Of a stretch of DNA of 64,000 nucleotides, positions 1-64,000 are shown piece after piece. Made by a program: the position numbers and the translations under genes. The notes beneath the pieces were generated by a model that did no database searches, had not been told where the DNA came from, and saw only the letters and a program-made list of their open reading frames with translations. This DNA is from Winogradskyella marina (GTDB lineage Bacteria > Bacteroidota > Bacteroidia > Flavobacteriales > Flavobacteriaceae), in NCBI RefSeq assembly GCF_015645385.1, contig NZ_JADOET010000017.1:1-64000 (forward strand), written 5' to 3'. Within the stretch, counting starts at the first letter, position 1, and the number at the start of each line of letters is the position of its first letter.

Positions 1-96
1 TTTTTTTTTTTTAGATTTACAATGTTGAAAGCATTTTTATAGAGTAATGTAAGAAGTCGCTCTTAAGAATGTGGACGACAAAAATGTTAACATTAT

Positions 97-115
97 AGCT
101 TGTGCAAGCTTTTTT
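97..115 (+). terminator. short stem-loop with T-run, weak terminator
   Basis: A 5-bp stem (agctt/aagct) with a four-base loop is followed by six T. It may end a transcript entering from the left edge of the window. The stem is short, so this is a tentative call. Confidence 0.35.
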
Positions 116-157
116 ATATTTTATCCCTGAGAATTAAAACTAATAGCGCAAAAAAAA

Positions 158-251
158 GACTTCTAAACAAGTGACTTCTACTTCTCATTCCCTTAATGAG
201 AAAACAAATGACTTCTAATTATAAGACTTCTATTCCCTAAGTTTTAGGGAG
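158..251 (+). repeat. two tandem units of paired GACTTCTA motifs plus stem-loop
   Basis: GACTTCTA occurs at 158, 173, 210 and 225. Each pair is 15 nt apart and the two pairs are offset by exactly 52 nt. After each pair comes a hairpin: 182-189 with 195-202 (8 bp, perfect) and 235-240 with 244-249 (6 bp, extendable). The reverse complement of the motif (AGAAGTC) lies upstream at 52-58. The rest of 1-308 holds no gene that I can see. The position suggests a structured leader or protein-binding array ahead of the gene at 309; the function is unknown. Confidence 0.6.
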
Positions 252-308
252 ACAATAGTTATTAATCAACCTATCTTAAAAAATGTGATGGGTTTAAAAT
301 CTTAAATT

Positions 309-560
309 ATGAAGAAAAGAATATTTAGCCTAATGGCTGTGGTAATGTTTATTGGAAGTCCAATAAACGTAATGGCAGTAAGCAATAAGACTTCCGAATA
401 TTGTGAACCATGCAACATTGATTCTAATGAATCGAATGGTGAATGTTTTTGTGACGCAATAAGATTGTATCACGCATACATACGAACTTTCGACGATAGA
501 GAAATGGCAATTGAAGCTGGAGCAAGATATCTAGACGAATGTAATGCAGTGCAATTTTAA
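309..560 (+). CDS. small secreted Cys-containing protein, unknown function
   Basis: This 83-residue protein starts with a clear signal peptide (KKR followed by a hydrophobic stretch, cleavage likely after VMA at about residue 23). The mature part of about 60 residues has five cysteines, including CEPC near residue 33 and CFC near residue 47, and ends with YLDEC followed by a terminal F. I do not recognise the family. It is followed after 29 nt by a GLPGLI gene and then by another small exported protein with a similar tail (YLDC close to a terminal F). It may therefore be a periplasmic or secreted peptide working with the downstream outer-membrane proteins. The leader holds repeated GACTTCTA motifs. 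That it is a real gene is supported by the signal peptide and spacing, not by homology. Confidence 0.6.
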   Translation: MKKRIFSLMAVVMFIGSPINVMAVSNKTSEYCEPCNIDSNESNGECFCDAIRLYHAYIRTFDDREMAIEAGARYLDECNAVQF

Positions 561-589
561 ATGATTAAAACAACTGATTGTATACTAAT

Positions 590-1300
590 ATGAAATTAAT
601 CCACATAATAGTTTTCACCCTTTTTATAGGGAATTGTCATTCGCAAAATTCTATAAAATCAGGTAGATTGGTTTATAGTGTTACATTTAATTATACTGAA
701 ACCAAAAAAGAAACTTCTGCATCTAAATTTCTTGAAAAATCAGTAGAAGCATTAAGAGAGTTTAATTTTAACTTAGACTTTAATAATTCTAAATCTTTAT
801 ATTATTTAGATAAATCAATGATTTCAGATAAAGAAAGTGACACCTACTTTAAGGCCGCATTAAAAATAGCTGGAGATGTTGAAGTTTTTACTGATTTAAA
901 TATTCAACTCTCAAAAACAAGAAAAAACTTTTTAGGAGATGATTTTATCATAACAGATTCATTAACCTATGACTGGAAAATAACCAAAGAAACTAAATTA
1001 ATTGGGGAATATTTATGTTATAAAGCAGAATTAGAAATTGAAACTACATACCTTAATCCAAAAGGTAAAAAAGTTTTTGCTTGGTTTACATATCTAATAC
1101 CTCTTTCTCATGGACCTAAAGGTTATTCAGGATTGCCAGGTATTATTTTAGAATTAAAAGAGAATAATTTAATCTATTCGTTGCAAAAACTAGAGTTCGA
1201 TAAATCAGAAATTAAAATACCAAAAAATGGAATCAAAATTAACAGGAGTGATTATAACAAATATGTTAAACAAAAAATTAAAGAATTTAAATTTGAGTAA
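590..1300 (+). CDS. GLPGLI family protein
   Basis: This is a 236-residue exported protein. The signal peptide runs from the ATG at 590 to about CHSQ at residue 19; an in-frame TTG at 578 is a less likely start. The middle contains the hallmark of the family, read here as YSGLPGIILEL, preceded by WFTYLIPLSHGP. GLPGLI proteins are restricted to Bacteroidetes and are often encoded next to outer-membrane beta-barrel receptors, as here (receptor from about 1522). Their biochemical role is not established. The gene sits between two small secreted proteins and probably shares their transcript, because the spacers are 29 nt upstream and 1 nt downstream. Confidence 0.85.
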   Translation: MKLIHIIVFTLFIGNCHSQNSIKSGRLVYSVTFNYTETKKETSASKFLEKSVEALREFNFNLDFNNSKSLYYLDKSMISDKESDTYFKAALKIAGDVEVFTDLNIQLSKTRKNFLGDDFIITDSLTYDWKITKETKLIGEYLCYKAELEIETTYLNPKGKKVFAWFTYLIPLSHGPKGYSGLPGIILELKENNLIYSLQKLEFDKSEIKIPKNGIKINRSDYNKYVKQKIKEFKFE

Positions 1301-1301
1301 T

Positions 1302-1514
1302 ATGAAAACCTTAAAAAAAACACTAATTGTCTTATCTGCATTTTTCTTATTTACAAGCATGCAATACTCTGAACCTAAGAAACCTGAAAGCTTAAAAAAA
1401 GCTTGTTCTTTACTAGCTCTAACTATTTATGACAACGCAATAAATAGTGAGGTAGATATAGAAACCGCCTTTGCTGTTTCGCAAATAGCATACCTTGATT
1501 GTATGTATTTTTAA
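1302..1514 (+). CDS. small secreted protein, unknown function
   Basis: This 70-residue protein has a Lys-rich start (MKTLKKT), a hydrophobic segment (LIVLSAFFLFTSM) and a mature region of about 45 residues with two cysteines. The ATG at 1302 directly follows the GLPGLI stop codon, so the two are translationally linked; an upstream in-frame ATG at 1227 would overlap the GLPGLI gene and is unlikely. The C-terminus (IETAF...YLDC near a final F) loosely resembles that of the 83-residue protein at 309. No family is recognised. It may be a periplasmic or surface peptide belonging to the adjacent receptor system. Confidence 0.6.
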   Translation: MKTLKKTLIVLSAFFLFTSMQYSEPKKPESLKKACSLLALTIYDNAINSEVDIETAFAVSQIAYLDCMYF

Positions 1515-1521
1515 TATTAAA

Positions 1522-4236
1522 TTGATTATTAGTAACAGTAAATTTTCATCTATTAAAAAAAACTCTCTTATATCAATATTATTAATAGGGAGTTTTTTTT
1601 TCTGTAGCTACTCTCAACAAGTTACGTTTATCGGCAATGTTAAAGACACTCTGCATAATCCTTTACCATACGCAAATATCTTAGCAATACCTCAAGCAGA
1701 TGACCAAGACGTGAAATTCGCCATTACGGAAAACGATGGGACATACAAACTAGGCCTTGCAAAAAACCAAACCTACGAACTCACGGTAAGCTATTTGGGT
1801 TACAAGCCACAAAAAGTTACTATAACCACAACAGACCAAGACCTCACTAAAAACTTTATCCTCAAAGAAAACCCAGACCAATTAGATGAGGTAAACATAA
1901 AATACACACCTCCAATTACCGTTAAAGAAGACACCATAACTTACGATGTTACAAAGTTTGTAACAGGTGAGGAACGCAAACTACGCGATGCTCTTAAAAA
2001 ATTACCTGGAGTAGAAGTGGATAGAGAAGGTAACGTGATGGTTAATGGTAAAAAAGTAACTAAAGTCTTAGTAGAAAACAAAACCTTTTTTACAGGTAAT
2101 AGCAAACTAGCTGTAAATAATATACCAGCAGATGCCGTTGAGAAAGTTGAAGTGTTAGATAATTACAATGAGGTTGCTATGCTTAAAGGTTTGCAAGACT
2201 CTGAGGATATGGCTATGAATATCTTGTTAAAAGAAGATAAAAAGAAGTTTGTTTTTGGCGATATAGAGGTGGGTGCAGGTATTAAAAAGCGTTACCTGTT
2301 ACATCCTAATTTATTTTACTACAGCCCAAGAACCAACGTTAACTTTATTGGTGACCTTAACAACCAAGGCATTAAAAGTTTTAGTTTTAGCGATTACTTA
2401 GAATTTGAAGGTGGTTTTGGAAAACTCTTGGATGATGTTGGTAGTTATTTTAGTTTGTTTAATAGCGATTTTGCCCAATACCTCAACAACCAAGATTTTA
2501 CAGCTAATATTAATCAGTTTGGTGCTTTAAATATTAGGCAATCCGTTTCTAAACATACAGATATTAGTGGCTATTTAATTAGCTCTAACTCAAAAACCCA
2601 AACTGCAAGCAATACGTTGAACGCTTACCAAAATATTGCAGACCCTTTTACGGAAAACAGAACGGTTACTAATACTATTAATAACTTTTTTACCGTAGGT
2701 AAAGTTACCGTGGACTACGACCCAAGCTACAAAGAAGATTTTGCTTATAATGCTTTTGTAAAAGTAACTAATAATGATAGTCATGGTTTTGTAAATACAA
2801 TTAACCCAGACCAAAACAATAGCATTACGACATTAACCGATGTTACGGCACTTAATCTAAAACAAAACATTACTTACAGTCGTAAATTATCTAAAGCGCA
2901 TACAGCTACTTTAGAAGCCACTTATAATTTTCAGAATGATAAACCGATTACAGAGTGGCTCACTAATCAGCAAATTTTACAAGGTTTAATTCCTTTGGAA
3001 GATGCTGATGTGTATAATATTCTTCAAACTAAAAAATCAGCTTCGCATAATTTTAATGCCATTATAAAAGATTATTGGGTAATTAATAATTTTAACCACC
3101 TTTATACTAGTGTTGGCATTAACACATCTTTTAATGATTTCTATAATGAAGATCTACAATTGCTTAATTATGGTCGTATCAATAATTTTAGTTCTGCTGG
3201 TTTTGGTAATGATTTTGGTTATAGCTATATAGATTCGTATTTGGGCTTGGAATATAAATTTCAAATTGGTATCGCTACGTTTAAACCTGCTGTATTTTAT
3301 CATGGTTATTTATGGCGGACACAACAGTTTGAGGATTCTGAAACGTTTTCTAAAAATTTGTTATTACCGCAATTCACCACCAAAGTGGAATTTAATAACA
3401 GTGAAAAACTGAATTTTAAATACAAACTGAATGCGCGTTTTCCTGGCATTAATCAATTGGCAAACAACTTTATACTTTCTAATTTTAATAGTGTTTACAA
3501 AGGCAACAATCAGTTAGAAAACCAATTATACCATTCCGCAACCTTGAGTTATTATAAGTTTAGTTTGTTTAAAAACTTAAACCTCAACTTCAATACCAGT
3601 TTTAACAAGCGTGTAAAAAGTATAAAAACGGTTTCAGAGCTTAATGGTATTGAATCTTTTAATACAGCCATAATGTTTGACCAACCAGAACATAATTGGA
3701 TGCTTAGTGGACGCGTTTCAAAAAAAATCAATAAAATCCGTTATAATCTGAGTAGTCGTTTTAGTTATAATGATTTCTATCAAATTTTGAATAATGAAAC
3801 AAATCTTAATGTTTCAAAATCTATTGCTTCAACGATTGGCGCGGAAACTTCATTTAAAAATCATCCTAACTTTGAAATTAATTATACCAAAGATTTTAAT
3901 AACTATAAAGCCTTAAATAACGTCTCTAAATTTGAAAATGACCAATTAGAAGTTATTTTGGAATACGATTTTTTAAAGGATTTTATCTTTAAAGCAGATT
4001 ACACCTATAATAATTACAATAATAAAAGTCTAGATACTAAAACCACTTTTGATACTGCAAATGCGTCGTTATTCTACCAAAAAGAAGATAGTCCTTGGGG
4101 ATTTGAGGTAAATGCCACTAACCTTTTTGATACGCGTTTTAAACAACAAAATTCCTTTAACGCTTTTGTGATTAGCGATAGTAGAACATTTATTTTGCCT
4201 AGAATTGTAATGTTTAAGGTAAGCTATAAGTTGTAA
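1522..4236 (+). CDS. outer-membrane beta-barrel / TonB-dependent receptor-like protein
   Basis: This is a large outer-membrane protein of about 904 residues. It has a signal peptide (hydrophobic LISILLIGSFFF then SYSQ) and a carboxypeptidase-regulatory-like beta-sandwich beginning VTFIGNVKDTLHNPLPYANI. Next comes a plug-like region (LRDALKKLPGVEVD, followed by VNNIPADAVEKVEVLDNYNE) and a long aromatic/Asn-rich beta-barrel ending in FKVSYKL. This architecture is typical of the OMP_b-brl_3 branch of TonB-dependent receptors; the substrate is unknown. No ATG is available: the candidates are TTG at 1522 (chosen) or TTG at 1495 inside the preceding gene. A terminator-like hairpin at 1555-1601 lies within the signal-peptide codons. 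Pairing with GLPGLI is a common Bacteroidetes arrangement. Confidence 0.85.
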   Translation: MIISNSKFSSIKKNSLISILLIGSFFFCSYSQQVTFIGNVKDTLHNPLPYANILAIPQADDQDVKFAITENDGTYKLGLAKNQTYELTVSYLGYKPQKVTITTTDQDLTKNFILKENPDQLDEVNIKYTPPITVKEDTITYDVTKFVTGEERKLRDALKKLPGVEVDREGNVMVNGKKVTKVLVENKTFFTGNSKLAVNNIPADAVEKVEVLDNYNEVAMLKGLQDSEDMAMNILLKEDKKKFVFGDIEVGAGIKKRYLLHPNLFYYSPRTNVNFIGDLNNQGIKSFSFSDYLEFEGGFGKLLDDVGSYFSLFNSDFAQYLNNQDFTANINQFGALNIRQSVSKHTDISGYLISSNSKTQTASNTLNAYQNIADPFTENRTVTNTINNFFTVGKVTVDYDPSYKEDFAYNAFVKVTNNDSHGFVNTINPDQNNSITTLTDVTALNLKQNITYSRKLSKAHTATLEATYNFQNDKPITEWLTNQQILQGLIPLEDADVYNILQTKKSASHNFNAIIKDYWVINNFNHLYTSVGINTSFNDFYNEDLQLLNYGRINNFSSAGFGNDFGYSYIDSYLGLEYKFQIGIATFKPAVFYHGYLWRTQQFEDSETFSKNLLLPQFTTKVEFNNSEKLNFKYKLNARFPGINQLANNFILSNFNSVYKGNNQLENQLYHSATLSYYKFSLFKNLNLNFNTSFNKRVKSIKTVSELNGIESFNTAIMFDQPEHNWMLSGRVSKKINKIRYNLSSRFSYNDFYQILNNETNLNVSKSIASTIGAETSFKNHPNFEINYTKDFNNYKALNNVSKFENDQLEVILEYDFLKDFIFKADYTYNNYNNKSLDTKTTFDTANASLFYQKEDSPWGFEVNATNLFDTRFKQQNSFNAFVISDSRTFILPRIVMFKVSYKL
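1555..1601 (+). terminator. intrinsic terminator embedded in the start of the receptor gene
   Basis: Eight A plus CTCTC (1555-1567) pair with GGGAG plus eight T (1588-1600), giving a 13-bp stem with one G-U pair, and the T-run extends to 1601. It lies 41 nt after the stop of the small gene at 1302-1514. It would end that transcript unless read through, although it is inside the signal-peptide codons of the receptor. Confidence 0.6.
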
Positions 4237-4326
4237 GTATGTTCGAAATCTTCAAAACAGCTTCAAAAACTAAACCCACAAACCAAAGACCATAACGATA
4301 TAATTAGTTTTTAGTCAACTTCTTTT

Positions 4327-4334
4327 TACTTTTG
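4327..4334 (+). promoter_or_regulatory. Bacteroidetes -7 element for pth
   Basis: TACTTTTG is an exact match to the Flavobacterium-type -7 consensus TAnnTTTG and lies 20 nt upstream of the pth ATG. No clear -33 TTG is seen. Confidence 0.5.
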
Positions 4335-4353
4335 CACAAACTAGAAATACATT

Positions 4354-4986
4354 ATGTATAGTTTTATAAAAAAATGGTTCGGTTTTAGTGCTAAACCGAA
4401 ACTTACAGAAGAAGACAAAATGAAAAAATTCTTAATCGTTGGCTTAGGAAACATAGGCGAAAAATATGCTAACACTAGACATAATATTGGCTTTAAAATT
4501 CTAGATTATTTAGCTGAAACGAATGACATTACTTTTGAAACCGTAAAACTTGGTGATGTTTCTACCTTGAAAATCAAAGGAAGATCACTTATCCTTTTAA
4601 AGCCAAGTACGTTTATGAACCTCAGCGGAAAATCTATAAAATACTGGCTAAAGAAAGAAAAAATCCCTATAGAAAACCTACTTGTGGTTACTGATGATTT
4701 AAACCTTCCGTTTGGATCGCTAAGATTAAAAACCAAAGGCAGCGACGGAGGACACAATGGCTTAAAAGACACGCAAGATAAATTACAGACTGTAAAATAT
4801 AACCGCTTTAGATTTGGCATCAGTGATGAGTTTAGCAAAGGCAGACAAGTCGATTATGTTCTAGGCGAATGGACAGACGAAGAAAACACACAACTTAAAG
4901 AACGTTTGAAAATTTCGGCAGAATTGGTAAAATCTTTCGCTTTAGCCGGAGTAAATACTACGATGAACCAATTTAATGGAAAATAA
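4354..4986 (+). CDS. pth: peptidyl-tRNA hydrolase
   Basis: Pth cleaves the ester bond of peptidyl-tRNA released from stalled ribosomes and recycles tRNA in the cytoplasm. The core starts at residue 24 with FLIVGLGNIGEKYANTRHN. Asn33 and His43 correspond to the conserved substrate-binding Asn and catalytic His, and the later motif GSDGGHNGLKD is also present. The protein has 210 residues, about 20 more than usual, because of an N-terminal extension (MYSFIKKWFGF...) that is also common in flavobacterial homologues. Met23 (4420) is the alternative start. The gene precedes ribF and has its own -7 element at 4327. Confidence 0.95.
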   Translation: MYSFIKKWFGFSAKPKLTEEDKMKKFLIVGLGNIGEKYANTRHNIGFKILDYLAETNDITFETVKLGDVSTLKIKGRSLILLKPSTFMNLSGKSIKYWLKKEKIPIENLLVVTDDLNLPFGSLRLKTKGSDGGHNGLKDTQDKLQTVKYNRFRFGISDEFSKGRQVDYVLGEWTDEENTQLKERLKISAELVKSFALAGVNTTMNQFNGK

Positions 4987-5042
4987 GATTTAGCTTTGTT
5001 TTCAGTATAGTTCTAAGTTAAAAATAGCAATACCGTTTAAAT

Positions 5043-5951
5043 TTGAATTCAAAATCAGCAAAAGTAACAACCATTGGCACCTTCGACGGTGTACATATTG
5101 GACATCAAAAAATCCTGAAACAGGTCGTAGCTCTTGCTAAAAAACAAGGCTATATTCCTGTGGTTTTAACCTTGTTTCCACATCCAAGAATGGTGCTTCA
5201 AAAAGACGACTCTATTCGGTTGTTAAATACCATTGACGAGCGTATAGAATTACTAAAATCACACGGTATAAAGGAGGTTGTTGTAAAAAAATTCACCAAA
5301 GCCTTCGCTAATCTTTCTGCTCATGATTACGTGAAACAGATTTTAGTTGATGAGTTACACACCAAACATATTGTTATTGGTTACGACCACCATTTTGGCA
5401 AAAACAGAAGTGCCAACATAAACGACCTTAAAGCCTTTGCTGAGCGTTATGATTTTGATGTTGAAGAAATTTCTGCACAAGACCTAAAAGATGTTACAGT
5501 GAGTTCTACTAAAATAAGAACAGCTTTAAACCAAGGAGAAGTAGATTTAGCAAATTCGTATTTAGGTTACAATTTCTTTATAACTGGTACAGTTGTTAAG
5601 GGCAAAGAATTGGGAAGAACGATTGATTTCCCAACCGCAAATATTAATGTCACGGCAACTTATAAGCTTATTCCTAGTGATGGTGTTTATGTGGTAAAAT
5701 CTAAGATTGAAAACAAAACCGTCTTCGGAATGATGAATATTGGCAGCAATCCAACGGTTGATGGCAAAACACGTTCTATTGAAGTGCATTTTTTCGACTT
5801 TAGCCAAGATATTTATAATGCTGAACTAAAAATTGAGTTTCTTAAGCGTCTTCGCAGCGAACAAAAATATGAGAATCTCGAAGCTTTAAAAATTCAACTT
5901 AAAAAAGATATGGCGAATGCATCAAGCTATATAAACACCTTAAATGCATAA
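5043..5951 (+). CDS. ribF: bifunctional riboflavin kinase / FAD synthetase
   Basis: RibF phosphorylates riboflavin to FMN and then adenylylates it to FAD. The FAD synthetase nucleotidyltransferase domain opens with IGTFDGVHIGH (HxGH at residues 18-21) and has VSSTKIR further on. The C-terminal riboflavin kinase domain begins around residue 185 and contains GRTIDFPTANI and FGMMNIGSNPTVDG. The length of 302 residues is normal. The start is TTG at 5043, because the frame is closed by a stop at 5025 and offers no ATG. The 3' end overlaps the next gene by 8 nt. Confidence 0.93.
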   Translation: MNSKSAKVTTIGTFDGVHIGHQKILKQVVALAKKQGYIPVVLTLFPHPRMVLQKDDSIRLLNTIDERIELLKSHGIKEVVVKKFTKAFANLSAHDYVKQILVDELHTKHIVIGYDHHFGKNRSANINDLKAFAERYDFDVEEISAQDLKDVTVSSTKIRTALNQGEVDLANSYLGYNFFITGTVVKGKELGRTIDFPTANINVTATYKLIPSDGVYVVKSKIENKTVFGMMNIGSNPTVDGKTRSIEVHFFDFSQDIYNAELKIEFLKRLRSEQKYENLEALKIQLKKDMANASSYINTLNA

Positions 5952-7263
5952 GTTTCTATTTAAACATATAGACAACTCTGGACTCATAGTTTTCAGAATC
6001 ATTTTTGGATTGTTGTGTTTTTTAGAAGCTGTTGGAGCCATTTTTACAGGCTGGATTAGACGAACTTTAATAGAACCAGAATTCACCTTTTCATTTATTG
6101 GTTTTGAGTGGTTACAACCACTTCCTGGTGATTGGATGTATGTCTATTATGCCGTAATGGGAATTTTTGGCTTATGTATAATGTTGGGCTACAAATACAG
6201 GTTAAGCATGCTTATGTTTGCTTTAATGTGGACAACAACCTACCTCATGCAAAAATCGTCTTATAACAATCATTATTATTTGTTGATGTTGTTAAGTTTT
6301 TTAATGGTGTTTCTACCAGCCAATCGGTATGCTTCTTTAGATGTTAAACTGAACCCTTCACTAAAACGTATTTCAATGCCAAGTTGGTGTAAATGGGTTT
6401 TTGTACTTCAATTATTTATTCTATACACCTACGCATCGGCAGCTAAATTTTATCCGGATTGGTTAGACGGTTCTGTAATGAAAATACTCATGCGAAGCAA
6501 AGCCGATTTCTATGTGGTTGGTGACCTTTTACAGCAAAAAACAGTACATTATATTTTGGCATATGGAGGCATTTTATTTGATGGCTTAATAATTCCATTA
6601 TTACTATTCAAAAAAACTCGGAAGTACGCTTTCTTTGCCTCTATTTTCTTTCATCTGTTTAATTCATTTATTTTTCATATTGGCATTTTCCCATATATGT
6701 CTTTAGCGTTTAGCTTGTTCTTTTTTGAACCTAAAACCATAAAAAACATATTCTTAAAGCAAAAGGAGTATTATGATGCTGATGACATTATCATTCCAAA
6801 ATACAATACAGTTTTAATCTCTTTATTTTCAATTTATTTTATAATTCAAATTGCCTTACCGTTACGTCATCACTTTTTTACGGATGATGTATTATGGACC
6901 GAAGAAGGTCATCGTTTATCGTGGAGAATGATGTTGAGAGCTAAAAGCGGACGCACCTTTTACAAAGTTGTTAATGCAAAAACTGAAGATATAATTCCTA
7001 TTAAATTAGATGATTATTTAACCAAAAAGCAACAACGAGGCGCAAGATCTAAGCCCGATATTATTTGGCAGTTTGCACAACATCTTAAACAAGACTTTGC
7101 TAAAAAAGGAATTCCTGTAAAAGTCTATGTCAATGCGTTTGTAAGTGTTAATGGAAAAGCCACCAAACAACTTATAGATCCAAAAATTGATATTGCCAAT
7201 GAAACATGGCAACATTTTAAGCATCACGATTGGATTTTACCTTCTGAAGAAAACGAAAAGTAA
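5944..7263 (+). CDS. HTTM-domain membrane protein (gamma-carboxylase-like)
   Basis: This 439-residue polytopic membrane protein has about eight hydrophobic segments in residues 10-300, followed by a soluble tail of about 130 residues. The segment YTYASAAKFYPDWLDG and the HTTM (horizontally transferred transmembrane) layout place it with bacterial homologues of vitamin K-dependent gamma-glutamyl carboxylase. Bacterial members are of unknown substrate, and carboxylation should not be assumed. The start overlaps the end of ribF by 8 nt, so translation is probably coupled; a functional link with flavin synthesis is not evident. Confidence 0.8.
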   Translation: MHKFLFKHIDNSGLIVFRIIFGLLCFLEAVGAIFTGWIRRTLIEPEFTFSFIGFEWLQPLPGDWMYVYYAVMGIFGLCIMLGYKYRLSMLMFALMWTTTYLMQKSSYNNHYYLLMLLSFLMVFLPANRYASLDVKLNPSLKRISMPSWCKWVFVLQLFILYTYASAAKFYPDWLDGSVMKILMRSKADFYVVGDLLQQKTVHYILAYGGILFDGLIIPLLLFKKTRKYAFFASIFFHLFNSFIFHIGIFPYMSLAFSLFFFEPKTIKNIFLKQKEYYDADDIIIPKYNTVLISLFSIYFIIQIALPLRHHFFTDDVLWTEEGHRLSWRMMLRAKSGRTFYKVVNAKTEDIIPIKLDDYLTKKQQRGARSKPDIIWQFAQHLKQDFAKKGIPVKVYVNAFVSVNGKATKQLIDPKIDIANETWQHFKHHDWILPSEENEK

Positions 7264-7359
7264 TTTCTTATTACAAAAGTATAACTATCCTTAAATCAGA
7301 AAATCTTATTTCACACTATAAAATAGACACTTTTTATTTTTATCTGGTCATTTTCTTGT

Positions 7360-7367
7360 TACTTTTG
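7360..7367 (+). promoter_or_regulatory. Bacteroidetes -7 element for serS
   Basis: TACTTTTG exactly matches TAnnTTTG, 46 nt upstream of the serS ATG in the 150-nt spacer after the HTTM gene. Confidence 0.45.
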
Positions 7368-7413
7368 TGGCTTATTTCCCCATGCCAATTGGCATAAACC
7401 AAAATTAATAGAT

Positions 7414-8685
7414 ATGTTACAAGTTGCTTTTATACAAGAGAACAAAGAAGACATTATTGCACGTTTAGCAAAACGAAATATTGATGCTACAGAGATGATT
7501 AACGAGGCTATTGCTTTCGATGAAGACCGAAAAGCAATTCAGACCAAATTAGATACCACGAAAGCAGAATCTAACAGCTTATCTAAAGAGATTGGAAATT
7601 TATACAAGTCTGGCGAAACCCAAAAAGCAAATATTCTAAAGGAGAAAACAACACAATTAAAGGACGTTACTAAAACTTTAGAACAAGAACTCAATGCTAA
7701 AATTGAGGCACTTGCTGAGCTTTTATATAAAATCCCTAATGTACCAAACCCTATTGTTCCTGCAGGAAATACGGATGAAGACAACGAGGAAACCTTTAGA
7801 GATGGAGATGTGCCTAGTTTATATGAAGGTGCCTTACCACATTGGGAACTCGCTAAAAAATATAACATCATCGATTTTGAATTAGGAAACAAAATTACAG
7901 GTGCTGGTTTTCCTGTTTATATAGGTAAAGGTGCAAGATTACAACGTGCCCTTATTGCTTATTTCTTAGACAAAAATACCGAAGCTGGTTACACCGAATA
8001 CCAAGTACCACATTTGGTGAATGAAGCGTCTGGTTTTGGAACTGGACAATTGCCAGACAAAGAAGGGCAAATGTACCACGTTACAGGAGATAATTTATAC
8101 TTAATTCCAACCGCAGAAGTGCCTGCAACCAATATATTTAGAGACACCCTTTTAAACGAGAGCGATCTTCCTATTACCATCACAGGTTATACACCATGTT
8201 TTAGACGTGAAGCGGGTAGTTATGGTGCGCACGTTAGAGGATTAAACAGATTACATCAGTTTGATAAGGTTGAAATCCTAAGAGTTGAACATCCAGATAA
8301 TTCTTATGACGCATTAGACAGTATGGTCAATCATGTAAAAGGCATTTTACAAGACTTAAAATTACCATATAGAATTTTAAGATTATGTGGAGGCGATTTA
8401 GGATTTACCTCTGCTTTAACTTACGATTTTGAAGTGTTTTCAACGGCACAAGACCGTTGGTTAGAAGTATCGTCTGTTTCTAACTTTGAAACGTTCCAAG
8501 CCAATCGTTTAAAATTACGTTTTAAAAATTCTGAAGGTAAAAACGAATTATGCCACACGTTAAATGGTAGTTCTTTAGCCTTACCAAGGATTTTAGCCGG
8601 AATTTTAGAAAACTATCAAACCGAAAATGGTATAAAAATACCTGACGTTTTAGTGCCGTATACCGGCTTTGATATGATTTCTTAA
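7414..8685 (+). CDS. serS: serine--tRNA ligase
   Basis: SerS charges tRNA-Ser with serine. The N-terminal coiled-coil arm that grips the tRNA spans about residues 25-105. The class II catalytic core then shows LIPTAEVP, motif 2 as FRREAGSYGAHVRGLNRLHQF, and motif 3 as LNGSSLALPRILAGILENYQ near the C-terminus. The length of 423 residues is standard. The ATG at 7414 lies 46 nt after a TAnnTTTG element. It is monocistronic, with a gap of more than 400 bp downstream. Confidence 0.96.
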   Translation: MLQVAFIQENKEDIIARLAKRNIDATEMINEAIAFDEDRKAIQTKLDTTKAESNSLSKEIGNLYKSGETQKANILKEKTTQLKDVTKTLEQELNAKIEALAELLYKIPNVPNPIVPAGNTDEDNEETFRDGDVPSLYEGALPHWELAKKYNIIDFELGNKITGAGFPVYIGKGARLQRALIAYFLDKNTEAGYTEYQVPHLVNEASGFGTGQLPDKEGQMYHVTGDNLYLIPTAEVPATNIFRDTLLNESDLPITITGYTPCFRREAGSYGAHVRGLNRLHQFDKVEILRVEHPDNSYDALDSMVNHVKGILQDLKLPYRILRLCGGDLGFTSALTYDFEVFSTAQDRWLEVSSVSNFETFQANRLKLRFKNSEGKNELCHTLNGSSLALPRILAGILENYQTENGIKIPDVLVPYTGFDMIS

Positions 8686-8806
8686 AACCATATACCCTAC
8701 TCTAAATGTTAAATTTTAATGCATTTTAACGATTATAAAGGTATTTCCTCGCTTTATTTATAAAGTTTTTAGAAATTTAGGTTTCCCAGATTAAAAGAGC
8801 TTAATT

Positions 8807-8875
8807 ATGAAGAATATAAAACGAATCGTATTACTCGTTTCTTTGATTGCTATGGTAAGCAAGGTTTTGTTTTAG
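8807..8875 (+). pseudogene. 22-codon signal-peptide stub, possible gene remnant
   Basis: An ORF starting MKNIKRIVLLVSLIAM looks like a signal peptide but ends at residue 22. It may be the 5' remnant of a lost secreted protein, or a leader peptide. The rest of 8686-9132 holds a terminator at 9021 and nothing else that I can recognise. Confidence 0.3.
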
Positions 8876-9020
8876 CGAACCAGATATTCTATACTTTTTG
8901 GTAATTTTCAACATTATAATTGATGTTGTTAATTAGTAATATATAAAACGAACCTAGTCAAGATAATTGAATCATATTTTACAAAAATAATGGTTAATAG
9001 CACATTTATTTTACTAGTAA

Positions 9021-9052
9021 AATGCCTAAACATAAGTTTAGGCATTTTTTTA
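9021..9052 (+). terminator. intrinsic terminator
   Basis: An 11-bp perfect stem (9021-9031 with 9036-9046) has a four-base loop and is followed by a T-run. It may end a transcript extending from serS, or a short transcript through 8807-8875. Confidence 0.65.
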
Positions 9053-9132
9053 TACTTTTTTTCACAACATCTACTTGAAGCATTTGTTATATTTACACTT
9101 ACAGTGACTTTTAGCGGTACTAAAATACAAAC

Positions 9133-10917
9133 ATGCAACAGCGTTTTTTCATAATAATTATTCTAGTCTTCAGTTATTCTGGTTTTGCCCAAAATAGTGA
9201 AGCACAAGCGGATAGTTATTACAAAAAAGCAGAATTCAAAAAAGCAGAATTAATCTATAAAAATTTACTGAGGGAAAAGCCACACAGTTACAACTATATT
9301 CTTAAGCTTGTAGATATCTACCAACAATTAGAACAATATGACGATGCTGAAGCTCTTTTGAAACAACGTTTATCTATAAATAGAAGTCCAGAATTTACAG
9401 TGGCTTTGGGTTATAACTTTCAACTTAAAGATAGTATTGCTACTGCCAATAAACTTTATGATGAAGCGATAGCTTTTGTAGACCATAAGCCCAACTTTAT
9501 TTATATTATCGCTAAAAAGTTTGAAGATTATTCACTGTCAGAACAAGCCATTCGATTATATGAAAAAGGTAAAGTCTTATCACCAGAAAAAAACTTCAGT
9601 ATTCAGTTAGCGCGCATTTATGGAGATCAAGGTGATATCGAAAAAATGTTCTTAAACTATATAGATTACATTGCGTATAAACCTAATTATCTCAATAACA
9701 TTAAACGTTTCATTAGTGACTTTGTTTCCGAAGATAAAGACAATATAAACAACACCTATTTACGACGATTACTTCTAAAAAAAATTCAACAAAATCCGGA
9801 AACGTACTGGTATGATATGTTGAGTTGGTTATACGTTCAAGAAAAAGCATACAACAAATCGTTTATTCAAGAAAAAGCACTTTACAAGCGTAACCCTGAA
9901 AGTTTAGATCGTCTCATAGAATTAGCTGTTACAGCACAACAAGACAACGATGATGACACAGCAAAATCAATTTTCAATTATATACTCGAGGTTACACAAG
10001 ATCGAAGTACAGCATTAACGGCACACCAATACATTTTAGAAATAGACACTAAAAATGCCGATGCTAAAACGCTACAGCAAATTGATAAAAAATACAACAG
10101 CTTGCTGAATGAGTTTGGAAAATCTAAGCTTACTTTATCCTTACAATTAGCCTATGGTAAATTTTTAGCCTTTAACCAAAAAGACACAGAAACAGCCACA
10201 ACGTTCTTAAAGCAAAGTTTAAGCTTACAGCTTTCTAAATTTCAAGAAGCGAATGTAAAATTACTATTAGCTGATATTTTAGTACTTCAAGAAAAATTTA
10301 ATGAAGCCTTAATTTTCTATTCTCAAATTCAGGCTAACCTTAAAAATAGCATTATTGCTCAAGAAGCACGATTTAAAGTGGCAAAAACAAGTTATTACAA
10401 AGGTGATTTTGAATGGGCAGAATCGCAGCTTAACATCCTAAAATCTTCTACATCTCAATTAATTGCAAATGATGCTCTAGACTTAAAGTTGTTGATTTCG
10501 GACAATAAACACGAAGACAGCACGCAAACAGCATTAAAGCATTACGCAAAGGCAGACTTATTCGCGTTTCAGAATAAAACTGAAGAAGCTATTTCACTTT
10601 TAGACCGAATTTTAGAAGAACATAAAGGTGAAAGCATCACAGATCAGGCTTTGTTTCAACAAGCAAAACTCTACGAGAAAAAAAAGCAATACGTTAAAGC
10701 AGAAGCTAACTACCTAGACATTATTAAAGATTATAGTGAAGACATCTTAATAGATGACACGCTTTACTATTTAGCAGAACTTTACAACAACTATTTGGCT
10801 AAACCCGAAGAAGCTAAACTACTCTACGAAAAAATAATATTTGATCACCAAGACAGTATTTATTTTATTGAAGCGCGAAAAAAGTTTAGAATGCTTAGAG
10901 GAGATAGTATTAACTAA
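9133..10917 (+). CDS. secreted TPR-repeat protein
   Basis: This 594-residue protein has a signal peptide (FFIIIILVFSYSGFAQ, residues 5-20) and then helical tetratricopeptide repeats along its whole length. Good examples are ADSYYKKAEFKKAELIYKNLL near the start and the A-rich pairs near the C-terminus around KAEANYLDIIKDYSED. It is probably periplasmic and acts as a protein-interaction scaffold; the partner is unknown. The neighbours (DUF4286, rsmA) give no functional clue but share the strand and probably the locus order of other Flavobacteriaceae. Confidence 0.8.
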   Translation: MQQRFFIIIILVFSYSGFAQNSEAQADSYYKKAEFKKAELIYKNLLREKPHSYNYILKLVDIYQQLEQYDDAEALLKQRLSINRSPEFTVALGYNFQLKDSIATANKLYDEAIAFVDHKPNFIYIIAKKFEDYSLSEQAIRLYEKGKVLSPEKNFSIQLARIYGDQGDIEKMFLNYIDYIAYKPNYLNNIKRFISDFVSEDKDNINNTYLRRLLLKKIQQNPETYWYDMLSWLYVQEKAYNKSFIQEKALYKRNPESLDRLIELAVTAQQDNDDDTAKSIFNYILEVTQDRSTALTAHQYILEIDTKNADAKTLQQIDKKYNSLLNEFGKSKLTLSLQLAYGKFLAFNQKDTETATTFLKQSLSLQLSKFQEANVKLLLADILVLQEKFNEALIFYSQIQANLKNSIIAQEARFKVAKTSYYKGDFEWAESQLNILKSSTSQLIANDALDLKLLISDNKHEDSTQTALKHYAKADLFAFQNKTEEAISLLDRILEEHKGESITDQALFQQAKLYEKKKQYVKAEANYLDIIKDYSEDILIDDTLYYLAELYNNYLAKPEEAKLLYEKIIFDHQDSIYFIEARKKFRMLRGDSIN

Positions 10918-10993
10918 ATAACAAAACCCAAACGCTCAATTCCAACAGCAACATTTTGGAATTTAACACGTTAAAATTGAATTTTGAACTCAT

Positions 10994-11314
10994 ATGATTA
11001 TATACAACGTTACTCTTAATATAGATAAAAGTATCCATAATGAATGGTTAGAATGGATAAAAGAGCACATTCCACAAGTCTTAGCAACAGGTAAGTTCAA
11101 AGAAGCTAAACTCACCAAAGTTTTGGTAGAGGATGACGAAGCAGACACCTACTCTATTCAATTCAGAGCGCATTCTAGAGAAGCTCTAAACTCATATTAT
11201 GCTGAACATGCCGAGCGTTTAAAACAAGTTGGCTTACAACGTTTTGGAGATAAAGTCTTGTCGTTTAGAACAGAGTTAGAAGTTGTTGATGAGTATTCGG
11301 TTAGTTTTGAATAA
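10994..11314 (+). CDS. DUF4286 family protein
   Basis: This 106-residue cytoplasmic protein is confidently of the DUF4286 type: it opens MIIYNVTLNID and continues with W..W...HIPQVLATGKF, then YSIQFRAHSREALNSYYAEHAERLKQ. The predicted fold is a ferredoxin-like dimeric alpha-beta barrel, similar in size to heme-degradation and monooxygenase-like ABM proteins. The function is not established. It lies upstream of rsmA, separated by a 286-bp repeat-filled spacer. Confidence 0.85.
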   Translation: MIIYNVTLNIDKSIHNEWLEWIKEHIPQVLATGKFKEAKLTKVLVEDDEADTYSIQFRAHSREALNSYYAEHAERLKQVGLQRFGDKVLSFRTELEVVDEYSVSFE

Positions 11315-11323
11315 TATTTTCGG

Positions 11324-11469
11324 GCAAAGACGCCAAGTCGCAAAGAAAAAAGCTCAACTTTATTTGAAATCTCATGGTTGTATTAAGCTTATAGCTTTTT
11401 GATTCTTTAAACATAGCATTATTTTTTATGTAAAAACGCTTTGCGTCTCTGCGCCTTTGCGAGAAAAAA
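11324..11469. repeat. inverted pair of CGCAAAG-type intergenic repeats
   Basis: The left arm at 11324-11351 (gcaaagacgccaagtcgcaa, then an A-run) and the right arm at 11437-11469 (ctttgcgtctctgcgccttt, then gcgag plus an A-run) are imperfect inverted copies about 85 bp apart. Further copies are at 11562-11597 and 31901-31972. This is a dispersed intergenic family that fills the spacer between DUF4286 and rsmA. Confidence 0.7.
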
Positions 11470-11561
11470 CAATCTTATTACAACTCTGAAAATCATTGTA
11501 TAATAACACTCAGCGCCATTCATTACAAAAAACCCAAGTAAACCGTATCTTTACAAAATAA

Positions 11562-11597
11562 TTGCGTTGCGCCTTTGTGCCTTTGCGAGAAAAAAAA
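11562..11597. repeat. third CGCAAAG-type repeat copy, next to the rsmA start
   Basis: This copy contains gcgcctttgtgcctttgcga followed by an A-run and ends 3 nt before the rsmA ATG. The open frame extends upstream through it, which could mislead start prediction. Confidence 0.65.
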
Positions 11598-11600
11598 CAA

Positions 11601-12377
11601 ATGACAGTAAAAGCAAAAAAACACCTAGGACAACACTTCTTAGAAGACGAATCCATTGCACAAGATATTGCAGATAGCTTATCTTTAGAAGGCTACAACG
11701 ACGTCTTAGAAATTGGGCCAGGAATGGGAGTGCTTACCAAATATCTTCTCAAAAAAGACACCATAACACACGTCATAGAAATAGACACAGAATCTGTAGA
11801 TTACCTAAAAAATAACTATTTACATCTTGCAGATAGAATTATAGAAAAAGACTTCTTAAAATACGATTTAAATCTTGTATTTAAGGATAAACCTTTCGCT
11901 ATTATTGGTAATTTTCCATATAATATTTCGTCACAAATTCTTTTTAAAACTCTAGAAATGAGACATCAAATTCCAGAATTTTCTGGTATGTTTCAAAAAG
12001 AAGTCGCCTTAAGAATCTGTTCTAAAGAAGGCTCAAAAGTTTACGGTATTTTATCTGTACTAACCCAAGCATTTTACGATGCAGAATACTTATTTACAGT
12101 ACCACCAAGCGTATTTAATCCACCACCAAAAGTAGATTCAGGTGTGCTTTTATTAAAACGAAAAGAAAATTTCACCTTGCCTTGCGACGAAAAATTATTC
12201 TTTAAAGTCGTAAAAACAGGTTTTCAGCAACGTAGAAAAACACTTCGTAACAGTTTAAAAACATTCAATCTGTCGGATAATTTAAAAGCAAATACTATAT
12301 TTGGGCAACGACCAGAGCAACTGAGTGTTTCGCAGTTTATAGAGCTAACGTCGCTAATAGAAAATGACGAAAACTAA
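11601..12377 (+). CDS. rsmA: 16S rRNA (adenine1518-N6/adenine1519-N6)-dimethyltransferase
   Basis: RsmA (KsgA) dimethylates two adenines of helix 45 in 16S rRNA during 30S assembly. The sequence shows KKHLGQHFL at residues 5-13, the SAM-binding [11 protein letters not shown], and the catalytic NFPYN tetrad (NFPYN instead of NLPYN). The RNA-binding tail includes [13 protein letters not shown]. The start is placed at ATG 11601, because the upstream in-frame extension reads through a dispersed repeat. At 258 residues the length is standard. It is followed by mgtE. Confidence 0.95.
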
Positions 12378-12387
12378 TGATCTTTGC

Positions 12388-12412
12388 TGTCACACTGAGT
12401 GCAGTCGAGGTG
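12388..12412. repeat. CACACTGAG...GTCGAGGTG-type dispersed repeat
   Basis: The segment cacactgagtgcagtcgagg lies between rsmA and mgtE, 28 nt before the mgtE start. I recognise the type from memory as a common intergenic repeat in flavobacterial genomes; only this copy is clear in the window. Confidence 0.5.
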
Positions 12413-12439
12413 AATTAAAATAAGCGTATTAAAAATCAA

Positions 12440-13813
12440 GTGGAAGACATCCAAGATAACATACAATTTCAGTTAACTGATGAGCTTATTGAAAAGGTAG
12501 AAATCCTTGTCGAAGACGGAAACGACAAAGACTTAACAGCCTTATTAAATGAGTATCACCACGCAGATATTGCCGAAATTTTAGATGAATTAACCAATGA
12601 TGATGCTGTTTATGTTATAAAACTTCTCGATTCTGAAACCACTTCAGAAATCCTGATGGAACTCGATGAGGATATCCGAGAAAAAATACTTAGAAGTCTA
12701 TCCAATAAAGAAATTGCCGAAGAGGTTGAAGAATTAGATACCGATGATGCGGCAGATATGATTGCTGAACTTCCGGAAGGCAGGCGAGCCGAAGTTATCT
12801 CGCAGATTGCAGACGACGAACACAGAGAAGAAATTCAAGAACTTTTAGCTTACGATGAAGACACAGCTGGTGGACTCATGGCAAAAGAGCTTGTAAAAGT
12901 TTACGAAACTTGGACAGTTGCTGGTTGTTTACGCAGAATTAGAGGGCAAGCTAAAGATGTTACAAGAGTACATTCGGTTTACGTTGTAGATAAACAAGAT
13001 AAACTGATAGGTAGATTGTCTTTAAAAGATTTAATTACATCCAAAAGCGATCAAAAAATTGCGTCTATCGCTAAAGAAAATGTGGATTGGGTTCATGTTA
13101 ACGATGATGTGGTAGATGTCGCAAAAATAATGGCAAAATACGATTTAGAAGCAATTCCTGTTGTAAATGACAGCCAAACATTAGTCGGTAGAATTACCAT
13201 TGATGATATTGTAGACGTTATACGAGAAGAAGCCGATAAAGATTACCAATTAGCCGCTGGTATTTCGCAAGATGTCGAGGCCGATGATAGTATTTTTAAA
13301 CTCACCAAAGCACGTTTACCTTGGTTGTTTATTGGTATGTTTGGAGGTTTAGGAGCTGCCAGTATTATAGAGCAGTTTAATGATAATATGGGCAATTTTA
13401 TAGTGTTGCTCAGTTTTGTACCTTTAATTCAAGCAACAGCCGGAAATGTAGGAGTACAATCCTCTGCTATTGTGGTTCAAGGTATTGCCAATGGCACAAT
13501 CGATGGTAAAATTCTAAAACGATTATTCAAAGAGTTTTTATTAGGATTAGTCAATGGTATTGCTATTTCACTAATTGCCATTCTTATTACACATTTTATT
13601 TTTGGAACACCATACATTGTATCCATAACCATCAGTATCGCTTTAGTTGCTGTGATTGTAATGGCTGCAATTATTGGGACATTTATTCCTATTTTTTTAG
13701 ACAAAAGAGGCATTGATCCAGCAGTTGCCACAGGACCATTTATCACCACAAGCAATGACGTTTTCGGGATTTTAATCTATTTCTTAATCGCGAAAATGAT
13801 GTTAGGTATTTAA
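12440..13813 (+). CDS. mgtE: magnesium transporter MgtE
   Basis: MgtE is a dimeric Mg2+ channel gated by intracellular Mg2+. The cytosolic N domain (acidic helices with LDELTNDDAVYVI and LDTDDAADMIAELPE) spans about residues 10-130. A tandem CBS pair follows (residues about 135-260, including RVHSVYVVD and LEAIPVVND). The C-terminal membrane domain of five helices (from about residue 290) contains the pore signature ATAGNVGVQSSAI and the conserved TTSNDVFG. The start is GTG at 12440. Length (457 residues) and layout are normal. Confidence 0.95.
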   Translation: MEDIQDNIQFQLTDELIEKVEILVEDGNDKDLTALLNEYHHADIAEILDELTNDDAVYVIKLLDSETTSEILMELDEDIREKILRSLSNKEIAEEVEELDTDDAADMIAELPEGRRAEVISQIADDEHREEIQELLAYDEDTAGGLMAKELVKVYETWTVAGCLRRIRGQAKDVTRVHSVYVVDKQDKLIGRLSLKDLITSKSDQKIASIAKENVDWVHVNDDVVDVAKIMAKYDLEAIPVVNDSQTLVGRITIDDIVDVIREEADKDYQLAAGISQDVEADDSIFKLTKARLPWLFIGMFGGLGAASIIEQFNDNMGNFIVLLSFVPLIQATAGNVGVQSSAIVVQGIANGTIDGKILKRLFKEFLLGLVNGIAISLIAILITHFIFGTPYIVSITISIALVAVIVMAAIIGTFIPIFLDKRGIDPAVATGPFITTSNDVFGILIYFLIAKMMLGI

Positions 13814-13821
13814 TATTTTTT

Positions 13822-13958
13822 GGGCGTTACTCTACTTCGCTATGTAGCTATTGTAATCACTTTCATCAACTAGAAAAGCTACGTAGAGTCGGGCTGTCAC
13901 TACTCGCTTTTTGCAAAAAAAGCAAAAGAGCTCAAACATGCCGTTCCATCCCTAACGC
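13822..13958. repeat. GGGCGTTA...CCCTAACGC intergenic element
   Basis: The 321-bp spacer between mgtE and the dehydrogenase holds an element of about 137 bp. It starts gggcgtta and ends ccctaacgc, which share a GCGTTA/TAACGC inverted end. Inside are two imperfect hairpins, one around gctacgtagag and one around the A-run of gcaaaaaaagc, plus the stretch cgttccatccctaacgc. I recall similar elements after genes in many Flavobacteriales, so I call it a dispersed repeat. No protein is encoded in the spacer. Confidence 0.55.
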
Positions 13959-14108
13959 AGTCACCATGTTACTCTATTTTAAAAGTAAACTATCGTAAAT
14001 CGCGTTGTAAATCTTTGTAACTTTACTTCATCATATTATAAGACCTACTAGGTTTTAAAAAATCTAGAAGATCTGAAAAACTAAAAAGTTATTATTTAAC
14101 GCTTAAAT

Positions 14109-14134
14109 AGATTCCCACTCTCGCAGGCATTACC
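14109..14134. repeat. degenerate GATTCCTGCC-TCGCAGG repeat
   Basis: gattcccactctcgcaggca followed by ttacc touches the ATG of the next gene. It is a worn copy of the hairpin repeat at 51749-51774, which also sits just before a start codon. Confidence 0.45.
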
Positions 14135-15073
14135 ATGAAAATATTACACCTAGATTCTAATCATCCATTACTTTTAAATCAACTCAACGCCTTAGGATTT
14201 ACCAATCACGAAGATTACACGTCTTCAAAATCTGAGGTTGAAGCAAAAATCGCAGATTATGATGGTCTTATAATTAGAAGCCGATTCACCATAGACAAGC
14301 AATTTTTAGATGCAGCCACAAACCTAAAATTTATAGGACGTGTTGGTGCTGGATTAGAAAATATAGACTGCAATTATGCCGAAGATAAAGGCATATATCT
14401 TATTTCTGCACCAGAAGGTAACCGAAATGCTGTTGGAGAACACGCCTTAGGGATGTTGTTATCACTTTTTAATAACCTAAATAAAGCGGACAAAGAAGTG
14501 AGACACGGAAAATGGTTGCGAGAAGATAACAGAGGATTAGAATTAGACGGAAAAACTGTTGGCCTCATTGGTTATGGTAATATGGGAAAAGCATTTGCCA
14601 AAAAATTAAAAGGCTTTGATGTAGATGTTTTGTGTTATGATATAAAAACCAATGTTGAAGATGCCAATGCCAAACAAGTTATTCTCGAAGAATTAAAAGC
14701 AAAAGCTGATGTGCTAAGTCTTCATATACCACAAACAGAGCTAACTTTAAACATGATAAATTCTGATTTTATAAAAGGTTTTAAAAAGCCTTTTTGGCTC
14801 ATTAATACAGCTCGCGGTAAAAGTGTAGTTACTCAAGATTTAGTTAACGCCTTAAAATCTGGTAAAATTCTGGGAGCAGGATTAGATGTTTTAGAGTATG
14901 AAAAATCGTCTTTCGAAAATTTATTCACTTCTAATGATATGCCAGAAGCCTTTCAATATTTAATAGCATCAAAAAATGTGTTGCTCTCACCACATGTGGC
15001 AGGTTGGACGATTGAAAGCAACATTAAACTCTCGCAAACAATCGTCGATAAGATTAAAGCAAAGTTTAGTTAA
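14135..15073 (+). CDS. D-2-hydroxyacid dehydrogenase, phosphoglycerate-dehydrogenase-like
   Basis: This NAD-dependent D-isomer-specific 2-hydroxyacid dehydrogenase has 312 residues. The Rossmann fingerprint VGLIGYGNMGKAF is near residue 142. The conserved NTARG (catalytic Arg) is at about residue 227, with LGAGLDVLEYE following and SPHVAGWT (catalytic His) near residue 286. It resembles the catalytic and NAD domains of SerA without the C-terminal ACT domain. The substrate could be 3-phosphoglycerate or another 2-hydroxyacid, and sequence alone does not decide this. It stands before three small accessory genes on the same strand. Confidence 0.85.
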   Translation: MKILHLDSNHPLLLNQLNALGFTNHEDYTSSKSEVEAKIADYDGLIIRSRFTIDKQFLDAATNLKFIGRVGAGLENIDCNYAEDKGIYLISAPEGNRNAVGEHALGMLLSLFNNLNKADKEVRHGKWLREDNRGLELDGKTVGLIGYGNMGKAFAKKLKGFDVDVLCYDIKTNVEDANAKQVILEELKAKADVLSLHIPQTELTLNMINSDFIKGFKKPFWLINTARGKSVVTQDLVNALKSGKILGAGLDVLEYEKSSFENLFTSNDMPEAFQYLIASKNVLLSPHVAGWTIESNIKLSQTIVDKIKAKFS

Positions 15074-15102
15074 CTTACAATATTAACCATACCTTTTTAA
15101 AC

Positions 15103-15561
15103 ATGACATACAACGCTACATCACCAGAAGATTATATTAGTCAAGTACCTGAAGAACGCCAAAATGCTTTAAAAACGTTAAGGAAAGTTATAACTGATAA
15201 TTTACCAAATGGTTTTGAAGAAGGCATTCTATATAATATGATAAGTTATTATGTGCCACATTCCGTTTATCCAGATGGTTATCATTGCGACCCAAAAACG
15301 CCATTACCATTTATGAGTTTTGCTTCACAAAAAAACTCAATAAACTTATATCATAGTGGCATTTATGCGCAACCAGAACTACACGATTGGTTTGTTAACG
15401 CGTATCCAAAACATTGCAAACGAAAATTAGACATGGGAAAAAGCTGTGTTAGATTTAAAAAGATAGACGACATTCCGTTTGAATTAATTGGCGAACTGAC
15501 TAAAAAGATGACGTGTAACGAGTGGATAGACATATACGAGTCTGCCATAAAGAAAAAGTAG
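15103..15561 (+). CDS. DUF1801 domain protein
   Basis: This 152-residue cytoplasmic protein opens with SPEDYISQVPEERQNALKTLRKVI, the typical DUF1801 start. It continues with EEGILYNMISYYVPH and later GKSCVRFKKIDDIPFELIGEL. The family has a YdhG-like fold and unknown function. It follows the dehydrogenase by 29 nt and precedes a VOC-fold protein, forming a run of small accessory genes. Confidence 0.8.
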   Translation: MTYNATSPEDYISQVPEERQNALKTLRKVITDNLPNGFEEGILYNMISYYVPHSVYPDGYHCDPKTPLPFMSFASQKNSINLYHSGIYAQPELHDWFVNAYPKHCKRKLDMGKSCVRFKKIDDIPFELIGELTKKMTCNEWIDIYESAIKKK

Positions 15562-15623
15562 ATTAAAAAATTATAACATTTAGGGTTTCAACCAATGAGA
15601 TCTTAAAATAAATTCAGAATAAA

Positions 15624-16010
15624 ATGAAAAAACGCGTCACAGGAATTGGAGGTTTATTTTTTAAAACTAAAGATCCAAAAGCTGCTAAAGATTGGTATAA
15701 AAAACATTTAGGGTTTAACACAGACGATTATGGCTGTACCTTTTGGTGGAAAGATAAAGAAGGAAACGACTGTTCTACTCAATGGAGTCCGTTTACTGAA
15801 GACACCAAACACTTTGAACCGTCTAAAAAAGACTTTATGTTTAATTATAGGGTTGAAAATTTAAAAGAATTATTAGCAACGTTAAAAGACGAAGGTGTCA
15901 CCATTGTTGGTGATATGGAAGAATACGAATATGGTAAATTCGGCTGGATTCTAGATAACGACGGTAACAAAATTGAACTTTGGGAACCCGTGGATAAGGC
16001 CTTTTTATAA
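15624..16010 (+). CDS. VOC family (glyoxalase/bleomycin-resistance fold) protein
   Basis: This 128-residue protein has two beta-alpha-beta-beta-beta halves typical of the vicinal oxygen chelate fold. The first half contains GGLFFKTKDPKAAKDWYKKHLGF, and the C-terminal half ends GWILDNDGNKIELWEP, with the usual metal-ligand Glu in IELWEP. The substrate is not predictable. It is probably co-transcribed with the TauE/SafE gene 21 nt downstream. Confidence 0.85.
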   Translation: MKKRVTGIGGLFFKTKDPKAAKDWYKKHLGFNTDDYGCTFWWKDKEGNDCSTQWSPFTEDTKHFEPSKKDFMFNYRVENLKELLATLKDEGVTIVGDMEEYEYGKFGWILDNDGNKIELWEPVDKAFL

Positions 16011-16031
16011 ATTCCATTTAAACACATATCA

Positions 16032-16796
16032 TTGTCTTATTTAGAAATTCTACACGCTTATAATTTAACTGCGTTTCAATGGATGGCCATTGGATTTGCA
16101 GTTTTTTTATTGGGTTTATCCAAATCAGGAATTAAAGGTGTAGGTATCATTCTTATTGTGATACTTGCCTTTGTTTTTGGAGAAAAAGCATCTACAGGCA
16201 TTCTTCTTCCTATGTTAATTTGTGCAGATATATTAGCTGTTATTTATTACAACAGACATGCAGATTGGGTGGTTATCAAAAAACTAATTCCATGGATTAT
16301 AGTCGGTGTTTTAATTGGAGTTTGGGTTGGAAATGATATTTCTGAAATCGTTTTTAAAAAATTAATGGCGATTATAATACTTGTTTCAGTGGGTATTATG
16401 ATTTACTTAGAAAAGCGAAAATCTACGTATATACCGCGTAACAAGTTGTTTTCAACTGGTATTGGTTTATTAACAGGTTTCACTACTATGATAGGTAATT
16501 TAGCTGGTCCGGTTTCTAATATTTATTTTTTAACCATGCGTTATCCTAAAAATGAATTTATAGGAACAGCGGCATGGTTATTTTTTATTATCAATATGAT
16601 TAAGCTTCCCTTTCATGTCTTTGTTTGGGAAACCGTTACGATAGACACATTAGTTTTAAACTCCGTGTTAATTCCTGCGGTTATTTTAGGGTTTATATTG
16701 GGCGCAAACATTGTAAAACTCATTTCAAATGTAAATTACAGACGATTTATTATAATCGTTTCCGCTATTGGAGGCCTAATTATGTTATTTAGGTAA
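16032..16796 (+). CDS. TauE/SafE family permease
   Basis: This 254-residue integral membrane protein has about eight hydrophobic segments in two related halves, the pattern of the sulfite exporter TauE/SafE family. Typical features are LGLSKSGIKGVG in helix 1-2 and FTTMIGNLAGPVSNIYFL in the second half. Substrates in the family include sulfite, sulfoacetate and other organosulfur anions; none can be assigned here. The start is TTG at 16032. Confidence 0.82.
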   Translation: MSYLEILHAYNLTAFQWMAIGFAVFLLGLSKSGIKGVGIILIVILAFVFGEKASTGILLPMLICADILAVIYYNRHADWVVIKKLIPWIIVGVLIGVWVGNDISEIVFKKLMAIIILVSVGIMIYLEKRKSTYIPRNKLFSTGIGLLTGFTTMIGNLAGPVSNIYFLTMRYPKNEFIGTAAWLFFIINMIKLPFHVFVWETVTIDTLVLNSVLIPAVILGFILGANIVKLISNVNYRRFIIIVSAIGGLIMLFR

Positions 16797-16883
16797 AAAA
16801 AGATTACCCTTTGATAACATATATTATTTAAGTTGATTCATAATATTTCATTAACTTTATGGTTTAACTTAAAACAAAAAAAT

Positions 16884-17342
16884 ATGTCAGAAGACAATAA
16901 AGATTTAGGCAACGATCTTAACGATATGTTAGACGATGCTAAAGATGGCGCTAAAAAAGCAGGCGATAAAATAAGCCAGAAAACTAGTGAATTTTCAGAT
17001 GATGCAAAAAAAGCGGCTGATGATTTTAGCAACGATGCAAAAGAAGTGTTCAGTGATGGTAAAAATGTTGCAATTATTGCCCATATTACTTTTATCGGAT
17101 GGATTATTGCTATTGTTATGAATAGTAGTAATAAAACCGAATTTGGCTCTTTTTACATTAGACAAAATTTAGGTTTAATTTTATTAGGTGTTGTTTCATC
17201 TTGGATTCCTATTGTAAACTTAGTAGCCTGGATAGTTCTATTAATTGCTTGGATAATGAGTTTAATCTCTGCATTAGGTGGTGAGATGAAACCGACCTTT
17301 TTACTTGGTAAACAATATCAAGAATGGTTTAAAGGTTTATAA
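16884..17342 (+). CDS. small membrane protein with amphipathic N-terminal repeat region
   Basis: This is a 152-residue protein. Residues 1-60 are highly charged, with repeated blocks such as DDAKDGAKKAGDK, SDDAKKAADD and SNDAKEVFSDG resembling LEA/YtxH-like amphipathic helices. The C-terminal 90 residues contain two or three membrane helices of the Tic20/DUF4870 kind (VAIIAHITFIGWIIAIVM and FYIRQNLGLILLGVVSSW). The ATG at 16884 is preferred over the longer in-frame extension. The role is unknown; an envelope or stress function is a guess. It ends in a bidirectional terminator. Confidence 0.72.
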   Translation: MSEDNKDLGNDLNDMLDDAKDGAKKAGDKISQKTSEFSDDAKKAADDFSNDAKEVFSDGKNVAIIAHITFIGWIIAIVMNSSNKTEFGSFYIRQNLGLILLGVVSSWIPIVNLVAWIVLLIAWIMSLISALGGEMKPTFLLGKQYQEWFKGL

Positions 17343-17350
17343 AATATTAA

Positions 17351-17381
17351 AAACCCAGAATGTTAATTCTGGGTTTTTTAT
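17351..17381. terminator. bidirectional terminator between convergent genes
   Basis: An 11-bp perfect stem (17351-17361 with 17366-17376), flanked by A-run and T-run, serves the plus-strand gene ending at 17342 and the minus-strand gene ending at 17382. Confidence 0.8.
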
Positions 17382-18398
17382 TTACTCTTTTCCAGTTAAA
17401 CCAAAAGCTAAAGGCAAGGTATCACCAATTCTCTGATTTCCCATAACACCACTAAAATAAACTCCTACAACAGGTGTAAAATTACCATAAGAATCAACAT
17501 AAAATTCGGGTACTTCTAAGTGAATTTTAGATTGATCATTTTTCTCAAATAGGATAGAGACATTTTCTTTTAGAGTTACTTTCTTAAAATCTTCATTCTC
17601 TAAAGCTTCCACCAAAAAATATTCCCACTCTTCTATCCTAAATTTATCATGGTATATCCAATACCCTTCTGTTCTCAAGTTTTTATTGTAAAGCGACCTT
17701 AAAAAGTGTTGAACAGATCCTTTATAAGCTTTATCTCTATGTTTTAAGGTTTTCTTTTTTGTAGTATATAAATCATTGTAGAAGGACGTACCATAGAACG
17801 TTACAGAATTAACCGAAAATCGCATTTCGCTAAGATTAGCATATCCAAAGTTGGTTTCAAATTCCATTAAATCATAGGTAATTTCATACTCTAAGGCTTT
17901 ATTTAAAATTTGAAGTGGCACTTTTGAGCTGGCATATAACGCCTTATTGTGTTTGTCATATTTTAATACTAAATCATCTTCATTTAATATTTTACACGAT
18001 TTCCCAAACTTAGAAGTTCCTAAGAATTCTTTTCTAAACAATCTCAATTTCTGTCGTCTTGTTAAACCGTCGTCATATGCTATATGAACTTCATCTAAAG
18101 TATTATCTGCTTCAACAAGTTCTACGTTGATATTATTTTGACTTCTATAATCAGAAATCAAGACCTTTTCAAATCCTAAATAAGAAATCACTAAAGTAGA
18201 TTGAACAGCGTCTGAGTAGTCAATTGAAAACTCGCCATTAGCATTTGTAGTGGTACCAATTGTAGTATTATTAAAATATACAGAAGCGGTCTCAATTGGC
18301 TGTTGTGTAATTTTATCTATAACACGACCAGTTAAAGTTTGTGAAATACAAATTATTGGGAATAAAAAGAATGCAACACCAAGCTTACTTATCCTCAT
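17382..18398 (-). CDS. secreted carboxypeptidase-regulatory-like domain protein
   Basis: This 338-residue protein has a signal peptide (residues 1-20, ending ICISQ) and a CarboxypepD_reg-like beta-sandwich at residues 22-100 (LTGRVIDKITQQPIETASVYF and NANGEFSI). A region of about 230 residues without a recognisable fold follows. It lacks a TonB plug and barrel. Such proteins are frequent in Bacteroidetes and are probably periplasmic or surface-attached. Its start overlaps the end of the acyltransferase gene upstream by 14 nt, so the two are co-transcribed. Confidence 0.75.
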   Translation of the reverse strand: MRISKLGVAFFLFPIICISQTLTGRVIDKITQQPIETASVYFNNTTIGTTTNANGEFSIDYSDAVQSTLVISYLGFEKVLISDYRSQNNINVELVEADNTLDEVHIAYDDGLTRRQKLRLFRKEFLGTSKFGKSCKILNEDDLVLKYDKHNKALYASSKVPLQILNKALEYEITYDLMEFETNFGYANLSEMRFSVNSVTFYGTSFYNDLYTTKKKTLKHRDKAYKGSVQHFLRSLYNKNLRTEGYWIYHDKFRIEEWEYFLVEALENEDFKKVTLKENVSILFEKNDQSKIHLEVPEFYVDSYGNFTPVVGVYFSGVMGNQRIGDTLPLAFGLTGKE

Positions 18399-20217
18399 TA
18401 TTATCTGTAAACTTACGTTCTAATTCGGCCTGAAATTCTTCCATCACAGGTCTAACGGTACTTTCTGGTAAGTCGGCAATTTTAATATACATTAAACCAT
18501 CCACGGCATTATTAAACATAGGATCTACGTTAAAAGCTACAAGTCTAGCGTTTTGTTTAATGTACTTTTTGAGTAACACAGGTAAACGTAAAGCTCCTGG
18601 TTCTACCTCATCTATAATCTTATCAAATTTATTTAAATCGGCTTCTGTTTCATCAAAAACAAACTCCTTATCTGCATCTTGGAGTTTAACCTTAAACTCT
18701 TTTTTAGGACGTACATACTGCGCTACATAAGGATCATAATAATGCGATTTCATAAACTCAATCATCAAACTTTTAGAGAAATTTGAAAACTGATTACTTA
18801 TACTCACGCCTCCTATTAAATATTTGTGTTCAGGGTAACGCAATGTAATATGTACAATCCCTTTCCAAAGTAAAAATAAAGGCATTGGTTTTTGCTGGTA
18901 GTTTTTTATAATAAAAGCCCTTCCCATTTCTATGGATTGACTCATCATTTTATGCAATTCTGGTTCAAAACGAAACAAATCTTGCAAATAAAAACCATCG
19001 ATACCGAAACGTTCAAAAATCTTAGAACCTAAACCCATTCGGTAAGCTCCTGCAATGACATTTTGTTCGTTGTCCCACAAAAACATATGGTGATAATACG
19101 TATCAAATTTATCTAAATCCGTAGATTCATTAGTACCTTCTCCAACTTCTCTAAATGTAATTTCCCTAAGTCGGCCTATTTCCTTTAAAATATTTGGAAT
19201 ATCTTTCGGCGACGCAAAAAACACTTCGTAATTTTTACTCATTAAAAGCCTGCCGTCTTCAACTCTAAGTTTATCAACCTCAGCAATCATTAATTTTGGT
19301 GCAACAGGTGTCTCAATTCGTTTGGGCATTTTAGCCACTTTTAATTGCGATTGAATATTATCTAAAATCTTAGGTTTATCTTCAAAAGTTTTAGATAACA
19401 TATAGGTTTTTCGCCTTAAGAATTCTGAAAATTCTGGAAGATTTGGATGTTCTTTCTGATCTTTAATAGAAATCGGTCTACCCACTCTTACCTTTATTAC
19501 TCGACGTTTTTGGGTTAATAATTCAGACGGTAATTTTGCCGTTCGTAGTGTGTCACTCAACTTAGACAGCCTGTAAAATAAACGACTGTTTTTAGCATGA
19601 AAATAAATAGGAACGATAGGAACTTCTGCCTTTTGAATAAGCTTCATAGCAGCCTCTTCCCACTGTTTATCTACAACTAATTTTCCATCTCTATAGGTAG
19701 AAACTTCACCAGCAGGAAACACACCTAATGGATGTCCTTCGCGCAAATGCATAATGGCATTTTTAAAACCTGCAATACTACTTTTAGCATCCTTTCGGTC
19801 TTCAAAAGGATTCACTGGCATTATATATGGTTTTAAAGGTTCTATTCTATGTAATAGAAAATTAGCGATTATTTTGAAATCGCTTCGTTGCTCTAACATT
19901 AATTTTAACAGCAAAATACCATCAATACCACCAAGCGGATGATTAGAAATGGTGATATATGGTCCTTCTTTGGGCAGACGCTTCATGTCTGCTTCAGGAA
20001 TTTCGAACTTAATTTGAAATTCGTCTAAAATACCATCTAAAAACTCTAGTTTATTGAGGTGCTTATTTCGGTTATAAACTTTATTTAAGGTCGATATTTT
20101 AAGTACTTTCATCAATACCCAACCAGAAAAAGTTCCCAAAAATCCATACTTGTCAGCATGAATTGCTTTTGCAACTTCCTTTGCGGTAACTAAACCGGTA
20201 TCAGATGATTTCCCCAT
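18385..20217 (-). CDS. olsF: OlsF-like bifunctional acyltransferase (ornithine lipid synthesis)
   Basis: This 610-residue fusion has an N-terminal PlsC-type O-acyltransferase domain. NHPLGGID at 92-99 gives H-x5-D, one residue longer than the usual H-x4-D, and FPAGEVSTYRDG follows. The C-terminal half (about residues 320-510) is a GNAT/OlsB-like N-acyltransferase with ITFREVGEGTNESTDLDKFDTYYHH and GGVSISNQFSNFSKSLM. This order matches OlsF, known from Serratia and Flavobacterium, in which the C-terminal part acylates ornithine and the N-terminal part adds the second acyl chain. The assignment rests on architecture. It is encoded with an aspartate kinase and a GNAT gene upstream. Confidence 0.78.
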   Translation of the reverse strand: MGKSSDTGLVTAKEVAKAIHADKYGFLGTFSGWVLMKVLKISTLNKVYNRNKHLNKLEFLDGILDEFQIKFEIPEADMKRLPKEGPYITISNHPLGGIDGILLLKLMLEQRSDFKIIANFLLHRIEPLKPYIMPVNPFEDRKDAKSSIAGFKNAIMHLREGHPLGVFPAGEVSTYRDGKLVVDKQWEEAAMKLIQKAEVPIVPIYFHAKNSRLFYRLSKLSDTLRTAKLPSELLTQKRRVIKVRVGRPISIKDQKEHPNLPEFSEFLRRKTYMLSKTFEDKPKILDNIQSQLKVAKMPKRIETPVAPKLMIAEVDKLRVEDGRLLMSKNYEVFFASPKDIPNILKEIGRLREITFREVGEGTNESTDLDKFDTYYHHMFLWDNEQNVIAGAYRMGLGSKIFERFGIDGFYLQDLFRFEPELHKMMSQSIEMGRAFIIKNYQQKPMPLFLLWKGIVHITLRYPEHKYLIGGVSISNQFSNFSKSLMIEFMKSHYYDPYVAQYVRPKKEFKVKLQDADKEFVFDETEADLNKFDKIIDEVEPGALRLPVLLKKYIKQNARLVAFNVDPMFNNAVDGLMYIKIADLPESTVRPVMEEFQAELERKFTDNNEDK

Positions 20218-20237
20218 AAAACAAATGTAACAACTAT

Positions 20238-21488
20238 TTATTTAGTAACAACCTGTACGGTTCCTTGAGCTAACTGCTTAAGTAAAACTGTTTTATCTTT
20301 TTCAAGCTCTTTTACAACAACGTCATTATAATGTCTAATCGTATAAAGACTTACATTATTATGACAAACAACCTTAAATTTAGCCTTTAAATGTTGTAGC
20401 AGTTTTTCTAAATTATCATATAAATTATCAATACAAACAGAAAAGCTAATCGCAGAATTCTGAATTACATCAACCTTCATTTTATACAAGTGTAATAAAC
20501 TAAATATTTCACTGATATTTTCTTCCATAATGTATGAAAAATCTAAGGACGACAGAGAAATTAACGTCTGATTTTTCTTTACAATAAAACACGGAATCTC
20601 TGGCACTAAGGCTTTCCCTTTACTTACGCAAGTGCCATCACCTTCAGGATTTAAAAACGATTTTACATACAACGGAATTTCTTTTCTCTGTAAAGGTTGA
20701 AGCGTTTTTGGGTGAATTACTGAAGCTCCGTAAAAAGCCAACTCAATAGCTTCTCTATAGGATATTTGATGTAATAATTGTGCATTTTCAAAATAGCGAG
20801 GATCTGCATTTAAAACACCAGGAACATCTTTCCAAATGGTTACACTATTCGCGTTTAAACAATAAGCAAAAATCGCTGCCGTATAATCACTTCCTTCGCG
20901 TCCTAAAGTCGTGGTAAAATTATTGGCATCACTACCTAAAAATCCTTGAGTAATATTTAAAATATTAGGATTTAAGTGCGCTGAAATATTCTCTTGTGTT
21001 TTTTCCCAATTTACATTAGAGCGTCTATAATAACTGTCTGTTTTTATGAATTCTCTCACATCCACCCAATTATTTTTTAGGCCTATTTCATTTAGATAAT
21101 GACTAATAATTGTGGTCGAAATTAATTCACCATAACCAATTACTTGATCGTACACATAATTATAATTTGGAGATTTATTGCTTTTAAAAAAGGCATTTAA
21201 TTCGTCAAAAAGGGTCTTTACATCTGTAAATACTTGGTGACGCTTATTCTCAAATAAATCTACTAAAATATCATCGTGGCATTTAACAACCTCGTGAATT
21301 GAACTTGGTAATTCGGGTTTGTTTTCAAAATAATTCTTGATAACTAACTCCATTCTATTAGTTGTTTTTCCCATTGCAGAAACCACAACTAACGTGTTGT
21401 CAAAACCAGTAGTTTTTAAAACTTTTGCTAAATTTTTTACACCATTTGCATCTTTTACTGATGCACCACCAAACTTAAATATGCGCAT
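20238..21488 (-). CDS. lysC: aspartate kinase
   Basis: Aspartate kinase performs the first step of lysine, threonine and methionine synthesis. The N-terminus MRIFKFGGASVKDANGVK is the amino-acid kinase signature. TTLGREGSDYTAAIFAYCLNANSVTIWKDVPGVLNADPR provides the Asp-binding and nucleotide-binding segments. The C-terminal part of about 120 residues is a degenerate ACT-like regulatory region. At 416 residues it is a short monofunctional form. Its ATG overlaps the stop of the GNAT gene (TAATG), and it is 20 nt from the acyltransferase gene. Confidence 0.88.
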   Translation of the reverse strand: MRIFKFGGASVKDANGVKNLAKVLKTTGFDNTLVVVSAMGKTTNRMELVIKNYFENKPELPSSIHEVVKCHDDILVDLFENKRHQVFTDVKTLFDELNAFFKSNKSPNYNYVYDQVIGYGELISTTIISHYLNEIGLKNNWVDVREFIKTDSYYRRSNVNWEKTQENISAHLNPNILNITQGFLGSDANNFTTTLGREGSDYTAAIFAYCLNANSVTIWKDVPGVLNADPRYFENAQLLHQISYREAIELAFYGASVIHPKTLQPLQRKEIPLYVKSFLNPEGDGTCVSKGKALVPEIPCFIVKKNQTLISLSSLDFSYIMEENISEIFSLLHLYKMKVDVIQNSAISFSVCIDNLYDNLEKLLQHLKAKFKVVCHNNVSLYTIRHYNDVVVKELEKDKTVLLKQLAQGTVQVVTK

Positions 21489-21964
21489 TATAATTGGGTT
21501 AAATAATTCTTAATTCCTTTTTCGTCTAGATGTACAACATTCCAATCGCGTTTCACATCTGCGCCTTTACTTTCGTAGAACGTTATAGCTGGTTCGTTCC
21601 AATCTAAAACCTCCCAACTTATTCGTTTTACTCCTAGCTCTTCACCATATTTCACAACGGTATCTAAAAGCAGAGATCCTATACCTTTGCCTCTACATTT
21701 TTCGCTAACAATAAGATCTTCTAAATGTAGTATTTCGCCTTTCCATGTCGAGTATCTTGGGTAAACCAAAGCAATACCTTCAATGGTATTTTCAATTTCA
21801 GATACAAAACAAATAAATTTTGGTTGGTCTCCAAAACCATCATTTTCTAAATCTGATTTTGAAATTTCTACCGCGTCTTCTTCTTTTTCAAACGTTGCCA
21901 GTTCTTGAATGAGTTCTAAAACTCTTGGCATATCTTCGATACGTGCTAATCTAGGTTGGTTCAT
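21488..21964 (-). CDS. GNAT family N-acetyltransferase
   Basis: This 158-residue GNAT protein shows the acetyl-CoA-binding segment LEDLIVSEKCRGKGIGSLLLDTVVKYG (the QxxGxG/A motif appears as RGKGIG) and WEVLDWNEPAITFYESKGA near the end. It resembles diamine/spermidine N-acetyltransferase-like proteins, but the substrate cannot be inferred. It heads the minus-strand operon with aspartate kinase, the OlsF-like gene and a secreted protein, divergent from fbp. Confidence 0.85.
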   Translation of the reverse strand: MNQPRLARIEDMPRVLELIQELATFEKEEDAVEISKSDLENDGFGDQPKFICFVSEIENTIEGIALVYPRYSTWKGEILHLEDLIVSEKCRGKGIGSLLLDTVVKYGEELGVKRISWEVLDWNEPAITFYESKGADVKRDWNVVHLDEKGIKNYLTQL

Positions 21965-22089
21965 TTTTACAAATTAAAAAATCAAAGGTAACTAAACTCA
22001 CATTACAAAATAATTTTTTTAAAGTACGAAAACGTTATAGTTTGTTAAAAAGTACGATATTTGTGTGCTACTAAACAATATATTACTTC

Positions 22090-23097
22090 ATGTCAAAAAG
22101 AAAACAAACCTTAGGTGAATTTATAATTGAAAATCAAACCTCCTTTAAATACACTTCTGGGGAGCTTTCTCGGCTTCTTAACTCTATTCGTTTAGCGGCA
22201 AAGGTGGTTAATCACGAAGTTAATAAAGCTGGTTTGGTAGATATCATTGGTAATGCTGGTGATACTAATATTCAAGGTGAAGATCAGCAAAAGCTCGATG
22301 TTTATGCCAATGAAAAATTTATACAAACACTAACAAAAAGAAACATAGTTTGTGGTATTGCTAGCGAAGAAGAAGATGATTTCATTGCTATTAATAGCCA
22401 AGATGAGAATAATCAAAATAAATATGTCGTTTTAATTGATCCGCTTGATGGATCGTCTAATATTGATGTAAATGTATCTGTAGGAACTATATTTTCTATA
22501 TATAGACGCGTTACTCCATTAGGAACACCTGTAACTTTAGACGATTTTTTACAAAAAGGTAGTGCACAAGTCGCTGCTGGTTATGTGGTTTATGGTACGT
22601 CTACCATGTTAGTTTATACTACAGGACATGGTGTTAATGGGTTTACTCTTAATCCTGCTATTGGGTCGTATTATTTATCGCATCCAAATATGGAATTCCC
22701 TGAAGATGGTCATATTTATTCTGTAAATGAAGGTTATTATTCAGATTTCCCTGTGGGAATTAAAAAGTATATAAAGTACTGCCAAGAAGATGGTGAAGAC
22801 AGACCGTACACAAGTAGATATATTGGATCTTTAGTTTCTGACTTTCATAGAAACATGATTAAAGGTGGTATTTATATGTATCCTAAAAGCTCTAAAAATC
22901 CTAATGGTAAACTACGTTTACTTTATGAGTGTAACCCTATGGCATTTATTGCAGAACAAGCCAAAGGAAAGGCCAGTGATGGGTTTGCAAGAATAATGGA
23001 CATTCAACCTACAGCACTACACGAGCGTGTATCTTTTATTTGTGGTAGTAAAAATATGGTAGAAAAAGCAGAAGAGTTTATGCGCAATGCGGAATAA
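22090..23097 (+). CDS. fbp: class I fructose-1,6-bisphosphatase
   Basis: Fbp hydrolyses fructose-1,6-bisphosphate to fructose-6-phosphate, the committed step of gluconeogenesis. The metal-binding motif [12 protein letters not shown] is at about residue 117, preceded by [29 protein letters not shown] and the substrate-binding region [17 protein letters not shown] follow. At 335 residues it is a standard class I enzyme. It is transcribed divergently from the GNAT/lysC operon and ends at a bidirectional terminator. Confidence 0.96.
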
Positions 23098-23117
23098 AAA
23101 ACTTACGTTTTAAAACT

Positions 23118-23167
23118 AAAAAGCGACTATACTTTAACCACTTAGAGTTAAATTATAGTCGCTTTTT
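23118..23167. terminator. bidirectional terminator after fbp
   Basis: A 14-bp stem (23118-23131 with 23154-23167), A-rich on one side and T-rich on the other, lies between the convergent fbp and terB-like genes. Confidence 0.8.
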
Positions 23168-23186
23168 TCTTTCTAATTGAACTGTT

Positions 23187-23618
23187 TTATTCGTTCATAG
23201 ATTTTATACCGTCCTTAAAATCATCGAGATCAACCTTATCGTAAGCTAATGCTAATGCTTTATCGGCAATATATTTAACATTTTTAGAGTGAAACCCTAT
23301 TCCTACACAAAGTTTCTCCAATAACCAATGCTGATTAGGCCCTTCAATATCATCAGCCCAAACCATTCGTGCTAAATCATACAAACGTTCTAAACGTTGA
23401 TCGTAAGAATGCGGAGCATTTATAGGATGCGTATTATAATCTTCTAAAATTTTCTTATAATCGAGATCTGAAATACTTAAACGTGTTGCTAAACGATCTA
23501 AGAAAGCTCTCTCTTTATCTGTAATTACACCATCACTCATAGCAACCCTTACAATTGAAGCAAAATGATCTTCATTACGTTTTTTAAATCCGCTATCGAA
23601 TAAATCTGAAAATGACAT
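23187..23618 (-). CDS. TerB family protein
   Basis: This 143-residue all-helical protein has the TerB/DjlA-N signature FASIVRVAMSDGVITDKERAFLDRLA, in which acidic residues of the first helix pair bind metal in known members. It continues with LERLYDLARMVWADD. TerB proteins are linked to tellurite resistance and general stress, but single genes like this one, without ter partners, are common and of unclear function. It converges on fbp. Confidence 0.8.
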   Translation of the reverse strand: MSFSDLFDSGFKKRNEDHFASIVRVAMSDGVITDKERAFLDRLATRLSISDLDYKKILEDYNTHPINAPHSYDQRLERLYDLARMVWADDIEGPNQHWLLEKLCVGIGFHSKNVKYIADKALALAYDKVDLDDFKDGIKSMNE

Positions 23619-23868
23619 ATATCTATTTTATTTAAAATCTAATTATTAATTCTTAACAAATATATACTCTTTAATAGAATTTATCAGCACGCAACACTTC
23701 AAAAATTTTATATGTTTTCAGACGCTTCTTCTTTTTGAGGGATAAAAAACACAAAATTTAGAGACACTTTAAGAACCGCTTCGTTAGTGCATAAATATTA
23801 TTTGATTTTATTTTTGAAGAAACAAATAAATAAAATCATGTATTTTTACATCTTCAAACAAAAGAAAC

Positions 23869-26800
23869 TTGAGTAAAGTATCTATTGCCCAAACATTCGC
23901 ACAGACTTTGCAACTGCAAAATCTGCAAACTACTATTGCCCAAAACCAAGCAAAAGTACATTTAAAAGGTCTTGTTGGTTCATCGTTATCTATCACAATT
24001 TCCGAAGCTTTTAAAACAGCCGAGCAACCATTTTTATTGATTTTTGATGATAAAGAAGAAGCTGCTTTTTACCTTAACGATTTAGAACAACTCATCAATA
24101 CTAAAGATGTGTTATTCTATCCAGGAAGTTATCGCAGACCTTACCAAATTGAAGAAACCAACAATGCTAATGTCCTTTTACGTGCCGAAGTTTTAAATCG
24201 GATTAATTCCCGTAAAAAACCGTGTATAATTGTTACGTATCCTGATGCACTTTTTGAAAAAGTAGTTACTAAAAAGGAACTTGAAAAGAACACTTTAAAA
24301 ATTTCCGTTGGAAACGATTTAAGTATCGATTTTGTAAACGAAGTTTTGTTTGAATACAAATTTAAACGTGTCGATTTTGTTACAGAACCAGGTGATTTCT
24401 CAGTTAGAGGAGGTATCGTAGATGTGTTTTCATTTTCACATGATGAGCCTTACCGAATAGAGTTTTTTGGAGACGAAGTTGATAGCATAAGAACCTTTGA
24501 CGTAGAAACACAACTGTCTACAGAGCGCATAAAAAAAGTCAGCATCATTCCAAATGTGGCTAATAAATTAATTGCTGAACAACGTGAAAGTTTTCTAAAA
24601 TACATTTCTAATAAAACGATTATTTTTTCTAAAAATGCATCACTTACATTTTCTAGAATTGATGATTTTTTCAATAAAGCTGAAGACACTTTTAATAGTT
24701 TATCTAGTGATGTAAAGCATGCAGAACCAAAAGAATTATTCTGTAATTCAGAAGTCTTAAAACGACAGTTTTTAGATTATGCTTTAGTAGAATTTGGATC
24801 TGAAGCCTTTTTCGCCGAACAACTTATTGCATTTTACACAAAGCCACAACCCGCTTTTAATAAGCAGTTTAATCTGTTAATTGAAAACTTAAATGATAAC
24901 CACAGCAACGGAATAACAAATTATATTGCTTGTGTAAGTGAGCAACAAGCAAAACGGTTTCATGATATTTTTGATGACGCAGAACAAACGGTACATTATA
25001 AAACTATTGTGTTGTCTTTATATCAAGGTTTTATAGACACTGAACACAACTTAGCTGTTTACACAGACCATCAAATATTTGATCGTTACCATAAATTCCA
25101 TCTTAAGAATGGCTACGCAAAAAAGCAAGCCATCACCTTAAAAGAATTAACCAATCTCGAGATTGGAGATTATGTCACGCACATCGATCATGGTATTGGA
25201 AAGTTTGGAGGGCTTCAAAAAATTGATGTTGAAGGTAAAAAACAAGAAGCGATAAAACTGGTTTATGGTGAACGCGATATTTTATACCTCAGCATTCACT
25301 CTTTGCATAAAATTACCAAGTTTAATGGTAAAGATGGTAAACCACCAACAGTGTATAAACTGGGCAGCAAAGCTTGGAAAACCTTAAAACAAAAAACCAA
25401 ATCTAAGGTTAAGGAAATTGCCTTCAACCTTATAAAACTTTATGCTAAGCGAAAGTTGAAAAAAGGATTTCAGTATGCTCCAGACAGTCACATGCAGTTA
25501 GAGCTTGAAGCGTCTTTTATTTATGAAGATACACCAGATCAAATTTCATCCACTGCAGACATAAAAGCAGATATGGAAAGTGAGCGACCAATGGATCGTC
25601 TTATTTGTGGAGATGTTGGTTTTGGTAAAACTGAAGTTGCCATAAGAGCCGCTTTTAAAGCTGTTGATAATGGAAAACAAGTTGCTGTTTTAGTACCAAC
25701 CACCATTTTGGCGTATCAACACTCCCGAACATTTAAAGAACGTTTGAAGGATTTTCCCGTGACTGTAGATTATGTCAATCGTTTTAGAACAGCCAAAGAA
25801 AAACGTGAAACTTTAGAAGGCTTAGAAAAAGGAAGCGTAGATATTATAATTGGTACACATCAGTTGGCTAATAAAAACGTTAAGTTCAAAGATTTAGGCT
25901 TGCTGATTGTTGATGAAGAACAAAAATTCGGTGTTGCTGTAAAAGAGAAATTAAAGACCATAAAGGAAAATGTTGATGTATTAACGTTAACGGCAACTCC
26001 AATCCCAAGAACACTTCAGTTTAGTCTAATGGCGGCACGAGATTTATCAGTTATTAATACCGCTCCGCCAAATCGATATCCAATTGAAAGCCATGTGATT
26101 CGTTTTGGTGAGGAAACCATTAGAGATGCCGTGAGTTATGAAATTCAACGTGGTGGCCAAGTGTTTTTTATTCATAATAGAATTGAAAACATTAAGGAAG
26201 TTGCTGGTATGATTCAACGTTTAGTGCCAGATGCTAAAATCGGAATTGGTCATGGACAGATGGATGGTAAAAAACTCGAAAGTTTAATGCTGGCTTTTAT
26301 GAATGGTGAGTTTGATGTTTTGGTCAGTACAACCATTATAGAAAGTGGCTTAGACGTGCCAAATGCCAATACTATTTTTATTAATAATGCTAATAATTTT
26401 GGATTGAGTGATTTGCACCAAATGCGTGGACGTGTTGGTCGTAGTAACAAAAAAGCCTTTTGTTATTTTATTACACCAGAATATTCTGCCATGACGACTG
26501 ATGCCAGAAAACGAATTTCGGCATTAGAGCAATTTACAGAATTAGGTAGCGGATTTAATATTGCCATGAAGGATTTAGAAATCAGAGGTGCTGGTGATTT
26601 ATTGGGTGGCGAACAAAGCGGATTTATTAATGATATTGGGTTTGATACTTATCAGAAAATCTTAAATGAAGCTATTGACGAATTAAAAGAAACCGAATTT
26701 TCAGATTTATATAAAGATGATGGTAAACCGAAACAATATGTTAAGGACATGACCATTGATACGGATTTCGAATTGTTATTTCCAGACGATTATATCAATA

Positions 26801-27204
26801 ACATTACCGAGCGTTTAAATCTTTATACCAAATTAAACGCCATTAAAACTGAAGAAGAACTCGCTACATTCGAAACTGAAATTATTGACCGTTTTGGTGA
26901 ATTACCAACACAAGTTTCAGACTTATTAGATAGTGTGCGTCTCAAATGGATTGCGACTAAAATGGGCATAGAAAAACTGATTATGAAACAAGGTAAAATG
27001 ATTGGTTATTTTGTGCAAGATCAACAAAGTGGATTTTACCAAAGTGATGCATTTACCAAAGTGTTACAATTTGTACAAATGAATGCTGGTAAATGTAAAA
27101 TGAAAGAAAAACAAACCCGAAAAGGGCTGCGCTTATTGCTATCTTTCGAGAATATTAAATCTACCAAACAAGCATTAACCGCATTATCTAAGATAAATGA
27201 ATGA
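23869..27204 (+). CDS. mfd: transcription-repair coupling factor
   Basis: Mfd removes RNA polymerase stalled at DNA lesions and recruits UvrA. The N-terminal UvrB-like region contains FYPGSYRRPYQIEETNNANV. The RNAP-interaction domain includes LEIGDYVTHIDHGIGKFGGL and LVYGERDILYLSIHSL. The RecG-like motor has Walker A GDVGFGKTEVAIRAAF, DEEQKFGV and LTLTATPIPRTL. The TRG motif region RGRVGRSNKKAFCYF is followed by the C-terminal TRCF domain. At 1111 residues the length is normal. The start is TTG at 23869 and no ATG is near. The end overlaps the EamA gene by 8 nt. Confidence 0.96.
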   Translation: MSKVSIAQTFAQTLQLQNLQTTIAQNQAKVHLKGLVGSSLSITISEAFKTAEQPFLLIFDDKEEAAFYLNDLEQLINTKDVLFYPGSYRRPYQIEETNNANVLLRAEVLNRINSRKKPCIIVTYPDALFEKVVTKKELEKNTLKISVGNDLSIDFVNEVLFEYKFKRVDFVTEPGDFSVRGGIVDVFSFSHDEPYRIEFFGDEVDSIRTFDVETQLSTERIKKVSIIPNVANKLIAEQRESFLKYISNKTIIFSKNASLTFSRIDDFFNKAEDTFNSLSSDVKHAEPKELFCNSEVLKRQFLDYALVEFGSEAFFAEQLIAFYTKPQPAFNKQFNLLIENLNDNHSNGITNYIACVSEQQAKRFHDIFDDAEQTVHYKTIVLSLYQGFIDTEHNLAVYTDHQIFDRYHKFHLKNGYAKKQAITLKELTNLEIGDYVTHIDHGIGKFGGLQKIDVEGKKQEAIKLVYGERDILYLSIHSLHKITKFNGKDGKPPTVYKLGSKAWKTLKQKTKSKVKEIAFNLIKLYAKRKLKKGFQYAPDSHMQLELEASFIYEDTPDQISSTADIKADMESERPMDRLICGDVGFGKTEVAIRAAFKAVDNGKQVAVLVPTTILAYQHSRTFKERLKDFPVTVDYVNRFRTAKEKRETLEGLEKGSVDIIIGTHQLANKNVKFKDLGLLIVDEEQKFGVAVKEKLKTIKENVDVLTLTATPIPRTLQFSLMAARDLSVINTAPPNRYPIESHVIRFGEETIRDAVSYEIQRGGQVFFIHNRIENIKEVAGMIQRLVPDAKIGIGHGQMDGKKLESLMLAFMNGEFDVLVSTTIIESGLDVPNANTIFINNANNFGLSDLHQMRGRVGRSNKKAFCYFITPEYSAMTTDARKRISALEQFTELGSGFNIAMKDLEIRGAGDLLGGEQSGFINDIGFDTYQKILNEAIDELKETEFSDLYKDDGKPKQYVKDMTIDTDFELLFPDDYINNITERLNLYTKLNAIKTEEELATFETEIIDRFGELPTQVSDLLDSVRLKWIATKMGIEKLIMKQGKMIGYFVQDQQSGFYQSDAFTKVLQFVQMNAGKCKMKEKQTRKGLRLLLSFENIKSTKQALTALSKINE

Positions 27205-28060
27205 AAAAAGTCATTTAAACCACCTCTTTCTGCTCATAGTCGCAACGATATGTCTTAGTACTTCTGGACCTTTGGGAAAGTTTATAGATTTACCAACACC
27301 TATAATTATTTGGTGGCGCTCAATTTTGGCTGCAGTACTTTTATTCGTTTTTTGTATTTATAAAGGCATTGATTTAAAGGTTAAAAACAAAAAAGACCGC
27401 CTCACTTTTTTTATCGCAGCACTTTTAATGGGAGGCCATTGGATCACTTATTTCTATGCCTTAAAGCTTTCAAATGTCGCTATTGGAATGATTTCATTAT
27501 TTACATTCCCAATTATAATTGCACTTTTAGAACCTTTCTTTTCAAAAACAAAGTTAGATCCTATTCATATTGTTTTGGGTATAATGGTACTTCTTGGTAT
27601 TTATATTTTAGCTCCAGAGTTTAGTTTAGAAAGTAGTCAGTTACAAGGTGTTCTTTTTGGTGTGCTTTCGGCTATATGTTATGCCTTAAGAATTCTAATA
27701 TTAAAAGGTCATATAAATAAATATAATGGCACTATGCTAATGTTTTACCAAGTGCTTATTCTAACTGTTGTCTTAGCTCCTGTTTTATATGTTATGGACA
27801 GCTCTAATATTACAACCCAATATCCATATGTTCTTTTACTAGCCATCGTAACTACCGCTATTGGTCATACGATGTTTGTAAATAGTTTAAAGTACTTTAA
27901 AGCCAGTACAGCAAGTATTATTGGTAGTACACAGCCAATTTTTGGAATTATTATTGCGTTCATTTTTTTAAATGAGCTACCTTCAACAAATACTTTTATT
28001 GGTGGTGGTTTAGTATTAGCAACCGTAATTATTGAAAGTGTAAGGTCTAAATCTAAATGA
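27197..28060 (+). CDS. EamA/DMT family transporter
   Basis: This 287-residue inner-membrane protein has ten predicted helices in two homologous EamA halves (for example STSGPLGKFIDLPTPIIIWWRS in the first and SIIGSTQPIFGIIIAFIFLNE in the second). The drug/metabolite transporter superfamily exports amino acids, nucleotide sugars or other metabolites; no substrate can be assigned. The start lies within the last codons of mfd (8-nt overlap), indicating coupled translation. Confidence 0.87.
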   Translation: MNEKSHLNHLFLLIVATICLSTSGPLGKFIDLPTPIIIWWRSILAAVLLFVFCIYKGIDLKVKNKKDRLTFFIAALLMGGHWITYFYALKLSNVAIGMISLFTFPIIIALLEPFFSKTKLDPIHIVLGIMVLLGIYILAPEFSLESSQLQGVLFGVLSAICYALRILILKGHINKYNGTMLMFYQVLILTVVLAPVLYVMDSSNITTQYPYVLLLAIVTTAIGHTMFVNSLKYFKASTASIIGSTQPIFGIIIAFIFLNELPSTNTFIGGGLVLATVIIESVRSKSK

Positions 28061-28098
28061 TGGCCTATTTTTTGTTACTAATAAAAAAACAAAGACTT

Positions 28099-28833
28099 AT
28101 GAAAAAATTCATCCTACTAGTATTTGTTTTCAGCATTATGAACGTGTTTGCACAAGAAAAGTTGGAAATAAAGATTGACAATCCACAACCTAGAGTTGGG
28201 CAAAAAATAATATTATCAATTGAGGACAAGTTTTTAGACGACTATATACAAGGCGAAATAGATGACCAAATTGAATTCACTGGTTCTCAGTCAATATATG
28301 GATTTCATTCTAGTGGAATAAATAGAGTTATAATTTTTAACAAAGCAAAAACGTACAAAATTGGACCATTAAATTTTGAATTAAATGGTAAAAAATATAC
28401 AACAAACGTTATTGAAGTAGATGTTCTTAAGGAATTACCAATAGAGGAAGGTTTATGGTTAAGACAAACAGAATTTGAAGGTGAACAGTATCTTATACTC
28501 GAACAAATGATAGTCAATGAATCTAATAAAACAGAAGATGAGAATGGCGGTATTTCTGAAACCATTGGAGGAGTAAAACCAGATCATATTGAGTATGCTG
28601 AGCTCAATGAAGACATAAGCGATGGTATTGTTTTGAGTAATTATAGCTCAGCTTCACATACTATAAGTTCAAATAAGACTAATTTTCTTGATGTTGGTTT
28701 ATCCTATTCAATAAAAAAATATAAAATCACTTATGATGAGAATTATAATGGATCATATAGTATATCTAAAAAAGATATCACCAACTTACCAGAAGTATCC
28801 GATTTAGGTAATATTCAATTAAAACAAAACTAA
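28099..28833 (+). CDS. secreted protein with BatD-like beta domain, unknown
   Basis: This 244-residue protein begins at ATG 28099 (the in-frame ATG at 28057 would overlap the EamA gene). The signal peptide MKKFILLVFVFSIMNVFAQ is followed by IDNPQPRVGQKIILSIEDKF and INRVIIFNKAKTYKIGPLNFELNGKKY. These resemble the Ig-like repeats of BatD-type periplasmic proteins (a 'G...IGPl.f..nG..y' pattern). The C-terminal 120 residues are not recognised. A periplasmic location is likely, and the function is unknown. Confidence 0.65.
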   Translation: MKKFILLVFVFSIMNVFAQEKLEIKIDNPQPRVGQKIILSIEDKFLDDYIQGEIDDQIEFTGSQSIYGFHSSGINRVIIFNKAKTYKIGPLNFELNGKKYTTNVIEVDVLKELPIEEGLWLRQTEFEGEQYLILEQMIVNESNKTEDENGGISETIGGVKPDHIEYAELNEDISDGIVLSNYSSASHTISSNKTNFLDVGLSYSIKKYKITYDENYNGSYSISKKDITNLPEVSDLGNIQLKQN

Positions 28834-28883
28834 GCTCAACAGGATAAATCACAATTTTGATATTAAAAAAGCATATAAATAAT

Positions 28884-30188
28884 ATGAAAAAATTACTAAT
28901 TCTATTTTTGTCTTTACCTATACTAATAAATGCCCAAAGCGTAAAAGGCACCTTTTCTCCTGCAGAAGATTTTACTTATGCATTTTTATATAAAGCAACA
29001 CCAGAAAGCGCTCATTATGTTAACCGAGGACAATTAGATAGTTTAGGAAGTTTTGAAATTCCGTTAGATGAATCCGTTACTCCTGGTATCTATAAAATTG
29101 TATATGCCACTCCACCAGAGGAAAATAATTTCGATTTTATTTACGACGGAAAAGAAACAGTAGCCTTTGATTTTAGCTTTGAAAAAGGTATAGAATTCAC
29201 ACAATCTGAAGAAAATAAACTTTGGGCATCTTACCTAAAAAGTATTGATATGGTGAACCAAACCATTAGTAATTATTACTCTAAAGAAAATAATGACAAG
29301 AAAGGTTTTACAGCTATTTTCAAAACCTTAAAAGACACACAAACGGCTTATGAAGAGTTAGCTAAGGACAAGCTAGTTTTTAGTTTTATTAAAGCCAATA
29401 GACCTTATATTCCAACACAATATGAAGACATTAGTACGTATTCAAATAACCTTAAACAGCATTATTTAAGTCAGGTAAATTTTAGTGATAATCTGTTACA
29501 AAGTTCATCTTACCTAGTAGATCGCGTTTCTGCGTATGTTTTTAATATGGTTGCCAATCCTAGTGAAGACACCTACAAACAGCATATTGATGATGTTGCA
29601 GCTGCCATTAGCAATGACGATTTACGAATTAAAACAAGTCTCTTAGAAACACTATGGCATCGTTTTGTAACGGTAGAAAATTATAATATAGCCAATTATA
29701 TTACTGACAGTCATTTATTAGAGTTAGCAAAAGCCTCAAACAATAAGGTATTGGAAAACATGTTGACTTCTTTTAAAAACACCTCAATTGGATCTAAAGC
29801 ACCAAATTTTGAAATCAACTTAAAAGATGACCAAAAAACAAGCTTACACCAATTAGAAGGTGCAGAAAACTACTTGCTTATCTTTTGGAGTAGTAGCTGT
29901 AGTCATTGTCTAAGTGAATTGCCAAAAGTGAAAGCTATGGTAGCAAATAAACCCAACCTAAAAGTTGTTGCTTTCGGCTTAGAAGACAACACGAGAAATT
30001 GGGAAAAAGAAAAAGAAAACTATCCTGATTTTATTCACCAAATAGGCTTAGAAAAATGGGAAAACCCTATTGTGGAAACCTACGGTATTTCAGCTACACC
30101 AATGTATTTTTTATTGAATTCTGATAAAATCTTTACATCGAAACCTCAAGGTTTTGAAGAGTTAGAAGTTTTATTGAAGGATTTGTAA
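28884..30188 (+). CDS. TlpA-like thioredoxin-fold protein
   Basis: This 434-residue exported protein starts at ATG 28884 with a signal peptide (MKKLLILFLSLPILINAQ). Residues 20-110 form a DUF4369-like beta domain (KGTFSPAEDFTYAFLYKA), followed by a helical linker. The C-terminal thioredoxin domain has the redox motif C339-SHC-342 in LLIFWSSSCSHCLSELPKVK. It is probably a periplasmic thiol-disulfide reductase or resA/TlpA-type electron carrier. The gene at 30196 follows after 7 nt. Confidence 0.85.
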   Translation: MKKLLILFLSLPILINAQSVKGTFSPAEDFTYAFLYKATPESAHYVNRGQLDSLGSFEIPLDESVTPGIYKIVYATPPEENNFDFIYDGKETVAFDFSFEKGIEFTQSEENKLWASYLKSIDMVNQTISNYYSKENNDKKGFTAIFKTLKDTQTAYEELAKDKLVFSFIKANRPYIPTQYEDISTYSNNLKQHYLSQVNFSDNLLQSSSYLVDRVSAYVFNMVANPSEDTYKQHIDDVAAAISNDDLRIKTSLLETLWHRFVTVENYNIANYITDSHLLELAKASNNKVLENMLTSFKNTSIGSKAPNFEINLKDDQKTSLHQLEGAENYLLIFWSSSCSHCLSELPKVKAMVANKPNLKVVAFGLEDNTRNWEKEKENYPDFIHQIGLEKWENPIVETYGISATPMYFLLNSDKIFTSKPQGFEELEVLLKDL

Positions 30189-30195
30189 TCTCCGC

Positions 30196-30792
30196 ATGTA
30201 TAGCGTTGAAGAAGTAAGAGAAAACTACAAACGTTTTCCTGATGCGAAAATTGAAAAAATCGCAAGAAACGAATCTAAAGGTCTACGAAAAGAGATTCTT
30301 ACAGTCCTAAAAGATGAAATTATAAGACGACAATTAAACCGAAGTCTTATTAGTTGGGTAGACTCAGAAACGCAATCCTTTACTGGTTTAGAGCGACAAA
30401 GTCTTATTCGTAAAATCCAAAATCAGCGGTGTGTAAAATGTTCAGAAAAACGTAAACTTTATGGTTTTGAAACGCATACTGTGAAATCTTTTCTAATTGG
30501 AATGAGTACCTCTAGAAATGAACAGATTCTTTGTAAACCTTGTGGAAAACAAGAAAAACTAAATGCAATTGTAATGACTTTCTTTGCTGGCTGGTGGTCT
30601 GCCAAAGGGTTTCTATTAACTCCTTTTACTATTTTTAAAGATGTAATCAACTTCTTATTTATTGAAAAAATCAGTGATCGCATTCTTAATGGTTTTGTCG
30701 ATGATGTAACGGGTTCTTTTCGACGTTACGGCACCGACGATAACGTAATTTATAGACTTATAAAATGGAAAAATAAGTCGGATGATAATTAA
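30196..30792 (+). CDS. conserved hypothetical protein with zinc-ribbon-like cysteines
   Basis: This 198-residue protein has a charged helical N-terminus (SVEEVRENYKRFPDAKIEKIA). Two CxxC pairs follow (CVKC near residue 79 and CKPC near residue 116), which could bind zinc, and then a hydrophobic stretch around IVMTFFAGWWSAKGFLLTPF. I do not recognise a named family. The position directly after the TlpA-like gene suggests co-transcription. A membrane-associated zinc protein is an inference only. Confidence 0.65.
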   Translation: MYSVEEVRENYKRFPDAKIEKIARNESKGLRKEILTVLKDEIIRRQLNRSLISWVDSETQSFTGLERQSLIRKIQNQRCVKCSEKRKLYGFETHTVKSFLIGMSTSRNEQILCKPCGKQEKLNAIVMTFFAGWWSAKGFLLTPFTIFKDVINFLFIEKISDRILNGFVDDVTGSFRRYGTDDNVIYRLIKWKNKSDDN

Positions 30793-30802
30793 CGCTAAAA
30801 AG

Positions 30803-30842
30803 AAAAACGCTCAGTAAAACAAGTGTTTTATCTGAGCGTTTT
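30803..30842. terminator. intrinsic terminator, possibly bidirectional
   Basis: A long stem (30803-30820 with 30825-30842, one bulge) around an aagt loop has A-run and T-run flanks. It lies between the plus gene ending at 30792 and the minus gene ending at 30893. Confidence 0.75.
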
Positions 30843-30892
30843 GAAACTAAATAACCAACCAAAATTTAGTTTCATTTGTATAATTGTTTTAC

Positions 30893-31837
30893 TTAAATGT
30901 TTCGTGTATTCGTCCTTGTATTTTCTACTTTCTTAGTTTTTTGCTTACGCTTTTTAGATCTATCAACTTCGGCAGTAGACTTTCCTTCTTCATTCGTACT
31001 TCTGTAATACTGTATATATCCATGGCCTGTAAATTCATACACTGTTCCAGAGTTCGCATGGTACAACTCTATTGTACTATCATTAATAACGTTTAATTCG
31101 AAGTATTCATTGTCAAAGAAATCATAATCTAATGTTAATGTTTTTGAGTAGTTATTTCCAGAGACATCTCCAATACCATAATCGCCAGTATAATCCCAAT
31201 AAATGTTATTTGTATTGTACACATTTTGATCCTGAGAGCTTCTAAACGTGGCATCATTTCCACCAGATAAGAATTGTAAATAATTTTCATTATCAAAATC
31301 GTTTAAAGCTCCGTAATTACTAGTATATGTTTTTCCCCAAGCTTCATATTCTTGTAAAAAATAATGAATGTTATCATAGAAGATATAATCATAATCAAAG
31401 TTAGATTTCTGGTAACCATCTAAGAAATAAGACGTGTCATTATACGGATTGTATAATTCAATGGTATTATTATCTACTTGGTACACATCAAAACTATCAA
31501 AACCATCGATAATGTGATTGACATCCAAAATCATATCATAAGCATCGTAATAACCTATTTCAACGCCATAACCATTACCCTGATTTCCAAAGCCAACCAA
31601 GTTATTATTCGCATATAAACGACCATTATTAAAAGACACGGTAAACGCAATCTGCAAAAATGGGGTTTCTCCATAACCTTGGGTAGAATTGATATCAACA
31701 TACCATAAATCATAAGAATTCAACAACTGATTTAACGAAATTGTTGGTTCCTCTATATAATGTGTTTCCTCTACATAACAAGAGGTAAATAATGTTGCAA
31801 TAAATGCAAATCCTAATAGTAGTTTTATAGTCTTCAT
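30893..31837 (-). CDS. lipoprotein, flavobacterial conserved hypothetical
   Basis: This 314-residue lipoprotein has lipobox LFTSC with the lipid Cys at residue 20. The mature part is rich in Tyr, Asn and Asp (ISLNQLLNSYDLWYVDINSTQGYG and NNTIELYNPYNDTSYFLDGY). It seems to have two similar beta-rich halves, because a 'ndStIELYhans' block matches 'nNTIELYNPYN'. The last 30 residues are Lys/Arg-rich. No function is known to me. It is encoded alone, opposite gpsA, with dispersed repeats upstream. Confidence 0.7.
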   Translation of the reverse strand: MKTIKLLLGFAFIATLFTSCYVEETHYIEEPTISLNQLLNSYDLWYVDINSTQGYGETPFLQIAFTVSFNNGRLYANNNLVGFGNQGNGYGVEIGYYDAYDMILDVNHIIDGFDSFDVYQVDNNTIELYNPYNDTSYFLDGYQKSNFDYDYIFYDNIHYFLQEYEAWGKTYTSNYGALNDFDNENYLQFLSGGNDATFRSSQDQNVYNTNNIYWDYTGDYGIGDVSGNNYSKTLTLDYDFFDNEYFELNVINDSTIELYHANSGTVYEFTGHGYIQYYRSTNEEGKSTAEVDRSKKRKQKTKKVENTRTNTRNI

Positions 31838-31900
31838 AATCTAACGGTTTTAAGGTTATATTATGAATAGTTTCAAAACGTGTGCCAAAAATATTTTTCA

Positions 31901-31972
31901 CTTTTTTTCTCGCAAAGATGCAAAGGCGTAAAGTTGCACATATTAATCTTTGCGGCTTCTCGCCTTTGCGAA
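31901..31972. repeat. CGCAAAG-type intergenic repeat, inverted pair
   Basis: Two arms (31910-31934 and 31949-31972) of the family seen at 11324-11597 face each other around a 14-nt AT-rich centre. They can form a hairpin between the divergent lipoprotein gene and gpsA. Confidence 0.65.
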
Positions 31973-32026
31973 GTTCTTAAGGGTTTTAAGCTTCACTTAA
32001 CATTAGTCTATCATTAAAAGTTTCCT

Positions 32027-32034
32027 TATTTTTG
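32027..32034 (+). promoter_or_regulatory. Bacteroidetes -7 element for gpsA
   Basis: TATTTTTG matches TAnnTTTG exactly, 24 nt upstream of the gpsA ATG. Confidence 0.45.
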
Positions 32035-32058
32035 ATTTAGTAAATAGACATAATCACT

Positions 32059-33060
32059 ATGAGTAATACTACAAAATATGCTGTTTTTGGCGCAGGAAGT
32101 TGGGCCACTGCCATTGTTAAAATGCTATCCGAAAATTTAGATGAAATTGGTTGGTACATGCGTAGCGTTTATACCAAAGAGCACCTTTTAAAAGAACAAC
32201 ATAATCCGAGTTATTTAAGTTCGGTTGAATTTAAAACAGAACAATTAAAACTCAGTAACGATATTAATGAAATTGCAGATTGGGCAGATGTACTCATTTT
32301 TGTTATTCCCTCTGCTTTTATACATGGTGAACTACAAAAACTTACTACAGACATTAGTGAAAAAACTATCGTGTCTGCAGTAAAAGGTATTATGCCAGAA
32401 ACCGGAAAATTAGTAGGTGAGCATTTTCACGATGAATACAACATTCCATTCGGAAACATCGCTGCTATTGCTGGTCCATGCCATGCAGAAGAAGTTGCTT
32501 TAGAGCGTTTATCGTATCTTACTATTGCATGCGACGATTCTAAAAAAGCTCAGGCTATTGCAGATAGCTTATCTAGCGATTATATAAAAACAAAAATTAG
32601 CGATGACATTATTGGTGTAGAATATGCTGTAATGCTGAAAAATATTTATGCTATTGCTGCCGGAATAGCTCATGGTTTAGGTTATGGCGATAATTTTCAA
32701 AGTGTCTTAATGAGTAATGGGATTAGAGAAATGAAACGCTTTATCAAAAAGATGCATAAGATGAAGCGAAACATTAATAATTCGGCTTATTTGGGTGATT
32801 TATTAGTAACTGGTTATTCCATTTTTTCTCGAAACCGTATGTTTGGAAACATGATTGGTAAAGGCTACACCGTAAAATCTGCACAGATGGAAATGAATAT
32901 GGTGGCTGAAGGCTATTATGCTACTAAAAGCGCGTATTTACTAAACGAAAAGAATAATAAAAAGACAAAACTTCCTATAATTAATGCTGTTTACGAAATT
33001 TTGTATGAGAATAAGAATCCTAAAAAGGTGTTTACTAAATTGACGGACAAGTTGGATTGA
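32059..33060 (+). CDS. gpsA: NAD(P)H-dependent glycerol-3-phosphate dehydrogenase
   Basis: GpsA reduces dihydroxyacetone phosphate to sn-glycerol-3-phosphate for phospholipid synthesis. The N-terminal Rossmann motif reads GAGSWATAIVKML at residues 11-23. IAGPCHAEEVA and the catalytic Lys region VMLKNIYAIAAGIAHGLGYGDN follow, with LGDLLVTGYSIFSRNRMFG in the C-terminal domain. At 333 residues it is standard. It has its own -7 element and stands alone between repeat-rich spacers. Confidence 0.95.
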   Translation: MSNTTKYAVFGAGSWATAIVKMLSENLDEIGWYMRSVYTKEHLLKEQHNPSYLSSVEFKTEQLKLSNDINEIADWADVLIFVIPSAFIHGELQKLTTDISEKTIVSAVKGIMPETGKLVGEHFHDEYNIPFGNIAAIAGPCHAEEVALERLSYLTIACDDSKKAQAIADSLSSDYIKTKISDDIIGVEYAVMLKNIYAIAAGIAHGLGYGDNFQSVLMSNGIREMKRFIKKMHKMKRNINNSAYLGDLLVTGYSIFSRNRMFGNMIGKGYTVKSAQMEMNMVAEGYYATKSAYLLNEKNNKKTKLPIINAVYEILYENKNPKKVFTKLTDKLD

Positions 33061-33100
33061 TTATGGCCATTAGCTAAAAGCATTCGCTTATAATTAGACA

Positions 33101-33496
33101 CTATTTTACCAAAATACCACGCAACTGCATCAATGGAACGGTCTGCAAAGCTTTTTCGTTTATTGTGTTTTTTCTAAACAAGTATGTTTTATCAAACATT
33201 TGGTTGCCTTCAAAAAACGTGATTTTAAACTCGTTATTGAGTTCTAATACTTTTTCCTGTAAGTATTCAATTTTTGCGTAACTTCTTGCTGGTAGTTTTG
33301 CAATAGTGTGTCGCATTACTGGTGTAAGTTTCTTGTCATTATAACCTCTAGAAACAATTAGAACGGTTTCTAAATCTTGGTCACTGTTGTTAATGATATA
33401 GGCGTTCCAGTCTAGAGTTTTGTATTCTATATGTTGTTCTTGCACTACAGCAACGTGTACGTCTTTTACTTCTGGTATATTAATGTCTTTCTTCAT
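33101..33496 (-). CDS. conserved flavobacterial protein of unknown function
   Basis: This 131-residue cytoplasmic protein has a predicted mixed beta structure (VHVAVVQEQHIEYKTLDWNAYIINNSDQDLETVLIVSRGY). It has neither a signal peptide nor membrane segments. I recall similar proteins near pheS in other Flavobacteriaceae but know of no function. Its start codon lies 6 nt from one arm of the inverted repeat that bounds the GIY-YIG remnant, so its leader sequence must derive from that element. Confidence 0.6.
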   Translation of the reverse strand: MKKDINIPEVKDVHVAVVQEQHIEYKTLDWNAYIINNSDQDLETVLIVSRGYNDKKLTPVMRHTIAKLPARSYAKIEYLQEKVLELNNEFKITFFEGNQMFDKTYLFRKNTINEKALQTVPLMQLRGILVK

Positions 33497-33502
33497 TTAA
33501 TA

Positions 33503-33532
33503 TTGTCATTTCGAGCTTGCCGAGAAATCTCA
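33503..33532. repeat. left 30-bp inverted repeat of GIY-YIG element
   Basis: The arm contains tcatttcgagcttgccgaga. It is a perfect 30-base reverse complement of 33848-33877. Together the arms bound 315 bp holding the broken nuclease gene. I recall this repeat type as common in flavobacterial intergenic DNA. Confidence 0.85.
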
Positions 33533-33576
33533 AATTTTATCATTAAGAAAATTCCAATTCGGATTTTGAAGGTTAA

Positions 33577-33832
33577 TTAAGAATTCTTTTTCGCTCTATT
33601 CCACTTTTTAAGTTGTTTTTCTCTATTAATTGCTGTTTCTACATCTGTGAAATGTTCATAATAGATAAGATATTTGCATTTATATTTATGAGAGAAAGAT
33701 TTGGAATGTGCTTCAGGATTATTGTGGTAGTATAGTCTATCAACTAAATTATTGGTAACGCTAAAGTACGGTTTTGTTTTTATTGGTTATTATATAGACG
33801 AAATAGTTATGATCAGCATTTATCTTTGACAT
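33577..33832 (-). pseudogene. frameshifted GIY-YIG endonuclease
   Basis: On the minus strand, ATG 33832 reads MSKINADHNYFVYIITNKNK then TVL and hits TAG. Shifting frame at that point gives VTNNLVDRLYYHNNPEAHSK, then KYLIYYEHFTDVETAINREKQ and LKKWNRAKKNS before the stop at 33577. This is the single-domain GIY-YIG family (about 85-100 residues). The expected second part of the signature (LYxGVTNNL) is broken where about 5 nt are missing near 33754. Catalytic Tyr residues remain, but no intact protein can be made. It lies between perfect inverted repeats and between pheS and a hypothetical gene. Confidence 0.88.
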
Positions 33833-33847
33833 ATTTTTTAAAATCTA

Positions 33848-33877
33848 TGAGATTTCTCGGCAAGCTCGAAATGACAA
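33848..33877. repeat. right 30-bp inverted repeat of GIY-YIG element
   Basis: This is an exact reverse complement of 33503-33532. It ends 5 nt before the pheS stop codon position (33883), so the element abuts the 3' end of pheS. Confidence 0.85.
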
Positions 33878-33882
33878 AACAA

Positions 33883-34902
33883 TTACAATGCACTCTTAAA
33901 CTGCTCTAAAAACCTCACATCATTCTCACTCAATAACCTAATATCACCAATCTGGTTTAATAACATTGCAATACGGTCTATTCCCATACCAAAAGCAAAA
34001 CCTGAATATTCTTTAGAATCGATTCCGCAATTCTCCAATACATTTGGATCTACCATTCCGCAACCCATTATTTCTAACCAACCTGTTCCTTTGGTTATTT
34101 TGTAATCGGTTTCGGTTTCTAATCCCCAATATACATCGACCTCAGCACTTGGTTCAGTAAACGGAAAGTATGAAGGGCGCAATCTAATCTTAGATTTCCC
34201 AAACATTTCGGTTGTAAAATATTGAAGTGTTTGTTTTAAATCGGCAAAACTCACATCTTTATCAATATACAAGCCTTCTACTTGGTGGAAAAAACAATGT
34301 GAACGAGCAGAAATCGCCTCATTTCTATATACGCGACCTGGTGAAATTGTACGAATTGGTGGTTGGTTATTCTCCATATAACGCACTTGTACAGAACTGG
34401 TATGCGTACGTAATAAAATATCTGGATCAGTTTGAATAAAGAACGTATCCTGCATATCTCTTGCCGGATGGTATTCTGGCAAATTCAACGCTGTAAAGTT
34501 ATGCCAATCATCCTCAATTTCTGGACCTTCGCTAACGTTAAAACCAATACGTGAAAAGATATCGATAATCTCATTTTTAACAATAGATATCGGATGACGC
34601 GCACCAATAGCAATCGGTTCGCCTGGACGCGATAAATCACCATAGATACCTTTTTCTTCTTCCTGATTTTCTAAAGCTTCTTTTAAATCATTTACTTTAG
34701 TTTCGGCTGTGTTTTTAAGCTCATTAATTATTTGTCCGAATTCTCTTTTCTGATCGTTCGCTACATTTTTTAATTCGCCATAAAACGCTTTTAAATGCCC
34801 TTTTGAACCTAAATATTTAATTCTAAAGGCTTCAACCTCTTCTTTTGATTGTGCTTTAAAAGCTTCTGCTTCTGCTATAAGTTCTTTTATCTTGTCTATC
34901 AT
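33883..34902 (-). CDS. pheS: phenylalanine--tRNA ligase alpha subunit
   Basis: PheS is the catalytic subunit of the alpha2-beta2 synthetase. A coiled-coil N-terminus (residues 1-90) is followed by class II motifs: PISIVKNEIIDIFSRIGF, the motif 2 region RTISPGRVYRNEAISARSHCFFHQVEGL, and motif 3 GFAFGMGIDRIAMLL near the end. At 339 residues it is standard. pheT is not adjacent, which is usual in Flavobacteriaceae. Its 3' end abuts the GIY-YIG element. Confidence 0.96.
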   Translation of the reverse strand: MIDKIKELIAEAEAFKAQSKEEVEAFRIKYLGSKGHLKAFYGELKNVANDQKREFGQIINELKNTAETKVNDLKEALENQEEEKGIYGDLSRPGEPIAIGARHPISIVKNEIIDIFSRIGFNVSEGPEIEDDWHNFTALNLPEYHPARDMQDTFFIQTDPDILLRTHTSSVQVRYMENNQPPIRTISPGRVYRNEAISARSHCFFHQVEGLYIDKDVSFADLKQTLQYFTTEMFGKSKIRLRPSYFPFTEPSAEVDVYWGLETETDYKITKGTGWLEIMGCGMVDPNVLENCGIDSKEYSGFAFGMGIDRIAMLLNQIGDIRLLSENDVRFLEQFKSAL

Positions 34903-34944
34903 GGTTTCTAAAAGTAGAGGGCAAATTTAATGATTTTATACAAA

Positions 34945-34973
34945 AAAAACGCCTCCAATATGAAGGCGTTTTT
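34945..34973 (-). terminator. intrinsic terminator after the lipocalin-like gene
   Basis: A 10-bp stem (34945-34954 with 34964-34973) with T-run on the minus strand lies 21 nt past the minus-strand lipoprotein gene and before pheS. Confidence 0.75.
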
Positions 34974-34993
34974 ATCTATTTTATAAAAACTGA

Positions 34994-35428
34994 TTATTGT
35001 TTGATAAAAACGTCTTTAAACGTCATGTCATCTGAGGTATCATCAGGTGTTTCATTATCGTAAAAATCTTCAAAATAAAACGTATTGTTTTCAAAAATTA
35101 TTTCTTTTGTAGCAACATCATTTTCAATATATTGCGTATAAAATCCATCTCCATCATTTGACCATGTTGATGAAATAGATTCATCTAATAAGCAATTACC
35201 ATCCATATCTTCATCAAAATAGATATACTCAAATGTTCCATCTGAATTAAAAATTAAAGTTTCTTCTTTTTCACAATCAGTAACAGTTTGTTCAACTCCA
35301 TTTTCGAAATATTTATGATATTTCCATGTTCCAACGATAGGATCTATTGAAGCATCATCATCGTTATTACTGCTACATGAAGCAAATACAAGTGCAAAAA
35401 CACTTAATAGTAAAAATACTTTTTTCAT
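34994..35428 (-). CDS. lipocalin-like lipoprotein
   Basis: This 144-residue lipoprotein has a signal peptide with lipobox VFASC, followed by SSNNDDD. This acidic run after the Cys resembles the Bacteroidetes lipoprotein export signal for surface display. The mature region has the short lipocalin-like pattern: DPIVGTWKYHKYF, CEKEETLIFNSDGTFEYIYF, then IIFENNTFYFEDFY. Met10 of the longer frame (35428) is the start. It is similar in size and pattern to the lipoprotein at 54407. Ligand and role are unknown. Confidence 0.8.
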   Translation of the reverse strand: MKKVFLLLSVFALVFASCSSNNDDDASIDPIVGTWKYHKYFENGVEQTVTDCEKEETLIFNSDGTFEYIYFDEDMDGNCLLDESISSTWSNDGDGFYTQYIENDVATKEIIFENNTFYFEDFYDNETPDDTSDDMTFKDVFIKQ

Positions 35429-35481
35429 AGTTAACTCTATTTTTTTAATTAACATTTTTAATACAACTCAAAGTAATTAGT

Positions 35482-35838
35482 TTAGGTAATGTAATCCGAT
35501 TCAACAAAATAATTAACAATCGCCTCTTTCATCAGTACACTTTGCTCACCAGCTTTTAGATGTGGTAACTGCGCTAGTACTTTGTAGTGTGGCCAACCCT
35601 CTTCATCTACATAGTCAAATTCATAAAATCCATAAGGTTCTAACACCTTACAAATTGCAATATGCATTAAATCTAATTTGTGGTCTTTTTTATATTCGCG
35701 ATGTAACTGACCTAGCTCTTGTACACCGATAAGGTATATTATAGAATCGAGATCTAATTGGTCGCCATCTGCAAATTGGTTAGAGAGTTTTTCTACTACC
35801 AAGTCCCATCGTTCTTTTAATTGTTCGTCTCTTGCCAT
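35482..35838 (-). CDS. conserved flavobacterial hypothetical protein
   Basis: This 118-residue cytoplasmic protein (ATG 35838; a GTG at 35844 is the alternative start) is acidic and mostly helical. Recognisable stretches are LDLDSIIYLIGVQELGQLHREYKKDHKLDLMHIAICKVLEPYG and VDEEGWPHYKVL. I have seen this family only in Flavobacteriia and know no function. It is transcribed away from cvpA, with a hexanucleotide tandem repeat in the shared upstream region. Confidence 0.65.
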   Translation of the reverse strand: MARDEQLKERWDLVVEKLSNQFADGDQLDLDSIIYLIGVQELGQLHREYKKDHKLDLMHIAICKVLEPYGFYEFDYVDEEGWPHYKVLAQLPHLKAGEQSVLMKEAIVNYFVESDYIT

Positions 35839-35910
35839 GCTCACTTCCCATATTATCGGGAATCTCTTTAAATATTATACTTCTTTTAATTCGTTTAAAG
35901 TTTCAAATTC

Positions 35911-35958
35911 GAGTTCGAGTTCGAGTTCGAGTTCGAGTTCGAGTTCGAGTTCGAGTTC
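35911..35958. repeat. hexanucleotide tandem repeat (GAGTTC)8
   Basis: Eight perfect copies of GAGTTC lie in the divergent intergenic region between the gene starting at 35838 (minus) and cvpA (plus). The repeat is non-coding. It is 73 bp from the minus-strand start and about 73 bp upstream of the cvpA -7 element. Confidence 0.95.
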
Positions 35959-36030
35959 TTTAAAGTCATCAAAGTTAATAAACTAAAGCCTTATGATTTC
36001 CGTTATTATATTAAAATGGTAAAATTCATG

Positions 36031-36038
36031 TACTTTTG
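36031..36038 (+). promoter_or_regulatory. Bacteroidetes -7 element for the CvpA gene
   Basis: TACTTTTG matches TAnnTTTG exactly, 17 nt upstream of the ATG at 36056. Confidence 0.5.
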
Positions 36039-36055
36039 TTTAAACCGCTAGTTGT

Positions 36056-36577
36056 ATGAGTATTATTGACATTATTTTAGCTGCCCTTTTATTGTTTGGA
36101 TTTATACGTGGCTTATTCAAAGGATTGTTTGTAGAGGTCGCGTCGTTATTAGCTTTAGTGTTAGGGGTTTGGGGAGCCATTCACTTTAGTGGATTTGCTG
36201 CTGGCATTTTAGAACCAAATGTTGATTGGAACGAAAAAACCATGAATATCGTAGCCTTTGCCATCACTTTTGTAGTGATTGTTTTAGCCATTGGCTTAGC
36301 TGGTAAAGCCTTAACCAAACTCGCTAATTTCGCAGCTTTAGGTATTGTTAATAAACTAGCAGGTGGTGTTTTTGGTGCCCTTAAAATTGGAATGATTCTG
36401 AGTGTACTACTAGGTGTTTTTCATAAAATGAATAATACGCTTCCATTTATGGAACAAGAAGATATAGAAAATAGTATGCTGTACGACCCTGTAAAGGCTT
36501 TAGCTCCCATAATTTTTCCTTCAATTATAAAAAGTGAGTCTGAAGAAAACCTTGAAGAAGTAGATGAAGAAGCATAA
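36056..36577 (+). CDS. CvpA family membrane protein
   Basis: This 173-residue protein has four membrane helices and the CvpA start MSIIDIILAALLLFGFIRGLFKGLFVEVASLLALVLGVW. The helix-3 segment TFVVIVLAIGLAGKALTKLAN and the GVFGALKIGMILSVLL helix follow, and the tail is acidic. CvpA is linked to colicin V production and envelope stress in enterobacteria; its molecular function is unresolved. It ends in a terminator shared with the convergent carbonic anhydrase gene. Confidence 0.87.
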   Translation: MSIIDIILAALLLFGFIRGLFKGLFVEVASLLALVLGVWGAIHFSGFAAGILEPNVDWNEKTMNIVAFAITFVVIVLAIGLAGKALTKLANFAALGIVNKLAGGVFGALKIGMILSVLLGVFHKMNNTLPFMEQEDIENSMLYDPVKALAPIIFPSIIKSESEENLEEVDEEA

Positions 36578-36579
36578 AA

Positions 36580-36603
36580 AAAGCCACGCTTTCGGGTGGC
36601 TTT
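36580..36603. terminator. terminator between CvpA and carbonic anhydrase genes
   Basis: An 8-bp stem (36580-36587 with 36596-36603) is preceded by an A-run. It is best placed to end minus-strand transcripts and possibly the CvpA mRNA. Confidence 0.6.
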
Positions 36604-36607
36604 CCTA

Positions 36608-37234
36608 TTAATCTAAGTGATAGATTTCCATAATATCTTTGAGATATTTTTCAAAATTAATTTTTAAATCGATAAGCTTTCCGGTGTGAACATCAAACAC
36701 CCAACCGTGCACTTTTAATCCTCTATCTCTATATGCCTTTTGTACTGCTGCTGTTTTAATTAAATTAACACATTGCTCTTGTACATTTAACTCTACTAAT
36801 CGGTCGTATTTTTTATCTTCATATTCAATAGCGTTGAGTTCCTCGCGATGCATTCTATACACATCTCTAATGTTTCTTAACCATCCATTTAACACACCCA
36901 AATCAGCAGATTGCATGGCTGCCTTTACACCTCCACAGGCAAAATGACCACAAACAACAACGTGCTTTACTTCTAAGTGCGTTACAGCATAGTTAACAAC
37001 TGACATGCCGTTTGCATCTGTACCAACCACCATATTAGCAATATTTCTATGTACAAAAACTTCACCAGGACCTAATCCCATTAAATCTTCTGCAGTAACA
37101 CGACTGTCTGAACAGCCTATAAATAATAAATCTGGATTTTGTCCTTTACCTAATTCTTCAAAGTAATTTGAATCAGTAGCAAGTTTATTCTTAATCCATT
37201 TTTCATTGTTTTTAAATACATTATTCAAGTCCAT
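36608..37234 (-). CDS. beta-carbonic anhydrase
   Basis: This enzyme reversibly hydrates CO2 to bicarbonate. Zinc ligands are visible as C41-SD43-SR45 (CSDSRV) and H97-FAC100 (HFACGG). The length of 208 residues matches Can-type enzymes. HRNIANMVV and the C-terminal VHGWVFDVHTGKL are also typical. It is the first of two different beta-CAs in a cluster with a SulP transporter, but is separated from the next by a terminator at 37346, so it is probably a separate transcript. Confidence 0.95.
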   Translation of the reverse strand: MDLNNVFKNNEKWIKNKLATDSNYFEELGKGQNPDLLFIGCSDSRVTAEDLMGLGPGEVFVHRNIANMVVGTDANGMSVVNYAVTHLEVKHVVVCGHFACGGVKAAMQSADLGVLNGWLRNIRDVYRMHREELNAIEYEDKKYDRLVELNVQEQCVNLIKTAAVQKAYRDRGLKVHGWVFDVHTGKLIDLKINFEKYLKDIMEIYHLD

Positions 37235-37345
37235 AATATTGTATGAGGGCGTTAATAGAAACTATACTTTCTTCAAATTTAATGAAAATACAGCCTTTAA
37301 TGGTTACTTCTAACATTCATATGACAATAGTTTTATTTCAACGAT

Positions 37346-37385
37346 AAAAAAAAACAGCATTAACGCTACTGTCAATGCTGTTTTT
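37346..37385 (-). terminator. intrinsic terminator after the SulP-CA unit
   Basis: An 11-bp stem (37351-37361 with 37374-37384) has a nine-base T-run on the minus strand and lies downstream of the second carbonic anhydrase. Confidence 0.8.
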
Positions 37386-37408
37386 CTAATCGTTTTTTTT
37401 GAATTTAG

Positions 37409-38038
37409 TTATTCAAAAAAAGTGACTGCTCCTGAATTAACATCGTACATAGCTCCGATAATTTTTATCTCACCGTTTTTTTCCATTTCAGAAAGTACGG
37501 GACTTTCTGCATGAATTCTATCGATAGTTAAATCGACATTCATGTGAGATACATTATCTACAAATTCTAAATTCTTAGAAGTTCTTAACTCTGGATCTTT
37601 AGGTTCTTTAACAGCGTCAACAGCTGGAGTAATTTTCTCAATAAGCTTCGTTAAATTGCCTAATTTAGCATTGTCGCAAGCTCCTTTAATGGCACCACAA
37701 CTTGTGTGGCCTAATACCACAATAAGCTTTGTGCCCGCAAGTTTAGATGCAAATTCCATGCTACCTAAAATATCTTCATTTACAAAGTTCCCTGCAATAC
37801 GTACACTAAAAATATCACCTAAACCTTGGTCAAAAACCAATTCGGCTGATACTCTAGAGTCTATACAACTCAAAATTGTTGCAAAAGGAAATTGTCCTTC
37901 ACTGGTGTCATTTACCTGCTCTAATAAATTTCTATTTGCTTTTAAGTTATTTTGAAATCTTACATTTCCTTCTTTTAAATATTGTAATGACTTTTCTGGT
38001 GTCATTGTTGATTGGGTTTCTCTTGTATGTGCTTTCAT
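37409..38038 (-). CDS. beta-carbonic anhydrase, second type
   Basis: This second beta-CA has 209 residues from ATG 38038. Zinc ligands are C58-ID60-SR62 and H111-TSC114. It differs from its neighbour in the surrounding sequence (SCIDSRVSAELVFDQGLGDIFSVRIAGN) and belongs to the other common beta-CA branch. It follows the SulP gene by 78 nt and ends at a strong terminator, so it is likely to work with that transporter in bicarbonate supply. Residues 1-15 are Thr/Arg-rich, without a signal peptide, so the location is cytoplasmic. Confidence 0.93.
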   Translation of the reverse strand: MKAHTRETQSTMTPEKSLQYLKEGNVRFQNNLKANRNLLEQVNDTSEGQFPFATILSCIDSRVSAELVFDQGLGDIFSVRIAGNFVNEDILGSMEFASKLAGTKLIVVLGHTSCGAIKGACDNAKLGNLTKLIEKITPAVDAVKEPKDPELRTSKNLEFVDNVSHMNVDLTIDRIHAESPVLSEMEKNGEIKIIGAMYDVNSGAVTFFE

Positions 38039-38116
38039 GTTTTTCTTTTTATTCTTAGAGGTCACTGAGACCAATGTTACTGCGTTAAATTAATAGTTTT
38101 GACTTTTCTAAATGAA

Positions 38117-39709
38117 TTAACTTAAACTGATTTTAGATTTTGGCCTCAATTGAAAAAACTCAATAAAACTTGGAGGATTTTCAACAATTCCACGTTTAGA
38201 TATTAACTTAATATCAATATTTTTTTCTTTTGCTTTAAAAGCAAAATCTTCGAGAATTTCAATTATATCATAATCTAGAAATCTTGTTTTAGTTACGTCA
38301 AATTCTAAATAAGAATCTCTTGGTAACTTATCTAATTCTTTTAAGATAGCACCTTTGTTAAAGAAGGTTACTTCTTCAGCTAACACCATCTTAAATTTTG
38401 ATTTTCCGTTACTTTTATCTTCAATATGAAGAAAATGAGAATTTTGATAACTTTTTAATAGTATTACAACGATACCAACTAGTAAACCTAACCCGATACC
38501 TACTAATAAATCTGTAAAAACGATTCCTATTACGGTTACAAAAAATGGGATAGATTGTTTCCATCCTAATCCGTACATTTTCTTAAATAATGATGGTTTA
38601 GCTAACTTGTAACCTACTATCAATAAAATTGCTGCTAACACTGATAACGGAATTTTATTAAGTAACGTAGGAATTAAAATTACCGAGATTAAAAGTAAAA
38701 ATCCGTGTAATATGGTTGACAACTTTGTTTTACCACCAGATTGAATATTGGCAGAACTTCTTACAATTACTTGTGTAATTGGTAAACCTCCAACTAAACC
38801 TGATAAAACATTACCAGTACCTTGAGCTAACAACTCTCTATTTGTTGGAGTTACGTTTTTATCTGGATCTATTTTATCTGATGCTTCTACACATAACAAA
38901 GTCTCTAAACTAGCGACTAGGGCAATAGTAAAGGCAACAATCCAAACTTCTGGATTAGTAATTGCCGAAAAATTAGGAAAACTAAACTGACCGATAAATG
39001 AATCTAAATCTTCAGGAATTGGAACACTAACCATGTGAGCAGAACCTATAGCTAATACATCGTTATTTTGAGTTATGGTAAAAAATATAATACCTAAAAC
39101 GACAACTACAAAAGGGCCTTGAATAATTTCAAAAAACTTTCCTTTTTTGCTAAATACTTTATCCCAAAGAATTAACAGTAACAAACTTATAACTCCTATT
39201 AAGGCTGCACCAGGTTGAATATTACCAAATATCGCAATTAATTCTGAAAAGGTATTACCACCATCTATTTCAAAAAACTCTAAATCCCAAGCAGAATTTT
39301 CATCATAACCGAAAAAGTTAGGGATTTGCTTTAAAATAATGATAATTCCAATTCCGGTAAGCATACCTTTAATCACAGAAGAAGGGAAATAATATCCAAT
39401 AATACCAGCTTTTAAAACACCAAAAATTAACTGAATAACTCCACCTAATACAACAGCGACTAAAAAGTTTTCGTAGCCACCTAAAGTACCAATGGCTGTT
39501 AAAACTATAGCTGCTAAACCTGCTGCAGGTCCACTAACTCCGATTTTAGAACCACTTAAGGCTCCGACTACAATTCCTCCAATAATTCCAGCAATTAAAC
39601 CAGAGAAAAGAGGTGCTCCACTGGCTAAGGCAATACCTAAACATAAAGGTAATGCAACGAAAAATACAACGACACTTGCAGGCAAGTCGCTTTTTAATGT
39701 TTTAAACAT
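38117..39709 (-). CDS. SulP family anion transporter
   Basis: This 530-residue permease has 10-14 membrane helices and a C-terminal cytoplasmic STAS domain (from about residue 440, with EFDVTKTRFLDYDIIEILEDFA). The N-terminus FKTLKSDLPASVVVFFVALPLCLGIALASGAPLFSGLIAG is the SulP signature. It is followed by a carbonic anhydrase gene, an arrangement that suggests bicarbonate uptake (BicA-like) rather than sulfate. Both are SulP substrates, so this is inference from context. Confidence 0.9.
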   Translation of the reverse strand: MFKTLKSDLPASVVVFFVALPLCLGIALASGAPLFSGLIAGIIGGIVVGALSGSKIGVSGPAAGLAAIVLTAIGTLGGYENFLVAVVLGGVIQLIFGVLKAGIIGYYFPSSVIKGMLTGIGIIIILKQIPNFFGYDENSAWDLEFFEIDGGNTFSELIAIFGNIQPGAALIGVISLLLLILWDKVFSKKGKFFEIIQGPFVVVVLGIIFFTITQNNDVLAIGSAHMVSVPIPEDLDSFIGQFSFPNFSAITNPEVWIVAFTIALVASLETLLCVEASDKIDPDKNVTPTNRELLAQGTGNVLSGLVGGLPITQVIVRSSANIQSGGKTKLSTILHGFLLLISVILIPTLLNKIPLSVLAAILLIVGYKLAKPSLFKKMYGLGWKQSIPFFVTVIGIVFTDLLVGIGLGLLVGIVVILLKSYQNSHFLHIEDKSNGKSKFKMVLAEEVTFFNKGAILKELDKLPRDSYLEFDVTKTRFLDYDIIEILEDFAFKAKEKNIDIKLISKRGIVENPPSFIEFFQLRPKSKISLS

Positions 39710-39798
39710 TTGATATAAAGATTTTATGCTATTGAATAGACTTCAATAGTTATTTTAATATTTTTTTTGGGGACAATAAATGTCTAACGAATAAAATA

Positions 39799-40092
39799 TT
39801 AAATAAAATCGGGTGGTGGAGATATTAAATTGAGATGTGGTTTTGGATACTGTTTATACATATATCCTACACCATGTGTATTTGAACAATCATCAAATAA
39901 TGTATTAGATTCTTGGTCAGTATTTTTAAAAACCAATTTTACATTATGATTTTCTTCCTCTTCTACAATACTATAAAATGAAGTGACATCTGTTGTGTCA
40001 TCAAACGACACAATAATAGTAGGTGCAGAAATGAGTGCCATTAATACAATGGCAAAAAATACAGCGGATTGATATATGTATTTCTGAAACAT
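39799..40092 (-). CDS. small single-pass membrane protein upstream of SulP
   Basis: This 97-residue protein starts at ATG 40092 with one membrane helix (SAVFFAIVLMALISAPTIIVSF). A soluble tail follows that contains one Cys and ends in HLNLISPPPDFI. I recall similar small proteins with a C-terminal NLISPPP in Flavobacteriaceae, without known function. It precedes the SulP gene by 89 nt and could share its transcript. Confidence 0.6.
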   Translation of the reverse strand: MFQKYIYQSAVFFAIVLMALISAPTIIVSFDDTTDVTSFYSIVEEEENHNVKLVFKNTDQESNTLFDDCSNTHGVGYMYKQYPKPHLNLISPPPDFI

Positions 40093-40140
40093 AAGCCGCA
40101 AATATAATACGTTTGATGTTAGCGAACTGTTAAATAAGTT

Positions 40141-40899
40141 CTAAAAAGTTTTCAATAATTTGATGTCTTTAGCAGGAATCCAACCTGTAGAATTATCGGA
40201 AAGTTTAATTTCGTTCCAGTCCTCATACGCCTTTATAACCTGAACCTTAGTGCCTTCATGCAGTCTAAAAACCTCTTCACTAGTAGGATTAGGGTCAGAT
40301 TTCACTCTACTTTCTTGTGCAAAAATAATAGCAGGATTGTCTTTTTTATTTAAACCCTCCTTTTGAAATGCCATAATTATAGAAATACAACCCACAAATA
40401 AACTTACAATACTCGTTACAAAAGCAATTCGTTTTTTAGAACTGGAATATGAAAAGTGATAAGCCAAAAATATAATGACAAACAATAGCACACCTCCTAT
40501 TGCAATCTTAGCCCAAGTATCTGTATTAAAAGTGTTAACGACATTATTTATAATTCTTGAAAAACCAACATCTGGCACTTTATCAATGGCATCAATCGTC
40601 ATATTTTGTGCAAATGCCAAATTATTTTTAATGTCTTCGTCGTTAGGATCTAATAGCAGAGCTTTTTCAAAATAATATATACTTGGTGCAATATTATTGA
40701 GTTTATAATTGGCATTTCCTAAGTTGTAATATAATTCTGCCGAATGTTCTTTTGAACCTAAAATAGATTCATATTTATCAATAGCTTCAGCAAATTTACC
40801 ATCGTTATATAAGGTATTGGCTTCACTAAATATTTTATCGTTTTGCGCAAAACCAAAAAGGCTAAAACAACAGAACAGTAAGAAGGTAATCGCTCTCAT
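40141..40899 (-). CDS. batE: BatE: TPR and SH3-like domain protein
   Basis: This is the last gene of the Bat (Bacteroides aerotolerance) operon. The 252 residues begin with a signal peptide (1-18, FGFAQ). Residues 20-95 hold two or three TPRs (ANTLYNDGKFAEAIDKYESIL and AELYYNLGNANYKLNNIAPSIYYFEKALLL). Two membrane helices (about 135-185) follow, and the C-terminus is a bacterial SH3-like domain (VFRLHEGTKVQVIKAYEDWNEIKL...GWIPAKDIK). It starts 1 nt after the batD stop. Confidence 0.88.
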   Translation of the reverse strand: MRAITFLLFCCFSLFGFAQNDKIFSEANTLYNDGKFAEAIDKYESILGSKEHSAELYYNLGNANYKLNNIAPSIYYFEKALLLDPNDEDIKNNLAFAQNMTIDAIDKVPDVGFSRIINNVVNTFNTDTWAKIAIGGVLLFVIIFLAYHFSYSSSKKRIAFVTSIVSLFVGCISIIMAFQKEGLNKKDNPAIIFAQESRVKSDPNPTSEEVFRLHEGTKVQVIKAYEDWNEIKLSDNSTGWIPAKDIKLLKTF

Positions 40900-40900
40900 A

Positions 40901-42670
40901 TTATCTAAGTTGTTTATCTATTAATGAAATTGTCTTTGCTGCTTTATCATAATCATTCTGCATAGTAACTTGCGCAATAGGTGTGTAACGTGCCAATTCA
41001 CAATTTTCTAATATTGAAATAAAATCTGAAACAACCTCTTTTTCAACTTTTCGTTCTGATAATAAGCTTTCAATTTTTTCTTTATTAAAATCGCTCGTTT
41101 CAATATTTAATTTTGCTTTTAAATAATTATGAAGTGCTTTTTCTAAGGCTAAATAAAACGATTCTTTTTGTCCCATCGCTTTTTTAGCTTCACTTAAATA
41201 TTTTTTAGCCAATCTGTCGGCTTTTCTAATACGATTTCCTTGTACATCTGCATCGCGTGCATCTTTTTTACGCCTTACCACAATAGCTAACGGAATCGCT
41301 AAAAATGGGACTAATAACAAGGACCAAAACCCGGTAGACTTAAAAAAGGGCTCCGACTGTATGCTTAACCAATTAGAATTGGTTTTTATAAATGCAAATG
41401 TATTGGTATTAGTATTAACAGTCTGTTTAGTATCTGCCGTCGTAGCTTCTTCATTAGTTACAGCTGCTGTTGGCCCTTCTAAAACATCTATAACAATGTC
41501 ATCTGAAGTAATACGCTTATAGCTTTCGGTCGCTAAATCAAAATAAGAAAATGATATATTGGGTACAGGATACTTCCCTTTATACTGTGGTACAATAGTG
41601 TACGTATCCGAAATTTTACCTTGCATACCAGTGATATTGGTACGAATATTTTCTTGGTGTTCTGGTTCGTAAACTTCTAATGAACTTGGAACGGTAAGTT
41701 TTGGCAATTCAAACAGTTTTAAATTCCCTTTACCTGAAACTTCTATTTTTGCTTGAAGCGATTCTGTAGCATTCAACTGTGATTTGGTCGTTGATACTTT
41801 AAAATCATAATTCCCAACGGCTCCTTTAAAGTCTGATGGTTTCCCTTCTTCTGGCAATGCCTTAACATTAATTGTTCTACTACCCGCTGTAACTACTCTA
41901 GGCACTCGAGTTAATAATGATCTACCAAAAATATCCGTACGTTCTGATGGTACTTCTACAGTAACATCCATTACTAAAGGCTCTAATTTTAGAGCTCCGA
42001 TTTTTTGAGGATAAAGTACCGTCTTTCTTAGAATTACATATCTATACTCTTCTCCTTTATACTCTCCAACGTGAACAGGAAAACCTTTAATTTCAATATT
42101 TTGACTCCAGAAGTCGTTATATCTTGGAATATCTTTTTCTCTCCAACTATTTACACCTGTATGTTTTGAAACATATAATTTATAAACTACAGTTATAGCT
42201 TCATTTAAATACGGATTAGACTTAGACACCTCTGCGACTAAGTGTATATTTTCAGCAGCAACATCTGAGGCCGCTGCTTTTCCGTTAGGTTTGCTTACTG
42301 CTGCAGTGACATTAACCGTAATAGGAAATGTTTTATATGTGTCACCTTCTATCTCAATGGTTGCCTGCTTTATAGTAAAGTTTCCACGTTTTTTTGGTGC
42401 TAAAAAATAACTATATGTTTTTTTAAAAGAACGTTTACCGTTTACGTACTGATGACTTACGGAAGTATTTGGTCCGCCAACAACATCAAAATCTGAGAAA
42501 CTAGGTGGCACAAAATTGTCTCCATCTTGGTTCATTTCAAAATCGATGCGCAAACGCTCGTTAATTCCTAACTTCTTCTTGCTCACTTTTGCTTCAAATT
42601 TTACCTGTGCAGTAGCAATACTTGTAGCAAGTATTAGAAATAATATTGATATGTTTTTAATTAAATTCAT
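40901..42670 (-). CDS. batD: BatD periplasmic protein
   Basis: The protein has 589 residues and a signal peptide (to TSIATAQ, residue 22). Several Ig-like repeats follow: residues 24-122 (KLGINERLRIDFEMNQDGDNF), 141-270 (VAEVSKSNPYLNEAITVVYKLYVS), and a third to about residue 400. One membrane helix (about 445-465) and a cytoplasmic helical tail complete it. BatD is thought to form a complex with the VWA proteins BatA and BatB at the inner membrane; the mechanism in stress or aerotolerance is not settled. A separate copy of its second domain is encoded just upstream. Confidence 0.9.
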   Translation of the reverse strand: MNLIKNISILFLILATSIATAQVKFEAKVSKKKLGINERLRIDFEMNQDGDNFVPPSFSDFDVVGGPNTSVSHQYVNGKRSFKKTYSYFLAPKKRGNFTIKQATIEIEGDTYKTFPITVNVTAAVSKPNGKAAASDVAAENIHLVAEVSKSNPYLNEAITVVYKLYVSKHTGVNSWREKDIPRYNDFWSQNIEIKGFPVHVGEYKGEEYRYVILRKTVLYPQKIGALKLEPLVMDVTVEVPSERTDIFGRSLLTRVPRVVTAGSRTINVKALPEEGKPSDFKGAVGNYDFKVSTTKSQLNATESLQAKIEVSGKGNLKLFELPKLTVPSSLEVYEPEHQENIRTNITGMQGKISDTYTIVPQYKGKYPVPNISFSYFDLATESYKRITSDDIVIDVLEGPTAAVTNEEATTADTKQTVNTNTNTFAFIKTNSNWLSIQSEPFFKSTGFWSLLLVPFLAIPLAIVVRRKKDARDADVQGNRIRKADRLAKKYLSEAKKAMGQKESFYLALEKALHNYLKAKLNIETSDFNKEKIESLLSERKVEKEVVSDFISILENCELARYTPIAQVTMQNDYDKAAKTISLIDKQLR

Positions 42671-42693
42671 TTTTTGAGGCTATTACCTAAACG

Positions 42694-43209
42694 TTAGATA
42701 ACATTAATTACAACATTATTTGTTTTAATTGTTCTATTTACTTTTTCCATAATAAATCTGCCAAACTCATCATTTTCTGTTGAAGGAATGTTAGCAGTAA
42801 CATTTAAATTTAAGCCCTCTAAAACAAATGTGCCTTTCTGTTTTGGCTTTAGTACAGAGGTCTTAAACACCACGAGTCGGTACTTTTCCTTATTTAAAAT
42901 CTCATTTTCTACATTAAAATTAGAAAGCTTAATATTTTCAACTTCAAAATCTTCTGTTGTTAAGTCGTTTTGCTCTTCATAATTAGAAATACCTATATCA
43001 TGAGATACGTACAGTTTAAAACTTATACTTAAGCTGTCTTTGAGTTTTATAGTAGAATTAGAAGCTTCTGCTACCACATGAACACCTTGATCGAACTTAG
43101 AAATTAATACATTCTCCGTACTTGAATTTGTAACAGGTTTAGTTTGCGCAAAAGTCATGCTCATTACAAGCATTAAGAAAATTATAAATCCGTTTTTTAA
43201 TAAATTCAT
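42694..43209 (-). CDS. single-domain BatD paralogue
   Basis: The protein has 171 residues and a signal peptide nearly identical at its start to that of BatD (MNLLKN versus MNLIKN). The mature part aligns with BatD residues 141-269: VHVVAEASNS to IHLVAEVSKS, SFKLYVSHDIGI to VYKLYVSKHTGV, and DEFGRFIMEKVNR to DIFGRSLLTRVPR. It lacks the other BatD domains and the membrane anchor. It lies between batC (19 nt) and batD (23 nt), clearly within the operon. I infer a partial duplication of batD; the role could be a soluble periplasmic subunit. Confidence 0.82.
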   Translation of the reverse strand: MNLLKNGFIIFLMLVMSMTFAQTKPVTNSSTENVLISKFDQGVHVVAEASNSTIKLKDSLSISFKLYVSHDIGISNYEEQNDLTTEDFEVENIKLSNFNVENEILNKEKYRLVVFKTSVLKPKQKGTFVLEGLNLNVTANIPSTENDEFGRFIMEKVNRTIKTNNVVINVI

Positions 43210-43228
43210 ATGTAATGACTTTAAGCGT

Positions 43229-44083
43229 TTACCAATCCTTATCCGTTTTTACTTTAGCGCCTTTTTGTTTCTCAGCATTCATTTTTTCTTGCACCTTTTG
43301 TTCCTGATTTTGCATCGCTTCTAAAATATTCTTTATCTGCTGAGGCGACATTTGACCTGGTTTTGGCTTAGGCTGTTGGTTGTTGTCCTTGTTGTCTTCC
43401 TTACCTTTTCCATCGTCCTTTTTGTCGTCTTTTGGCTTTCCGTCTTCATCCTTATCCTGGTCACCATCTTTTTTATCCTGATCGCCTTCGTCCTTCTTAT
43501 CTTGGTCGTCTTTATTTTCGTTTTCGTCCTTGTTTTCGTCGTCCTTCTTTTGCTCGTCTTCCTTGTTCTGTTCGTTATCTTTGTTTTCGTCTTCTTTATT
43601 ATCTTCACCTCCACCATCTTGCTGTTGTTGGTCGGCACATTCTTTTGCTAAGGCAAAATTATAACGCGATTCTTCATCAAACGGATTGTTTCTCAATGCA
43701 TTCTTATAAGCTTCAACGGCTTCTTTACATTGCTCATTTTGCATTAAGATATTACCAATATTATGAAATGCTCTATGCTTTTCATCTTTTGTAGTGGCAT
43801 TATTTGCTGCTTCTTGGCTTCTGTATAAGGCTTCATTAAAGCTTCCTTTTTTATAATAAGTATGTGCTAAATTATAAGCTCCTGTAGCTTTGGTTGGTGC
43901 TTCAGAAATGGCTTTTCTATATTCCATTTCAGCCCCAACGAAATTGTCTTCACTGACCAATTCATTCGCTTTATAAACTAAATTTGTCGCGTTTTTGTCG
44001 GCTTTTAATTGCTCCTTACTGAGGTCTTGAGAAAACCCAAAACTTCCAACTAAACATGTTATGAGTAAAATATAAAACTTCAT
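43229..44083 (-). CDS. batC: BatC: TPR protein with acidic low-complexity tail
   Basis: The protein has 284 residues and a signal peptide (residues 1-18). TPRs at about 20-150 include VGAEMEYRKAISEAPTKATGAYNLAHTYYKKGSFNEALY and CKEAVEAYKNALRNNPFDEESRYNFALA. Residues 155-245 are an extreme Asp/Glu/Lys/Gln-rich run (blocks like DENKDENENKDDQDKK), followed by PKPGQMSPQQIKNILEAMQNQEQKVQEKM. The tail is also seen in other Bat operons. It lies between batB and the small BatD paralogue. Large overlapping frames on the opposite strand are artefacts of the low-complexity run. Confidence 0.88.
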   Translation of the reverse strand: MKFYILLITCLVGSFGFSQDLSKEQLKADKNATNLVYKANELVSEDNFVGAEMEYRKAISEAPTKATGAYNLAHTYYKKGSFNEALYRSQEAANNATTKDEKHRAFHNIGNILMQNEQCKEAVEAYKNALRNNPFDEESRYNFALAKECADQQQQDGGGEDNKEDENKDNEQNKEDEQKKDDENKDENENKDDQDKKDEGDQDKKDGDQDKDEDGKPKDDKKDDGKGKEDNKDNNQQPKPKPGQMSPQQIKNILEAMQNQEQKVQEKMNAEKQKGAKVKTDKDW

Positions 44084-44153
44084 AGGTGTGTGTTAATTAT
44101 GAAAACGACCTCTAAATTACTAAAGCCCTATCAGACTTAGCGTTAAAGAAAAT

Positions 44154-45191
44154 TTAAAAATTCTCATTAAACAGGTTAAGTTTCTTTAACCAAGCTGTTT
44201 TCCGTTCTAAAAAGAAGATATCTATGAATAATAGTAGAATTCCGAATGCCAAAAACCACTGAAATTGATCTTTAAAATCTGCGATTTGCTTCGATTCAAA
44301 TTCTTGCTTATCCATTTTATCTAATTCATCTTTTATAGTATTTACAACATCTGCTGTATTTTTTCCATTGATATAAACTCCGTTGGCTTCTGAAGCAATC
44401 TCTTTTAAAGTAGTTTCGTCTAAACGTGTAATTACCGTTTCACCTTGGTTATCCTTTTTGTAGTTGAGAACAACTCCATTACGTTTTATAGGGATTGGAC
44501 CTCCTTTGACATCACCTACACCAACGGTTAATATTCTTATCCCTTGCTCTGCCGCTTCTTCTGCTACATTTAAAGCTTCTCCATCATGATCTTCACCATC
44601 TGAAATAATGATTAACACACGATTGGCTTGATCTTCGTTATCAAAATAGGTTTTAGACAGCTGAATGGCTTCACTGATGGCTGTGCCTTGCGAAGACATC
44701 ATATCAGTATTCATATTTTGCAAAAACATTTTTGCAGAAGCATGATCTGTTGTAATTGGCAATTGCGGAAATGCTTTACCAGCATACGCAATAATCCCAA
44801 CACGGTCGCTCACCAAACTATTTACAATTTGTGTAACTAACTGTTTCGATTTATCTAATCGGTTTGGCGCAATATCTTCGGCTAACATACTTTTAGAAAC
44901 ATCTACCGCAAAGACAACATCTACGCCTTCACTACGAACGGTTTCTAATTTGGTACCAATTTTTGGGTTAACCAATGCCAACGACAAACACGCAAAAGCT
45001 GTGCAAAGCACTAATACTTTTAATACACTTTTAAATAGTGATTGATTAGGACTTAAACGCTTTAACAACGCAGAGTCTGCAAATTTTTTCTGTGCAGAAC
45101 GTCTCCACAGTTGCAGCGCTACAAACAGTAAAATGATTACCGGAATTACCAGTAACGTCCAAAACCATATACTTTCATCGAGTCTAAACAA
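44154..45191 (-). CDS. batB: BatB: VWA-domain membrane protein
   Basis: This 345-residue protein has two N-terminal membrane helices, a von Willebrand factor A domain with MIDAS motif DVSKS (residues about 95-99, in VDVVFAVDVSKSMLAEDIAPNRLDKSK) and IIISDGEDHDG, and a final membrane helix (about 310-330). Its start overlaps the end of batA by 8 nt. It is thought to pair with BatA and BatD at the inner membrane, with the VWA domain on the periplasmic side. Confidence 0.92.
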   Translation of the reverse strand: MFRLDESIWFWTLLVIPVIILLFVALQLWRRSAQKKFADSALLKRLSPNQSLFKSVLKVLVLCTAFACLSLALVNPKIGTKLETVRSEGVDVVFAVDVSKSMLAEDIAPNRLDKSKQLVTQIVNSLVSDRVGIIAYAGKAFPQLPITTDHASAKMFLQNMNTDMMSSQGTAISEAIQLSKTYFDNEDQANRVLIIISDGEDHDGEALNVAEEAAEQGIRILTVGVGDVKGGPIPIKRNGVVLNYKKDNQGETVITRLDETTLKEIASEANGVYINGKNTADVVNTIKDELDKMDKQEFESKQIADFKDQFQWFLAFGILLLFIDIFFLERKTAWLKKLNLFNENF

Positions 45192-46188
45192 AGCTTCTAA
45201 ATTTTGTGTGTCGCAATATTAATTCTATCAATAATAATAATCCTGCCAATAGCACTAATGGCCTGTATTTTTCATCGTAATTATAATATTTTGTTTCTTC
45301 TATTTCCGTTTTTTCAAGCTTATTGATTTCGTCATAGATTTGTGCTAACTTATCATTATTTGTTGCTCTAAAATACTCTCCTCCTGTTTCTTCTGCAATT
45401 TCTTTTAATAAGGCTTCATCAATTTCCACTTGCATTCTTCCATATCTAAAGGTTCCATTAGAATTAAAACCAATTGGCGACAATGCCATGCCATTTGTTC
45501 CTAAACCAATGGTATACACTTTAATACCATATTCAACCGCCAATTCGCTCGCAATTTTTGGGTCTATAAATCCTGAATTATTAACACCATCTGTAAGTAA
45601 AATAATAACCTTACTCTTAGCTCTACTGTCTTTTAATCGATTAACAGACGTGGCTAAACCCATACCAATGGCTGTTCCACCTTCAATAATAGAATTGTAA
45701 TTAATATCTCTCAACGATCGTTTTACAATAGATTTATCACTTGTTATAGGTGTTTTAGTATAAGCTTCACCAGCATACTCTACTAAACCGATTCTATCAT
45801 TTGGGCGACCATCAATAAAATCTGCAGCGACTTCTTTTAATGCATCTAATCGATTAGGACGTAAATCTTTTGCCAACATACTTGCCGATACGTCAATGGC
45901 CATCACAATATCAATTCCGCTAGTGGTTTTTGTTTTTGTAGATACATCTACAGTTCTTGGTCTTGCTAATGCCGTGATTAAAAGTGCTAAGGCAATTAAT
46001 CGCAATGCAAAAAGAAGGTGTTTAAATTTAGACCAAAATGTCGATGCCCCTTTAAATCCTTTAATACTCGACATTTTTAATTCAGCAGTCTGCTTGCTAT
46101 GTTTTAAAACATACCAAACTATGGCTATTGGTAAAAGCAGCAATACCCAGAAAAACTCTTTATTTAAAAATTCTATATTCTCTAACAT
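45184..46188 (-). CDS. batA: BatA: VWA-domain membrane protein
   Basis: The protein has 334 residues, with membrane helices at about 10-28 and 58-78, a VWA domain with MIDAS DVSAS (VMAIDVSASMLAKDLRPNRLDALK) and LLTDGVNNSG, and a C-terminal helix at about 308-325. It is closely related to batB next to it (same MLA.D..PNRLD block), reflecting an old duplication. Its ATG touches the stop of the gene upstream. Confidence 0.92.
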   Translation of the reverse strand: MLENIEFLNKEFFWVLLLLPIAIVWYVLKHSKQTAELKMSSIKGFKGASTFWSKFKHLLFALRLIALALLITALARPRTVDVSTKTKTTSGIDIVMAIDVSASMLAKDLRPNRLDALKEVAADFIDGRPNDRIGLVEYAGEAYTKTPITSDKSIVKRSLRDINYNSIIEGGTAIGMGLATSVNRLKDSRAKSKVIILLTDGVNNSGFIDPKIASELAVEYGIKVYTIGLGTNGMALSPIGFNSNGTFRYGRMQVEIDEALLKEIAEETGGEYFRATNNDKLAQIYDEINKLEKTEIEETKYYNYDEKYRPLVLLAGLLLLIELILRHTKFRSFV

Positions 46189-47888
46189 TATTCTTTCTCT
46201 TCTTCAGTCTCTTCAGCTTTCAATTCTATAGAGTCTGTTATCCTTTCAATCATTTCATCTGCATAATCATCGTCTTTAGACCATGTAATTATAATCTGTT
46301 GTAAAACGTTTTCATTAGCAAAACATAATAAAGTATACTCTGCATTTATAACATTATCTGTTCCTGGCGCTTTAAAATCTGCGGTGCCAAATGTTTTTAG
46401 CCCTTCGGCATTATTAGGTGTAATAAATTTATCGGTCTTAACGACAATATTGGAAGCTCCTTCTTCTTCAAAACTTTTTATGGTTTCTTTAGACACTTCT
46501 AACAAATCAAAAGTTGGCTCATCTGTATTCTGTCCTTGTTGCGCTTGTTGTGCTTGTTTTGGCTCGTTTACCGTCGTTGTATTTATAACCACACTAAAGG
46601 CATCGAACATGGTTCCATAGGCAAAAGTAGTCATATTGAGTTTCCCTTGTGCTTCTTCCGGAAGTTGAGGGTCTACACGTTTTAAAACTTTAGGTGTCTC
46701 AATCCAAACGGGTGGAAAACCATAAGCACTTTTAACCCATTTGCCTTCTAAAAGCTCTTTACTTTCATGACCAATTATGGTGTCTTTTACGTATCCGAAT
46801 CCATATTTTATACCAAAACCGACAAAAGTTGCGATGATTAGAAATAATGAAATACCAACGGTAATCCAGATTTTTCTGCGCTTCTTTTTACGCTCTTGTG
46901 CTTCTTTATATTTTTGGTCTAATAATTTTTCTTCTTCAGAAGGTTCTGGTAAGCTTACTTTAACATGATCAATGGCTTTATCTATTGTAGACTTATCCAT
47001 TTCTGCAAGTGCTGTATCTGGTGCAGACTTCGCAAACTTTACCAAATCGGCACGTTTTAAAATAGATTCAATATGCTGAATTGTTTCTTTTGACAGCGGA
47101 ATTTGATTGCCTTCTTTCAATAAATTTAACCTTGAAACAAGTTCTGATGTTGTACTTTCTAATGCACGATCATAGACTTTTTCATCTAAATATTTTCTAA
47201 TAATAAAGGTCAATTCTGAATAATACTCTTTGACTTCTGAACGTATTAACAACTGACTTTCATCTAATTTCTGTAATGCCAATTTTGCACGATCGTAAGG
47301 TGGTAACAAAGCGATTTCCTCTTCCTCTGTTAATGGTTTAGTTCTCCAAATAAACCAATACAGTAAAAAAGCTACCAACGCAATGGCTAATAAGGCTATT
47401 AAAACCCATTTCCACCAATCACTTCCGGGTTCTTCTACTTCGATGATAGGTTTAATATCGTAGAGTTTCTGTTTTGTGGTATCAACCTCAACAGTGCTTA
47501 CTTCAACGCTTAAAGAATCTGTAAAAAACGGTTGCTCACCAATTATAATTTTTTGTCTTGGAATAGTGTATGCTCCAGAATCGAATTGTGTTAGTTTATA
47601 AATTCTTGATAATCGGAAATTTGCTTCAAGTTTTGTTGTATCTATTTTTAAGGCTTCAACATTTTCTAAAGGCATAAAGGTTTGACCTTCTGGAAATACA
47701 ACTAACGCTAACGAATCTGCTTCGACATTAATTTTATAGTTGATTTGTTCACCAACTCTAATTTTAGTGGTATCTATTTCTGTTGAAACTTGGGCAGAAG
47801 CGGAAAAAGAAATAAGAAATAAGAAAATAGAAAATAGACCGAAGACTGAAGACCGAGGATGGAAGACAGATACGTTCTTATTTTTCAC
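46188..47888 (-). CDS. Bat-operon BatD-like/DUF4381-like membrane protein
   Basis: This protein has about 566 residues. The signal peptide is followed by an Ig-like BatD-type domain (VSTEIDTTKIRVGEQINYKINVEAD, residues about 35-150). A membrane helix (WWKWVLIALLAIALVAFLLYWF) and a helical DUF4381-like segment (LPPYDRAKLALQKLDESQLLIRSEVKEYYSELTFIIRKYL) come next. A second membrane helix and a C-terminal domain of about 190 residues complete it. No ATG is present: GTG 47888 gives a well-formed signal peptide, and GTG 47921 is the alternative. The codons for the signal peptide coincide with a GTCTTCnnTC-type repeat. The end overlaps batA by 1 nt. Confidence 0.78.
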   Translation of the reverse strand: MKNKNVSVFHPRSSVFGLFSIFLFLISFSASAQVSTEIDTTKIRVGEQINYKINVEADSLALVVFPEGQTFMPLENVEALKIDTTKLEANFRLSRIYKLTQFDSGAYTIPRQKIIIGEQPFFTDSLSVEVSTVEVDTTKQKLYDIKPIIEVEEPGSDWWKWVLIALLAIALVAFLLYWFIWRTKPLTEEEEIALLPPYDRAKLALQKLDESQLLIRSEVKEYYSELTFIIRKYLDEKVYDRALESTTSELVSRLNLLKEGNQIPLSKETIQHIESILKRADLVKFAKSAPDTALAEMDKSTIDKAIDHVKVSLPEPSEEEKLLDQKYKEAQERKKKRRKIWITVGISLFLIIATFVGFGIKYGFGYVKDTIIGHESKELLEGKWVKSAYGFPPVWIETPKVLKRVDPQLPEEAQGKLNMTTFAYGTMFDAFSVVINTTTVNEPKQAQQAQQGQNTDEPTFDLLEVSKETIKSFEEEGASNIVVKTDKFITPNNAEGLKTFGTADFKAPGTDNVINAEYTLLCFANENVLQQIIITWSKDDDYADEMIERITDSIELKAEETEEEKE

Positions 47889-47921
47889 TAATATGTTACT
47901 TATATATTTTAAACTTTTCAC

Positions 47922-47993
47922 TTTGCGTTTCTTACTTTATACTTTTCACTTTATACTCCTTCATGCTTCACACTTCTAGCTTTGAGCTTATCG
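47922..47993. repeat. low-complexity ACTTTATAC/TTTTCACTTT repeat spacer
   Basis: The spacer between the DUF58 gene and the BatD-like gene consists of repeats such as ctttatacttttcactttat and ttcatgcttcacacttctag. I recall this type as widespread intergenic filler in Bacteroidetes genomes. Confidence 0.5.
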
Positions 47994-48857
47994 TCATCTT
48001 CTTTTAAAATAGCCTAAGAGCTTCTTTACATAGCTTTCATCTACTCTACAATCTATAGTTCCGGCTCCAGATTTTGCAAAACTGTCTTTATAGTAGCTTA
48101 CTTTTTCGTTATAAAATTTGCTATAATTAAGTCTTACTTTTTTAGATGCTGTGTTTACTAACATCACTTCTCCCGTTTCTTCATCTTCCATTTGCACCAT
48201 GCCTATGTTTGGAATTTCAGCTTCGTGTTTATCGTAAATTCTTATACCTGTAATATCGTGTCTGCCTGCTGCTATTTTTAGATTTTGCTTGTAATCGTCT
48301 GCCACAAAATCTGACATTACAAAAACAATCGCTTTCTTTTTCATTACATTAGACAAAAACTTAAACGCTTCCGCAACGTTTGTTTGTTTACTTTTTGGTT
48401 GAAACTCTAGCAGCTCTCTAATAATTCTAAGGACATGCGAGCGCCCTTTCTTAGGCGGAATATAAAGTTCTATTTGATCTGAAAATAAAATGAGTCCTAT
48501 TTTATCGTTATTCTGAGTGGCCGAAAACGCTAAGGTTGCTGCGATTTCTGTAACGATTTCATCTTTAAACTGATTCTGTGTTCCAAACAACTCACTACCA
48601 GACACATCTACCATAAGCATCATGGTAAGCTCTCGTTCTTCTTCAAAAACTTTTATGTGAGGTTCATTGGTTCTTGCCGTAACATTCCAATCTATATTTC
48701 TTACATCATCACCAAACTGATATTGGCGCACTTCAGAAAACGTCATACCACGACCCTTAAAGGTAGAATGGTATTCTCCTCCAAATATATGATCAGACAA
48801 TCGCCGTGTCTTAATCTCTATTTTTCGTACTTTTTTTAGAAGTTCTTTAGTATCCAT
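47994..48857 (-). CDS. DUF58 domain protein of the Bat operon
   Basis: The protein has 287 residues, is cytoplasmic, and has a DUF58 signature (STFKGRGMTFSEVRQYQFGDDVRNIDWNVTARTNEPHIKVFEEER) at about residues 29-75. A VWA-like fold follows with DVSGSELFG (MIDAS-like) and VMSDFVADDY. DUF58 genes regularly follow moxR, and the pair is thought to act on VWA partners in maturation or chaperoning. Here it is the second gene after moxR. Confidence 0.92.
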   Translation of the reverse strand: MDTKELLKKVRKIEIKTRRLSDHIFGGEYHSTFKGRGMTFSEVRQYQFGDDVRNIDWNVTARTNEPHIKVFEEERELTMMLMVDVSGSELFGTQNQFKDEIVTEIAATLAFSATQNNDKIGLILFSDQIELYIPPKKGRSHVLRIIRELLEFQPKSKQTNVAEAFKFLSNVMKKKAIVFVMSDFVADDYKQNLKIAAGRHDITGIRIYDKHEAEIPNIGMVQMEDEETGEVMLVNTASKKVRLNYSKFYNEKVSYYKDSFAKSGAGTIDCRVDESYVKKLLGYFKRR

Positions 48858-48956
48858 TTTTTCAGTTTGCAGTGAGCAGTCTTCAGTTAGCAGTTACATA
48901 TAAATCAGCATTAGAGTTAGCCACTGCCAACTGAATACTGATTTACTGACCACTAT
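48858..48956. repeat. CAGT/GCAGT-type inverted repeat spacer
   Basis: The 99-bp spacer between moxR and the DUF58 gene contains cagtttgcagtgagcagtct and, further on, ccactgccaactgaatactg, which are partly inverted with respect to each other. It is a low-complexity repeat type I recall from many genomes. No gene is present. Confidence 0.5.
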
Positions 48957-49958
48957 TTATGGTACTTCGATCTCGTTTACAATCTTATTGATAATATCCT
49001 CAGAAGTGATATTTTCTGCTTCAGCTTCGTAGGTGATTCCAATTCTGTGACGTAAGACATCATGCACTATTGCACGTACATCTTCTGGAATAACATAACC
49101 TCTTCGTTTAATAAAGGCATAACATTTAGCAGCAGTCGCTAAATTAATACTACCACGAGGAGACGCTCCAAAAGAAATTAATGGTTTTAAATCTCCTAGT
49201 TTATATTTTTCAGGATAACGTGTAGCGAAAATAATATCGAGGATATATTTTTCAATTTTCTCATCCATATAAACCTCTCTAACGGCATTTTGAGCACTTA
49301 GAATCTGAGCGATAGACACCACAGGATTTACTTTTTCGTAAGCGCCTTTTAAGTTAGCTCTTACTATTTGTTGCTCATCATCTATGGTTGGATAATCTAT
49401 TACTGTTTTTAGCATAAAACGATCCACTTGCGCTTCTGGCAAAGGATATGTTCCTTCTTGTTCAACCGGATTCATAGTTGCCATCACTAAGAATGGTTTA
49501 ACTAAACCAAAGGTTTCGTCGCCAATAGTAACTTGTTTTTCTTGCATAGCTTCAAGTAAAGCCGATTGCACTTTTGCAGGTGCTCTGTTAATCTCATCTG
49601 CTAAAACAAAATTGGCGAAGATTGGACCTTTTTTAATAGTGAAGTCATTCTCCTTCATATTAAAAATTAATGTACCAACCACATCTGCAGGTAATAAATC
49701 TGGTGTAAACTGAATTCTACTAAATGTTGCATCAATTGCTTTAGAAAGCGTATTAATTGCCAATGTTTTTGCTAAACCGGGAACACCTTCTAATAAAATA
49801 TGACCTTGACCTAATAAACCGATGAGTAACCGCTCTACCATATGCTTTTGTCCTACAATTACCTTATTCATTTCAAAGGTTAGTAAATCTACAAATGCAC
49901 TTTCTTTTTCTATCTTTTCATTAATTGATTTAATATCAACTGTACTCGTTTCTTCCAT
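48957..49958 (-). CDS. moxR: MoxR-type AAA+ ATPase
   Basis: The protein has 333 residues. Walker A is GVPGLAKT (residues about 58-65), Walker B is FVLADEINRAP, sensor 1 lies in VMATMNPVEQEGTYPLPEAQVDRF, and the lid domain contains GASPRGSINLATAAKCYAF. MoxR proteins act as chaperones that mature or activate complexes with VWA proteins. As head of the Bat operon it probably serves BatA/BatB, with DUF58. The 190 bp upstream contain no gene. Confidence 0.94.
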   Translation of the reverse strand: MEETSTVDIKSINEKIEKESAFVDLLTFEMNKVIVGQKHMVERLLIGLLGQGHILLEGVPGLAKTLAINTLSKAIDATFSRIQFTPDLLPADVVGTLIFNMKENDFTIKKGPIFANFVLADEINRAPAKVQSALLEAMQEKQVTIGDETFGLVKPFLVMATMNPVEQEGTYPLPEAQVDRFMLKTVIDYPTIDDEQQIVRANLKGAYEKVNPVVSIAQILSAQNAVREVYMDEKIEKYILDIIFATRYPEKYKLGDLKPLISFGASPRGSINLATAAKCYAFIKRRGYVIPEDVRAIVHDVLRHRIGITYEAEAENITSEDIINKIVNEIEVP

Positions 49959-50094
49959 TATTTAAGGATTTAAGATCAAAACTATATTATATACCATTTC
50001 TGAAATAACTCCAACAAATGGTTTCGTAATTTTTAGAGGATGCAAAGTGTTAAATTTTTTTCTTAGTTGCTGTTAACAATTGGTTAAAAAAAAG

Positions 50095-50125
50095 AAAGAG
50101 TAACACCGAAGTATTACTCTTTTTA
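50095..50125 (-). terminator. intrinsic terminator after the DUF4382 gene
   Basis: A 9-bp stem (50095-50103 with 50114-50122) with T-run on the minus strand lies 30 nt past the minus-strand lipoprotein gene. Confidence 0.65.
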
Positions 50126-50151
50126 TATGTATTAATCATGGATTAGGATAA

Positions 50152-50721
50152 CTAATATTCAAATTGTCTTATTTCTGTATATATTTTTGGGTTTAAAATC
50201 ATCATGCTTTCATTATCATCAAACCATATAGATTCATCGATATCTAGGTTTATACTTATATCGTAAAGGTGATTTCTTTCTAATTCTGATGTCACTAAGT
50301 TAGAAGGAGTTGCATTTCCTTTTTCTTTAATATCTAAACTAACTAAAACTTCATTTATATCCATAAAATTATTGTCACCAAGAACAAGTCTAATTTCAAA
50401 AATATGCACTGGTTTTATCTCAAAATGATCTACTAAAAGCAACTCAGAATCATTATTTAAACCACTGACGTTATGAATACCAGCATCCATAAGATCTAAG
50501 CTCACCCATGCACTTGGCACATCTACATCTTCTTTTACTCTCACTTCAATAGCTTCAATATCTAAGAAAACGGGATTGAGATTCTTTGTCGCGCTTTTTA
50601 GACTCACTGAAACTCCTGCCAAATGTTCATCGTTATTTAACTCTTCTTTTGAACAGCTAGTAGTGCACAGTAAGACAATACATGCGAAAGTAACTATTTT
50701 TAAAATGTGTAAATGCTTCAT
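50152..50721 (-). CDS. DUF4382 lipoprotein
   Basis: The protein has 189 residues from ATG 50721; a longer in-frame ORF begins at 50799 but places the signal peptide internally. The lipobox LCTTSC is followed by SKEE, a lipoprotein-export-like acidic signal. The mature domain reads AGVSVSLKSATKNLNPVFLDIEAIEVRV and LLLVDHFEIKPVHIFEIRLVLGDNNF, matching the DUF4382 beta-sandwich pattern. The function is unknown, and a surface location is possible. Confidence 0.78.
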   Translation of the reverse strand: MKHLHILKIVTFACIVLLCTTSCSKEELNNDEHLAGVSVSLKSATKNLNPVFLDIEAIEVRVKEDVDVPSAWVSLDLMDAGIHNVSGLNNDSELLLVDHFEIKPVHIFEIRLVLGDNNFMDINEVLVSLDIKEKGNATPSNLVTSELERNHLYDISINLDIDESIWFDDNESMMILNPKIYTEIRQFEY

Positions 50722-50825
50722 GATTTGGGTTGTTGAATAAATACAGTTCAATGATACCGTAATCGTTATGTTTTGACTATTTTTATGCATGAATTGCAAA
50801 AAAATCCATATAAACTGAAAATAAA

Positions 50826-51689
50826 GTGAAATATTCTCGATTAATTGCAGGTACTATGACCTGGGGAAGCTGGGGAAAACAACTCTCAAAAAAAGAAATG
50901 CAATCTTTAATAAACTTCTGCATTTCTAATCACATTACCACTTTTGACCATGCCGATATTTACGGTGCTTATACCACGGAAACCGACTTTGGTAAGGCAT
51001 TTAAAGACTCAGATATTAAACGTGAAGACATTCAATTGATATCAAAATGTGGTATTCAAGAACAATTTGGCGGCCGAAACAATACCGTTAAACACTATGA
51101 CTACAATAAGGATTATATTATTTGGTCTGTTGAAGAATCGCTAAAACATTTCGAAACCGAATATTTAGATGTCTTGTTATTACATAGACCGAGTCCATTA
51201 ATGGTTGCTGAAGAGATTGCTGAAGCGATTACGATTCTAAAAAAAGACGGTAAGATTAGAGATTTTGGCGTATCTAATTTTACACCATCGCAAATGGAAA
51301 TGATTGGCTTACGAGTGGATATTGATGTTAATCAGATAGAATTTTCGCTAACCGAACATTCAGCAATGCACAATGGCACCTTAGATTACATGCAAACTTG
51401 CGGTATTAAACCAATGGCTTGGTCACCTTTAGGTTCCGTATTTAAAGACGATAATCAACAAACTAGACGCGTACACAAACAGCTTGGCGCATTGACGGAT
51501 AAATATAATGCCACAAAAGACCAATTGTTATTGGCTTGGATTATGAAACATCCATCTCAAATTCATCCGGTTGTAGGAACAACCACCAAAGAGCGATTAA
51601 AACTTGCCGTTGAGGCAACAAAAATTAATTTGGAGCTTGAAGATTGGTTTTTGATCTTGGAAGCTGCGCAGGGCTGTACGGTACCTTAA
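50826..51689 (+). CDS. aldo/keto reductase
   Basis: The protein has 287 residues and starts at GTG 50826. The TIM-barrel AKR pattern shows the catalytic Asp/Tyr region TTFDHADIYGAYTTETDFGKAF, LDVLLLHRPSPLM, FGVSNFTPSQ, IDVNQIEFSLTEHS and MAWSPLGSVFKDD, with the NADP-binding HPVVGTTTKERL at the end. It resembles YdhF-type oxidoreductases of broad specificity. The physiological substrate is not known. Followed by an SDR gene. Confidence 0.88.
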   Translation: MKYSRLIAGTMTWGSWGKQLSKKEMQSLINFCISNHITTFDHADIYGAYTTETDFGKAFKDSDIKREDIQLISKCGIQEQFGGRNNTVKHYDYNKDYIIWSVEESLKHFETEYLDVLLLHRPSPLMVAEEIAEAITILKKDGKIRDFGVSNFTPSQMEMIGLRVDIDVNQIEFSLTEHSAMHNGTLDYMQTCGIKPMAWSPLGSVFKDDNQQTRRVHKQLGALTDKYNATKDQLLLAWIMKHPSQIHPVVGTTTKERLKLAVEATKINLELEDWFLILEAAQGCTVP

Positions 51690-51748
51690 CTGATTCTTCC
51701 GAACGTAGAACTCTCATGATTTTAAAAACATAACATTCAACCAAAATT

Positions 51749-51774
51749 AGATTCCTGCCTCGCAGGAATGACAG
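51749..51774. repeat. hairpin repeat ATTCCTGC-CTC-GCAGGAAT
   Basis: A perfect 8-bp stem (51751-51758 with 51762-51769) with a 3-nt loop is followed by gacag. It ends 4 nt before the SDR gene ATG. A degenerate copy is at 14109-14134. I recognise it as a dispersed intergenic repeat type. Confidence 0.6.
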
Positions 51775-51778
51775 ACGT

Positions 51779-52531
51779 ATGAAAAAAACAGCCCTAATCA
51801 CAGGCGCAACAAGTGGCATTGGCAGAGCGACTGCTCACGAATTTGCAAAACACGGCATTAACTTAGTATTATGTGGACGCAGGCAAGAACGCTTAGATAG
51901 TGTACAACATGCGTTATCTGAAGTGACTGACGTTTACACCTTAAATTTTGATGTACGCGATAGAGATCAAACATTTAAAGCTATTGCTTCCTTGCCAAAA
52001 GAATTTCAGAACATCGACATTCTCATTAATAATGCTGGAAATGCACATGGTTTAGACCCAATTCAAAATGGAAGTTTAGACGATTGGGATGCCATGATGG
52101 ATATTAATGTAAAAGGGTTGCTCTATGTGAGTAAAGCCATTATTCCCGGAATGACAGAGCGCAAATCTGGACAAATAATTAATATTGGCTCTTCTGCAGG
52201 AAAAGAAGTTTATCCCAATGGAAACGTCTATTGCGGCAGTAAACATGCCGTTTTAGCCATTACAGAAGGCATGCGCATTGATTTAAATCCCTTCGGAATT
52301 AAAGTGGGCGCTATAAATCCTGGTTTGGTAGAAACTGAATTTTCCGAGGTAAGATTTAAAGGAGATGCAGCAGCAGATAATGTCTATAAAGGTTATAAAG
52401 CGTTGCAAGCGGAAGATGTTGCGGAGGTCATTTATTTTGCCGTGTCTCGACCTGCTCATGTGAATATTGCAGATGTATTGATGTTTTGTACAGCTCAGGC
52501 TAATTCAACAACAGTAAAGAAATCTTTATAG
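51779..52531 (+). CDS. SDR family oxidoreductase (YdfG-like)
   Basis: The protein has 250 residues. The Rossmann motif is TGATSGIGRATAHEF at residues 8-22 (TGxxxGIG), the NNAG motif occurs in ILINNAGNAH, and catalytic Ser...YxxxK is seen as IGSSAGKEVYPNGNVYCGSKHAVLA. Classical SDRs of this type (YdfG) reduce 3-hydroxy acids or related substrates with NADP. A hairpin repeat lies immediately before the ATG. The stop codon sits in an inverted repeat (52512-52547) without a strong T-run. Confidence 0.9.
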   Translation: MKKTALITGATSGIGRATAHEFAKHGINLVLCGRRQERLDSVQHALSEVTDVYTLNFDVRDRDQTFKAIASLPKEFQNIDILINNAGNAHGLDPIQNGSLDDWDAMMDINVKGLLYVSKAIIPGMTERKSGQIINIGSSAGKEVYPNGNVYCGSKHAVLAITEGMRIDLNPFGIKVGAINPGLVETEFSEVRFKGDAAADNVYKGYKALQAEDVAEVIYFAVSRPAHVNIADVLMFCTAQANSTTVKKSL

Positions 52532-52589
52532 TTTCTTTACTGCTGTTAAATATTATTTATTCTCATTAATTATTTTTTATTGCTACACC

Positions 52590-52979
52590 ATGGCACATTA
52601 TCGTTCATTTGAAGATTTAGAAGTTTACAAAAATGCTACAGTATTTTGTGATGATATTTGGGATATCATTACAAATACACCTTTACAAAAAGACTATAAA
52701 TTGAGAGAGCAAATTAATGGTTCTTCTGGTTCAATTATGGATAATATCGCTGAAGGATTTGGTAGAGGTGGAAATAAAGAATTTATTATGTTTTTAAGTT
52801 TCTCACGAGGTTCTTGTGCAGAAACCAAATCACAATTATTGCGTGCAAAAAACAGAAATCATATTTCTGTCAAATTATACACAGAGCTTAATTCAAAAGC
52901 CGACAACCTAATTGAGCAGCTTTCAAAATTTATGAATTATTTAAAAAAATCTAATCGAAAAGGGCCTAAGTTCGATTAA
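52590..52979 (+). CDS. four helix bundle protein (S23-type)
   Basis: The protein has 129 residues and is all-helical. The signature is SFEDLEVYKNA near the start, LREQINGSSGSIMDNIAEGFGRGGNKEFIMFLSFSRGSCAETKSQL in the middle, and a Lys-rich tail. This family was first seen inside 23S rRNA intervening sequences and is common as solitary intergenic genes in Bacteroidetes, often near repeats. AT-rich spacers flank it on both sides. The function is not known; protein or nucleic-acid binding is presumed. Confidence 0.88.
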   Translation: MAHYRSFEDLEVYKNATVFCDDIWDIITNTPLQKDYKLREQINGSSGSIMDNIAEGFGRGGNKEFIMFLSFSRGSCAETKSQLLRAKNRNHISVKLYTELNSKADNLIEQLSKFMNYLKKSNRKGPKFD

Positions 52980-53019
52980 GTCCTAATAAATAATAACAAT
53001 AATTAATAGCCAATAGGCC

Positions 53020-54153
53020 TTGATTAACAAAAGACTACTCATAAAAAATTTACTTGCTCACAATGATGAGAACAGCTTTTATGACAAAAAACGAAAAATC
53101 AATATTAGTCAAAAAGAAGGGAAAGCTAAGTTTCTAAAACATATCTGCGCACTATCCAATAGCAACCCTAAAAATAATTCATACATCGTTATTGGTGCAG
53201 AAGACAAAGACAACACTATTGTAGGTGTCGATTTTTTTGATGATAGTAAAATTCAGAACCTTATAAATGCCTACCTTCAAAACCCTCCAATAATACAATA
53301 TGAAAACATCCCATTTCCGCATTTACCAGAACATAAAGTTGTAGGTTTAGTTACCATAAGACCTATTGATAGTATAACATCACTCAAGAAAAATATTTGG
53401 AAATATTACGGTGGATCCGTGTTTTTTAGAGATGGCAGTATAAGTATGCCTAAAGTGTTTGATATTGAAATAAAAGACGTCAATTCTAAAATTGTTGCTG
53501 CCATAGAAAACCATGCCCAAAATAATATTGAATTGACTTTAGATGGTGTTTTCGATTTTATGAATAAACGACAAGACTTTAATCCACAGTACAAAGTTTT
53601 TAAAGAATACTTTGTTTTATGTTGGTCGGGTGCCAAAAAACAAGTTAAAGATAAAGTCTTCTTTTCTAGAGTAGATATAAAACTCATAAACGAACAGGTT
53701 CTCTTATTTTATTCCGCTTTAGATGACGTAGCCATTTCCTATACAGAAGACTCCTTTAAAATAATTGAGTATGTAAGACTTGGATTATATAATTCTTATA
53801 AATACTACAAACTCGAAGAAAAAATGATACGGTTTAACGATAGTGCTAATTACACTATCGAAGCCAACCTCATTTTTGAACCACCTCAGTTCGACAAAAA
53901 AGTATTGCACCACATATACAACACCAATAACGCTATTTTAGAAAAACTTAAAAACAAACGTAAACTATCTCAAATTGAACTTGAGGATCTTAAAAATTTG
54001 GCCGCAAGTTACCTTATTTGTTTTCTTAATGGATTTGATGATGCCTTACCGCAACTGGAGCAAGCAAAACCTTATATAAAAAAACACGGAATTAATTTAT
54101 ATAACTCTTACAAAGAAACTATACGAATTCTTAGAAAAGTCAAATACAATTAA
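53020..54153 (+). CDS. AlbA_2 (Schlafen-like) DNA-binding domain protein
   Basis: The protein has 377 residues and starts at TTG 53020. Residues 15-150 show the AlbA_2 (formerly AAA_4) pattern: E-rich start, KFLKHICALSNSNPKNNSYIVIGAEDKDNTIVGVD, then VVGLVTIRPID and GGSVFFRDGS. The C-terminal 220 residues are helical and unknown. Such proteins are often called ATP-binding or transcriptional regulators, without firm evidence. It stands alone after the four-helix-bundle gene. Confidence 0.78.
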   Translation: MINKRLLIKNLLAHNDENSFYDKKRKINISQKEGKAKFLKHICALSNSNPKNNSYIVIGAEDKDNTIVGVDFFDDSKIQNLINAYLQNPPIIQYENIPFPHLPEHKVVGLVTIRPIDSITSLKKNIWKYYGGSVFFRDGSISMPKVFDIEIKDVNSKIVAAIENHAQNNIELTLDGVFDFMNKRQDFNPQYKVFKEYFVLCWSGAKKQVKDKVFFSRVDIKLINEQVLLFYSALDDVAISYTEDSFKIIEYVRLGLYNSYKYYKLEEKMIRFNDSANYTIEANLIFEPPQFDKKVLHHIYNTNNAILEKLKNKRKLSQIELEDLKNLAASYLICFLNGFDDALPQLEQAKPYIKKHGINLYNSYKETIRILRKVKYN

Positions 54154-54406
54154 ATAGCGCTATTTATACAAAAAAATAGCACCTTCACACATATCTTACT
54201 CCTAAGTATCAATCATTTACTAAGTTTGACTTTAGAAACCAAAACTATCAATGCTAATTTCCTACCAAACGGCAATGCTTAATTATTCATTTTGTTAAGT
54301 AAGCTTTGATTACGCTTTTAGCACTAATATTCTTTTGGTTTTTTTAAGAAACGAACATGTGTTGACTTGTTCAAATAATATTATATAAACTTAAAAACAA
54401 AAAAAA

Positions 54407-54841
54407 ATGAAATCACTCTTCAAAAATTACAAATTAGTTTTAGTAGCACTTTTAATTGTGCCGTTAGCAGCGTGCTCAAGTGATGATGACAGCATTAATG
54501 AGCCTACAGTAACAGAACTTATAATACAAAAATGGTATTATTACAAAATGGAGGATCCGAACGCAACACCACCAGCCGAAGTGATACTTAGTGACTGTAA
54601 ACAAAACAACTCGCTTCATATCTTTGATGACGGGACCATAGAAGTAAAATCTTTTAACCTTTACAACGACGAATGTCAATTGATGAATGTTAATAATTTA
54701 ACCTATGAAATAGATGAAAACAATCAGTACATGACAGTAGTGGATGACAACGACTACACACAGCAATTAGAAATAATTTCTGTAACAAGTAATAGTCTTG
54801 TTTTGGCTGGTGAAGATACCATATTGCATTTTAAGAGATAG
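54407..54841 (+). CDS. lipocalin-like lipoprotein
   Basis: The protein has 144 residues. The signal peptide has lipobox PLAAC followed by SSDDD, a Flavobacterium-like surface export signal. The mature part follows the short lipocalin pattern: IIQKWYYYKM, SDCKQNNSLHIFDDGTIEVKSF, LTYEIDENNQYMTVV, then LEIISVTSNSLVL. It resembles the lipoprotein at 34994 in length and pattern. It is monocistronic; the 253 bp upstream contain no gene. Confidence 0.8.
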   Translation: MKSLFKNYKLVLVALLIVPLAACSSDDDSINEPTVTELIIQKWYYYKMEDPNATPPAEVILSDCKQNNSLHIFDDGTIEVKSFNLYNDECQLMNVNNLTYEIDENNQYMTVVDDNDYTQQLEIISVTSNSLVLAGEDTILHFKR

Positions 54842-55046
54842 GCAGTTATACTATGAATCCAATTGAAAAAGCAGATTAAGCATTATTATATTTTAAATTA
54901 TTATTTAATCGATAATATTAGATTTTCATCCGTATTTTAACACACTTTATCGATAACACATAATAATTGCTACTGATTATACATTTTTTTCGACCATTCA
55001 TCATATATATTGTAAATCGAGCAAAATATTAACCATATTTGTAGTG

Positions 55047-55117
55047 CTATTAATCAATTACCAAACCTTGTTTCTCTAAAGCCATGTGCTAAAAATTGGA
55101 ACAAGGTTTTTTTTATG
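55047..55117 (+). ncRNA. candidate small RNA with its own promoter and terminator
   Basis: In the gene-free spacer 54842-55120, TTG (55010) and CATATTTG (55034-55041; 7 of 8 matches to TAnnTTTG) are 21 nt apart. A 10-bp stem (55063-55072 with 55100-55109) followed by eight T ends at about 55114. It would produce an RNA of about 70 nt. Alternatively, it may only be a distant terminator of the lipoprotein gene ending at 54841. This is weak evidence. Confidence 0.3.
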
Positions 55118-55120
55118 CTT

Positions 55121-56308
55121 TTAAATAAAATCTAATAGTTTTTGTTGGTTAGGGATAATACCTTCAGCAGACACCTCCATCCATTGCGAAAGAATTGTAG
55201 CATAAACGGATCTAAAATCTATACTGTATTTTAAATCACCATTCGCATCTAAATCACTCAAACTGGCAAGTTTATTATAAAATCCGGCTGTCTTCAAGTT
55301 TTTCCCAATAACAAAAACATTATTAGCAGAACCATGATCTGTTCCGTTTGCTGCGTTTTGTTTTACACGTCTTCCAAATTCCGAAAAGGTTAAAATCAGC
55401 GTATCTTTAAAAGTGTCGTTTTGTTTTAAATCTTGCACAAAAGCCGATACACTCTCTGAATAGTGCGTTAATAATCGCGCTTGTTTGTTTATTTGGTTCG
55501 CATGCGTATCAAATCCACTTAAAGAGGTATAAAACACCTTAGTGTCTAATCCGGAATTAATGAATTGGGCAACATTTTTAAGTTGTTTTGCAAATTTATT
55601 TTGAGGATATATTTTATGCGATGGCTTTACCTTGGTGTTTTCAAAAATATAATTAGCAGACGATTTGGCTTCAATCATTGTTTGGTACAAATAGCCCAAA
55701 TTATGCTCACTTAAATGAGCGTCATTATAGTGGTTAATGACATTTTTAAAATAAGGATCTTTTGCCGTGTTGTAAAGTACTTTATAATCGTTAGTTGCAA
55801 TGCCATTAAGGTGTTCGCCCTTCATCGCTAAACTAAGTTGCTCATCCATTTCCATAGCATTGTAGGGTTGTTTGCCATACTGATCTAAATAACGACCTAT
55901 CCAACCACTTTGCAAATATTCGTCCGATCCACTTGCAGTTTGCCAAATATCCATAGATCTAAAATGTGAACGAACCGGATTTGGATAACCAACGTTATTA
56001 ATGATAGATAATTCGCCATTATCAAACAATGGTCTTAACGGGCTTAAACTAGGATGAAAACCCAAATCGTCAGTCAGTTTTATAAGGTCTTTCGAAATTG
56101 CTAATCGCGGTCTTGCATTGTAATATAAATCGTTATTATGTGGAATTATAGTATTTAAGCCATCATTTCCACCAGCCAATTGCACAATAACTAAGCGTTT
56201 ATAACCCAAGCGTTCTGATGCGACAGTCTCAAACGTTTTCACAAAATTTGGAACAAAAAACAAGCTGCTTGCTAAGGCTGAATTTTTAATAAATTTTCGT
56301 CTGTCCAT
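55121..56308 (-). CDS. DUF1501 protein with Tat signal
   Basis: The protein has 395 residues from ATG 56308 (a longer in-frame start at 56353 would overlap the gene upstream). The N-terminus MDRRKFIKNSALASSLFFVPNF is a twin-arginine signal. The DUF1501 core (sulfatase/alkaline-phosphatase-like fold) shows LVIVQLAGGNDGLNTIIP, HPSLSPLRPLFDNGELSIINNVGYPNPVRSHF, and DTLILTFSEFGRRVKQNAANGTDHGSANNVFVIG. It is exported folded to the periplasm. The gene 2 nt upstream is DUF1800, its regular partner; the biological role is unknown. Confidence 0.9.
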   Translation of the reverse strand: MDRRKFIKNSALASSLFFVPNFVKTFETVASERLGYKRLVIVQLAGGNDGLNTIIPHNNDLYYNARPRLAISKDLIKLTDDLGFHPSLSPLRPLFDNGELSIINNVGYPNPVRSHFRSMDIWQTASGSDEYLQSGWIGRYLDQYGKQPYNAMEMDEQLSLAMKGEHLNGIATNDYKVLYNTAKDPYFKNVINHYNDAHLSEHNLGYLYQTMIEAKSSANYIFENTKVKPSHKIYPQNKFAKQLKNVAQFINSGLDTKVFYTSLSGFDTHANQINKQARLLTHYSESVSAFVQDLKQNDTFKDTLILTFSEFGRRVKQNAANGTDHGSANNVFVIGKNLKTAGFYNKLASLSDLDANGDLKYSIDFRSVYATILSQWMEVSAEGIIPNQQKLLDFI

Positions 56309-56310
56309 AA

Positions 56311-57672
56311 TTAACACATTTGATATTCTGGTATTGACATGAGCTGAATACAATACGCTTGTTTTGAAGATTTATTAAGTATTTTTAAATAATCTAAAGT
56401 GCCTTTATTAATCTTCCCTTGGATGATATGGTCTTGAAGTTGTTCTGTTTTGGTCAATTTAAAATGCTCTTCAAAAACATCCCATTTCGGAACCGTTTTA
56501 AACGGTCGTTTTCTCTTAGTATTCTTGAAGAATTGCTTCCTAAATTCATCCTTTTCATCAAATGCGATAAACCCACTATTCAATACTACAGAAGGCAATT
56601 TTAAGCGAATCATTATGGTATTGGCATCAATCCATGCTTTATCACCTTTCCAACCAGCTACATTTGGAGGATCTAATAAGGTTTGACCTAAGAGTTTTTG
56701 AATTTTAAGTAGATCCTTTTCCTTTTCAAATGTCACAGGAACGGTTTTTGCCATGCCAACCACATAATCTATAGGCGATTTTATTTTTGTACCAATATTT
56801 TCCTCATCATAAAACCAATCAGAAAGAAACACAAAACGCATTAAGTTTTCAATATTATAATCTTTAAAAAACACCTCAGTCATAGCGTCGATATGTTTTT
56901 TATTTGGTTTTGGGTTTACAAAATAGCGGTAGATTTTATCTGAAATAAACTGTGCACATTGCTTTTCTGCTAATATGATATCTATAATATCGTCACCATC
57001 ATGTTTTCCTATCCTGTTAAAAAATAATTTTGATTCATAGTCATGTTGCAACTTTCTAAAAATAAAATTGCCTTCAAAATCGTGACTATATCCTGTAAAA
57101 GCCCGTGCACTTTCTTTAATATCTTTTTCAGAATATTCACCTTCTCCAAGTGTAAACAGCTCCATTAACTCGCGTGCAAAATTTTCGTTAGGTCTATTTT
57201 TCCTATTTTGTTTTCCGTTTAAATACCTCAGCATTGCTGCTTCTTTAGAAATGGCTTTTACAAAAGCTTTAAAATCTCCTAAGGCAAAGTATCGAAGCGT
57301 ATTATTGTATTGTTGGACGTACAAAGGATTTCGCTCTCTGCATACAAAATGGTTGGCCCAAAGCAACGTCATCCGTTCTCGGAGTAATTCATTTGGATTC
57401 ATTAATCGTTTTACCCAAGCACCATTGAGCTCTAAAATTTTCTTTACTCCTTTTTTGCGAATTTCTTCTGCTAATTCTGGAAAGGTTTTTAAATCAATGG
57501 GCTTAATACCATGCAAATAGGATAAATCAATGTCAATAGGTGTATAAGCTTGAGAATCGACAAACAAATCTTCAACTACTTGTGCTCTGTTTTTAGGCAT
57601 AGAGGTCTGTCTATTCGGATTAATTCCGAAACCAGCGCGCCAATATAAATGCTGAAGTTCTTGCTGTGTCAT
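56311..57672 (-). CDS. DUF1800 family protein
   Basis: The protein has 453 residues from ATG 57672 (TTG at 57687 is the alternative start). Typical DUF1800 blocks are LYWRAGFGINP, LRERMTLLWANHFV, NENFARELMELFTLGEGEYSEKDIKESARAFTGY, and QTLLDPPNVAGWKGDKAWID. It has no evident signal peptide. It is always seen with DUF1501 genes in many phyla, suggesting a shared complex, but the activity has not been shown. It is 2 nt from the DUF1501 gene. Confidence 0.9.
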   Translation of the reverse strand: MTQQELQHLYWRAGFGINPNRQTSMPKNRAQVVEDLFVDSQAYTPIDIDLSYLHGIKPIDLKTFPELAEEIRKKGVKKILELNGAWVKRLMNPNELLRERMTLLWANHFVCRERNPLYVQQYNNTLRYFALGDFKAFVKAISKEAAMLRYLNGKQNRKNRPNENFARELMELFTLGEGEYSEKDIKESARAFTGYSHDFEGNFIFRKLQHDYESKLFFNRIGKHDGDDIIDIILAEKQCAQFISDKIYRYFVNPKPNKKHIDAMTEVFFKDYNIENLMRFVFLSDWFYDEENIGTKIKSPIDYVVGMAKTVPVTFEKEKDLLKIQKLLGQTLLDPPNVAGWKGDKAWIDANTIMIRLKLPSVVLNSGFIAFDEKDEFRKQFFKNTKRKRPFKTVPKWDVFEEHFKLTKTEQLQDHIIQGKINKGTLDYLKILNKSSKQAYCIQLMSIPEYQMC

Positions 57673-57781
57673 ATATTTAAGACTCAATAATTTGCAATTG
57701 GTTTAATTCAAAAAAAAACCGCCTCAAATAGAAACGGTTATTATTACTTATTATTCTTTAAGTCGTTTTTTAGCTTATACA

Positions 57782-58486
57782 TTAATTCAAAAATCGAGAT
57801 ATTAAATCACGACTTCCAATAGTAAAAACGAGACCGATACCTATGGTGCTATATTTTCCTTTTCTAAAGAAATCTTCTAATTGCGATGGTGCATCAATAT
57901 TTGTTTTGCTCACATTATACGCATAATCGAAATAGATCATAAAATGTTTCGCCAACTCATAATGAAGATATAAGCCATAGCGATTTAACCTGGCAGAATC
58001 ATGTTGTTCTGCAATATCAGACGTGCTAAATCCTGAATTTTTATAATTCAAATCACCATCTACAGCAATATTAAGACCTAGTCTAAAGTTTTCAGCTGGT
58101 AGAAATTCGTAACCTAAATAAACATAATTTTCAGCAATTCTAGATGTTCTATAACTTCCTAAAAGCTCTTGGTTTTTTACATCAAAATAGCTGGATCCTG
58201 TTGCCAATCCTATAAAAAAATGCTTATACACATACATTTGAACTTTAAAATCTATGCCTGACTTTCCCCTTAGACCTTCTCCCATAAAGTTGTCACCACT
58301 TGTAAAAGGTTTATGACCTCCTATGGTCATAGCAAAAAAGCGTTGACGATCCTCTGAATCGAAAAACGTGCTGCTAGACTCGGATTGTGATTCACTTTCG
58401 TTAAGATTGTCTTGTGCAAAACCAACTGAAGCACACAAAAGCAAACTAATAACTAAGCTCGTATTAATAAGTAAACGTAAAGTCAT
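57782..58486 (-). CDS. outer-membrane beta-barrel-like protein
   Basis: The protein has 234 residues with a signal peptide (to VGFAQ, residue 25), a Ser/Glu-rich linker (SESQSESSS), and about 190 residues of alternating aromatic beta strands (YKHFFIGLATGSSYFDV, RIAENYVYLGYEF, FMIYFDYAYNV), ending FTIGSRDLISRFLN. It is probably a small porin-like barrel. It overlaps the lipoprotein gene upstream by 23 nt, so the two are co-transcribed and perhaps act together. Confidence 0.72.
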   Translation of the reverse strand: MTLRLLINTSLVISLLLCASVGFAQDNLNESESQSESSSTFFDSEDRQRFFAMTIGGHKPFTSGDNFMGEGLRGKSGIDFKVQMYVYKHFFIGLATGSSYFDVKNQELLGSYRTSRIAENYVYLGYEFLPAENFRLGLNIAVDGDLNYKNSGFSTSDIAEQHDSARLNRYGLYLHYELAKHFMIYFDYAYNVSKTNIDAPSQLEDFFRKGKYSTIGIGLVFTIGSRDLISRFLN

Positions 58487-59159
58487 AGCTATCTTGATTA
58501 ATAGTGATTAATTCCGTTATTTCAGGTTCGTCATTTATAGAGTATGTAAACTCAATCACTTCGCCCAATGGAAGCCTAAATGACCATTCATTATCAGGGT
58601 TATTATCATTGAGCAATTGGCCTATCACACGCTCTTGATAACACGAACTTTGATATTCATTAAGTGTTGCACCTTCATAATACTCTAAACAAAAACCTTC
58701 AACATATTTAAAACTATATCTAAGCGTATTGGATTCTCCACTTGTTTTAACCATATTATAATTAAAGGTGGCTGTTTTTTTTAAGCTTACTGTTTCCAGA
58801 TCGAAAGTTAAATCTGTGGGTGTATAATTTATAGTGTTGGTTTTATAAACATAAGTACTATACTTATCACCGCCATCAATTTCAATAGCAAAATCTTCAT
58901 CTCCATCATATAGTGAAATAACAGAGAAAGCACCATCAGAATTACTGTAGCCTTCTCCTAAAACATACTGATTCTCTCCTTCGCTGTAACTACTCCTTCT
59001 AGTTTGAACACTAATTTTTGCATTTGAAACAGGTGAATTGTTTTGATCTATAATTGTCCCTTCAACCAAAACCCTAGTGTCGTCTTCTAGGTGAACCTCG
59101 CAACTCACCACTGTTAAAAGCACACAGCACGATAAAAAGAATCTAATTAGTAGTTTCAT
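58464..59159 (-). CDS. lipoprotein with carboxypeptidase-regulatory-like domain
   Basis: The protein has 231 residues from ATG 59159. The lipobox is LTVVSC, with the lipid Cys at about residue 21. The first mature domain (RVLVEGTIIDQNNSPVSNAKISVQT and SNSDGAFSVISLY) is a CarboxypepD_reg-like beta-sandwich. The second half is not recognised and has two close cysteines. The 23-nt overlap with the beta-barrel gene downstream suggests coupled translation. Confidence 0.75.
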   Translation of the reverse strand: MKLLIRFFLSCCVLLTVVSCEVHLEDDTRVLVEGTIIDQNNSPVSNAKISVQTRRSSYSEGENQYVLGEGYSNSDGAFSVISLYDGDEDFAIEIDGGDKYSTYVYKTNTINYTPTDLTFDLETVSLKKTATFNYNMVKTSGESNTLRYSFKYVEGFCLEYYEGATLNEYQSSCYQERVIGQLLNDNNPDNEWSFRLPLGEVIEFTYSINDEPEITELITINQDSYDFTFTY

Positions 59160-59233
59160 AACATGAAATAGATTGGTTTTTAAGTAGATACAATTTGTAA
59201 GAAAAGGTTGCATCTTACAATGTTAAAAAAATA

Positions 59234-59274
59234 AAGCCACATCTTTCGATATGGCTTCATAATATTTATAAAAT
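59234..59274. terminator. terminator hairpin, copy 2 (GCCAnATCnnnCGATATGGC type)
   Basis: The stem around agccacatctttcgatatgg and cttcataatattt is identical to the sequence at 61558-61590 downstream of the aldehyde dehydrogenase gene. Here it lies downstream (minus sense) of the dehydrogenase 3' remnant and of the gene at 59355. It would terminate minus-strand transcripts. Confidence 0.6.
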
Positions 59275-59285
59275 TTAACCTTAGC

Positions 59286-59315
59286 TTAAAGGTCAAACTT
59301 AATGCCTTGTATTAA
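59286..59315 (-). pseudogene. C-terminal remnant of an aldehyde dehydrogenase gene
   Basis: On the minus strand, this short stretch reads LSLIQGIKFDL and stop. It matches LPLAQGIKFDL and stop at the end of the aldehyde dehydrogenase at 61610, with mostly third-codon differences in the last seven codons. The match extends into the following terminator (59234-59274 versus 61556-61590). Upstream of it nothing dehydrogenase-like remains. It is a leftover of a duplicate or displaced gene end. Confidence 0.6.
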
Positions 59316-59354
59316 TGATAATACCACTATTAAAAACAAAATTGAAATTTGTTT

Positions 59355-59915
59355 TTACGTTGCGCTACTAACCCATTCATATTCCATATATAGAATAACA
59401 CTTGCCCATTCTCCGTTTGGAGTATAAAACTCTTTTTCTAAAGTTAAATACACTATTCTGTCTTCCCATATAAAATCTATGAGCTTGGCTTGGTATGTTA
59501 ACATAAAGTCTTCTCTATATTCATTTGGCACCAACGCAACACTTTCATTTTGTGAATTGATGTTTAATTCCCTACGAACATCATTATGCCTTAAGCAATT
59601 AGAATACTCTTGATAATTATTATAATGATCAGAATAAGGTATGTTAAAATCTATATATTGGATATTTCTGTAAACTATAGTACACCAGTAGGACTCTAAA
59701 TGCTTAGACATATTACAATATTCAACCTCTTGAAAAAGATCGGTTCCTGCTATACCATCACCATTCAAATCAATAGGGTTTTCAAGATAGGCTGCTTTGA
59801 GTTGATAGCGCCCTAACAATTGATCTAAATAGGCTTGGTTTTCAGGTTTTTCCTCATCATCTTTAGCGCATGAAATGGATAAACATAAAAATAATATTAA
59901 AGTTAATTTTTTCAT
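59355..59915 (-). CDS. lipoprotein, unknown function
   Basis: The protein has 186 residues from ATG 59915 (ATG 59924 is the alternative start). The lipobox LSISC is followed by AKDDEE, a clear Bacteroidetes surface-lipoprotein export signal. The mature part contains YLDQLLGRYQLKAAYLENP and an N-D-G-D-G-like segment (DLNGDGIAGTDLFQE), which is a possible calcium site, plus several cysteines. The family is not recognised. It is 10 nt from the 511-residue lipoprotein gene, forming a two-gene unit bounded by two copies of a dehydrogenase 3' end. Confidence 0.7.
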   Translation of the reverse strand: MKKLTLILFLCLSISCAKDDEEKPENQAYLDQLLGRYQLKAAYLENPIDLNGDGIAGTDLFQEVEYCNMSKHLESYWCTIVYRNIQYIDFNIPYSDHYNNYQEYSNCLRHNDVRRELNINSQNESVALVPNEYREDFMLTYQAKLIDFIWEDRIVYLTLEKEFYTPNGEWASVILYMEYEWVSSAT

Positions 59916-59925
59916 AATACTCATT

Positions 59926-61461
59926 TTATTGTACTTTTAAAGGAATTAGCGAAAATGAACATTCTCCAGTTGTGTATCTTCTCAAATCGTACCATTGATA
60001 GTTAAAATGAAAAAGACCTAGTTCGTTTTCATCTATAATCACGTTATCCTCAAACTTAACTATAGATTGATTCAAATCATTGCTCTCAAGTTTATATTTT
60101 CTAGTTTTTTGACTAGTTTGCGTAGTTTCAGAACTGCCTCCCAATTCCAAACCAAATTTCCATAGTTCATTAGATTCGAAACCAAAATTGGTATTGTATT
60201 TTGAAGTATAGGTCTCTTCAGTTGTTTCTTCTACAGTTAAATCCACTTCTTGAAACTCTAACTGCCATTGATTACTTACATTATGGATTTGCCATGGCAA
60301 TAACTCTAAATCCAGACGGTAAGTTTTTGTCTCTATATTAGTTACAACGTAAAAATCGAGCCAAAAAACTCCATGTTTTTGATACTCAATTTCAAATAAA
60401 TCTTCGGGATCGGCAGGAAAACCTTTTTCTAAAATGGGTGTATCGGTATCATAATTGATATTAACCTCAAACTCAAAAGATCCATCAGTCCAAAAACTAC
60501 CTTGATTAATGTTACTAGGATTCACAACAATGCCCTTTAGCTCTGGGTCATCAAGATTATTATTCACTGGAGACACATCTGCAATAGCAGCCAAAGCTTG
60601 TTCTCCTGTTCCCTCAATCTTAAAGTCTCTTAAAAATTCACTATAATCATTTATATATGGTCCATTTGGGACACTTGGCTGTAAGGTATAGTAAATAAAA
60701 TCTCTATGCCAACCCAAGTTTTGGTTCTCACCATACACTTCCCAAGCATCTACTATATAATCTGGTGTTCCATCTATAACAATATCAATTGGTGGATTGA
60801 TAAAATTAAAAATATTATGGCTAAATTTAAACTTATAACCATTATTAGCCAAATATTCTGTTGTGGTAAGGGATTTATACTGAGGGTGACTGGGTACAGC
60901 TATTCTTTCATTTTCTTTTACGACCACAACAGGGAAACCTGGAATAACATTATGATCCAATAAATAACTTTGAGAATTACTACTTATTAAAGGGGTTTTG
61001 TCACTATCAAGCAAACTGATGGCAACCAAAGGAACATCTATTGAGACATCCCAGTTTTCTGCCGAAAACGAGCCTTTAGGAAGCGATGGTATAAAAATAG
61101 TTAGAGTGGGAATGTTTTCTTCAATCGCCACTAAATCTGACTCATCATCATAATAAGATTTTAAAACATCCCTAAAGGTTGAATTACCAATACTATTATC
61201 TCTTACATAATTATAAAGAATATCATAGTCTCCATTGAATTTTTTTAAAGCCTCAGTTTTTAAAAATTGTCTTAGTTTTACATTATTAGTCATTGCTTCA
61301 TGCAGCGCTAATGCAAATTTTTTCTTTAACTCATATGACTTATTGCTTTTCGCGTATAAATCACTTGAGCCGTCTATGGTCTCATTTGATAAATTTGGCT
61401 CTTCACAAGAAGAGTATATAGAAACAAATAAGACTAATAGAATAAATAACTTTGTTTTCAT
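59926..61461 (-). CDS. large lipoprotein, unknown function
   Basis: The protein has 511 residues. The signal peptide has lipobox IYSSC (Cys at about residue 19). The N-terminal 90 residues are helical (KKKFALALHEAMTNNVKLRQFLK). The rest is beta-rich, with an aromatic and acidic composition and Thr/Glu-rich repeats near TVEETTEETYTSKY. I recall similar flavobacterial lipoproteins but know no function. It is encoded with the small lipoprotein at 59355. Confidence 0.68.
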   Translation of the reverse strand: MKTKLFILLVLFVSIYSSCEEPNLSNETIDGSSDLYAKSNKSYELKKKFALALHEAMTNNVKLRQFLKTEALKKFNGDYDILYNYVRDNSIGNSTFRDVLKSYYDDESDLVAIEENIPTLTIFIPSLPKGSFSAENWDVSIDVPLVAISLLDSDKTPLISSNSQSYLLDHNVIPGFPVVVVKENERIAVPSHPQYKSLTTTEYLANNGYKFKFSHNIFNFINPPIDIVIDGTPDYIVDAWEVYGENQNLGWHRDFIYYTLQPSVPNGPYINDYSEFLRDFKIEGTGEQALAAIADVSPVNNNLDDPELKGIVVNPSNINQGSFWTDGSFEFEVNINYDTDTPILEKGFPADPEDLFEIEYQKHGVFWLDFYVVTNIETKTYRLDLELLPWQIHNVSNQWQLEFQEVDLTVEETTEETYTSKYNTNFGFESNELWKFGLELGGSSETTQTSQKTRKYKLESNDLNQSIVKFEDNVIIDENELGLFHFNYQWYDLRRYTTGECSFSLIPLKVQ

Positions 61462-61555
61462 AATACACTGATTTAATTTGATTTACAAAGAATAAATTTA
61501 AAAAATTAATCATAAAATCCCAGTATTGATGTACTCCTTTGAGATACGTTAAAAA

Positions 61556-61600
61556 AAAGCCACATCTTTCGATATGGCTTCATAATATTTTAAAAACTTA
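61556..61600 (-). terminator. terminator after the aldehyde dehydrogenase gene
   Basis: The hairpin core agccacatctttcgatatgg, then cttcataatattt, lies 10-50 nt past the dehydrogenase stop on the minus strand. An identical core is at 59234-59274. The A-run on the plus strand (61551-61558) is the T-run of the minus-strand terminator. Confidence 0.7.
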
Positions 61601-61609
61601 ATCTTTACT

Positions 61610-63163
61610 TTACAAATCAAATTTAATCCCTTGTGCTAATGGTAATTCATCAGAATAGTTAACCGTATTGGTTTGTCTTCTCATATATACTTTCCAAGCA
61701 TCAGATCCAGACTCGCGTCCACCACCTGTTTCTTTTTCGCCTCCAAAGGCACCACCAATCTCAGCACCAGAAGTTCCGATATTCACATTGGCAATACCAC
61801 AATCCGAACCTGCATAAGACAAGAACTTTTCTGCTTCCTTCATTTCATTCGTCATAATCGCAGAAGATAAACCTTGCGCCACACCATTTTGTTGTTCAAT
61901 GGCATTTTCAACATCGCCAGAATACTTCATGATGTATAAAATTGGAGCAAATGTTTCGTGCTGTACAATTTCATAATGATTTTCGGCTTCAATAATTGCT
62001 GGTTTTACGTAGCATCCACTTTCGTAACCTTCACCTTCTAAAACGCCACCTTCAACTAAAACGTTTCCTCCTTCAGCTTTTGCTTTTTCAATAGCCGCTA
62101 AATACGTATTTACAGAATCCTTATCGATTAATGGTCCAACGTGATTGTTTTCATCTAATGGATTTCCAATTTTAATCTGTCCGTAAGCACCAACAATAGC
62201 ATCGCGTACTTTATCGTAAACTGATTCGTGAATAATTAGTCTTCTTGTTGACGTACAACGTTGTCCACAAGTCCCAACAGCACCAAATACAGCACCAGGA
62301 ACAACCACTTTTAAGTCGGCCGTTGGTGTAATAATAATGGCATTGTTTCCACCTAATTCTAATAATGATTTACCAAATCGTTCCGCTACTGTTTTTCCAA
62401 CAGTACGTCCCATTCTTGTAGAACCTGTAGCAGAAATAAGTGCCATTCTAGGATCTGTTGTCATCATTTCACCTACTTTGTAGTCTCCGTTGATAATACA
62501 AGAAATACCTTCTGGTAAGTTATTTTCTTTTAAAATGCCTGCGATGATATTTTGACAAGCCACAGAACATAGCAATGATTTTTCAGACGCTTTCCACACA
62601 CAAACATCACCACAAATCCAAGCTAAAGCAGTGTTCCAAGACCAAACGGCTACTGGGAAGTTAAATGCTGAAATAATCCCAACAACACCAATAGGATGCC
62701 ATTGCTCTCTCATAACGTGACCTGGACGTTCCGATGGAATGGTTTGCCCGTTTAACTGACGTGATAAACCTACAGCAAAATCACAGATATCAATCATTTC
62801 TTGAACCTCTCCGTAACCTTCTTGTAAGGATTTACCCATTTCATAAGATACCAATTTCCCTAAAGGTTCTTTTAAATCTCTTAACTTATTACTAAACTGA
62901 CGTACAATTTCGCCACGTTGTGGTGCTGGCACATCTCTCCACGTTTTAAATGCGCTAGTGGCAGCATCCATTACTTTGTCGTAATCTGCTCTTGTAGTTG
63001 ATTTTACTTTACCTATTAATTTCCCATCTACTGGTGAATACGATTCAATAATATCGCCATTAGAAAAATGGTTTGAACCTGTAGAAGTCCCTTCATTTAT
63101 ATCTTTTACACCTAACTGTTCTAAGGCTTCTTTTATTCCGAAATCGGTAGCAACTGCTTCCAT
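61610..63163 (-). CDS. amaB: ALDH7-type aldehyde dehydrogenase (aminoadipate semialdehyde/piperideine-6-carboxylate)
   Basis: The protein has 517 residues, the usual length of the antiquitin (ALDH7) branch. The NAD site shows VGIISAFNFPVAVWSWNTALAWICGD, the Glu is in LLELGGNNAIII, and the catalytic Cys in GTCGQRCTSTRRLIIHESV. The C-terminus is IGGAFGGEKETGGGRESGSDAWKVYMRRQTNTVNYS. Bacterial ALDH7 (AmaB) oxidises alpha-aminoadipic semialdehyde in lysine catabolism; other semialdehydes are possible, so the symbol is tentative. It is monocistronic, with a terminator downstream. Confidence 0.87.
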   Translation of the reverse strand: MEAVATDFGIKEALEQLGVKDINEGTSTGSNHFSNGDIIESYSPVDGKLIGKVKSTTRADYDKVMDAATSAFKTWRDVPAPQRGEIVRQFSNKLRDLKEPLGKLVSYEMGKSLQEGYGEVQEMIDICDFAVGLSRQLNGQTIPSERPGHVMREQWHPIGVVGIISAFNFPVAVWSWNTALAWICGDVCVWKASEKSLLCSVACQNIIAGILKENNLPEGISCIINGDYKVGEMMTTDPRMALISATGSTRMGRTVGKTVAERFGKSLLELGGNNAIIITPTADLKVVVPGAVFGAVGTCGQRCTSTRRLIIHESVYDKVRDAIVGAYGQIKIGNPLDENNHVGPLIDKDSVNTYLAAIEKAKAEGGNVLVEGGVLEGEGYESGCYVKPAIIEAENHYEIVQHETFAPILYIMKYSGDVENAIEQQNGVAQGLSSAIMTNEMKEAEKFLSYAGSDCGIANVNIGTSGAEIGGAFGGEKETGGGRESGSDAWKVYMRRQTNTVNYSDELPLAQGIKFDL

Positions 63164-63284
63164 ATTTGCTTATTTTTTATGAATTATTAAAATTTTATGC
63201 GAAGTTACTAATAAAATGTCAGTTAGTCGAAGTGTAACTTCCCAATATTATGTAACTTTAAAACGACTATAGATTCAAGAATTA

Positions 63285-63410
63285 GTGACATCAAAATCTA
63301 TAAATAAATTGGGAATTAAAGAAATTCGGTTCACCAATAAAGACGTCATTGATGATATTGAAAACGAAATGTTCACAATTTACAAAGAACTACGCGCTGG
63401 CTCTCTTTAG
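63285..63410 (+). pseudogene. C-terminal remnant of a DUF559 (VSR-like) endonuclease gene
   Basis: In the 316-bp spacer 63164-63479, the plus-strand frame reads LGIKEIRFTNKDVIDDIENE then MFTIYKELRAGSL and stop. It matches the end of DUF559 proteins (typically a RFxNxxVxxxxxxVxxxI pattern). The N-terminal three quarters, including the catalytic PD-(D/E)xK core, are absent. It is a gene fragment; the rest of the spacer shows nothing recognisable. Confidence 0.6.
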
Positions 63411-63479
63411 GAATTAAGGGTTATCGCAAACGCATTATTAATACTATTTTATAATCATACAATCTACATCTTAAATTTC

Positions 63480-64000
63480 ATGAAATCACTCATTCCTTTT
63501 ACACTTGTATTCTTACTATGTTTTGCCTGTAATAATGAAAACAAAACCACTGACGCTTTAATAGAAAGCGAAGTTGAAACAAAAATTGAAAAACCAGAAT
63601 TCGCCATTGTCATTCACGGAGGAGCAGGCACAATCCTAAAAAAGAACATGACTCCAGAACGAGAAGCGGCTTATAAAGCAAAACTTGAAGAAGCCATAAG
63701 AGTTGGCTATAACATTCTAAAACAAGGTGGAAGCAGTCTTGATGCAGTTGAAAAAACCATAAATGTTATGGAAGACTCTCCGCTTTTCAATGCAGGTAAA
63801 GGAGCTGTTTTTACAAATGCAGAAACCAACGAATTAGATGCTTCAATAATGGACGGAAAAACTCTAAATGCAGGAGCTTCTGCTGGCACAACTACGGTAA
63901 GAAACCCTATAAATTTAGCACGTACAATTATGGATAAGTCAGAACATGTTATGCTATCTGGGAAAGGTGCTGAAACCTTTGCCAAAGAACAAGGCTTAGA
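63480..64000 (+). CDS. isoaspartyl peptidase / plant-type L-asparaginase, lipoprotein (partial)
   Basis: Only the first 173 codons are in the window. The signal peptide has lipobox LCFAC (Cys at residue 17), then a Thr/Glu-rich linker and the Ntn-hydrolase core: FAIVIHGGAGTILKKNM, GGSSLDAVEKTINVMEDSPLFNAGKGAVFTNAETNELDASIMDG and AGASAGTTTV. The family hydrolyses beta-aspartyl dipeptides or asparagine after self-cleavage before a Thr. That Thr lies beyond the window edge and cannot be checked. Export as a lipoprotein is common in Flavobacteriaceae. Confidence 0.88.
   Translation, partial: MKSLIPFTLVFLLCFACNNENKTTDALIESEVETKIEKPEFAIVIHGGAGTILKKNMTPEREAAYKAKLEEAIRVGYNILKQGGSSLDAVEKTINVMEDSPLFNAGKGAVFTNAETNELDASIMDGKTLNAGASAGTTTVRNPINLARTIMDKSEHVMLSGKGAETFAKEQGL

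Follow-up and report, generated by a model that had tools for sequence, protein, structure and literature searches.

On a 64,000-nucleotide stretch of Winogradskyella marina DNA (hereafter the window; contig NZ_JADOET010000017.1), a 375-bp unit with perfect inverted ends and a broken GIY-YIG nuclease gene lies tightly packed between pheS and another gene. This raises the question of whether the ends and the nuclease belong together, and what kind of unit would have kept its ends around a dead gene. We report that it is best read as a recently inactivated REP-associated GIY-YIG nuclease unit, a gene placed between inverted copies of its own recognition palindrome, and we put the probability of this at roughly 70%. 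The reading is based on the association of gene and arms, the concordance of nuclease and hairpin classes, the block-wise presence or absence of the unit, stem compensation (mainly in other hairpin classes), and the numbers of class B and class C hairpins.

Arms, gene and junction of the window unit

An inverted-repeat search returned two arms of 30 nt each, 100% complementary and 315 nt apart; by our own estimate from its base composition, the window would contain such a pair by accident with a probability of order 1e-9. Arm 1 (33503..33532, + strand) is a TGTC-tagged imperfect palindrome of a type referred to here as class A (TTGTCATTTCGAGCTTGCCGAGAAATCTCA) with its tag outward, and arm 2 (33848..33877, - strand) is the identical palindrome, inverted and again with the tag outward. 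The perfect 30-bp inverted repeats of a preliminary description, at 33503-33532 and 33848-33877, were thus confirmed. Between the arms the sole recognisable gene is a GIY-YIG gene on the - strand, now a pseudogene (33530..33832, the extent being that of the orthologous reading frame) with its ATG at about 33832 and an intact length of ~100 aa; the orthologous genes end in a stop codon that overlaps their equivalent of arm 1. The remnant scores 37.1 bits against the PF01541 profile, where two relatives reach 67.2 and 60.4 and the cut-off is 22.6.

Two lesions, both on the - strand, separate this copy from four intact orthologues: 5 nt are missing at 33764/33765, which breaks the YIG half of the motif together with the frame, and 1 nt is missing at 33589/33590, near the 3' end. 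The window copy consequently lacks an open frame as well as one of the motif halves, and the four orthologues are intact in both respects. The preliminary description had reported a frameshift right after the first motif; the frame is indeed lost at the motif's second half, with the second lesion in addition. A single assembly error is an unlikely cause, given two separate lesions seen against four intact orthologues. Differences between the remnant and one of these orthologues (L139) number 9, 5 and 25 at codon positions 1, 2 and 3, suggesting that the gene died recently and that selection probably acted until recently. Among the intact class A genes the differences are mostly at third codon positions, an excess that indicates purifying selection.

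The neighbours are pheS, encoding the phenylalanyl-tRNA synthetase alpha subunit (33883..34902, - strand; PF01409 1.1e-98, PF02912 4.6e-19), and a gene for a conserved 131-aa protein (33101..33496, - strand; no Pfam family matched) that served as junction marker in relatives. The gaps, 5 bp to the end of pheS (33883) and 6 bp to the start of the 131-aa gene (33496), agree with those first described, and the identity of pheS now has Pfam support. Inspection by eye found no matching direct repeat beside the arms at the pheS junction, i.e., no target duplication. Elsewhere in the window, at 35908-35958, a perfect hexamer array (TTCGAG x 8.5) lies near the start of a 120-aa ORF.

The pheS junction in relatives

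The comparison set comprised 68 Winogradskyella genomes, including the window genome. The 131-aa neighbour protein is present in 65 of them, and 30 of these 65 loci were read. In 15 of the 30, pheS adjoins the 131-aa gene; three of these junctions hold the unit (the window, G032 and G028) and 12 do not, the two genes almost touching in seven of the latter. None of the 12 unit-free junctions among the loci read retains an arm, so that empty sites with both arms, which the preliminary description had named as evidence against its reading, were absent (0/12). At one unit-free junction (L030 in G011) there is, by eye, what looks like the decayed remains of a hairpin from a different class.

A domain search added two unit-bearing genomes, G033 and G054. 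Full copies with an intact gene, for which the preliminary description had proposed a search, are thereby found in four other species (G028, G032, G033 and G054), with the same arms and at the pheS junction; in G032 both arms share one identical single change. Outside the genus, G266 has a 78% identical protein at the pheS junction, flanked by degraded ends, and this protein is the sole one above 70% identity among the 18 of 397 family genomes that match at E <= 1e-38. Unit and gene were found solely at the pheS junction, in six genomes of two genera.

Between genomes the unit interior is 68-83% identical and pheS 81-87% (the G033 row of the comparison includes an extra upstream hairpin). The resemblance of the two divergences suggests that vertical descent with losses, and thus long residence, suffices; horizontal re-insertion at pheS is not needed when the unit has diverged about as much as pheS. 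G009 and G010 lack the unit though they are 95-96% identical to the window genome by the neighbour protein, for which the unit carriers show 82-87%. By pheS DNA, G009 and G010 are no nearer to the window genome than is G028.

The class A arm across genomes

The class A arm pattern occurs at 13 places in the 68 genomes, and a reversed-pattern control gave 0. Ten of the 13 are unit ends, two in each of five genomes, which disposes of the possibility, raised in the preliminary description, that the arm might occur elsewhere only without GIY-YIG genes. The own (W. marina) genome holds four copies, including an inverted doublet at C71:179087-179166 whose members are 30 nt apart with no gene between them, and G041 has one lone copy. 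A compensated stem change from T-A to C-G is seen in that lone copy and in one half of the doublet. Gene and hairpin occur together in 5/5 genomes and the hairpin in one of the other 63 (Fisher 5.8e-7), the gene being scored as present at >=80% identity or as the remnant. A class A-type hairpin in G041 (L182, C22:84182-84206) lies in frame within an ORF (1481..2065), in what by eye is a likely lipoprotein signal peptide.

When the own genome was searched with an intact class A protein, the remnant alone matched at E <= 1e-22. As the gene is broken and the search of the genome revealed no second one of that class, the window copy is probably a dead relic, inert now, whose ends have yet to decay. 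Among the genomes compared, class A showed neither a target duplication nor a second location with the gene, and hence gives no support for its mobility.

Small GIY-YIG genes and their flanking hairpins in the genus

PF01541 matches number 2-26 per genome when larger proteins are counted. The own genome has 12, and inverted ends, differing in sequence, occur on at least five of its eight small ones. For a wider survey 100 more loci were fetched, giving 144 small GIY-YIG ORFs after one of 145 was dropped for a short flank; matches in the genus were listed down to about E 2.6e-15, so that weak members are under-sampled. Inverted flank alignments scoring >=16 were obtained for 66/144 ORFs compared with 76/1714 mismatched pairs and 1/432 shuffles, and for 0/30 non-GIY ORFs; 31/144 score >=20. 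Direct-orientation alignments score >=16 in 59/144 and >=20 in 56/144, many of them being tandem copies, arrays or duplications. As direct matches are nearly as common as inverted ones at >=16, and palindromes match both ways, orientation alone is unspecific. For G266 and the more distant relatives of the class A protein, inverted flanks at >=16 were seen in just 4/27 loci.

On reading the sequences, most recognisable ends are built alike, with an outward-facing tag (TGTC, in some cases CGTC), a palindrome and ATC. By core motif, the identical hairpin class is present on both sides, inverted and within 170 bp, at 86/144 loci; 58/144 have no common hairpin class. Mapped onto the nuclease tree (quick maximum-likelihood, 85 proteins, 107 alignment columns, built without the 58 unclassed loci and the window remnant), the nine hairpin classes require 8 changes, which is the minimum, where shuffled labels average 55.6 and 0/200 shuffles are as low; the classes were defined after the ends had been viewed, and orthologues at one site count as separate rows. 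Nuclease lineage and hairpin class are thus concordant in the genus.

Some further arrangements were recorded. Neighbouring similar copies of GIY-YIG units share one locus in L081, L099, L104, L138, L153 and L171, and the single-contig genomes G014 and G028 have 26 and 19 GIY-YIG domain matches, respectively. Short GIY-YIG ORFs lie close to tRNA genes in L171 (1137-1857), L099, L150, L169, L174, L153 and L172; in L171 two ORFs alternate with three copies of tRNA-Pro, as if insertion of the unit had duplicated the tRNA.

Folding and stem compensation

Of 31 distinct class C hairpins in the sampled loci, 30 have complementary bases at the variable stem position, with three pair types, and all 24 class D hairpins are complementary at both outer positions, one of them with a G-T. 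As single-stranded DNA, class B folds at -7.7 kcal/mol (z -5.6) and class C also folds well (z -3.05); class E does not (z +0.53). The window arm reaches -0.9 kcal/mol (z +0.66 and +0.65 relative to shuffles), which gives no support for a stable single-strand fold. Since it folds weakly, the case for hairpin recognition comes from the other classes together with the one compensated change in two class A copies. On reading, G-A steps flank the loop on both sides in classes A, D, E and F, and these may form tandem G-A pairs.

Separately, a TGTC-tagged hairpin in the own genome (L005, C32:105771-105796) lies in frame within a reading frame (1..2277) of a purL-like gene, by eye purL/FGAM synthase, to which it adds a short peptide.

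Hairpin numbers and insertion traces

Class B hairpins amount to 517 copies in 48/68 genomes and class C hairpins to 284 copies in 45/68, with 0 in the reversed control for each; single-genome maxima are 48 and 21 copies, respectively. Among the class B hairpins listed, a number are arranged as inverted doublets with a spacing of about 47 bp. Class B copies are commoner in the 16 genomes with the B1 nuclease (median 14 vs 2, p=2.6e-5) and class C copies in the 12 with the C1 nuclease (median 4 vs 1, p=0.007), in tests by genome that ignore phylogeny and in which each unit itself adds two copies. With identity cut-offs chosen for B1 and C1 once the hits were known, two of 14 genomes with C1 matches (60-64%) and two of 18 with B1 matches (71-72%) fell into the group scored as being without the class. 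Two of the 12 C1 genomes are without any class C copy. The crossed tests, class B numbers against the C nuclease and the reverse, show no excess (p=0.8 and 0.73). Class B and class C hairpin numbers thus follow the matching nuclease and not the other.

Other classes have also left traces at their sites. In L009 (own genome, C71:41561-41791), L060, L093 and L120 a unit lies within the opening codons of a lipoyl-domain gene, the start of which is repeated to either side of it; the duplications around units in two such gene types measure 47 and 30 bp, and a unit in the first codons of a fabF-like gene is accompanied by a 79-bp direct duplication (peptides read by eye throughout). By reading, L093, L120 and L111, together with L009 and L060, which have the same gene type as L093, look like target duplications. 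Direct repeats outside the units at a score of >=20 were found in 13/84 cases versus 5/666 mismatched pairs, mostly in class F and class C arrays.

Homologues beyond the genus

Scanning named genomes with a profile supplied the best 80 of 506 relatives, to which one Neisseria gonorrhoeae locus was added; 77 of these 81 loci had usable flanks, four being excluded for a short flank. Inverted flanks at >=16 occur in 53/77 named loci and in 241/916 mismatched pairs, many of which share class B. With a stricter definition, a [CT]GTC tag immediately before a stem of >=8 bp, on both sides and outward, 48/77 named loci are positive, the opposite orientation gives 7/77, and five control tags sought on both sides give 0/77. 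Stems tagged with GTAG on both sides were found in 0/77 named and 0/144 genus loci. The strict [CT]GTC pattern is present on both sides in 15/144 genus loci, few because several classes have, on reading, two G-A mismatches within the stem. The 48 tagged loci span 13 named phyla and unassigned records, with the reservation that many of the named records are metagenome-assembled and their phylum labels may be contaminated. A phage origin was rejected, as the phage collection contained no relative of a class B protein at E 1e-5.

The N. gonorrhoeae homologue is 40% identical to the class A protein over 84 aa and 53% identical to a class B protein, and dRS3-type CGTC hairpins lie on both sides of its gene, presumably ssn. 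In a 2025 report, Ssn GIY-YIG nucleases reportedly cleave a repeated neisserial site in single-stranded DNA and affect transformation. Both systems pair a small GIY-YIG protein of one domain with a repeated target next to its gene; here, by contrast, inverted palindromes enclose the gene, several such pairs exist, each specific to its class, and the window copy has been inactivated. Judged from sequence, the window nuclease family is probably related to the Ssn single-strand nucleases and may plausibly belong with them. The nearest solved structures by sequence are those of UPF0213 GIY-YIG proteins (1zg2, 1ywl).

Comparison with known repeats

CGTC-REPs include the neisserial dRS3 (CGTC-1), have also been reported in Bacteroidetes, and 'apparently lack a dedicated transposase', according to the survey of Di Nocera et al. 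(2013, PMC3733652). Plasmid records with class B relatives include Sinorhizobium meliloti, Azospirillum lipoferum, Novosphingobium aromaticivorans, Sphingobium and Neisseria, groups that the survey also names for CGTC repeats (Sphingobium from its abbreviation; PMC3733652). Rhizobium and Shinella are likewise among these plasmid records and are absent from its passages on CGTC repeats (PMC3733652).

The window arms share with CGTC-REPs a TGTC tag, outermost in each arm, and AT as the first two stem pairs (ATTTC/GAAAT); palindromes and inverted pairs occur in both, and the class B hairpins resemble the neisserial ones. They differ in that the window stem has five Watson-Crick pairs, becoming longer only with tandem G-A pairs, compared with 8-9 bp and a loop of 4-5, in that the arm tail is CTCA and not CCA-like, and in that class A has few copies (4 in the own genome, 13 in 68 genomes). 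Moreover, no dedicated enzyme had been found for CGTC-REPs, and the term GIY-YIG is absent from PMC3733652. On stem length, tail and copy number the window arms are therefore not filed as strict CGTC-REPs, though they work like them. The system also recalls REP/RAYT pairs and REPINs, with small palindromes, inverted doublets and an enzyme gene between them (described in part in PMC3733652); the enzyme is here of the GIY-YIG type instead of an IS200/IS605-type tyrosine transposase, and the tag is TGTC instead of GTAG. In the open-licence literature we found no paper linking GIY-YIG with extragenic palindromes or CGTC repeats.

Alternative explanations

The strongest competitor, which we nevertheless regard as unlikely, is a host system, e.g. 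a barrier to single-stranded DNA or a signal in natural transformation, of which the unit structure would be a by-product. The neisserial Ssn nucleases, reported to act on a repeated sequence and to modulate transformation, fit this, as does the purifying selection on intact class A genes, but patchy presence, inactivation in the window species, the 2-26 PF01541 matches per genome and hairpins in frame look more mobile. A little less probable still is a gene resembling that of a homing endonuclease, which would target one conserved site, the pheS junction, and copy itself into empty alleles, the arms being mere borders. In its favour are the confinement of the class A gene to that junction in six genomes of two genera and, by the neighbour protein, the absence of the unit from G009 and G010 when genomes at 82-87% carry it; units of other classes that lie in the opening codons of lipoyl-domain and fabF-like genes, accompanied by direct duplications of 30-79 bp, also point that way. 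Against this, the unit has diverged like pheS, and since pheS DNA does not bring G009 and G010 closer, descent with loss is enough; single-site homing also leaves the dispersal of class B and class C hairpins, in up to 48 and 21 copies, unexplained.

Two simpler ideas we consider very improbable. That the arms are ordinary bidirectional terminators, independent of the nuclease, is suggested by genes a few bases off on either side of the unit, but class A arms are almost confined to the unit, fold poorly and have no T run after either of them, related hairpins occur within reading frames, and the classes follow the nuclease tree. A conventional TIR transposon that has lost its transposase would account for perfect inverted ends and for block-wise absence; the ends, however, are palindromes of a class tied to the GIY-YIG gene, none of the four intact units has room for a transposase beside that gene, and the locus shows no target duplication.

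Set against these alternatives, a recently inactivated REP-associated nuclease unit remains the reading that we prefer. Of the preliminary description, the link between GIY-YIG genes and inverted repeats has proved real and wider than had been claimed, extending through the genus and to named organisms. Its two suggestions for the window copy itself found no support: for movement in trans, the genome search gave only the remnant at E <= 1e-22, and unit and gene were found only at pheS; for retention for the sake of the hairpin, the arm folds no better than shuffled sequence.

Proposed mechanism and implications

In the mechanism that we consider most likely, the intact enzyme would recognise its own palindrome when this is single-stranded, on the lagging strand, in transforming DNA or as a cruciform, and would cut it at or near the GTC tag. 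Repair of such cuts could keep both unit ends matched, and may also copy hairpins, hairpin pairs and sometimes whole units to new sites. More tentatively, at a little under even odds, GIY-YIG nucleases could be the missing dedicated enzymes of CGTC-REPs in many phyla, each lineage having co-evolved with its own hairpin, which would spread singly, as doublets and as units with target duplications of 30-79 bp.

If true, this would amount to a transposition-like process driven by a GIY-YIG nuclease. Which enzyme moves or maintains CGTC-tagged REPs was left open in the 2013 survey, and the present survey points to one protein family. Nine candidate enzyme-hairpin pairings within a single genus make specificity testable by partner swaps. 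Finally, the window copy, in which the arms have naturally outlived a functional nuclease, can help to gauge how fast such ends decay.
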